In this document: piece after piece, positions 1 through 34,668 of the stretch
How positions within the stretch are numbered: the stretch's first letter is position 1
How the letters are laid out: each line of letters opens with the position of its first letter
Origin: Ectothiorhodospiraceae bacterium
GTDB lineage: Bacteria > Pseudomonadota > Gammaproteobacteria > Nitrococcales > Aquisalimonadaceae
Assembly (NCBI GenBank): GCA_007134055.1
Contig: SLLM01000376.1
Span: 1-34,668, forward strand
Reading direction: 5' to 3'
DNA length: 34,668 nucleotides
The notes under the pieces: model-generated
Databases searched by the model: none
Told to the model about the DNA's origin: nothing
What the model saw: the letters and a program-made list of their open reading frames with translations, nothing else
Position numbers and translations under genes: made by a program

Positions 1-679
1 CCTCCGGCGAGTGGACGACCAGCAGTGGTGCAGAGACCTCCTGCAGGGTCTCCAGGGTCGGGTACCGGTGGCGTACCAGCGGGCGCACCGGGAACATCGG
101 GTAGAGCTCCGCGCCCATGTCCGCCACCGAGGTGAAGGCCGACTCCAGCACCAGTCCGGCCACCGGGTTGCGGGCGGCAACATGGGCCGCCACCGCGGCA
201 CCCAGTGAGCGACCGAAAACCAGCACCTCCTCGGGGGGTACACGCAGTTCCGCGGCGAGAAAGTCCATTGCCGCCTGCGCGTCGCGGTACAGGCCGGCCT
301 CCGACGGCCGCCCCTCGCTACGGCCATACCCCCGGTAATCGATGATCAGCACACTCAGGTTGAGCGCATGAAAAATCTCCAGTGAATCCAGGCGATGGGA
401 GACGTTGCCGGCGTTCCCGTGCAGAAACAGCACCACGGCCCGCTCTTCCTCGGCCGGCACGAACCAGCCGTGGAGCCGCAGATCGTCGCTGGTGACCATC
501 TCCACGTCCCGGTAGTGCAGGCCGGCATCGGCGGGCGTGGCCACCAGCTCCCGGCCCGGCACATGGGGCAGATGGATGAGTCTGGACTGAAACACGTACA
601 GCAGGCCCAGCAGCAGCACGTAGACCACCGCCAGGCCAACCGCAAAACGCAGCAACAATGCTATCGTGGAACTCGACAT
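1..679 (-). CDS. Alpha/beta hydrolase, Bem46/YfhR type, membrane-anchored (3' end outside window)
   Basis: The reading frame opens at an ATG at 679 and runs off the left edge after 226 codons, so the C-terminus is missing. The N-terminus is one hydrophobic segment (about residues 5-28), suggesting a membrane anchor with the catalytic domain outside the cytoplasm. The oxyanion-loop motif HGNAGN, the segment DYRGYGRSEG and the nucleophile elbow GRSLG are visible. These are typical of the Bem46/YfhR/ABHD13 branch of serine hydrolases, whose substrates are mostly unknown. The catalytic acid and histidine should lie beyond the edge. A possible ribosome site, AGTAGG, precedes the ATG. The gene is divergent from another alpha/beta hydrolase at 807. 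The fold is confident; the substrate is not. Confidence 0.85.
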   Translation of the reverse strand, partial: MSSSTIALLLRFAVGLAVVYVLLLGLLYVFQSRLIHLPHVPGRELVATPADAGLHYRDVEMVTSDDLRLHGWFVPAEEERAVVLFLHGNAGNVSHRLDSLEIFHALNLSVLIIDYRGYGRSEGRPSEAGLYRDAQAAMDFLAAELRVPPEEVLVFGRSLGAAVAAHVAARNPVAGLVLESAFTSVADMGAELYPMFPVRPLVRHRYPTLETLQEVSAPLLVVHSPE

Positions 680-806
680 GCAACGACCTACTCACGGCTT
701 GTCAGGTGCGATGTTCCGGGCTACCCGCGCGAATCATGGCTACCGCTCGCAGGGCCCCCATGGCCCCAGTGTAACCCCGAGCCGGCGTGACCACCGCCGT
801 CGCGGA

Positions 807-2003
807 GTGGCTCCGACGCACCTCGCGTTCACGGGGTTCCTGCTGGTCTCCCTGCTTGCTTCTTCCTGGCTGCAGGGGTGTGCCGGCGTCGGCCGTGCCT
901 ACGAAACGACACTGGTGCTGGGTGACGTAGCCGCCGGCGACGACGACAGCTTCCTCAAGCGCAGGCGGCCCGAACCCGAGCGGGAGGCGCTGGAGTACCG
1001 GGTCGAGGACCGGGAGTACGTGGCGGATATCTACCGACCGGCACAACCACGCCGCGGCCACATGCTGCTGGTACACGGCTTCACCGAGGAGGGTCGCCGC
1101 GATCCCCGCCTGGCCTCCTTCGCCCGCACCCTGGCCCGGGTCGGTTTCACCGTCTTCGTTCCCGAAGTCGACGGTCTGCGGGATTACTCCATCAGCAGCC
1201 GGGAGGTGGAGGTCCTTGCCGACGCCCTGCGCTTCAGCACCGGCGAGGAGGGACCGGCTGCCGGGGAACACAGCGCGGTTCTCGCCTTCAGCCTTGCGGT
1301 GGGCCCCGCCATGCTCGCGGCCAAGGAGCCGGACGTGGCCGGGCGGGTCAGTTTCATCGTTGCAGTAGGCGGCTACTACGACCTCCCCGACACGCTGCGT
1401 TACGTGACTACCGGCGTGGATGCCGGTAGCGGCGAGGCACGTCCGCCCCCGCCCCAGCGGGAAGGACGCTGGGCGGTACTTCTGAGCCAGCTGCACTGGC
1501 TGGAGAGCGACCAGGATCGGGAACTGCTGGAACGCATGGCCCAGCGCCGACTGGAATCCGCCGACGCACCAGTCCATGATCTCCGCCGGCAACTGGGTGA
1601 GGAAGGCCGGGCCGTCTACTCCCTGGTCAACAACCGGGATCCGGAGCAACTGGAAGCCCTGCTCGCCGAACTGCCCGAGAGACTGGAGCGCGAGATCAGG
1701 TCCCTGGACCTCTCCACCCGGGACCTGTCCCGCCTGGAAGGCGACGTGATCCTGATCCACGGACCCGATGACCGCGTGATCCCGATCAGTCACAGCGAAC
1801 GGCTGGAGCAGGCGCTGCCCGATCAGCACCGTACCTGGTTCTACCGGGCCGGAGGCCTGGGCCATGTCGACGTCACCCCCGGCCTGCGGGATGGCGTGGG
1901 GCTCTGGCGGGCAACATGGCGGGTACTCCGGGAAGGGGAGCGACAAGCCGCCACCACAGATCTTCCCAGGGACTCCGCCAGCCTCCACACTATGCAACCC
2001 TGA
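807..2003 (+). CDS. Alpha/beta hydrolase lipoprotein
   Basis: Predicted 398-aa exported lipoprotein. From the GTG at 807 there is a short positive start, a hydrophobic stretch and a lipobox-like LQGC near residue 25. An in-frame ATG at 666 exists, but it would overlap the divergent gene starting at 679 and bury the signal peptide, so I prefer 807. The hydrolase signature is LLVHGFTEEG (oxyanion region), then a putative nucleophile in AFSLA, then GPDDRVIP (acid) and GLGHVD (histidine). The nucleophile elbow departs from the usual GxSxG. A long charged, helical insertion rich in Glu, Arg and Leu lies between the core blocks. pfkA starts 27 bp downstream. Function is unknown beyond an outer-membrane or periplasmic serine hydrolase. 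Confidence 0.75.
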   Translation: MAPTHLAFTGFLLVSLLASSWLQGCAGVGRAYETTLVLGDVAAGDDDSFLKRRRPEPEREALEYRVEDREYVADIYRPAQPRRGHMLLVHGFTEEGRRDPRLASFARTLARVGFTVFVPEVDGLRDYSISSREVEVLADALRFSTGEEGPAAGEHSAVLAFSLAVGPAMLAAKEPDVAGRVSFIVAVGGYYDLPDTLRYVTTGVDAGSGEARPPPPQREGRWAVLLSQLHWLESDQDRELLERMAQRRLESADAPVHDLRRQLGEEGRAVYSLVNNRDPEQLEALLAELPERLEREIRSLDLSTRDLSRLEGDVILIHGPDDRVIPISHSERLEQALPDQHRTWFYRAGGLGHVDVTPGLRDGVGLWRATWRVLREGERQAATTDLPRDSASLHTMQP

Positions 2004-2030
2004 GCACAACTGGCCCTGGAACCGGAAATC

Positions 2031-3032
2031 ATGTGGGATCTGCCGCAACTGCCAGCCGTTCACCAGCCGGAGCGCATCGCCGTGGTCACCAGCGGCGGTG
2101 ACGCACCGGGAATGAACGCCGCCCTGCGTGCCGTAGTCCGCACGGCCTGCGCGCGTGGAATCGAGGTTCTGGGGGCGGAACGCGGTTATACCGGGCTGGT
2201 GGACAACACCCTGCGCCCCCTGTCGGTCGCCTCGGTGGGAAACATCCTCCACCGTGGCGGCACCATGCTCAAGAGCGACCGCTCCGAGGCCTTCCGGGAT
2301 CCCGCGGTCCGCCGCCGGGTCGCCGCACACCTCCGCACCCGGAACGTCGCGGCGCTGGTTGTCATCGGCGGCGACGGTTCGCTCACCGGTGCCCACCTCC
2401 TCTCCCGGGAGACCGGCCTGCCCGTCGTCGGGCTGCCGGGCAGCATCGACAACGACATCCATGGCACCGAGCACACCATCGGCTTCGACACCGCCGTGAA
2501 CACCGCCCTGGAAGCCATCGACCGGATCCGGGACACGGCCCACTCCCACGAACGGGTTTTCCTGGTGGAGGTCATGGGTCGCAGCTCCGGTATCCTCGCT
2601 ACCGCGATCGGGCTTGCCGGGGGCGCGGAGATCATCCTGATGCCGGATTCACCCGTGGTAATCGATGAACTGGTCACCGGTCTCACTGCCAGTCGACAGC
2701 GGGGCAAGACCAGCAGCCTGATCGTGGTGGCCGAGGGACAGGACCCGGGTTTTACCCCGGACCTCGCGCAACAACTTTCCGCGCGCGGCCACCAGGCGCG
2801 CGGCTGCATCCTCGGTCATGTGCAGCGGGGGGGATCACCGACGGGCCGGGACCGGCTGCTGGCAACCTGCCTGGGCGCCAGCGCCGTAGACCACATCTGC
2901 GGGGGAGTCCACGATGTCATGCTGGGTATCCGCGACGGACGCATTTGCGCCACCGCGCTCGCGGACGTGATCAGCCGATCCCGGGAATCCCGCACGACCA
3001 TGCTGGAACTGGCCCGCATGCTGTCAAACTGA
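2031..3032 (+). CDS. pfkA: ATP-dependent 6-phosphofructokinase
   Basis: A 333-aa single-domain phosphofructokinase that phosphorylates fructose 6-phosphate to the 1,6-bisphosphate in glycolysis. Visible motifs are TSGGDAPGMN (ATP loop), VVIGGDGS, PGSIDND (catalytic loop), EVMGRSSG and GHVQRGGSP. Glycine in GGDGS and in PGSIDND points to ATP as phosphoryl donor; pyrophosphate-dependent relatives usually carry Asp and Lys there. The catalytic loop has Ser where the Escherichia coli enzyme has Thr, a conservative change. The N-terminus is about 13 residues longer than in E. coli PfkA. It follows the hydrolase lipoprotein by 27 bp and may be co-transcribed with it. Family confidence is high; donor choice is inferred from two residues. 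Confidence 0.93.
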   Translation: MWDLPQLPAVHQPERIAVVTSGGDAPGMNAALRAVVRTACARGIEVLGAERGYTGLVDNTLRPLSVASVGNILHRGGTMLKSDRSEAFRDPAVRRRVAAHLRTRNVAALVVIGGDGSLTGAHLLSRETGLPVVGLPGSIDNDIHGTEHTIGFDTAVNTALEAIDRIRDTAHSHERVFLVEVMGRSSGILATAIGLAGGAEIILMPDSPVVIDELVTGLTASRQRGKTSSLIVVAEGQDPGFTPDLAQQLSARGHQARGCILGHVQRGGSPTGRDRLLATCLGASAVDHICGGVHDVMLGIRDGRICATALADVISRSRESRTTMLELARMLSN

Positions 3033-3172
3033 CTCTCCCACTGGAAACGTCGCCTGGCACACAGTATCTTGGGACCCGATGTCCCGGTACCGGTGTCGTC
3101 TGGTCGTCCGATTGCCGGCCGGCACGAAATGCAGGTCGCCGGGGAGGAAGCTGTTGTCCGGATAGGTACGCG

Positions 3173-3811
3173 ATGCGTCTGCTGGTCCTGCTCACCGTCT
3201 GCTTCGCTGCGCTCTCCGCGCCCCTGCAATCCGCCGAGGGACAACTCTACCGGTGGGTGGACGAGGACGGTGCCGTCCACTACACGGATTCCCTGCCACC
3301 CGAGCGCGCCCGCGACGGCCGACGAGTATACTCCCGCGGCGGCATTGCCGAGGAAGATATCGAGGCGGCACCCACGGAAGAGGAACGCCAGGCCCTGCGC
3401 GAGGAACAGCGCCGGCAGGAGGAAGAAGCGGCGGCGCAACGCAGGGCGCGGGAGGAACAGGCAGCCTATGACCGGTTCCTGCTGCGCACGTACACCGGCA
3501 CGGAGCACATCCGCCGTGCCAGGGAATCCCGGCTCGAGCGGCTCGACCATAGCCGGGGGCTGCTGCAGGATCGCCTTGAACGGGATCGGAACGACCTCTC
3601 CGAACTCCGCAGCCAGGCAGCGGAAGCCGAGCGCGGGGGCCACAGCGAAGCGGCACTGGATACCCTGTACACCCGCATCGAGCGGCTGCAACGCCGCATC
3701 GACGCGCGGGAACGGGACCTGATGGAACTCGACAGGGAGGAGGACGAGCTGCTGGCCGAGTTCCAGGCGCACCTGGAACGCTACCGGGAACTGGAAGCGG
3801 AGCAGCGCTAG
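3173..3811 (+). CDS. DUF4124-domain exported coiled-coil protein
   Basis: A 212-aa protein beginning with a clear signal peptide (MRLLVLLTVCFAALSAPLQS). The mature N-terminus carries LYRWVDEDGAVHYTDSLPP, the hallmark of DUF4124, a small domain common in periplasmic proteins of Gammaproteobacteria. The rest (about residues 60-212) is almost entirely Glu/Arg/Gln-rich heptad-like sequence, predicted to be a long coiled coil. The frame is open well upstream, but the ATG at 3173 is the only start that gives a signal peptide; GGATAGG precedes it by a few bases. It lies 140 bp after pfkA and converges on argB. No specific role is known; a periplasmic scaffold is only a guess. Confidence 0.8.
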   Translation: MRLLVLLTVCFAALSAPLQSAEGQLYRWVDEDGAVHYTDSLPPERARDGRRVYSRGGIAEEDIEAAPTEEERQALREEQRRQEEEAAAQRRAREEQAAYDRFLLRTYTGTEHIRRARESRLERLDHSRGLLQDRLERDRNDLSELRSQAAEAERGGHSEAALDTLYTRIERLQRRIDARERDLMELDREEDELLAEFQAHLERYRELEAEQR

Positions 3812-3863
3812 CGCCCTGCGGCAGGCCCGCCATCCCGCGTGCTGCAGCGGCCGCGCGCAGGCA

Positions 3864-3887
3864 GGGTGTTCACGGTACGGAACACCC
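3864..3887. terminator. Hairpin between convergent genes
   Basis: A perfect 8-bp inverted repeat, GGGTGTTC and GAACACCC, with an 8-nt loop. It sits in the 82-bp gap between the converging DUF4124 gene and argB. Neither strand has a clear T tract, so a bidirectional transcription-end role is inferred mainly from position. Confidence 0.4.
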
Positions 3888-3893
3888 ACCCCC

Positions 3894-7435
<3,542 letters not shown>

Positions 7436-7464
7436 GGTTCCTCCCGGCTGCCCATGATGCACCA

Positions 7465-7920
7465 TCAATGCCGGCCGGAGTGTCCGAACCCGCCGCTGCC
7501 ACGGTTGCTGGGAGTGAAGGCGGAGACCAGTTCGAACTCGGGACGGACGACGGGAACGAACACCAGCTGGGCGATGCGCTCGCCGGGCTCGACAGTGAAC
7601 GTCTCGGCGCCCCGGTTCCAGCAGGAGACCATCAGCTCCCCCTGGTAATCGGAATCGATCAGCCCCACCAGGTTGCCGAGCACGATGCCGTGCTTGTGGC
7701 CGAGACCGGAACGCGGCAGGATGACCGCGGCGAGCCCGGGATCGCCAATGTGGATCGCCATGCCGGTGGGAACAAGATGAGCGGTTCCCGGTTGCAGCCG
7801 CAACGCCTCGTCGAGACAGGCCCGCAGATCGATACCCGCTGCGCCGTCGGTGACGTAATCAGGAAACGGAAACTCCGTTCCCAGGCGCTCGTCGAGCACA
7901 CGTACCTGAATCGCTTGCAT
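7465..7920 (-). CDS. dut: dUTP diphosphatase (dUTPase)
   Basis: A 151-aa trimeric dUTPase, hydrolysing dUTP to dUMP and pyrophosphate to keep uracil out of DNA and supply thymidylate synthesis. Conserved motifs are [47 protein letters not shown] and the C-terminal [12 protein letters not shown], which closes over the active site. Length equals that of the E. coli enzyme. I chose the ATG at 7920, with AGGGGG just upstream, over a start seven codons earlier. It lies between coaBC and algC in one transcriptional direction with gaps of about 30-40 bp, suggesting one operon. Confidence 0.96.
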
Positions 7921-7956
7921 GACCCCCTGCTCCGTCGTCAAGCACCCGCCGGCCAG

Positions 7957-9168
7957 TCACCGGCTGCCTTGCGACCCTTGATAACGCTCGGCAATCAGAC
8001 CGACCAGTTCCTGTGCGACCTGCGTCTTCAGTCCGGGTCCCAGGCGCCTGCCTCCACCTGTCCAGAACACATCCAGCGTGTTGCTGTCGGCCTCGAAACC
8101 GCCGCCAGCCTGCCCGACCCGGTTGGCGGCGATCATGTCAAGACCCTTACGGCGCAACTTGTCCCGGGCGTGCTCTTCGACACTGCTGGTCTCGGCGGCG
8201 AATCCCACTGTGAAAGGCGGTTCGGAAGCGGCCGCCACGCCGGCAAGAATGTCCGGATTGGGAACCAGCTGCAAGTGCATGGCAGCGTCGGACTTCTTGA
8301 TCTTGTCGTCGGCTACGTGCGCGACACGATAATCGGCCACCGCGGCGCTGGCGATGAATATATCCTGCCCGGGCAGATTCTGCTGTACGGCGGTCGCCAT
8401 CTCCTCCGCCGTCTCCACGTCGACGCGCTGCACACCGGAAGGCGTCACCATGGCGCAGGGGCCTGCAACCAGCGTGACCCGGGCACCCGCGGCAGCCGCT
8501 GCCGCTGCAACGGCGAACCCCATCTTGCCGGAGCTGCGATTGCTCAGGTACCGCACCGGATCCAGGGGTTCGCGGGTCGGGCCCGCAGTCACGAGCACTC
8601 GTCTGCCGGCCAGCACCGGCGGGGCAAACAGCCCCTCCAGTGCCGCAACCAGCTCCAGGGGTTCGAGCATGCGCCCCGCGCCGGTTTCGCCACAGGCCTG
8701 ATCCCCCCTACCGGGACCGAACACCGCGACACCGCGCTCTTGCAGGGTCGCAAGGTTCTGCCGGGTGGCGGGATGAACCCACATCACCCGGTTCATCGCC
8801 GGGGCGATGGCCACCGGCGCCTCGGTTGCCAGGTATACGGTGCTCAGGAGGTCGTCCGCCAGCCCATGACAGAAACGTGCCATGAGATCGGCGCTGGCTG
8901 GCGCCACCAGCACTGCATCCGCCCACCGCGCCAGGTCGATGTGGCCCATGGCCGCCTCGGCCGCCGGATCCAGCAGGCTGGTATGTACCGGTTGGCCCGA
9001 CACGGCCTGGAAGGTCAGGGGACGCACGAACTCTTTCGCCCCGGCGGTCATCACCACCCGGACCCGGGCACCGGCATCCCGCAGCCGCCGCACCAGGTCG
9101 GCGCTCTTGTAGGCGGCGATGCCGCCACTTACCCCAAGCACGATGTTCTTGTCTGTCAACTGGGCCAT
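7957..9168 (-). CDS. coaBC: Bifunctional phosphopantothenoylcysteine decarboxylase / phosphopantothenate-cysteine ligase
   Basis: A 403-aa two-domain enzyme for steps two and three of coenzyme A synthesis from pantothenate. The N-terminal CoaC flavoprotein half shows GVSGGIAAYKS, the PAMNRVMW motif and ACGETGAGRM with its substrate-binding cysteine. The C-terminal CoaB half shows TAGPTREPLDPVRYLSNRSSGKMG, AVADYR and DKIKK. The frame is open upstream as far as 9483, but homology begins at MAQLTDKNIVLGVSGG, so the ATG at 9168 is the start; its ribosome site is weak. coaD, encoding another CoA step, is elsewhere in the window at 17624. Confidence 0.96.
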   Translation of the reverse strand: MAQLTDKNIVLGVSGGIAAYKSADLVRRLRDAGARVRVVMTAGAKEFVRPLTFQAVSGQPVHTSLLDPAAEAAMGHIDLARWADAVLVAPASADLMARFCHGLADDLLSTVYLATEAPVAIAPAMNRVMWVHPATRQNLATLQERGVAVFGPGRGDQACGETGAGRMLEPLELVAALEGLFAPPVLAGRRVLVTAGPTREPLDPVRYLSNRSSGKMGFAVAAAAAAAGARVTLVAGPCAMVTPSGVQRVDVETAEEMATAVQQNLPGQDIFIASAAVADYRVAHVADDKIKKSDAAMHLQLVPNPDILAGVAAASEPPFTVGFAAETSSVEEHARDKLRRKGLDMIAANRVGQAGGGFEADSNTLDVFWTGGGRRLGPGLKTQVAQELVGLIAERYQGSQGSR

Positions 9169-9247
9169 GCAGCCGCCGGTTGCCGTCGGGATTGCGGCAA
9201 GTGTACCCGTCTTTCCGGGTACACGGCCATGGCAGGGTGCCCCGGGG

Positions 9248-9487
9248 TCACCAGGTGAGGGTTTCGGCCCAGTCAACCGAGGCGGCCAGGCGATCCCGGA
9301 GGATATCGTCGGAGTACCCGTCCAGTTCCCTCCAGGCATCGAGCTGCGTCTGCGCAGCCAGCATCGCCTTGCGCACCTCACCCCCGTCCTCGGCCACGAA
9401 CAGCAGCACCTGCATGCCGTAGGATTCCCTGCCGGGGAGCACGGACCAGGCCCGTCCGGCCGCGTCGTGGATGATGCGTTCACTCAT
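9248..9487 (-). CDS. Small conserved-looking protein of unknown function (79 aa)
   Basis: I do not recognise this family. The 79-aa protein starts at an ATG at 9487 (MSERIIHDAAGRAW) and ends DWAETLTW. It is acidic, cytoplasmic in appearance, has no membrane segment and is rich in Ala, Asp, Leu and Trp. The order of segments suggests a small beta hairpin (WSVLPG...MQVLLFVA) followed by helices. Codon third positions are strongly G/C, as in neighbouring real genes, and the frame is co-directional with radC upstream and coaBC downstream (gap 79 bp). It is probably translated within the same operon. Confidence 0.65.
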   Translation of the reverse strand: MSERIIHDAAGRAWSVLPGRESYGMQVLLFVAEDGGEVRKAMLAAQTQLDAWRELDGYSDDILRDRLAASVDWAETLTW

Positions 9488-9578
9488 GGCGGAACCGTCC
9501 CATTGCGATCTGCATGAATGCATGCTCGGACAGGATACGTACCCACCACAACCCCCCGTCGGCAGCAAACACCCCGCG

Positions 9579-10253
9579 TTACAGCAGGCCACGCTCGGCA
9601 AAGGATACCGGCTCGCCATCGCCCACCACCATGTGGTCGAGCAGGCGAATGTCCACCACGGCCAGCGCGTCACGCAGCCGCTCGGTGATCAGGCGATCGG
9701 CACCGCTTGGCTCCGCCACGCCGGAGGGATGGTTATGGGCGAGGATGACCGCCGCCGCGTTACAGGCAAGGGCACGCTTCACCACTTCCCGGGGGTAGAC
9801 GCTGGCGGCATCGATGGTTCCGCGGAACAGCTCCTCGAAGCGCAACACCCGGTGCCGGTTGTCGAGAAACAGGCAGGCAAAGACCTCGTGCGGCAGGTGC
9901 CGCAGGCGGGAAGCCAGGAAACGACGGGTGAGTTGCGGGCTTGTCAGCGCGTCCCCCCGCCGCAGGCTGTCGGCCAGGTGCCGGCGGGCAATCTCCAGCA
10001 CCGCCTGGAGTTGCACATACTTTGCGTCGCCAAGACCCGGGGAGACGCAGAAACTGTCGCGGTCGGCATCCAGCAGGGCCCGCAGGCCACCGAAGCGGGA
10101 AAGCAGCTCGCGGGCGAGATCGACCGCGCTGCGCCCGCGAACGCCGGTGCGCAGGAATATCGCGAGCAGTTCGGCATCCGACAGGGACTCCGCCCCGTGT
10201 GCCAGCAACCGTTCGCGGGGCCGCTCGGTGGCCGGCCAGTCGGTAATGGGCAT
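9579..10253 (-). CDS. radC: RadC family JAB-domain protein
   Basis: A 224-aa RadC-type protein. The N-terminus (about residues 1-90) has the helix-hairpin-helix-like region with [24 protein letters not shown]. The C-terminal JAB/MPN domain has the metal-binding AHNHPSG followed by Asp eleven residues after the second His ([14 protein letters not shown]), the expected JAMM arrangement. The family is named for DNA repair, but that role has been disputed and the biochemical activity is unsettled. The ATG at 10253 has GGAGGGAG immediately upstream, so I preferred it to the start eleven codons earlier. It begins 60 bp after the rpoH stop and reads the same way. Confidence 0.93.
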
Positions 10254-10313
10254 GATCGCTCCCTCCATGGAACGCTTCCGGACCACGCAAGGTCAGGGAA
10301 TCGGCGCAGCCGG

Positions 10314-11177
10314 TCAGGCCATGGCCGCGCGCAGCTTCTGCATGGCGTTCTTCTCCAGCTGCCGCACCCGCTCGGCGGATACACTGTAGCAATCCGCCAG
10401 TTCCTGCAGCGTGGTCTTGTGCTCGGCGAGCCAGCGACGCTGGACGATGTCGCGACTGCGTTCATCGAGGCCGGCCAACGCTTCGTGCAACGAGTTTACC
10501 TGGTGCCTGTCCCAGTCACCCTGCTCCACCGCTTGCGCCGGATCCTGCCGGCTGTCCTGCAGATAGGCAGCGGGGGCGCGCAGCACCGAATCCTCGTCGT
10601 CACCATCCGGCTGCGGATCGAAGGAAACGTCGTGACCGCTGAGGCGCGACTCCATATCCATGACCGTCTCCGGCTTGACGCCGAGATCCCGGGCAACGGT
10701 GTTCACCTCGTCGCGGGACAGCCATCCGAGCCGCTTCTTCGAGCTGCGCAGGTTGAAGAACAGCTTCCGCTGGGCCTTCGTGGTGGCTACCTTGACGATT
10801 CGCCAGTTGCGCAGGATGTACTCGTGGATCTCCGCCCGTATCCAGTGCACGGCGAAGGACACCAGGCGAACCTTCACTTCCGGGTCGAATCGCTTGACCG
10901 CCTTCATGAGACCGATGTTTCCTTCCTGGATCAGATCGGAAAGCGGCAGGCCGTACCCGGAGTAGCCGCGCGCCACGTGCACAACGAAGCGCAGGTGCGA
11001 CAGCACCAGCTGGCGGGCGGCATCCAGGTCCTGGCTGTCGCGATAGGCAACCGCCAACTCCCGCTCCTCAGCGGCGCTGAGCACGGGCACCTGGTTGACG
11101 GCCTGGATATATGCATCCTCGCTGCCGACACGCAGCGGCAGACCGGACATTCTGACCGTGGCTAGGGCGGTTCCCAT
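10314..11177 (-). CDS. rpoH: RNA polymerase heat-shock sigma factor RpoH (sigma-32)
   Basis: A 287-aa sigma factor directing RNA polymerase to heat-shock promoters. Region 2 contains [19 protein letters not shown] and [15 protein letters not shown]. The RpoH-specific box QRKLFFNLR is intact, and region 4 ends with [19 protein letters not shown]. The length matches E. coli RpoH (284 aa). The ATG at 11177 has GGGAG about ten bases upstream. The gene follows ftsX as in the classical ftsY-ftsE-ftsX-rpoH order, but an 80-bp spacer holds a promoter covered by a CIRCE element, so HrcA repression is predicted as a control layer. The spacer and start region show no obvious thermometer structure, though I could not fold the mRNA. 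Confidence 0.97.
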
Positions 11178-11209
11178 TGTGCAAGTACTCCCGGTTATCC
11201 GATGTCGAC

Positions 11210-11239
11210 ATTTTAGCACTCTGCGACTTAGAGTGCTAA
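11210..11239 (-). promoter_or_regulatory. Probable rpoH promoter overlapping the CIRCE element
   Basis: On the minus strand TTAGCA (11239-11234), an 18-bp spacer and TAAAAT (11215-11210) form a plausible sigma-70 promoter about 30 bp before the rpoH start. The -35 matches consensus at four of six positions. The CIRCE arms coincide with the -35 and partly with the -10, so a bound repressor would block polymerase directly. Confidence 0.55.
11213..11239. promoter_or_regulatory. CIRCE element (HrcA operator) upstream of rpoH
   Basis: A perfect CIRCE inverted repeat, TTAGCACTC, nine bases, GAGTGCTAA, lies in the 80-bp gap between ftsX and rpoH. This is the textbook operator for the heat-shock repressor HrcA, usually found before groESL or dnaK operons. 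It ends 36 bp from the rpoH start codon and overlaps the predicted promoter. The sequence match is exact; control of rpoH by HrcA is inferred. hrcA itself is not in the window. Confidence 0.93.
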
Positions 11240-11257
11240 ACCCGTTGCGAGTTCCCT

Positions 11258-12181
11258 TCAGCGAGGTTCGATGGCGGCCAGGTGACGGCCTACGGCGACC
11301 CAGGAACCGGCCAGCCCCAGACCGGCGGCAGCGCCAAGCACTGCCACAATGCCACCGGTCCCGAGCCCCCGCAGCAGGGATTCCGTCCCGTATAACGCGG
11401 CCAGACGTGCCGCCGGAGTGGCCAGAAGGGCGCGACCCGTTTCCACCAGGGCCACCGCCAGTGTCCCGCCGGCAAGCCCGTACCACAGCCCCTCGTACAG
11501 GAAGGGGCGACGGATGAAGGCATCCGTGGCACCGATCAGCTTGGCGATGACGATTTCCTCCCGCCGGTTCTCGATCGCCAGGCGGATGGTATTGCCCACC
11601 ACCAGGACCACGCTGATTCCCAGCATTGCCGCCACAAGCCAGACTCCTCGCCGCGTGAGATCCATGATCGCATCAAGGCGCTGCACCCATTGCAGGTCAA
11701 GGCGCGCCTGGTCCACGGCGCTCATTGCTTCGAGTTCGACAACCATGCGCCGCAGCTGCTCCGGCCCGGTGCCCGGCGCGGGGCGCAGCACCAGCATGGC
11801 CGGAAGCGGATTCTCGTCCAGCAGATCCAGCGCGGTATCCATGTCGGAGAGTTGACGGAACTCCTCCAGCGCGGCCTCGGCACTGACCAGCTCGATACCT
11901 TCCACCGGAAAGCCGGAGCGGATCTCCGTCGCGAGGTCCTGTGCCCGCTCCTCACCGACATCCATGTGCAGGAACAGCGAGATACGGGATGATCCGCGCC
12001 AGTCCCCGGTCAGCGACTCCATGTTATGCAGCAGCAGCATGAACCCCGACGGCAGGGCGATGGACACGCCGATCACCAGGGCCGTCATGGCGCTGGCCAC
12101 CCGTGCGTAGCTCAGTCGCCCGAGCCCGCCAACGGCGGCCCGCAGATGATCCAGGATCCAGCTGACGATCCGATCCCTCAT
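11258..12181 (-). CDS. ftsX: Cell division ABC transporter permease FtsX
   Basis: A 307-aa inner-membrane protein of the FtsEX complex, which couples ATP hydrolysis to activation of septal peptidoglycan amidases. It has a cytoplasmic N-terminus, one transmembrane segment (about residues 30-55), a periplasmic domain of about 120 residues ([12 protein letters not shown]... to ...LQWVQRL), then three more membrane segments with [27 protein letters not shown] between them, as in the family. The ATG at 12181 overlaps the ftsE stop by four bases (ATGA), implying translational coupling. It is followed by the rpoH promoter region. Confidence 0.95.
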
Positions 12182-12855
12182 GCCCGGGACCCGGATGAGA
12201 GATCGTCGGTCAGCGCACCCTGCTCCAGGGTGAGGCAACGGTGCCGTAACCGCCGGATCAGCGTCAGATCGTGACTGGCGATCAACGTGGTCACTCCGAC
12301 CTGATTGAACTGCTGGAACAGACCCATGATCTCCGCCGAAAGCTCCGGATCCAGATTGCCGGTGGGTTCGTCCGCCAGCAGGATCGGCGGCCGCGTGACC
12401 ACTGCCCGCGCGATACCCACCCGCTGCTGCTCGCCGCCGGAAAGGGTCACCGGGGAGGCGCGTTCCCGATTCAGCAGTCCGACCTTGTCGAGGGCGGCGC
12501 GCACCCGGCGGGGAATATCCCGCGCGGACACACCGTTGATGACCAGGGGCAGGGCGACGTTGTCGAACACCGACCGGTCCGGCAGCAGCCGGTGATCCTG
12601 GAAGATCATGCCGATGCGCCGGCGCAGGACAGGGATTCGGCGGCGTCCTACCCGATCGAGATCCACCCCCGCCACGGTGATGCGCCCGGAGGTCGGACGT
12701 TCGAGGAGCGGGATCAAACGCAGCACCGTACTCTTCCCGGCCCCGGAATGACCGGTCAGGAACACCAGCTCGCCGCGGCCGACCTGGAAATCCAGCCGCC
12801 GCAACGCGTCATGGCCGCCCGGGTAGCGCTTGCTGACACCCTGGAAACGGATCAT
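12178..12855 (-). CDS. ftsE: Cell division ABC transporter ATP-binding protein FtsE
   Basis: A 225-aa ABC ATPase that partners FtsX at the division septum. Walker A is GHSGAGKST, the Q-loop is [11 protein letters not shown], the signature is [14 protein letters not shown], Walker B is [13 protein letters not shown] and the switch His is in ASHD. The family usually begins MIxFxxVSKxY, which favours the ATG at 12855; a GTG at 12885, four bases after the ftsY stop, would add ten residues and cannot be excluded. The ribosome site for 12855 is poor because the purine run touches the start codon. Confidence 0.95.
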
Positions 12856-12889
12856 CTCCCGGGGCCCCGGGAGCGCCGGCAACACCCGG

Positions 12890-13879
12890 TCACTCTATCG
12901 CCATCTCCGATCCGAGAAGAGCATCGACAAACTCCTCCGCCTGGAAGGGCCGCAGGTCCTCGGGACTCTCGCCGACACCGATGAAGCGGATGGGCAGGCC
13001 GAGTTGCTGCGCGATGGCGAATATCACGCCGCCCTTGGCGGTGCCATCCAGCTTCGTCAGCACGAGGCCGGAGACGCCGATGGCCTCGTGGAAATGCTTC
13101 GCCTGGGAGAGGGCATTCTGTCCGGTGCTGGCATCCAGTACCAGCAGGGTCTCGTGCGGGGCGCTGTCGTCCAGCTTGGCGAGCACCCGCTTCACCTTCC
13201 TGAGCTCGTCCATGAGGTTGTGCTGCGTGTGCAGCCGGCCGGCGGTATCGGCGACCAGCACGTCCATCCCTCGCGCCCGGGCAGCCTGCAGGGAATCGTA
13301 GATGACAGAAGCGGAATCGGCGCCGGTATGCTGGGCAATCACCGGCAGCCCGGTCCGCTCCCCCCAGCGTTGCAGCTGTTCCACCGCGGCGGCCCGGAAG
13401 GTATCGCCGGCGGCCAGCATTACCTTGTTCCCCTCATCCTTCCAGCGACTGGCGAGCTTGCCGATGGTAGTGGTCTTGCCGACCCCGTTGACCCCCACGG
13501 TGAGCACCACGAACGGCGGCGGGTCGTGGTGCGGTACCAGCGGTGCCTCGCATGGTGCGAGAATCGCCAGCATATCCTCCCGCAGCGCACCCATGAGCGC
13601 CTCCATGTCCGCGAGTTCCCTGCGTCGCAGCCGGGCGGTGATCCCCTCTATGATCCGGGTGGTGGCCTCAACCCCGACATCCGCCAGGAGCAGGCGCGTT
13701 TCGAGCTCCTCCAGCAGGTCGTCGTCGATGGACTTGCGCCCCAGGAAGGCATTCGCCAATCCTTCCGTGAGGCCGCTGCGGGTTCGGCCGAGACGCTCCC
13801 GGAGCCGTGTCAGAAGGCCGGAACGGGGTTTCTCCCCGGCAGCGGACTGCGCGCCGGAACGTTTCCTGAAACCTAGCAT
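12890..13879 (-). CDS. ftsY: Signal recognition particle receptor FtsY
   Basis: A 329-aa SRP receptor GTPase that docks ribosome-nascent chains at the membrane. It has a short basic N-terminus, the N domain (GLTEGLANAFLGRKSIDDDLLEELETRLLLADVG) and the G domain with GVNGVGKTTT, DTFRAAA, DTAGR, TKLDGTAKGG and a C-terminal GVGESPEDLRPF. The long acidic A domain seen in E. coli is missing, as in many species. The ATG at 13879 gives MLGFRKR; an in-frame GTG at 13894 is an alternative, and neither has a strong ribosome site. It heads the ftsY-ftsE-ftsX block and is divergent from the M16 peptidase gene. Confidence 0.95.
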   Translation of the reverse strand: MLGFRKRSGAQSAAGEKPRSGLLTRLRERLGRTRSGLTEGLANAFLGRKSIDDDLLEELETRLLLADVGVEATTRIIEGITARLRRRELADMEALMGALREDMLAILAPCEAPLVPHHDPPPFVVLTVGVNGVGKTTTIGKLASRWKDEGNKVMLAAGDTFRAAAVEQLQRWGERTGLPVIAQHTGADSASVIYDSLQAARARGMDVLVADTAGRLHTQHNLMDELRKVKRVLAKLDDSAPHETLLVLDASTGQNALSQAKHFHEAIGVSGLVLTKLDGTAKGGVIFAIAQQLGLPIRFIGVGESPEDLRPFQAEEFVDALLGSEMAIE

Positions 13880-13907
13880 GTACGCTGTGGTCACTAGTCG
13901 CTGTAAG

Positions 13908-13935
13908 GTTCGCGTATCCTACCATTGTCGCGAAC
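13908..13935. promoter_or_regulatory. Dyad in the ftsY / M16 peptidase divergent region
   Basis: GTTCGCG, 14 bases, CGCGAAC: a perfect 7-bp inverted repeat in the 107-bp intergenic region between the divergent ftsY and M16 genes. The position suggests an operator for one or both promoters. No known regulator matches by eye. Confidence 0.35.
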
Positions 13936-13986
13936 AGCACTGTACAAGGCGAGATCATGTCCCATCCCCGGAGGAGCAGCCCGCGA

Positions 13987-15402
13987 ATGCCCATGAGAAC
14001 TATCGTTGCGATCCTGCTTGCTGCCGCCCTGGGCCTGCTCACCGCAGCCACGGCGCACCCTTCTTCCCCCGCCGTACACGAGTACGAACTGGACAACGGC
14101 ATGCGTGTTCTCGTGCGGCCCGACCACCGGGCGGAAGTCGTGGTCAGCCAGCTCTGGTTTCCGGTTGGCTCAAGCCACGAACGCCCAAGCCTGACCGGCA
14201 TCTCCCATGCCCTGGAGCACATGATGTTCAAGGGCACGGAAGAACGGGAAACCGGGGAGTTCTCCCGCACCATCACCCGCGAGGGCGGGAGACTGAACGC
14301 CTTCACCGGACGCGACTTCACCGCCTACCATGAGCAATTGCGCGCCGACCGGCTGCAGGTGGCCCTGGAACTCGAGGCCGACCGCCTGGCAAACATCATC
14401 TTCGACGATGAGGAGTTCGCGAACGAGATGGAGGTAATCCGGGAAGAGCGCCGGCAGGTTGTGGACAACAGCCCGGTCCGGGTGGCCCACGAACGCTTTC
14501 ATGCCCTCGCATGGCAGACACATCCCTATCGCCACCCGATCCTCGGCTGGCCATCCGACCTCGATCACATGACGGTAGACGACATACGCCACTGGCACGA
14601 ACAGTGGTACGGCGTCAACAATGCCATCCTGGTGGTCGTGGGGGCGGTGGAGCCGGATGCTGTCCACGCCCTGGCGGTCGAGCATTTCGGCCCGCTGGAA
14701 CCGCGGGAGGCACCATCCGTGCGGGAGCTGCGCGAGATCGAACCACTGGGGGAGCGCCGCGGCGTGGTCCACCAGCCGCGGGCGACCCCATACCTGGTGA
14801 TGGGCTGGCAGGTGCCATCCCGGGCCAGCGCCGAGGATCCCGCGCAGAGCTACGCGCTCAGCCTGCTCGCCCGCATTCTCGATGGCGGCAGGAGTGCGCG
14901 GTTGGCGGAACGCGTCATCCGGGGCACGGACATCGCCGCCAGCGCCGGTGCTTCCTACAACGCCATCAACCGTCTGGACACGCTCTTCTACCTGGATGGC
15001 CGGCCCGCACCGGACGCCGACCTGGATGCTCTCGAAGAGGTGCTCCGGCAGGAGATCCGGCGCATTGTCGACGAAGGTGTTTCCCGCGAGGAACTCGACC
15101 GTGCCCGGGTACAGGCCCGCGCGGACCAGGTCTACCGGCTGGACTCCCTGTTCGCCCAGGGGATGGAGATCGGACTACTGGAAACCACGGGCATTGGTTG
15201 GCAGGCAATGGACGAATTCGAGGAAGCGCTGGACCGGGTCACCCCCGAAGATGTCCAGGCAGTGGCGGAGGAATACCTCCGCGACGACCGCATCACCGTC
15301 GTGCACCTGCTGCCGGAAGACAATGGCACGCCCGCGCCGGATGCCCGGGGCACGCCGGGCGGCGCCACGGACCCGGCCACCGAGACGCCCTACGCCCGTT
15401 AG
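13987..15402 (+). CDS. Secreted M16 family zinc metallopeptidase (catalytic subunit)
   Basis: A 471-aa pitrilysin-like peptidase with a signal peptide (about residues 1-23, ending in ATA), so it acts in the periplasm. The inverted zinc motif HALEH (residues 74-78) is intact. The third ligand should be in the EVIREERRQ segment about 76 residues later. A second M16 half-domain follows (from about residue 210), with NRLDTLFYLDGRPAP and the C-terminal TPEDVQAVAEEYL. The start at 13987 follows GGAGGAGC at a suitable distance; an ATG at 13957 would place basic residues before the signal. The next gene encodes a non-catalytic M16 partner. Paired M16 genes between ftsY and rsmD also occur in Pseudomonas. 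Substrates are unknown. Confidence 0.93.
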   Translation: MPMRTIVAILLAAALGLLTAATAHPSSPAVHEYELDNGMRVLVRPDHRAEVVVSQLWFPVGSSHERPSLTGISHALEHMMFKGTEERETGEFSRTITREGGRLNAFTGRDFTAYHEQLRADRLQVALELEADRLANIIFDDEEFANEMEVIREERRQVVDNSPVRVAHERFHALAWQTHPYRHPILGWPSDLDHMTVDDIRHWHEQWYGVNNAILVVVGAVEPDAVHALAVEHFGPLEPREAPSVRELREIEPLGERRGVVHQPRATPYLVMGWQVPSRASAEDPAQSYALSLLARILDGGRSARLAERVIRGTDIAASAGASYNAINRLDTLFYLDGRPAPDADLDALEEVLRQEIRRIVDEGVSREELDRARVQARADQVYRLDSLFAQGMEIGLLETTGIGWQAMDEFEEALDRVTPEDVQAVAEEYLRDDRITVVHLLPEDNGTPAPDARGTPGGATDPATETPYAR

Positions 15403-15589
15403 CAGGCTGCTGACGTTCCGGTTCCGGCAGCCAGCCACGGCGGCACACGGATGTACCGCACATCGATCGGCCACGCAGGTGACTGATCCATCGAGCGCGC
15501 CGCGGACATGCGCCGCGGCGCAGCGAGCTGAAGGACGGCCAGGATGGCCTTCTCGGCAACCTGTTTGAGCCCCATAGGCAGCGACGATC
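15403..15589. other. Spacer between the two M16 genes with a GC hairpin
   Basis: No coding sequence is evident. It contains a perfect 9-bp stem, GCGCCGCGG and CCGCGGCGC with a 7-nt loop (15497-15521), not followed by a T tract. It may slow transcription between the two peptidase genes, or be incidental to the GC content. A weaker inverted repeat lies at about 15531-15553. Confidence 0.4.
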
Positions 15590-16930
15590 ATGACCAGCAA
15601 AGTCCCATACAGCGTGTTGTTCGCCTCCCTGCTTCTGCTCGGAGCAACGCCCGGAATCGCGACTGCAGGCAGCAGCCCCGAAATACAGCAATGGACCACG
15701 GATCACGGCCTGGACGTCTACTTTGTCCGCAGCGACGCATTGCCGATGGTTGACCTCACGCTTACCTTTGATGCCGGCAGCGCCAGGGATGGCGACCTTC
15801 CGGGACTCGCCCGAATGACCAGCAACATGCTGAGTGAGGGTGCGGGCGGCGATTCCGCCGGAGACATTGCACGCTCCTTCGAGGACCGTGGCGCGCGCTT
15901 CTCCACCAGTAGCGGACGGGACAATGCCCAGGTCAGCCTGCGCAGCCTCAACGCGCCGGCGACGCTGAGCCGCTCCGTGGACATCCTCACCAAGGTGGTG
16001 AGTCGCCCCGACTTCCCGGAGGATGCGCTGCAGAGGGAACGCCGGCGCATGCTGGTGGCGCTGCGCAATGCCGAACGCAACCCCGGCGCGGTCGCCCAGC
16101 GCGTGCTCTGGCAGGCCCTCTACGGCGAGCATCCCTACGCCTCCCCTCCCGATGGCAGCGAAGAGTCGCTACAGGCCATCGAACGGGACGACCTGGTTGC
16201 ATTCCACCACCGCTACTACGTCCGGGAGAATGGCCTGCTCACGGTGGTCGGGGACCTCAGCCGGGCAGAGGCCGAACAGATCGCGCTCCACCTGGGGGAG
16301 TCCCTTGCGGCCGGCGCGGCGGCACCGCCGCTGCCCGACGCCCCCGAAGAGGTCGAAAGCGAGGAGATCCGCATCACGATGCCGGCCAGCCAGACCGTGA
16401 TCCTGGCCGGTCAGCCAGGATACGCCCGCGGTGACGACGCACATTTCGCCCTCTACGTCGGCAACCACATCCTCGGCGGCGGCGGGCTGGTGTCCCGCCT
16501 GGGGATAGCGATGCGCGAGGATCGGGGGCTGTCCTACGGCGTCTCCAGCGGCTTCCGGCCGATGGCTGCGGCCGGCCCCTTCATGGTCCGCACACAGGTG
16601 CGCACCGACCGCACCGACGAAGCACTGGAGGTGCTGCGGGATAACCTGCATGCAATCCGCGACGACGGCCCCGACCCGCAGGAACTCGACGACGCCCTGC
16701 GCCACATCACCGGGAGTTTCCCACTGAACCTGGACAGCAACAGCAAGATCGCCGGCTTTGTCTCCACCATTGCCTTCTACGATCTGCCGCTGGATTACCT
16801 TGATACGTTCACCGACCGCGTCAATGCCGTGACGGCCGCGGACGTGCGCGAAGCCTTCCAGGCGCGTCTGGACCCGGAGCGGATGGTCACTGTCCTAGTC
16901 GGGCCCGACACAGAGGATGCGAGCAACTGA
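15590..16930 (+). CDS. M16 family peptidase-like protein, non-catalytic partner
   Basis: A 446-aa exported protein with a signal peptide (about residues 1-26). The M16 fold is recognisable from VDLTLTFDAGSARDGDLPGLARMTSNMLSEG, HPYASPPDG, YYVRENGLLTVVGDL and EDRGLSYGVSSGF. Where active relatives have HxxEH, this protein has GLARM, so it cannot bind the catalytic zinc in the usual way. The conserved Arg and Tyr of the EDRGLSYG segment, which act on substrate in the partner subunit of heterodimeric M16 enzymes, are kept. I infer that it forms a heterodimer with the 13987 product. Its stop codon overlaps the likely start of rsmD. Confidence 0.93.
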   Translation: MTSKVPYSVLFASLLLLGATPGIATAGSSPEIQQWTTDHGLDVYFVRSDALPMVDLTLTFDAGSARDGDLPGLARMTSNMLSEGAGGDSAGDIARSFEDRGARFSTSSGRDNAQVSLRSLNAPATLSRSVDILTKVVSRPDFPEDALQRERRRMLVALRNAERNPGAVAQRVLWQALYGEHPYASPPDGSEESLQAIERDDLVAFHHRYYVRENGLLTVVGDLSRAEAEQIALHLGESLAAGAAAPPLPDAPEEVESEEIRITMPASQTVILAGQPGYARGDDAHFALYVGNHILGGGGLVSRLGIAMREDRGLSYGVSSGFRPMAAAGPFMVRTQVRTDRTDEALEVLRDNLHAIRDDGPDPQELDDALRHITGSFPLNLDSNSKIAGFVSTIAFYDLPLDYLDTFTDRVNAVTAADVREAFQARLDPERMVTVLVGPDTEDASN

Positions 16931-17559
16931 ACCGCGGGCAGCCAGGCCGTCTGCGAATCATCGGTGGCCGCTGGCGCGGGCGGCGGATAACCATCCCCGA
17001 CTGCGACGGCCTGCGGCCCACCGGTGATCGCGTGCGGGAAACCCTGTTCAACTGGCTGCAGCCCAGCCTGCCCGGGGCCCGTTGCCTGGATCTTTTTGCC
17101 GGCACCGGAGCGCTGGGTTTCGAGGCGGTGTCCCGCGGAGCCGGCAGCGTGGTGCTGGTGGAGCGCTCCGCGCGGGTGGCCCACCGCCTGGACGAGATAA
17201 TCGCCAGGCTGCAGGCCGCCGACACCATCCGTGTCATCCGTGGTGACGCCCTGCAGTACCTGCGCGAGGCGGAGGAGCCCTTCGACGTGGTGTTTCTCGA
17301 CCCCCCTTTTCATGGCGACCTGCTGGCGCAAGCCTGCTCGATCCTGGGCGAACGGGAGTTGGTGCGCCCCGACGGGCTCATCTATCTGGAGACGCACCGA
17401 AGGGCGGCGTTTCCACCTCTGCCGGATACCTGGAACCTTGAGCGGCAGCGGGAGACGGGCCAGGTCCACTTCGCCCTGGCGCGTAACCACGGTGATGGTG
17501 GCCGGCGACAGGCGCCTTCTTCACCGGACGCTCCGGGCTTTGAATACGCGGGCACATAA
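16927..17559 (+). CDS. rsmD: 16S rRNA (guanine(966)-N2)-methyltransferase
   Basis: A SAM-dependent methyltransferase of about 210 aa that modifies G966 of 16S rRNA during small-subunit assembly. The N-terminal RIIGGRWRGRRI, LRPTGDRVRETLFNWL, the SAM loop LDLFAGTGALGFEAVSRGA and the catalytic FLDPPF are all present. The family's N-terminal block lies upstream of the first GTG (17032), yet no ATG, GTG or TTG occurs in this frame back to the stop at 16801-16803. The best start is CTG at 16927, overlapping the M16 stop (CTGA), with AGAGGA nine bases upstream. A C-terminal tail of about 25 residues is less conserved in appearance. The gene identity is secure; the start is inferred. Confidence 0.93.
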   Translation: MNRGQPGRLRIIGGRWRGRRITIPDCDGLRPTGDRVRETLFNWLQPSLPGARCLDLFAGTGALGFEAVSRGAGSVVLVERSARVAHRLDEIIARLQAADTIRVIRGDALQYLREAEEPFDVVFLDPPFHGDLLAQACSILGERELVRPDGLIYLETHRRAAFPPLPDTWNLERQRETGQVHFALARNHGDGGRRQAPSSPDAPGFEYAGT

Positions 17560-17572
17560 TGCTTTGATGTAG

Positions 17573-18112
<540 letters not shown>

Positions 18113-18140
18113 CAGTGGCGGCGCCGTGGCCCGCGGGACC

Positions 18141-18353
18141 TCATGCCCACTCGTCGATACGACCGCGCTCCGGGGAGGATGCCTCGTCACGGCGGCGACC
18201 CGGCTTCCGCCGCAGGGCCTCGTCCATCCCGGCGGAACGCTCCCTGGGGTTGAGGCCATGCCGGGCGTAGGGAACGGTGGGATGCACGGCCGCGGTCTCC
18301 ACGACCGGCCGGAACACCTCGCGATCCGGGGAATTGATGCGGATGTCGATCAC
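18141..18353 (-). CDS. Small Arg/Glu-rich protein of unknown function (70 aa)
   Basis: A 70-aa frame from a GTG at 18353 (VIDIRINSPDREVFRPVVET) to a TGA at 18141, with GGGAG about seven to nine bases upstream. I do not recognise it. The N-terminal half looks folded, with alternating hydrophobic residues. The C-terminal half (about residues 35-70) is highly charged (RERSAGMDEALRRKPGRRRD) and likely disordered. Third codon positions are nearly all G or C, like the neighbours, which supports translation. It converges on coaD (28-bp gap) and is divergent from mlaC. Chance openness in GC-rich DNA remains possible. Confidence 0.5.
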   Translation of the reverse strand: MIDIRINSPDREVFRPVVETAAVHPTVPYARHGLNPRERSAGMDEALRRKPGRRRDEASSPERGRIDEWA

Positions 18354-18507
18354 GGCACGCACTCCCGACGTCCTCTCAGGGTATGATTGCGTCCGGATTC
18401 CGGAATTGCAACCGGCCGCAATGGTGAATATCGTCCGGAGCGGAGCACTCTTGAATCGATGCGCGTGCCATACCCGGGTACGCGGCAATGCACGGAAGGT
18501 CTGCGCC

Positions 18508-19173
18508 ATGAAGAATATCTCGCCCCTGTTCGGATCAATGGTCCTTGTCCTGGCCCTGCTTGCCAATCCGGTCCAGGCCGGCAACGCCGGAGAACTGGAG
18601 CCGCCCCGGGAGATGATCGAAAGCGTCTTCGAGGAGGCGTTGAACGCCCTCGTGGAGAACCAGGATGCCATCCGCGAGCGCCCCCGCGTGGCCTTCGAAC
18701 TGATCGATGAGATCCTCTCCCCGCACGTGCACTACCCGCTGATGGGGCAGCTGATCCTGACGCGGGAATGGCGGGAGGCGTCGGAGGAACAGCGACGGGA
18801 ATTCCTGCAGACATTCCGCGAGTACATCATCCGCACCTACTCCAAGCTGCTCTCCGACAACGTCGACGAGGTGGTCCGGATGGTGGAACGGTCAGGCACC
18901 CTGATGGTGGTGCGCTCCGTGACGGAGCCGGATCAGCGCGGCCGTGTCACCGTGCGGACCCAGTTCCAGCTGGAAGACTCGCCGGTGCCGGTCCTCTATC
19001 GCCTCATTGCAACGGACAACGGCTGGCGCGTCTGGGACGTTGTCATCGAAAACATCAGCTTCGTCACCAATTACCGCGACGAATTCGAGAGCGAAATCCG
19101 CCGAGGTGGACTCGACGGCCTGATCCAGCGACTCCGGGAACGCAATGCCCGTGCCTGGGGCGAGCAGGACTGA
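18508..19173 (+). CDS. mlaC: MlaC/Ttg2D family periplasmic phospholipid-binding protein
   Basis: A 221-aa exported protein with a signal peptide ending at PVQA (about residue 24). The mature part matches the MlaC/toluene-tolerance Ttg2 family: FELIDEILSPHVHYPLMGQLIL, REFLQTFREYIIRTYSKLL, VRTQFQLEDSPVPVLYRL, WRVWDVVIENISFVTNYRDEFESEI and a final GLDGLIQRLRERN. MlaC proteins ferry phospholipids between outer-membrane MlaA and the inner-membrane MlaFEDB transporter. Here no mlaFED gene is adjacent, so it is an orphan copy; the related hopanoid protein HpnM is an alternative name. The ATG at 18508 follows GGAAGG. The stop is two bases before the next lipoprotein gene, suggesting coupling. Confidence 0.9.
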   Translation: MKNISPLFGSMVLVLALLANPVQAGNAGELEPPREMIESVFEEALNALVENQDAIRERPRVAFELIDEILSPHVHYPLMGQLILTREWREASEEQRREFLQTFREYIIRTYSKLLSDNVDEVVRMVERSGTLMVVRSVTEPDQRGRVTVRTQFQLEDSPVPVLYRLIATDNGWRVWDVVIENISFVTNYRDEFESEIRRGGLDGLIQRLRERNARAWGEQD

Positions 19174-19175
19174 AC

Positions 19176-19811
19176 GTGCCCGCCCGCCCGCTGCAATTGG
19201 CACTGCTCTGCGGGCTCGCCCTGATCATGCTCAGCGGCTGCGCCAACCGTCCTCCGGAGCGGACGGACAACCTGTGCGAGATATTCGACCACCAGCCCCG
19301 CTGGTACGACTATGCCCGGGAATCGAAGGAGCGCTGGGGTACACCGATCCCCATCCAGATGGCCTTCATCAACCAGGAGTCGACCTTCCGCCATGACGCC
19401 CGCCCGCCCAGGACACGACTCCTGGGATTCATCCCATGGCGGCGCCCGTCGACGGCCTATGGATATGCCCAGGCCCAGAATCCGGTATGGAGCGAATACA
19501 TGGAAGACGAGGGCAGCCTGTTCGCGCGACGCACGCACATGAAGCACGCACTGGATTTCGTCGGCTGGTATAACCATCGCACCCACGAGCGCCTCGGAAT
19601 CTCGAAGCACAATGCAGAACATCTGTACTACGCCTACCATGAGGGGCACACTGGATACCGGCGCGGCAACCACCGGAACAAGCCGGTTGTTCTGCGGGCT
19701 GCGCAACGGGTAGAGCGGCACGCGCGTAACTACCGGGAGCAACTCGCCGGATGCGAGGCGCGGTTCCAGTGCCGGCGGTTCTGGCAGATCGGCCCGTTCT
19801 GTGATGCCTGA
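19176..19811 (+). CDS. Lytic transglycosylase-like (SLT) lipoprotein
   Basis: A 211-aa lipoprotein from a GTG at 19176 with an AGGA ribosome site; its signal peptide ends in the lipobox LSGC (Cys about residue 22). The mature protein contains MAFINQESTFRHDARPP, whose Glu is the likely catalytic acid of the lysozyme-like SLT fold. It also has STAYGYAQAQ and a C-terminal AYHEGHTGYRRG, the pattern of transglycosylase-domain proteins that cleave peptidoglycan. Four cysteines lie near the C-terminus or the start of the mature chain (CEIF, CEARFQCRRF, FCDA) and might form disulfides. It directly follows mlaC with a two-base gap, so the two are probably one transcript. Confidence 0.85.
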   Translation: MPARPLQLALLCGLALIMLSGCANRPPERTDNLCEIFDHQPRWYDYARESKERWGTPIPIQMAFINQESTFRHDARPPRTRLLGFIPWRRPSTAYGYAQAQNPVWSEYMEDEGSLFARRTHMKHALDFVGWYNHRTHERLGISKHNAEHLYYAYHEGHTGYRRGNHRNKPVVLRAAQRVERHARNYREQLAGCEARFQCRRFWQIGPFCDA

Positions 19812-19824
19812 ACCATGACAAGCC

Positions 19825-19852
19825 AAAAAAAACCCCCGGCTAGCGCCGGGGG
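19825..19852 (-). terminator. Intrinsic terminator on the minus strand
   Basis: Read on the minus strand, the stem GCCCCCGGC.../...GCCGGGGG core (8 bp, CCCCCGGC with GCCGGGGG, 4-nt loop, 19833-19852) is followed at once by eight T residues (19832-19825). This is a strong intrinsic terminator for minus-strand transcripts only; on the plus strand the tract precedes the stem. The nearest minus-strand gene ends 490 bp away, so it probably ends a separate short transcript. Confidence 0.85.
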
Positions 19853-19986
19853 CAAGACTTACGCGCCAGGGTGGGCAGACGCGTTTGCTAGAGAGTGCCG
19901 GCCGGCAGACCGGGGGGGATGGCCCGCCGGAGACAGCTCTCGTGGCCCTTGTGGCCCAGGCCGGAAGCCGGCCCGCCAAAGGGCTG
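19825..19986 (-). ncRNA. Putative sigma-54-dependent small RNA (about 160 nt)
   Basis: Bounded by a sigma-54-like promoter (19997-20012) and a strong minus-strand terminator, this interval has no convincing open frame. It is rich in self-complementary segments, such as GGCCGG-CTT-CCGGCC and the palindrome TGCCGGCCGGCA. The transcript would start near 19986 and end in the U tract. It does not resemble 6S, tmRNA, 4.5S or RNase P RNA by eye, and lacks the A-rich Hfq-titrating repeats of CrcZ. Existence is inferred from promoter plus terminator; function is unknown. Confidence 0.5.
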
Positions 19987-19996
19987 GAAAATTGTT

Positions 19997-20012
19997 TGCA
20001 TGGACCGTGCCA
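19997..20012 (-). promoter_or_regulatory. Sigma-54 (RpoN) type promoter
   Basis: On the minus strand TGGCACGGTCCATGCA matches the RpoN consensus TGGCACG-N4-TTGCA at 11 of 12 specified positions, with exact GG-N10-GC spacing of the -24 and -12 elements. It points toward the terminator at 19825 and lies just downstream of a cluster of repeated boxes suitable for an enhancer-binding protein. Confidence 0.55.
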
Positions 20013-20016
20013 TGCT

Positions 20017-20115
20017 GTTCCAACCCTGTTATGTATGCAGTCTATGACAACCGTTCCAGAAATGGAACACCCTGTTTGTTCCCCTTTGACGACAGACCCC
20101 GTCCGAAATGGAATA
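20017..20115. promoter_or_regulatory. Cluster of GTTCC/GGAAC boxes, possible enhancer-binding sites
   Basis: GTTCCA at 20017-20022, a perfect palindrome GTTCCA-GAAA-TGGAAC at 20053-20068, GTTCC at 20078-20082 and a second copy of GAAATGGAA at 20105-20113 (46 bp from the first) occur within 100 bp. They lie immediately upstream of the sigma-54-like promoter, where activator sites of RpoN-dependent genes are expected. The cognate regulator is unknown. Confidence 0.4.
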
Positions 20116-20120
20116 AAATT

Positions 20121-20151
20121 ATTATACCTCAATATGTTACGTAATAATCAA
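20121..20151 (-). promoter_or_regulatory. Possible sigma-70 promoter, minus strand
   Basis: TTGATT (20151-20146), 19 bp, and a perfect TATAAT (20126-20121) in a locally AT-rich patch. The spacer is longer than ideal. If active it would give a longer, roughly 290-nt minus-strand transcript ending at the same terminator. A DnaA-box-like TTATCCACA lies nearby at 20250-20258, but it is single. Confidence 0.35.
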
Positions 20152-20339
20152 GAACCAGGAAGAAGTGTAACAAATACGCTCGTATGGGCTTTTCAGCAAG
20201 TTAACAGCCCAGCGTCCCTGCCTCTCGCAGGGCCCGTTCCCGACGCCCGTTATCCACAAGCGAGGCGACACGGAACGCATGGAATACCGGGGATTGTAAG
20301 AAAAATCGACACAGCGCACGGAATCCGGGCAGCACGGCC

Positions 20340-21116
20340 CTATCGGACAAGATCGGGACGTGTGTCCCGCTGCAGTACCTGAAGGTGGTGCAGGTAACGC
20401 TGGATGCGCATCGACCCACGCCGGGAGAGCTGCAGGAACGCCATTCCCAGACGCCTTCCGACCCGGCCGTCATGCTGGATGTAACGGGAGATATTGCGCA
20501 CCTCCAGGGAGACCGAAAGGCTCTCCCCTTCCGGGATGTCAAGTATGGCGTCGCCGAAACGCCTCCCGGGCGCCAGTTGCAGCTTCATGGCGAGATCGAC
20601 AAGCCCGACACCACCCATGCTGAGATCCACGGCCCTGAACTCGTGAACGCCCTCCGCCTTCCGGGTGTCGGGAATCCTGCAGCACACGGCACTTGCCACC
20701 GGTGTCGGCACCCGGAAGTACTCCCGTCGCTGCAGGCGGTAGAGCGACTCGGGCAGGGTGGCAACAAGCGCTGGGGTACCACGATACTCCCCCTGCACCA
20801 CAGGCCCACAGGCGAACTTGATGCTCACGTCGTTGTGCTTGGCGATGCAGACCAGTCGATCCGCACGCACTGCCGCACGGTTGACGGCCGCATCCGGGCC
20901 CACATCCAGGAACAGGGTATTGCTCTCCACGTCCGCCGCCAGCACCGCGGTGATGACATGGCTGCGCCCGCTATTGAAGTAGCCCGTTATGATCTCCGGT
21001 CGCCGGGCCAGGCGGTTCAGCATGGCTGCCACCTCCACCGGGCGCCGCAACAGGAATCGCTCCTGTTCCTCGGCGCTGCCGGAAACCCCGTCGCTACTCC
21101 CCTCGTTCGTGATCAT
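20340..21116 (-). CDS. PilZ-domain protein, YcgR-like flagellar brake type
   Basis: A 258-aa cytoplasmic protein with a YcgR-like N-terminal domain (about residues 20-125) and a C-terminal PilZ domain. The cyclic-di-GMP-binding signature is complete: RLQRREYFRVPTP supplies the RxxxR-type motif and VDLSMGGVGL the DxSxxG motif. In the family, ligand binding lets the protein slow flagellar motors or modulate other targets. No flagellar genes are adjacent, so the target is open. The gene is monocistronic, with 156 bp to the next gene upstream and the non-coding region downstream. The ATG at 21116 has only a weak ribosome site. Confidence 0.85.
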   Translation of the reverse strand: MITNEGSSDGVSGSAEEQERFLLRRPVEVAAMLNRLARRPEIITGYFNSGRSHVITAVLAADVESNTLFLDVGPDAAVNRAAVRADRLVCIAKHNDVSIKFACGPVVQGEYRGTPALVATLPESLYRLQRREYFRVPTPVASAVCCRIPDTRKAEGVHEFRAVDLSMGGVGLVDLAMKLQLAPGRRFGDAILDIPEGESLSVSLEVRNISRYIQHDGRVGRRLGMAFLQLSRRGSMRIQRYLHHLQVLQRDTRPDLVR

Positions 21117-21272
21117 GCCAGCCTATACAGCCATCGCCTCGAAACCAGGCATCGTCCTGAAGGGTATTGTCAGGAAAGTTCCCGTGGCTTTCCACCTCCA
21201 GTATCAGCCTTAAACCGCGTGCCCTCCCCTGGCGGCCGGCATCCGCCGCCAGCGGAACCACCGGCCTCGGCC

Positions 21273-21857
21273 TCACACCAGCCAGAGCCGGCCCATGCGC
21301 ACTGCCGGCGCTGCCCCGGGGATCAGGTCCCGGAGCTGCCATCCCACGGCAATCGCCACCAGAAGGGCTCCCAACAGCGTGACGAAGCAGTGCGCTACCT
21401 GCCCCTTGGGGATCCGCAGCACGGCACCGAACCCGCGCCCCAGCAGCCACAGCCCCCAGACTGCCAGTGGCACACCGAGCCAGGCGAGCAGCGGCCAACC
21501 CGAGACCAGCTTCATGAGGCCGGCCGGGATCACTGCCGCTGCAACAGCGGCGAAACCGGCATCGGGGTCGATCCTGCCATCGAAGGCCTCGCCCAGGATG
21601 CTCCCAAGCCAGCCCACGCCGGCGGCATAACTACAGAGCACGAGCCAGCTGTAGAAGCCGTATGCAGGCAGGGCGGGAACCCCTGCAGGAGGGATATCCG
21701 GCGGCAGAAGAGCCAGTCCCAGCAATTGTCCCACGGTACACAGCGCCAGCCAGGGCACAATGAGCACCAGGAACGTCCACCACCAGCGGGGCGGCATATC
21801 CCGGGCGCGGCAGAAATACCGTCCGGGTTGGTACAAGGCCAGGAACGGAAGCGGCAT
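21273..21857 (-). CDS. Yip1-like multi-pass membrane protein
   Basis: A 194-aa protein with about five hydrophobic segments (near residues 22-44, 62-80, 98-115, 120-140 and 160-180 by eye). Its last part, LAVWGLWLLGRGFGAVLRIPKGQVAHCFVTLLGALLV cut into helices, is like Yip1-domain proteins of unknown function in Gammaproteobacteria. The ATG at 21857 has GAGG eight bases upstream and begins MPLPFLALYQP; an upstream ATG at 21875 has no ribosome site. It is divergent from the znu genes across the Zur-like box. The family assignment is moderate and no substrate is suggested. Confidence 0.65.
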   Translation of the reverse strand: MPLPFLALYQPGRYFCRARDMPPRWWWTFLVLIVPWLALCTVGQLLGLALLPPDIPPAGVPALPAYGFYSWLVLCSYAAGVGWLGSILGEAFDGRIDPDAGFAAVAAAVIPAGLMKLVSGWPLLAWLGVPLAVWGLWLLGRGFGAVLRIPKGQVAHCFVTLLGALLVAIAVGWQLRDLIPGAAPAVRMGRLWLV

Positions 21858-21960
21858 GTGAAGCCTCGCGGACATGTCGACGGATTTCAATGCACAGAGT
21901 CCCGTGGCGTTCGCCGGTGGAGCGGGGTACCGCGGGTGTCCCGATCCTTGCAACGACGAA

Positions 21961-21975
21961 CGTTACGTTATAACA
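21961..21975. promoter_or_regulatory. Zur-like operator upstream of the znu genes
   Basis: CGTTACGTTATAACA matches the gammaproteobacterial Zur consensus TGTTATANTATAACA at 11 of 14 specified positions, with a perfect right arm. It lies 86 bp before the small membrane-protein gene that leads into znuCBA, so zinc-dependent repression of uptake is predicted. The zur gene is not in the window. Confidence 0.6.
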
Positions 21976-22060
21976 TCCAAGACATCATCGGTCCGCCGTC
22001 GCAGACACCCGGATTCCAGAAGGCTTCCCCGCCACGGGCATCCGGCTTTCGGAGCGCACA

Positions 22061-22180
22061 ATGCAGAATCCGCAAGGGTATACGTTCAGCCTGTTGCGCA
22101 CGAGCATACTCAGCCGCCTGCTGGCTGCCCTGGTGGTAGTCATCCTGTTGTGGCTTGGCGTGTACTGGGCCATGGCCTGA
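22061..22180 (+). CDS. Tiny single-pass membrane protein (39 aa)
   Basis: An ATG at 22061 with GGAG six bases upstream opens a 39-codon frame ending TGA at 22180, 16 bp before znuC. The product is a short polar N-terminus (MQNPQGYTF) followed by one long hydrophobic helix ending WLGVYWAMA. I do not recognise a family. Position between the Zur-like box and znuC suggests co-expression with the zinc transporter and perhaps a stabilising or regulatory role at the membrane. Annotation pipelines often omit genes of this size. Confidence 0.6.
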   Translation: MQNPQGYTFSLLRTSILSRLLAALVVVILLWLGVYWAMA

Positions 22181-22196
22181 ATACTCCGGAGTTCGC

Positions 22197-22946
22197 ATGA
22201 GCCACGCCATACAGATTCAGGATCTCACGGTCTCCTACAACCGTCACCCGGCCGTTCACCACCTCTCCGGGGAGTTCGCGCCCGGCTCGCTGACGGCGGT
22301 GGTCGGACCCAATGGCGCCGGCAAGAGCACGCTGCTCAAGACCATCGCCGGGGTCCTGCGCCCCGCCCAGGGGCACGTGGTCCGTGCCGGCATACGGCCC
22401 CGGGACATCGCCTATCTGCCCCAGCAGGCGGAGATCGACCGACGCTTCCCGATCAGCATCCTGGATGTAGTCAGCAGCGGCCACTGGCACCGGCGCGGCC
22501 TGTTCCGGGGGCTGCGCCCGCCCGACATGGACCGCGCCGTGGAGGCCCTCGCCGCCGTCGGCCTGACCGGCTTCCAGAACCGGGTGATCGGCAGCCTGTC
22601 GGCCGGGCAATTCCAGCGGGTCCTGTTTGCCCGGATGCTGCTCCAGGACGCACCGGTGATCCTGCTGGACGAGCCATTCAACGCCATCGACGCCCGCACC
22701 ACGGCCGACCTGCTGCGGGTAGTCCACCGCTGGCATGGAGAGTCCCGTACCGTCGTCGCCGTCCTGCACGATCTCGAGCAGGTCAGGCACAACTTTCCGC
22801 AGACACTGCTGATGGCCCGCCGGGAGATTGCCTGGGGCCCGACCGATGCAACACTCAGTGCCCGCAACCTGCTTCGTGCCCGGGCAATGGCGGAATCCTG
22901 GGATGACAACGCCCCTGTCTGCGAACAGGGATTCGAGAATGGCTGA
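22197..22946 (+). CDS. znuC: Zinc ABC transporter ATP-binding protein
   Basis: A 249-aa ABC ATPase of the metal-uptake (cluster 9) type. Walker A is GPNGAGKST, the Q-loop is AYLPQQAEIDRRFP, the signature is LSAGQFQRVLFARML, Walker B is VILLDEPFNAID and the switch His is in LHDLE. It energises import of metal delivered by ZnuA through ZnuB. The ATG at 22197 follows CCGGAG. Its 3' end overlaps znuB by eight bases. Zinc rather than manganese specificity is inferred from the His-rich ZnuA and the Zur-like box. Confidence 0.92.
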   Translation: MSHAIQIQDLTVSYNRHPAVHHLSGEFAPGSLTAVVGPNGAGKSTLLKTIAGVLRPAQGHVVRAGIRPRDIAYLPQQAEIDRRFPISILDVVSSGHWHRRGLFRGLRPPDMDRAVEALAAVGLTGFQNRVIGSLSAGQFQRVLFARMLLQDAPVILLDEPFNAIDARTTADLLRVVHRWHGESRTVVAVLHDLEQVRHNFPQTLLMARREIAWGPTDATLSARNLLRARAMAESWDDNAPVCEQGFENG

Positions 22947-23805
22947 GTTCCTGTGGCAGCCGTTCGCCGAATTCTCCTTCATGCGCCGGGCCCTGGTTGC
23001 CTGTTTCGCCATTGCCCTGGGCGCCGGTCCGCTCGGGGTACTCCTGGTGCTGCGGCGAATGAGCCTGGTTGGTGATGCGTTATCCCACGCGATACTGCCC
23101 GGTGCCGCGATCGGATTCCTGGTTGCCGGCTTTTCCCTTCCAATCATGAGCGTCGGCGGTCTGGTCGCCGGGCTCGTGGTGGCAGTGCTCGCCGGGCTGG
23201 TGACCCGCTTCACCGATCAGCGTGAGGATGCCAGCTTCGCCGCGCTGTTCCTCATCGCCCTGGCGCTGGGGGTCATGTTGATCTCCCTGCAGGGTAGCAA
23301 CATGGACGTCATGCACGTGCTCTTTGGCAGCATCCTGGCGGTGGACGACACATCCCTGCTCATGGTCGCCGGCGCGGGAACGATTACGATCCTCGCCCTG
23401 GCCGTGGCCTTCCGCGCCCTGGTCATGGAGTGCTTCGATCCCGGATTCATGCGGGCAATCGGCGCCGGGGGCCTGATCTGGCACCTGCTGTTCCTTGGCC
23501 TCGTGGTACTCAATCTGGTGAGTGGCTTCCATGCCCTGGGCACGTTGATGGCCGTAGGCCTGATGATGGTCCCGGCAGCCGCCGCCCGCTACTGGTCGGC
23601 GGACGTTGGCGGCATCATGCTTGCCGCCGTCGGGATCGCCATGGTGTCCGGATGGGTCGGACTGCTTCTGTCCTATCACCAGGATGTCGCCACAGGCCCC
23701 GCGATCATCCTCACCGCCGGTGTTTTCTACGCGCTCTCGGTCATCTTCGGCCGCAACGGCGGCCTCATCCGAACCCTGTATCCAAGACCCCACCTGGAGG
23801 CCTGA
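22939..23805 (+). CDS. znuB: Zinc ABC transporter permease
   Basis: A 288-aa ABC-3 family inner-membrane permease with about eight hydrophobic segments. The family pattern GPLGVLLVLRRMSLVGDALSHAILPGAAIGF near the N-terminus and ALGTLMAVGLMMVPAAAARYW in the second half are clear. The ATG at 22939 overlaps the end of znuC, implying coupled translation, and only two bases separate its stop from the znuA start. It forms the membrane channel of the ZnuABC system. Confidence 0.93.
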   Translation: MAEFLWQPFAEFSFMRRALVACFAIALGAGPLGVLLVLRRMSLVGDALSHAILPGAAIGFLVAGFSLPIMSVGGLVAGLVVAVLAGLVTRFTDQREDASFAALFLIALALGVMLISLQGSNMDVMHVLFGSILAVDDTSLLMVAGAGTITILALAVAFRALVMECFDPGFMRAIGAGGLIWHLLFLGLVVLNLVSGFHALGTLMAVGLMMVPAAAARYWSADVGGIMLAAVGIAMVSGWVGLLLSYHQDVATGPAIILTAGVFYALSVIFGRNGGLIRTLYPRPHLEA

Positions 23806-23807
23806 GC

Positions 23808-24803
23808 ATGCACGCCATCCGTATCCTGGTACTGACCTTGACCTGCCTGGCGCTACCCGCCGCGATCACCGCGGAGCCGCTCAGGATCGTGACGACATTC
23901 ACGATCCTGGGCGACTTTACCGAGCAGGTCGCGGGCCCCCGGGCCGAGGTTGTCTCCCTGGTAGGTCCCGACGGGGATTCCCATGGCTACGAGCCCACTC
24001 CCGCCGATGTCCGCGAGCTCGCCGACGCGGACCTGGTGATCGTCAACGGCCTCAACTTCGAAGGCTGGATGGATCGACTGATCCGCGCCTCCGGCTACGA
24101 TGGCGAAGTGATCGTCGCTACCCGCACGGTACACACGATCGAGACGGACCACGATCACGGCCACGACCACGATCATGGGCACGATGACGACCACGGCCAC
24201 GGCCACGACCACGGCCACGGCCACGGCCACGATCATGGGCACGATGACGACCACCGCCACGATCACGGCCCCGAGGATCCCCACGCCTGGGCTTCCCCGG
24301 CCGTGGCAAAGCGCTATGTGGAGGTCATCCGGGATGCGTTGATGGAGAAGGATCCCGATCACGCCAGCGAGTATGCCGAGCGGGCCGAAGCTTACCTGGA
24401 ACAGCTCGACGAGCTGGACCAGTGGATCCGGGGCATGCTGGAATCAATTCCGGCGGAGCACCGGCGGGCGATTGTAGGTCACGATTCCTTCGCCTACTTC
24501 GGCCGCGACTACGGAGTGGAATTCTTCTCCGCACTCGGGATAAGCACGGATTCCGAGCCCTCCGCCAGCGAGGTCGGCCGACTCATCCGGCAGTTGCGTG
24601 AAGACGAGGTCCGCGTCCTGTTCCTCGAGAACATCACCGATGCGCGGATGGTGGAGCGAATCGCGGATGACGGTAACGGGGTAATCGGTGGTACCCTTTA
24701 TTCCGACGCCCTGTCCCATTCCGACGGCCCGGCACCGGACTACATCTCCATGACCCGGTTCAACGTGGAGCGGATGATGCAGGCGTTCAACAAAGCCTAC
24801 TGA
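23808..24803 (+). CDS. znuA: Zinc ABC transporter periplasmic binding protein with His-rich loop
   Basis: A 331-aa cluster A-I binding protein with a signal peptide (about residues 1-22). Expected metal ligands are His59 (GDSHGY), His159 (DPHAW), His225 (VGHDSF) and Asp300 (YSDALS). Between the first two lies a loop of 39 residues (115-153) with 18 histidines plus Asp and Gly, typical of zinc-specific ZnuA proteins, where it is thought to collect or sense zinc. The start at 23808 follows GGAGG. It completes a small-ORF-znuC-znuB-znuA operon; the usual znuA divergent from znuCB arrangement of E. coli is not used. Confidence 0.95.
   Translation: MHAIRILVLTLTCLALPAAITAEPLRIVTTFTILGDFTEQVAGPRAEVVSLVGPDGDSHGYEPTPADVRELADADLVIVNGLNFEGWMDRLIRASGYDGEVIVATRTVHTIETDHDHGHDHDHGHDDDHGHGHDHGHGHGHDHGHDDDHRHDHGPEDPHAWASPAVAKRYVEVIRDALMEKDPDHASEYAERAEAYLEQLDELDQWIRGMLESIPAEHRRAIVGHDSFAYFGRDYGVEFFSALGISTDSEPSASEVGRLIRQLREDEVRVLFLENITDARMVERIADDGNGVIGGTLYSDALSHSDGPAPDYISMTRFNVERMMQAFNKAY
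24150..24266 (+). repeat. Tandem-repeat DNA encoding the ZnuA His-rich loop
   Basis: The loop-coding DNA contains a 28-bp segment repeated exactly at 24167-24194 and 24227-24254 (60-bp period). Between them lies a run of GGCCAC/GACCAC hexamers (about 24192-24232). The pattern indicates expansion by slippage or unequal recombination, so loop length may vary between strains. Confidence 0.85.
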
Positions 24804-24825
24804 CACGTCGAGGAGGCCGGACCCG

Positions 24826-25338
24826 GTGGGCCGGTATCGTCCCCCTGCACGACGCGGATCGCCCTATATCACGGCGGACGGCGCCCGCGCCCTGCGCCGT
24901 GAGCTCGACTGGCTCTGGCGGGTGAAGCGGCCAGCCGTGACGCAGGCGGTTGCCGAGGCCGCCGCCCAGGGGGACCGTTCCGAGAACGCGGAATACATCT
25001 ACGGCAAGAAGCAATTGCGGGAAATCGATCGCCGCCTGCGTTATCTCGGCAAGCGCCTGGACGAGGTGCGGGTGGTGGAGGAACTCCCCGGCGACCCGAC
25101 CAGAATCCGCTTCGGTGCATGGTTCGAGCTGGAAGGCGAGGGTGGCGAAATCCGTCGCCACCGCATCGTCGGCCCGGACGAGATCGACACGGGTGGGAGC
25201 CGCATCAGCGTCGATTCACCCATGGCCCGCGCGGCCCTTGGCAAGCGCGCGGACGATCCGGTGCTGGTCCATACGCCAAGAGGCGATCTCGAGTTCACGG
25301 TCACTGCCGTCTGGTACGAGGAAAGCGGGCGGAAATAG
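24826..25338 (+). CDS. greB: Transcription elongation factor GreB
   Basis: A 170-aa Gre factor that stimulates RNA cleavage by backtracked RNA polymerase. The coiled-coil N-terminal domain includes the acidic tip region DRSENAEYIYGKKQLREIDRRLRYLGKRLD, which is closer to GreB than GreA. The FKBP-like C-terminal domain includes HRIVGPDEID and DSPMARAALGKR. It starts at a GTG at 24826 preceded by AGGAGG. The start is 22 bp after the znuA stop, so it may be read through from the znu operon. It meets the actin-like gene tail to tail with five bases between stops. Confidence 0.93.
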   Translation: MGRYRPPARRGSPYITADGARALRRELDWLWRVKRPAVTQAVAEAAAQGDRSENAEYIYGKKQLREIDRRLRYLGKRLDEVRVVEELPGDPTRIRFGAWFELEGEGGEIRRHRIVGPDEIDTGGSRISVDSPMARAALGKRADDPVLVHTPRGDLEFTVTAVWYEESGRK

Positions 25339-25343
25339 TGGCC

Positions 25344-26429
25344 TTACCGTTTCCTGCTCTTCTTCTCCGGCACTGCTTCCTCTTCCTCGATCCGACTTTC
25401 CGCCACCGGCTGCACCGGCCGCTGGTCCTGATTCTGGTGGGTCCCCCAGGCATAGTACCCCCGCGCATTCGCGCTCACGGGATCCTCAACCAGAAGGAAC
25501 TGGGCAACGTGGGGGCGCAGATGGCGATCAAGCACGTGCCCACCGCCCCCGGTCAGGAGAATGGTATCGTAATCCTGCAACTGCCACAGGGACTGTACCT
25601 CGATAAGAAGCTTCGTCGCCACGTCCTCCAGGACCTCATCGCGCAGGTCGGAGATGTTCTCGCGGCGGCCCGACACGTTGATACGACCCTCGATCACGGC
25701 GTTATCCAGTGTGTACGTTTCGCGCTCCAGGCCGAAGCGCTCCGCCAGCGCCTGCGCCAGGTTGTCGTAACCGGTGGACATCCCGATCGGCACCGTACGA
25801 CTCCAGGCCGGAGCGTACTCGCCGTCGATGATGGTGGCGAAATCGCTGGTACGGAAACCGACATCGATGATGCCGACCCGGCCGCTGAGGAGCCGTGAGT
25901 CGTCCCGCAGCTGGCCCCGGTTGTCCAGCACCTCGGCCCAGAACGTCCCCAGCGGCTGTGGTACCACATCAATGGTGTCCAGCCGGATGCTCAGATCGTG
26001 CCGCCGGTTGCCGACATGGCGCGTCACCGTATGGTCGCCCCGCAACCTGGAGACGAGATCGTCCGCCAGGTGCATGCGTCCCGGCGGCAGCCCCGTGACC
26101 ACGTAGAAATCGTTCATGGCATCGCGGCAGAACAGACTCAGGGCGCCGAGGAACAGGACCCGCAGGTCATCACCCTCGGCGCGGGTGGCGGACAGGCCGC
26201 GGTGGGCCATGCGGGAGTGCTTGATCGCCAGTTCGCCGAGGAGATAGGTCTTGCCGTTGATGGTGACCCGGAGGTCACTGGCGGGATCCGGCTTCTGGAA
26301 GCCGAAGGACGACGGTCCGGCAGCCGCTCCGGACGCCTCGCCGACGACGCTTGGAAACCGGCACACCTCGCGGCCATCATTGGCCTTGATGAAGCCGTAC
26401 CCCATGTCGAGACCAATCACACGTTCCAC
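25344..26429 (-). CDS. Actin-like ATPase, ParM/Alp family, chromosomal and solitary
   Basis: A 361-aa actin-fold protein. Phosphate 1 is IGLDMGYGFIKAND (residues 5-18), phosphate 2 is IIDVGFRTSDF (187-197) and the adenosine motif is LLTGGGG (291-297), with FPSVVGEA near the N-terminus as in the ALP_N/ParM-like group. The last 18 residues are a charged tail (EEEEAVPEKKSRKR). The start is a GTG at 26429 with AGGGGG upstream; an open frame further upstream lacks homology. ParM relatives polymerise to push plasmids apart, but no adaptor gene or tandem centromere repeats are visible nearby. Its role in a chromosome is unknown: a remnant of plasmid integration or a separate cytoskeletal function are both possible. 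Confidence 0.85.
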   Translation of the reverse strand: MERVIGLDMGYGFIKANDGREVCRFPSVVGEASGAAAGPSSFGFQKPDPASDLRVTINGKTYLLGELAIKHSRMAHRGLSATRAEGDDLRVLFLGALSLFCRDAMNDFYVVTGLPPGRMHLADDLVSRLRGDHTVTRHVGNRRHDLSIRLDTIDVVPQPLGTFWAEVLDNRGQLRDDSRLLSGRVGIIDVGFRTSDFATIIDGEYAPAWSRTVPIGMSTGYDNLAQALAERFGLERETYTLDNAVIEGRINVSGRRENISDLRDEVLEDVATKLLIEVQSLWQLQDYDTILLTGGGGHVLDRHLRPHVAQFLLVEDPVSANARGYYAWGTHQNQDQRPVQPVAESRIEEEEAVPEKKSRKR

Positions 26430-26596
26430 TGCGCTACCCCCTGCTGAGTGCCATTCACGGTGCCGGCAAACACCACCACCGCGGGAGCGCCCGGCCCCCG
26501 CCCAGGGGGTATACGGGCATGGTATCTGGTGGATGCTAGCACAGGCTGGGCCCGACACCAGAAGATCCACTGCGAGCAGCCCGGCAACCGCATGAC

Positions 26597-27412
26597 TCAG
26601 CGCTGGCACCGGGCACAGTAGCAGCTGGCACGCTGCCCGATGCGCAGTTGCCGGATCGGCGATCCACAGGTGCGGCAGGGCTCGCCCGCCCTGCCGTAGA
26701 CCCGGAGATCCTGGCGAAAGTATCCCGGCCGACCTGATCCATCGACGAAATCGCGCAGCGTCGTGCCGCCGGCGGCGATGGCCTCGCTTAGCACCTGGCG
26801 GATCGCCTGCGCCAGCCGTCGGTAGCGCTCAGCACCGATCCGGCCAGCCGCACGGGCAGGGTGTATCCCGGCCCGGAACAGAGCCTCGGTGGCGTAGATG
26901 TTGCCAACGCCCACAACGGTTCGGGCATCCATGATGAAGCTTTTCACCGAAGCGCGCCTTCCGCGACTGCGGCGATGCATCCAGCCGCCGGAAAACGCCT
27001 CGCTCATCGGCTCCGGCCCCAGGGGATCGAGCAACGGATGTACCAGGTCGGGACCGGGGATCCAGTGCATGCTCCCGAAGCGGCGCGGATCGGTGTAGCG
27101 CAGCAGGCGGCCATCCTCGAAAACCAGATCCACGTGGTCGTGTGGGCCGGGCGGTCGCCACCCGTTCAGGATGCGCAAGCTACCGGACATGCCCAGATGC
27201 ACCATGAGCGCGTCCCCGGGAAACTGCAGCAGCAGGTACTTCCCTCGCCGCTCAACACCTTCAACGCGTTGCCCGCGGGGGCGGCCCACAACATCATCGG
27301 TCACCAGCCAGCGCAACCGGGGCTCGCGCACCAGCACCTGGTCGACGACACGGCCAAGAACATGCGGCCGGATGCCGCGTCGCGTGGATTCCACCTCGGG
27401 CAGCTCTGGCAT
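26597..27412 (-). CDS. mutM: Formamidopyrimidine-DNA glycosylase
   Basis: A 271-aa base-excision repair glycosylase/AP lyase removing 8-oxoguanine and formamidopyrimidines. The mature N-terminal Pro-Glu (PELPEVE) supplies the catalytic proline and glutamate, and the conserved Lys is in RRGKYLLL. H2TH-region VGNIYATEALFRAGIHP and the C-terminal zinc finger with Cys246, Cys249, Cys266 and Cys269 are present. It starts 21 bp after the DUF4340 stop, so it appears to be the last gene of the Gld-type transporter operon. Confidence 0.96.
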   Translation of the reverse strand: MPELPEVESTRRGIRPHVLGRVVDQVLVREPRLRWLVTDDVVGRPRGQRVEGVERRGKYLLLQFPGDALMVHLGMSGSLRILNGWRPPGPHDHVDLVFEDGRLLRYTDPRRFGSMHWIPGPDLVHPLLDPLGPEPMSEAFSGGWMHRRSRGRRASVKSFIMDARTVVGVGNIYATEALFRAGIHPARAAGRIGAERYRRLAQAIRQVLSEAIAAGGTTLRDFVDGSGRPGYFRQDLRVYGRAGEPCRTCGSPIRQLRIGQRASCYCARCQR

Positions 27413-27433
27413 GTCAGACAGCTCCCGGCGCCG

Positions 27434-28291
27434 TCACCGCCCGTTTTCCATATCCGCCGACGCCTCCGGGCTGCCGGTCAGCAGGTAGCGGCGCACGGCG
27501 CCATCCAGCACATACGCGAGGCCGGATTCCTGCTCGTGGAGCCGCAGTTCTCCGTCCTGCTCGGTAGGCACGAAACGCCGCACCTCGTCGTTATCGAATC
27601 GTATCGTGAGGGCCGGCTCCGCGTCCGCTTGCCGACGCCCTTCCCGCACCACCAGCGCCGATGCGAGGCGCAGATCCGCGGTGAGACTGGAGATCTGTTC
27701 GCGGCTGAGGTTGCCCCTGCGATCCCGCCAGCTTCCACCCTCGCGGACCAGGTGGTAGCGGTCCGTTTCCACGGATACCGGCTCCCAGCCCGGCGGCACC
27801 AGGTGACGATCGAGAAAGTTCCACCAGCCACCTTCCAGCAGTGGTGTGACGGAATCACGCACCAGGTGCACGCGGTCGTCCACCGCAACATAGCGATAGC
27901 CATCCACAGGGTCGGTGCCCCCGAACTCCAGCACCACCTCGTCGAGTTCCAGACGCACCCCGGGAGGATCCAGACCCAGGGTGCCGGCATCAAGGGCATC
28001 ACGCTCGAATCGAACCTCACTGCGGGCACGAGCGACTTCCAGCACCTGGCGGACATGGAATTCGCTCGCCGCCGCCCGGGAAGGAGCAAGGATCTCCCAG
28101 CCGCTGCGCCCCCTGCGCAGAACCAGATCCTCCCGGTTCGGCCGCTGTACCCGCACGTCGTCGATGGCATCCGGTTGCAGGCCGGTCAGGCGCGGTTCGC
28201 CAACCGGCCCGCCGGGCTGCAACCACACCACCAGCACAATGGCTGCAGCCACAGCGGCCAGCGCCACCAGGCGCATCCAGCGACGCCGCAT
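27434..28291 (-). CDS. DUF4340-domain membrane-anchored protein
   Basis: A 285-aa protein with one N-terminal transmembrane helix (about residues 5-24) and a large soluble part, presumably periplasmic. The repeated pattern of short domains (LVLRRGRSGWEILAPSRAAASEFHVRQVLEVA... and YHLVREGGSWRD...ISSLTADLRLASALVV) matches DUF4340. This family is regularly found next to GldG-like ABC exporter components. The ATG at 28291 overlaps the stop of the GldG-like gene by one base (TGATG), with GGAGGGG upstream. Its molecular role is unknown. Confidence 0.85.
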   Translation of the reverse strand: MRRRWMRLVALAAVAAAIVLVVWLQPGGPVGEPRLTGLQPDAIDDVRVQRPNREDLVLRRGRSGWEILAPSRAAASEFHVRQVLEVARARSEVRFERDALDAGTLGLDPPGVRLELDEVVLEFGGTDPVDGYRYVAVDDRVHLVRDSVTPLLEGGWWNFLDRHLVPPGWEPVSVETDRYHLVREGGSWRDRRGNLSREQISSLTADLRLASALVVREGRRQADAEPALTIRFDNDEVRRFVPTEQDGELRLHEQESGLAYVLDGAVRRYLLTGSPEASADMENGR

Positions 28292-29652
28292 CAACCCCTC
28301 CGTCGCCGCCACCACAGGGCAGCGGCCAACAACAGGCAGAGGGCCGGAAGCCCCAGGAGCAGCCCGAAGCCCATGACAACAAGGCCTGTGCGGGTCAATC
28401 GCAGCCGCTGGTCGGGAGCTGCCTGGCCGGCGAGCAGGCCCTCGGTATCGGCGGCGGAGAGCCAGTCCACCAGCGCCAGGCCCAACGCCAGGTTGGCGCC
28501 ATTGCCGATATAGGCATTGGAGAGAAAGTCCCCGTCCCCCATCACCACCACGCGCTGTTCACCCTGGCCGTCCGGGTAGGGTCGCCGCAGGCTCAGGCCC
28601 AGCATCAGCGGGCCCTTCTGTTCGCCCGCCGCCTCGTCCAGCTGCGGGGCGGACAGCTCCCCGGTCTCGTTCCAGTGGCGGGACTCGGAGCGCATCAGTA
28701 CCTCCACCTGCCAGTCCCCGTCGTCCGTATCCGCCGCCACATCCAGGGCCCGCGCACCGGAGAGAAGGCTCACGCCCTGGACCGTCCGCAGCGCCGGATG
28801 ACCGGCGTAGTCATCGACGACCAGCAGACGGGGATCGTCCACTCCCAGCAGCTCCTCTGCCCGCGGCTCCACGACCTGTCCGGGAAGGATCTGCAGCCCC
28901 AGGTATTCGACAAGGAAAGCAAGACGCTCGTCATCGTCGTCGTCGACGAGCCAGAGCAGGTTGCCGCCATCATCCAGGTATGCGGTGATCATGGCCCTGG
29001 CATCGGTCACCCAGTCCGAACGCGGTCCGGCAATGACCAGCGCCTCCGACGAGAGCGGCAGTCGGGGCACTCCGGCCGGCTGTATTGCCTGGAGCTGGTG
29101 CCCGCGTTCGCTCAGGTACTCCCCGAAGGCACCCAGATCGTGATTCCCTTCACCCTGCAGGTCCCGCTCACCGTGACCGGTCAGATACAGCAGGGGTTGA
29201 TCGCGACGTTCCAGCAGTCGCTGCAATGCCGCACTCAGTCGCGGCTCACTGGGAACCCCAACCTGCTCCTGGCGACCGCCATACTCCAGCAGCAACTCCC
29301 CGTGCCCCGTCACCCCCAGTTCGCGAACCAGGTCGGGTCTGGCATCCGGATTGATCATCCGCAGTTCGATGCGTGGCTGATGCCGCCGGAAGCGTTCCAC
29401 AAGTTGCCGCACGTGGCCTTCCAGCACATCATCCGGACGGACGAAAGCGGACACCACCAATGGCTCCTCCACGCGCTGCAGCAGGGTGGCCGTAGCCTCC
29501 GGCAACGGCTGCCGGGCGCTGCTGGCGACATCCGCCTGCCACACGTACAGGGTACTCAGCCAGGCCAGCAGACCCAGCACCAACAGGAACAGCAGCACGA
29601 ACAGGAGGCCCTGGAAGCGCAACCAGAACCGCGATTGTCGGTCAAGACGCAT
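28291..29652 (-). CDS. GldG-like ABC-exporter auxiliary protein
   Basis: A 453-aa protein with a transmembrane helix near the N-terminus (about residues 14-38) and another near the C-terminus (about 422-446), leaving a large extracytoplasmic domain between them. YLTGHGERDLQGEGNHDLGAFGEYL and a DYLDDGGN-like segment are typical of the GldG/intraflagellar-transport-like family. That family accompanies ABC-2 exporters, including the Gld system of gliding Bacteroidetes. In non-gliding bacteria the cargo is unknown. A 63-bp gap separates it from the permease and holds a palindrome, CGTCAA-T-TTGACG (29663-29675). Its own ribosome site is weak. Confidence 0.85.
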   Translation of the reverse strand: MRLDRQSRFWLRFQGLLFVLLFLLVLGLLAWLSTLYVWQADVASSARQPLPEATATLLQRVEEPLVVSAFVRPDDVLEGHVRQLVERFRRHQPRIELRMINPDARPDLVRELGVTGHGELLLEYGGRQEQVGVPSEPRLSAALQRLLERRDQPLLYLTGHGERDLQGEGNHDLGAFGEYLSERGHQLQAIQPAGVPRLPLSSEALVIAGPRSDWVTDARAMITAYLDDGGNLLWLVDDDDDERLAFLVEYLGLQILPGQVVEPRAEELLGVDDPRLLVVDDYAGHPALRTVQGVSLLSGARALDVAADTDDGDWQVEVLMRSESRHWNETGELSAPQLDEAAGEQKGPLMLGLSLRRPYPDGQGEQRVVVMGDGDFLSNAYIGNGANLALGLALVDWLSAADTEGLLAGQAAPDQRLRLTRTGLVVMGFGLLLGLPALCLLLAAALWWRRRRG

Positions 29653-29715
29653 GCATTGATACCGTCAATTTGACGCGATTGACTGAACCGCACGGGGGCG
29701 GGTTGAAAGGATATT

Positions 29716-30480
29716 TCACGCCTGCAGCCTCAGGATCTCCAGGCGGTGCACCGCGAATCCGAAGAACCCGACGGTCAGCAGCAGGAAATAGGCGATATCC
29801 ATGCTGCTGACCATCCCCTGCACCAGCGGCTGATAGTGGCTCAGCAGCGCCAGGTAGTCAGCCAGTGGATCGTCCCGACCGGCAATCGCGTCCACACCGC
29901 TGTTGAGCCCCAGCAGCAGCAGCGCCACTGCTACCGCCACCGCCGCAGCAAGGCCGGGCTGAATGCTCAGGGTCGAGGCGAACAGGGCGATGCCCGCAAA
30001 CACCGCGGCGAGCAGAAACAGCGCCAGGAAGGCGGTACCCAACCGCGCGAAATCCAGCACCGTCGCCCCGTGCAGGGTCAGCGGCATCAGCACCCAGGGG
30101 AGCAGGAGAAGCGTCAGGAAGGCCAGTGCCGCCAGATACTTGCCTGCTGCGATCTGGTGCATGGCCACGGGTGCCGCATACAGCAGCTGAAGGCTGCCGG
30201 TGCGGCGTTCGTCGGCCACCAGCCGCATTGCCATCAACGCCATGCCGAGCAGCAGCATCCCGATCAGCAGGGCGCTGCCGAAGAACGGCTGCAGCACCAG
30301 GTCGTTGACCCCCATGGGGCTGTTCACCCGGACAACCAACGGTTCGTAGTGCGTCCGATACTGCTCGACCAGCAGGAGAAACCACCAGGCCGCCGCACCC
30401 TGGGCCAGCGCCATGACGATCCACGCCAGAGGCGAGGCAAGGATCTGGCGAAGCTCCCGCCAGGCGATGGCTGCCGTCAT
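29716..30480 (-). CDS. ABC-2 type exporter permease (GldF-like)
   Basis: A 254-aa permease with six hydrophobic segments, beginning MTAAIAWRELRQILASPLAWIV. The internal ADERRTGSLQLLYAAPV segment is a hallmark of ABC-2 permeases of the Gld/Nos type, and SIQPGLAAAVAVAVALLLLGLNSGVD contributes later helices. The ATG at 30480 overlaps the ATPase stop by four bases (ATGA). With the ATPase it would form the membrane core of the exporter. Confidence 0.9.
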   Translation of the reverse strand: MTAAIAWRELRQILASPLAWIVMALAQGAAAWWFLLLVEQYRTHYEPLVVRVNSPMGVNDLVLQPFFGSALLIGMLLLGMALMAMRLVADERRTGSLQLLYAAPVAMHQIAAGKYLAALAFLTLLLLPWVLMPLTLHGATVLDFARLGTAFLALFLLAAVFAGIALFASTLSIQPGLAAAVAVAVALLLLGLNSGVDAIAGRDDPLADYLALLSHYQPLVQGMVSSMDIAYFLLLTVGFFGFAVHRLEILRLQA

Positions 30481-31406
30481 GCCGCCGCCTCCCGGCCGAC
30501 GGTCAGTTCCAGGAACACCTGCTCCAGCGTCGGGCGCTCCGGTGTCAGCTCCTGCAAGCCCCAGCCCTCCTCGACGCTCCGTGCGATCAGGGCGTCCAGG
30601 GCGCTGTCCAGGTGCACGACCACCCGGTACCCCGAGGGGATCCGCTCGACCACCTCGAGCCCCGGGAGCTGTGACAGCAACGCAAGCGCCGGCGGTGAAC
30701 GGAAGCACAGACGATAGCCGGATCCGACGCCGGCGCCCCCCCCTTCGGGGTGGCCTTCGTACACCTGCCGGCCTTCATGGAGAATGACGACCCGGTCACA
30801 CAGGGCCTGCACCTCGCCCAGTATGTGACTGGAGAACACCACGGCCCGGTCCTGCTTCAGGCTCCGGATCAGCGCGCGGATCTCCTGGACCTGCTGCGGA
30901 TCGAGCCCGGCGGTCGGTTCATCCAGGATGATGAGTTCGGGATCATGGACAATCGCCTGGGCAATACCCACGCGTTGCCGGTAGCCCTTGGACAGGTTCC
31001 GGATCATGCGCCCGCCAACATCGGACAGGCCGGAGCGCTCCAGGGCGTGCTCCACCATCGGCCGGCGCCGACGCCGCGATACCCGCCGCAGCATCGCAGC
31101 GTAGTCGAGATACTCGCGCACGCTGGTATCCACGTATAACGGGGGAATCTCCGGCAGATAGCCGAGATGCCGTTTCGCCTCGAGGGGCCGCTCCAGGAGA
31201 TCGACCCCGCAGAGTTTCACGGCGCCCTCGCTGGGGGCCAGTGTCCCACAGACCATCCGCAACGTAGTGGTCTTACCGGCTCCATTGAGCCCCAGCAACC
31301 CCACCACATCCCCGGCACGGGCTGTCAGCGTCACATCGCTGACGGCATGACGGGCACCGAACCGGCGACCAAGGGCGGTGGCTTCCAGCAGCAGTTCCCG
31401 GGCCAT
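30477..31406 (-). CDS. ABC exporter ATP-binding protein (GldA-like)
   Basis: A 309-aa ABC ATPase. Walker A is GLNGAGKTT, the Q-loop region is GYLPEIPPLY, the signature is LSKGYRQRVGIAQAI, Walker B is LIILDEPTAGLDP and the switch is SSHILGE. The extra C-terminal 90 residues follow the pattern of GldA/CcmA-type ATPases that pair with ABC-2 permeases. The ATG at 31406 follows AGGAGAAG; the open frame upstream to 31541 lacks homology. It is the first gene of a five-gene run ending in mutM. Confidence 0.92.
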   Translation of the reverse strand: MARELLLEATALGRRFGARHAVSDVTLTARAGDVVGLLGLNGAGKTTTLRMVCGTLAPSEGAVKLCGVDLLERPLEAKRHLGYLPEIPPLYVDTSVREYLDYAAMLRRVSRRRRRPMVEHALERSGLSDVGGRMIRNLSKGYRQRVGIAQAIVHDPELIILDEPTAGLDPQQVQEIRALIRSLKQDRAVVFSSHILGEVQALCDRVVILHEGRQVYEGHPEGGGAGVGSGYRLCFRSPPALALLSQLPGLEVVERIPSGYRVVVHLDSALDALIARSVEEGWGLQELTPERPTLEQVFLELTVGREAAA

Positions 31407-31500
31407 GCTTCTCCTGTCGTACGTTTCGGATGGCGGTTCCCCCGCGGGATCCGCCGGATGAGAGGCTCCCGGGGGAAAGTCCGGTATACCGGGTGCCGTC

Positions 31501-32703
31501 TCACCAGCGGGCGGCGATCTCCCGCGCCCAGTCAATCGCATCCAGGTAGGACTGGATCACCACCGCCGGCCGGTAGCCTGCCTGCTCGATCCAGCCCCAC
31601 TCGCCCAGTTCGTAGTGCAGTACGCACTCGAGTATCTGCCCGGGCTTGCCCTGGTGCCGCAGCAGGGCGTCGACCACCTCGTTGCTGAGCGGCAGCGCCA
31701 TCAGGACCTCGTCAAGACTGGCGTCCATCAGGGCATCCAGACCGGAAAAGAGGCCTACCGTAAAATATGTGTTGCCCGATGCATAGCCCTGGCGTTCAGC
31801 TAACTGCTGGCACATTCTCGCCCGCACCATCAGCGTCGTCATCAATTCGGACGGCTTGTCGGTCACTGACGCCATGGCCAGCAGCGACGCCCATGCCTGC
31901 AGCTCCCGGACACCGAGATAGACGACCGCCTGGTGAATGGAATCGATGCGTCTGTGGATGGGGAAGAACGCCGAGTTCATGTAGCGAAGCAGCTTGTAGC
32001 TGAGGGACACGTCACTGCTGATCAGCTGCTCCAGGTCCCGCAGATCGACATTTGGCTGGTAGAGCCTGGCGATAAGATTGAGGGTGGGCAACCGGCTGGT
32101 GGGGATGGAGCTGCCGCGCACGGTCCGGGGCCGACTGAGAAAAAACCCCTGGAAGTAGTCGAATCCCAGGTCCCGGCACAGCTCGAACATCTCCTGGGTT
32201 TCCACCTTCTCCGCCAGCAGCCGCACATCGTAGCGGCGCAGGTCCTCCACGGTCGTGCGCAGACGCAGGACATCCAGCTGTGCCACATCCACCTTGACGA
32301 TATCCACCCGTGAGAGGAAAGCCTGCTGCTGCCTGGCGCCGGCGTAGTCGTCCAGGGAGACCAGATAGCCAGCCGCCCGGAATCTCTCCACGGCCTCCAG
32401 CATGTCCGGCTCGGCGGGCAGATCCTCGAGCAGCTCCAGAACAACCCGCTCGGCGGGGAAGGGTACCCGCAGGGACCCGACAAGGAACTCCCGGGTGAGA
32501 TTGATAAAGGCACGACGCCGACCGACGAGCTGATCCAGGCCGACAACGGTAAATGCGTTGAGAATGACCTGGGAGGTGGCCTGGTCGCCGTTGACGAACC
32601 GGGCTTCCTCGACACCGCCGGTTTCCCGGAACAGCAGCTCGTATCCGTACACGCTGAGGTCGCGGCTGAATATCGGCTGCCGCGCTACGAAGACGTCATC
32701 CAT
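31501..32703 (-). CDS. EAL-HDOD signalling protein (CdgJ/YuxH family)
   Basis: A 400-aa protein with an N-terminal EAL domain (residues about 3-200) and a C-terminal HDOD domain (about 205-395). In this family the EAL domain is often catalytically degenerate. Here the positions expected for catalysis look present: Glu22 (YELLFR), Asn68, Glu90, Asp118-Asp119 (LDDYAG), Lys137, Glu165 (AEKVET) and Gln185 (YFQGFF). The loop after the double Asp (DDYAGARQQQ) is not canonical. It could thus degrade or merely bind cyclic di-GMP. HDOD domains serve as signalling platforms in motility and stress. The gene is monocistronic, upstream of the exporter operon by 94 bp. Confidence 0.9.
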   Translation of the reverse strand: MDDVFVARQPIFSRDLSVYGYELLFRETGGVEEARFVNGDQATSQVILNAFTVVGLDQLVGRRRAFINLTREFLVGSLRVPFPAERVVLELLEDLPAEPDMLEAVERFRAAGYLVSLDDYAGARQQQAFLSRVDIVKVDVAQLDVLRLRTTVEDLRRYDVRLLAEKVETQEMFELCRDLGFDYFQGFFLSRPRTVRGSSIPTSRLPTLNLIARLYQPNVDLRDLEQLISSDVSLSYKLLRYMNSAFFPIHRRIDSIHQAVVYLGVRELQAWASLLAMASVTDKPSELMTTLMVRARMCQQLAERQGYASGNTYFTVGLFSGLDALMDASLDEVLMALPLSNEVVDALLRHQGKPGQILECVLHYELGEWGWIEQAGYRPAVVIQSYLDAIDWAREIAARW

Positions 32704-33031
32704 TCACGGTCCCTTACGTGGACTACCCGGCCAGCGCCAGCCATTCCGGGCCGGCACCCGATCCATACTACCGGCTTTCAGGAAGGGGGGCCCGTACTCG
32801 GTCACAGTGTAGTCACGGGGAAGGAGGCACGCACGGGGGGCACGGATCGTTCCGTTGCGGGACGCCGCGCAAGCCGGCGACAGGTACCCAGGCGGGTGAT
32901 TCCCGCTACGGAATTGGTTGAACTGGCATGACGTGACAGAGAACGGCGCACCCGCGCCTGCATGGCGTGCGCTCGCGGTGGATCGGGGTGAACGATGCCA
33001 CGCCGGGACAGCCATGACTCCGGCGACGCGA
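32704..33031. other. Intergenic region between the EAL-HDOD gene and rpmG
   Basis: About 330 bp with no convincing gene on either strand; the short open frames have no ribosome site or recognisable sequence. It must contain the end of the rpmB-rpmG transcript and the EAL-HDOD promoter. A small GC hairpin (GGCGC-GGGT-GCGCC on the minus strand, near 32945-32960) may mark the former, though it lacks a clean U tract. Confidence 0.5.
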
Positions 33032-33187
33032 CTACTTGATCTTGGCTTCCTTGTAGATCACGTGCTTGCGGACCACCGGATCGTACTTCTTGAACTCGAG
33101 CTTGTTCGGCGTATTCCGCTTGTTCTTGTTGGTGGTGTAGTAATGCCCGGTACCGGCGGATGACACCAGTTTGATCTTGTCCCTCAT
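33032..33187 (-). CDS. rpmG: 50S ribosomal protein L33
   Basis: A 51-aa ribosomal protein, read from an ATG at 33187 to a TAG at 33032. The sequence [20 protein letters not shown] followed by [17 protein letters not shown] and a Lys-rich end is clear L33. The zinc-ribbon cysteines of the other L33 form are absent, so this is the cysteine-free (zinc-independent) type. It follows rpmB by 11 bp, the standard rpmB-rpmG operon. Confidence 0.97.
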
Positions 33188-33198
33188 GACTGCACCTC

Positions 33199-33435
33199 TC
33201 AGACCTTCTCGCCGCGAGCCCGCAGGTCGGATAGAACCTGATCGATGCCCTGCTTGTCAATGATCCGCAGCCCCTTGCCGGATACGCGCAGGCGTACCCA
33301 CCGGTTCTCGCTTTCCACCCAGAAGCGGTGATAATGCAGGTTCGGCAGAAACCGCCGCCGCGTCTTGTTGTTCGCGTGCGAGACATTGTTGCCGACGCTG
33401 GGACGCTTGCCCGTTACCTGACAAACCTTGGACAT
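33199..33435 (-). CDS. rpmB: 50S ribosomal protein L28
   Basis: A 78-aa ribosomal protein, identical in length to E. coli L28. [20 protein letters not shown] and [18 protein letters not shown] are diagnostic. The ATG at 33435 follows AGGAGA; an in-frame ATG three codons earlier is less well placed. It is transcribed from a strong promoter at 33500-33528 through a short leader with a hairpin. Confidence 0.97.
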
Positions 33436-33465
33436 GCTGGCCATCTCCTGACTTCAGCGGTACGT

Positions 33466-33486
33466 GCACCCGGATCTCACGGGTGC
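33466..33486 (-). promoter_or_regulatory. Hairpin in the rpmB leader
   Basis: A perfect 7-bp stem, GCACCCG and CGGGTGC, with a 7-nt loop, lies in the predicted 5' leader of rpmB between the promoter and the ribosome site. It may be a transcript-stabilising or ribosomal-protein-responsive structure; only the stem itself is seen. Confidence 0.45.
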
Positions 33487-33499
33487 GGGGAAGGCGGGT

Positions 33500-33528
33500 G
33501 TTATACCAGCTGGCCGCGGCCCGTTCAA
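33500..33528 (-). promoter_or_regulatory. Strong sigma-70 promoter of rpmB-rpmG
   Basis: On the minus strand TTGAAC (33528-33523), exactly 17 bp, and TATAAC (33505-33500), about 65 bp before the rpmB start. Both hexamers are near consensus and the spacing is ideal. Confidence 0.8.
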
Positions 33529-33551
33529 GCAAACGCCGCTCTCACGAGGCA

Positions 33552-33579
33552 TTGAAAAGCCGCAAAACGCCACTATGTA
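33552..33579 (+). promoter_or_regulatory. Probable sigma-32 heat-shock promoter of the Hsp20 gene
   Basis: TTGAAA (33552-33557), 13 bp, CACTATGTA (33571-33579) fits the RpoH pattern CTTGAAA-N13-CCCCATNTA with two mismatches in the -10. The same bases can also be read as a sigma-70 promoter (TTGAAA-N16-TATGTA). It lies about 45 bp before the Hsp20 start and 23 bp from the divergent rpmB -35. Confidence 0.6.
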
Positions 33580-33624
33580 GGCGGTATGGGCAAGTGCATC
33601 AACAGACAAATCAGGAGGTTAACA

Positions 33625-34068
33625 ATGAACATTCGTCGCCATGAACCGTGGAGCCTGCTCAATCAGCTCAGCAACGAGATGAACTCCCTGTTCGACAACC
33701 GACTGCCGGCGGCAGGCGACGCCAGCAGCATGGCCACCAGCGACTGGGTTCCCGCGGTGGACATCCGTGAGGAGTCCGACCGCTACCTGATCCACGCCGA
33801 CATTCCGGGGGTCGACCCGGAGAAGATCGAGATCAGCATGGAGAATGGTGTGCTGTCGATCCGCGGCGAACGCGCACACGAAAGCGAGGAACAGCGTGAT
33901 GGCTATCGCCGGGTGGAGCGCCTGCGCGGCACCTTCCACCGTCGCTTCTCCCTGCCGGACACCGCGGATGCCGAGCGCGTCTCCGCCAGCAGCCGGCACG
34001 GAGTGCTGGAGATCGTCATCCCGAAACAGGAAAAGGTACAGCCGCGCCGCATCGCCGTGCAAAGCTAA
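33625..34068 (+). CDS. Hsp20 / small heat-shock protein
   Basis: A 147-aa alpha-crystallin-type holdase chaperone that binds unfolding proteins and keeps them refoldable. It has a short N-terminal arm (EPWSLLNQLSNEMNSLF), the alpha-crystallin domain (about residues 45-135: DWVPAVDIREESDRYLIHADIPGV, then GTFHRRFSLPD and GVLEIVIPK) and a C-terminal RRIAV resembling the I-x-I/V anchor for oligomer assembly. The ATG at 33625 has a perfect AGGAGG seven bases upstream. A sigma-32-like promoter precedes it, and a J-protein gene follows. Confidence 0.95.
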   Translation: MNIRRHEPWSLLNQLSNEMNSLFDNRLPAAGDASSMATSDWVPAVDIREESDRYLIHADIPGVDPEKIEISMENGVLSIRGERAHESEEQRDGYRRVERLRGTFHRRFSLPDTADAERVSASSRHGVLEIVIPKQEKVQPRRIAVQS

Positions 34069-34102
34069 AGCTGAGTCCTGCCAACGGCATGGGGACTGAT
34101 CC

Positions 34103-34141
34103 CGCGGGGACGCCCGGAAACCGTGTCCGGGCGCCCTCGCG
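34103..34141. terminator. Large hairpin between the Hsp20 and J-protein genes
   Basis: A 16-bp stem with two imperfect pairs (one G-U type, one A-C) and a 7-nt loop: CGCGGGGACGCCCGGA pairs with TCCGGGCGCCCTCGCG. No T tract follows, so it may be a processing or pausing element that sets relative expression, rather than a clean intrinsic terminator. Confidence 0.45.
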
Positions 34142-34206
34142 GCGATTCGGATCACTGCTTCGGGGCGCCATTGGCAGCACGGAGTCACCAGGGGGAATCG
34201 GCATTC

Positions 34207-34668
34207 ATGGAGTTCAAGGACTACTACAAGGTGCTCGGAGTAAAGCGGGACGCTTCCCAGGATGCGATCAAGAAAGCGTATCGCCGCCTCGCCCGGAAAT
34301 ACCACCCCGACGTCAGCAAGGAAGCGGACGCCGAAGCACGCTTCAAGGAGGTCAGCGAAGCCTATGAGGTCCTGCAGGATCCGGAGAAACGCCAGGCATA
34401 CGATCAGCTGGGAGCAAACTGGCAGCAGGGCCAGGATTTCCGGCCGCCGCCCGGTTGGCAGTGGCGCAGTGAGGGTGGCTCGGAACAGGCCGATGCCGCG
34501 TTCAGCGAGTTCTTCGAGAGTCTGTTCGGCCGGGGCCGGGGCCCCTTTGCCGACGTGGGCGGCAACTTCTCCGGCGGATTCCGTCGGGAACCCCGGCGGC
34601 GCCGCGGCCGGGACCAGACGGTACGAACGACGATCACTCTGGAGGAGGCGTTCCACGGCACCACGAGG
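34207..34668 (+). CDS. cbpA: CbpA-type DnaJ-family co-chaperone (3' end outside window)
   Basis: The first 154 codons are present and the frame runs off the right edge. The J domain (residues about 4-70) has [12 protein letters not shown], the essential HPD motif in KYHPDVSKE, and [25 protein letters not shown] glycine/phenylalanine-rich stretch follows, then the start of the client-binding domain ([13 protein letters not shown]). The direct step from G/F region to that domain without zinc-finger cysteines fits class-B J proteins such as CbpA rather than DnaJ. It stimulates DnaK ATPase and would cooperate with the upstream Hsp20. Confidence 0.9.

Follow-up and report, generated by a model that had tools for sequence, protein, structure and literature searches.

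CrcZ and NrsZ are sigma-54-dependent small RNAs, and the activators of small RNAs of the Qrr, CrcZ and NrsZ type are LuxO, CbrB and NtrC. In Enterobacteriaceae a small RNA is driven by GlrR (QseF). This RNA, GlmY (Rfam group GlmZ_SraJ), acts in E. coli as a decoy for RapZ, a protein whose RNA-binding domain is limited to Enterobacteriaceae and which also stimulates QseE/QseF in E. coli when GlcN6P runs short (PMC7073468). For QseF (GlrR) the consensus TGTCN10GACA has been published (PMC8745638), and the three sites of the E. coli glmY promoter have the consensus TGTN12ACA (PMC6075780). When read directly, the E. coli glmY promoter shows the sigma-54 box TTGGCACAGTTACTGCA along with sites at positions −111, −174 and −207.

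We analysed a window of 34,668 nucleotides (the whole stretch of DNA under study), the minus strand of which appears to carry a small RNA gene of the salt-loving Aquisalimonadaceae. The gene looks previously uncatalogued, and no earlier description of this small RNA family was found among the open-licence papers searched. Judged from sequence, the best reading is a new family that is wired like glmY and has an unrelated RNA body. If this is true, a non-homologous RNA stands under the same promoter type in halophiles, and the wiring from sensor to small RNA would be of greater age than the RNA itself, or easier to re-invent. The family would be testable in cultivable species (Aquisalimonas lutea, Methylonatrum kenyense).

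A sequence-only reading of the window had proposed a minus-strand RpoN-like promoter with an exact GG-N10-GC, followed about 160 nt later by a strong terminator with eight U. Indeed, the −24/−12 box ATGGCACGGTCCATGCA is present at 20013–19997, and the intrinsic terminator GCCCCCGGC-GCTA-GCCGGGGG with its eight U at 19853–19825. With the start set 12 nt past the −12 GC, the predicted RNA extends from 19986 to 19825 on the minus strand and has a length of about 162 nt. The minimum free energy of this 162-nt stretch is −92.2 kcal/mol, and the fold of 19990–19825 beats all 200 shuffles (z = −4.0). The interval is non-coding, as had been claimed: it holds no ATG and no ORF common to the loci, and a coding function was rejected on these grounds. 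It is flanked by genes for a YcgR-like flagellar brake protein with PilZN and PilZ domains (20340–21116, minus strand), the end of which lies 487 bp from the terminator (about 490 bp in the earlier count), and for an SLT_4 transglycosylase lipoprotein (19176–19811, plus strand), convergent to the RNA gene. MlaC is encoded further on (18277–19173, plus strand; coordinates of the listed ORF, the true start being further in).

According to the fold, the RNA begins with a 5′ hairpin (19984–19945), which is a species-variable domain, followed by a second hairpin (19941–19891) with the C-rich loop CAUCCCCCCCGGU and a GAGAG/CUCUC closing stem, both of which are kept in the related locus L002. The 3′ end is formed by a conserved 67-nt module (19890–19824, minus strand like both hairpins). 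It consists of a 7-bp hairpin, ACGCGUC-UGCCCACCCU-GGCGCGU (19884–19861, with the 10-nt loop at 19877–19868), a linker, the terminator and U8. The covariance model R1 of this module comprises 12 sequences and 14 pairs; all cells of its alignment are paired, and two pairs are compensated, both of them in the terminator. The identity of this conserved part, like the activator sites described below, goes beyond what had been noticed from the window.

In a DNA search of 40 relatives with the RNA region, the last ~65 nt recurred across Aquisalimonadaceae, and other families of the order gave weak matches only. R1 detected the module in 13 of 14 Aquisalimonadaceae genomes (72–88 bits); the genome without it, G012, is 86% complete. 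The module was not found in the other families sampled, a set of 369 genomes of the class among them, and those R1 matches outside the family (27–42 bits) that were inspected turned out to be other terminators, a tRNA end and a different C-rich RNA. Scanning the contigs of 84,980 species for the exact pattern yielded ten loci in Aquisalimonas, Methylonatrum kenyense or unclassified Ectothiorhodospiraceae bins, the hosts of which, to judge from their names, belong to the GTDB family Aquisalimonadaceae; two actinobacterial loci were taken as chance. The 10-nt loop is invariant in three genera (g1–g3), and its first base differs in a fourth (g4, CGCCCACCCU). Predicted RNA lengths range from 75 to 166 nt across the ten g1–g3 loci. 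In Aquisalimonas the 5′ part folds into a three-way junction, some pairs of which are compensated, and in the genus of the window into two hairpins; L003 and L004, with RNAs of 75–79 nt, have almost nothing of it. Since the 5′ part varies while the 3′ module is constant, the module can be regarded as the core of the RNA.

Another C-rich, RNA-like element, which is also conserved (GGTCTCCTCC..GGCG.. with a terminator), was observed in a different family of the order, and genera g3 and g4 possibly contain a relative of it (L036, L039, L041, L042, L044, L049, L050; L034, L051–L055, L057).

Rfam searches at gathering thresholds and at E ≤ 5 assigned no family, and the earlier statement that the RNA matches no housekeeping RNA thus holds. 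The best sub-threshold matches were anti-hemB (RF02837, 30 of 49.5 bits) and suhB/mmgR (RF00519, 24.1 of 41 bits). Both share a C-rich hairpin, a G+C-rich terminator and poly-U with the new RNA, but they score well under gathering and the likeness is mostly that of the terminator. With Qrr (PMC10162802), CrcZ and NrsZ the locus has in common a sigma-54 promoter with an enhancer-binding protein, a short non-coding RNA and an intrinsic terminator, whereas the activators are different, Rfam gave no match to such families, and no CrcZ-like CA motifs were seen in the RNA sequence. GlmY shares a sigma-54 box of equal quality, TGTC-N10-GACA sites (a pair about 66 bp apart in most relatives versus 63 bp in E. 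coli, with a third site there), a GlrR ortholog with an identical recognition helix, a similar RNA length (184 nt in E. coli) and a strong terminator. In contrast, the RNA sequence is unrelated to GlmY, with no GlmY/GlmZ covariance match even at E ≤ 5, and the new gene adjoins mlaC, SLT_4 and ycgR, while glmY sits upstream of glrK.

We consider it quite probable that the locus is a trans-acting small RNA gene under GlrK/GlrR and a sigma-54 promoter. The envelope-sensing two-component system GlrK/GlrR (QseE/QseF) would lead to phosphorylated GlrR, which would occupy the TGTC-N10-GACA sites and, by DNA looping, contact sigma-54 polymerase at the box. An RNA of ~162 nt would be started and would end at the terminator described above. 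Its active part would be the 3′ module, with the U8 terminator and the hairpin that exposes UGCCCACCCU; this module would be held by Hfq, and the C-rich loop would pair with G-rich stretches near the starts of target mRNAs, probably those of envelope genes. An hfq gene is present in 14 of 14 family genomes and the terminator has a long U tail, features of an Hfq-dependent small RNA. The target step found no support in our searches, as these revealed neither a recurrent exact loop complement nor consistent pairing with neighbouring genes. Perfect loop complements (AGGGTGGGCAGA) gave 12 matches besides the RNA gene itself and no orthologous target, and pairing with the starts of mlaC, SLT_4, ycgR and ybgC did not differ overall from that in shuffles. 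The row for MlaC in L096 is an artefact caused by contig truncation, and ybgC gave one low value, in L167, which was repeated nowhere else.

The lack of a recurrent complementary target would also fit a decoy, the repeated C-rich loops of which titrate an RNA-binding protein in the manner of GlmY and RapZ in E. coli. The loop is almost invariant, one RNA carries several C-rich loops, and the promoter is of the same GlrR type as that of the decoy GlmY. Nevertheless such a role is rather unlikely, because RapZ of the family (13 of 14 genomes) lacks the basic C-terminal RNA-binding tail and no GlmY/GlmZ similarity is detectable. In the genome of the window RapZ ends with ...RHRELS and is devoid of the EKRKP tail of E. 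coli RapZ, in agreement with the restriction of the RNA-binding domain to Enterobacteriaceae mentioned above; moreover, the minimal forms of 75–79 nt have a single C-rich loop. By analogy to E. coli, the occurrence of RapZ in these genomes makes a RapZ input to GlrK/GlrR possible.

For a trans-acting small RNA driven by sigma-54, the box within the window is weak evidence on its own, since about two equally good matches are expected by chance. The exact GG-N10-GC of the sequence-only reading is correct, and the box, given there as 11 of 12, reaches 11/13 when scored over 13 positions. Three boxes of this quality are present in the window against about two in shuffles, and the earlier expectation of 0.15 such matches was too optimistic. 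The weight of the box derives from conservation in relatives only. A box with 10–12 of 13 matches exists in all ten loci of genera g1–g3 (that of the window included), always 5′ of the loop motif at a distance of 50–141 nt and with per-locus shuffle P values of 0.001–0.024.

In genus g4 (L011–L013) the module is retained and the sigma-54 box is missing upstream of it. The GlrR sites were lost together with the box, and a sigma-70-like TGTGCTATACCT was gained in its place, an apparent promoter replacement. As this genus possesses the RNA and GlrR without the sigma-54 box, GlrR control is not universal; a genus with the sigma-54 promoter and one that lost it offer a natural contrast.

Upstream of the box, sites of the type TGTC-N10-GACA were called when at least seven of eight positions matched, with positions given relative to the −12 GC. 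Such sites are located at −75 to −88 (about −86) in nine of the ten g1–g3 loci and at −143 to −156 (about −152) in eight of them, compared to shuffle means of 0.06 and 0.05 (maxima 2 and 1). The spacing of the paired sites in most relatives is the ~66 bp compared with glmY above. In the window itself the −86 site deviates from the consensus at one position (TGTC-GTCAAAGGGG-AACA, 20094–20077, minus strand, 7/8 positions), and there is no −152 site. Possibly a palindrome, GTTCCATTTCTGGAAC, serves as second activator site in this genus, from which the −152 site is missing; the palindrome lies at 20053–20068 (no strand assigned) within CAGGGTGTTYCATTTYTGGAACGGTTGTC, which is also conserved in the sister species. 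The composite pattern of site and sigma-54 box matched one to three times per genome, one of these matches being the small RNA promoter. Matches to IHF sites were weak and confined to part of the loci.

Genes for GlrR, GlrK and Hfq were all found in Aquisalimonadaceae. The GlrR ortholog has 56–62% identity and is present in 13 of 14 family genomes, including that of the window (G000:C318), and the next paralogs reach about 45% or less over a comparable length. Its recognition helix, RNRTEFYKLL, is the same as in E. coli. In NCBIfam searches GlrR was the top match by more than 230 bits, with a score of 658 bits that is below the equivalog cut-off of 763 bits. The gene order glrK – lipoprotein – glrR is kept and is followed by ybgC-tolQR.

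An incidental sigma-54 box, with only the 3′ module being important and the RNA either transcribed by way of a sigma-70 promoter or processed out of the 3′ end of ycgR, is improbable. The sigma-70-like box of genus g4 and the chance expectation for a single 11/13 box are in favour of this explanation, but ten loci have the box upstream together with activator sites at fixed spacing, and no ycgR match was found near the module in G004, G006, G007 and G010. For the same reason we rejected a terminator that merely ends the PilZ transcript: ycgR is not a constant neighbour, and the adjoining gene changes in some genomes while the module stays. In G009 the end of an rpoH-like gene replaces SLT_4 on the other side. 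In most genomes the module and SLT_4 or mlaC are arranged tail-to-tail, but a mere convergent terminator or attenuator that shields the mlaC–SLT_4 end without regulatory RNA function is very improbable, as termination does not depend on a preceding hairpin and loop of 24 nt that hardly vary, the module persists in L003 beside a different gene, and it has an activator-type promoter of its own. Promoter and terminator are conserved in relatives (the box in ten g1–g3 loci, the module in 13 of 14 genomes), and a sigma-54-driven small RNA, as first suggested for the window, is the best-supported reading of the recurring box, 3′ module and terminator.

The link between the sites and GlrR is independently supported by dual-site loci near glrR in other gammaproteobacteria. 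The dual-site pattern is rare (29 genomes among the 369 drawn from the class). The class and order searches combined gave eight dual-site loci no more than 1.5 kb away from a glrR with 54–62% identity, seven of them in other gammaproteobacteria and one in G012.

In the latter genome, which lacks the module, glrR is immediately followed by two GlrR-type sites and a sigma-54 box with 12/13 matches, all of them ahead of ybgC (L167:3481-3860); the product of this promoter may be another RNA or a long leader of ybgC. Most family genomes carry TGTCTCC..GGAGACA-type site pairs between glrR and ybgC-tolQR (e.g. L157:3883-4100 and L158:5421-5600, with equivalents in L159, L160, L162–L164, L166 and L167), which are degraded or absent in three of the four g4 genomes. 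The arrangement suggests GlrR control of tol-pal. In other gammaproteobacteria (L181, L184, L187, L188, L190, L195, L196, L207), dual GlrR-type sites and a strong sigma-54 box were observed 5′ of genes for small secreted proteins, some of them EF-hand-like (Pfam EF-hand confirmed for L188), and several of these loci adjoin glrR or glrK.

A tentative view, to which we give slightly less than even weight, is that the GlrR dual-site/sigma-54 promoter is an ancient gammaproteobacterial envelope-stress output that acquired small, unrelated effectors. These would be GlmY in enterics, the RNA with the C-rich loop in Aquisalimonadaceae, and small secreted proteins, some of the EF-hand type, in other lineages. 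On this view the RNA of Aquisalimonadaceae would correspond to GlmY but be of independent origin and lack its RapZ mechanism.

Pairs of TGTCC-N8-GGACA with a distance of 63 bp, several of them followed by a sigma-54 box, were seen in L186, L198, L201–L204 and L206. They adjoin a different regulator (42–47% identity), another sigma-54 activator that is perhaps the one of the PEP-CTERM type.
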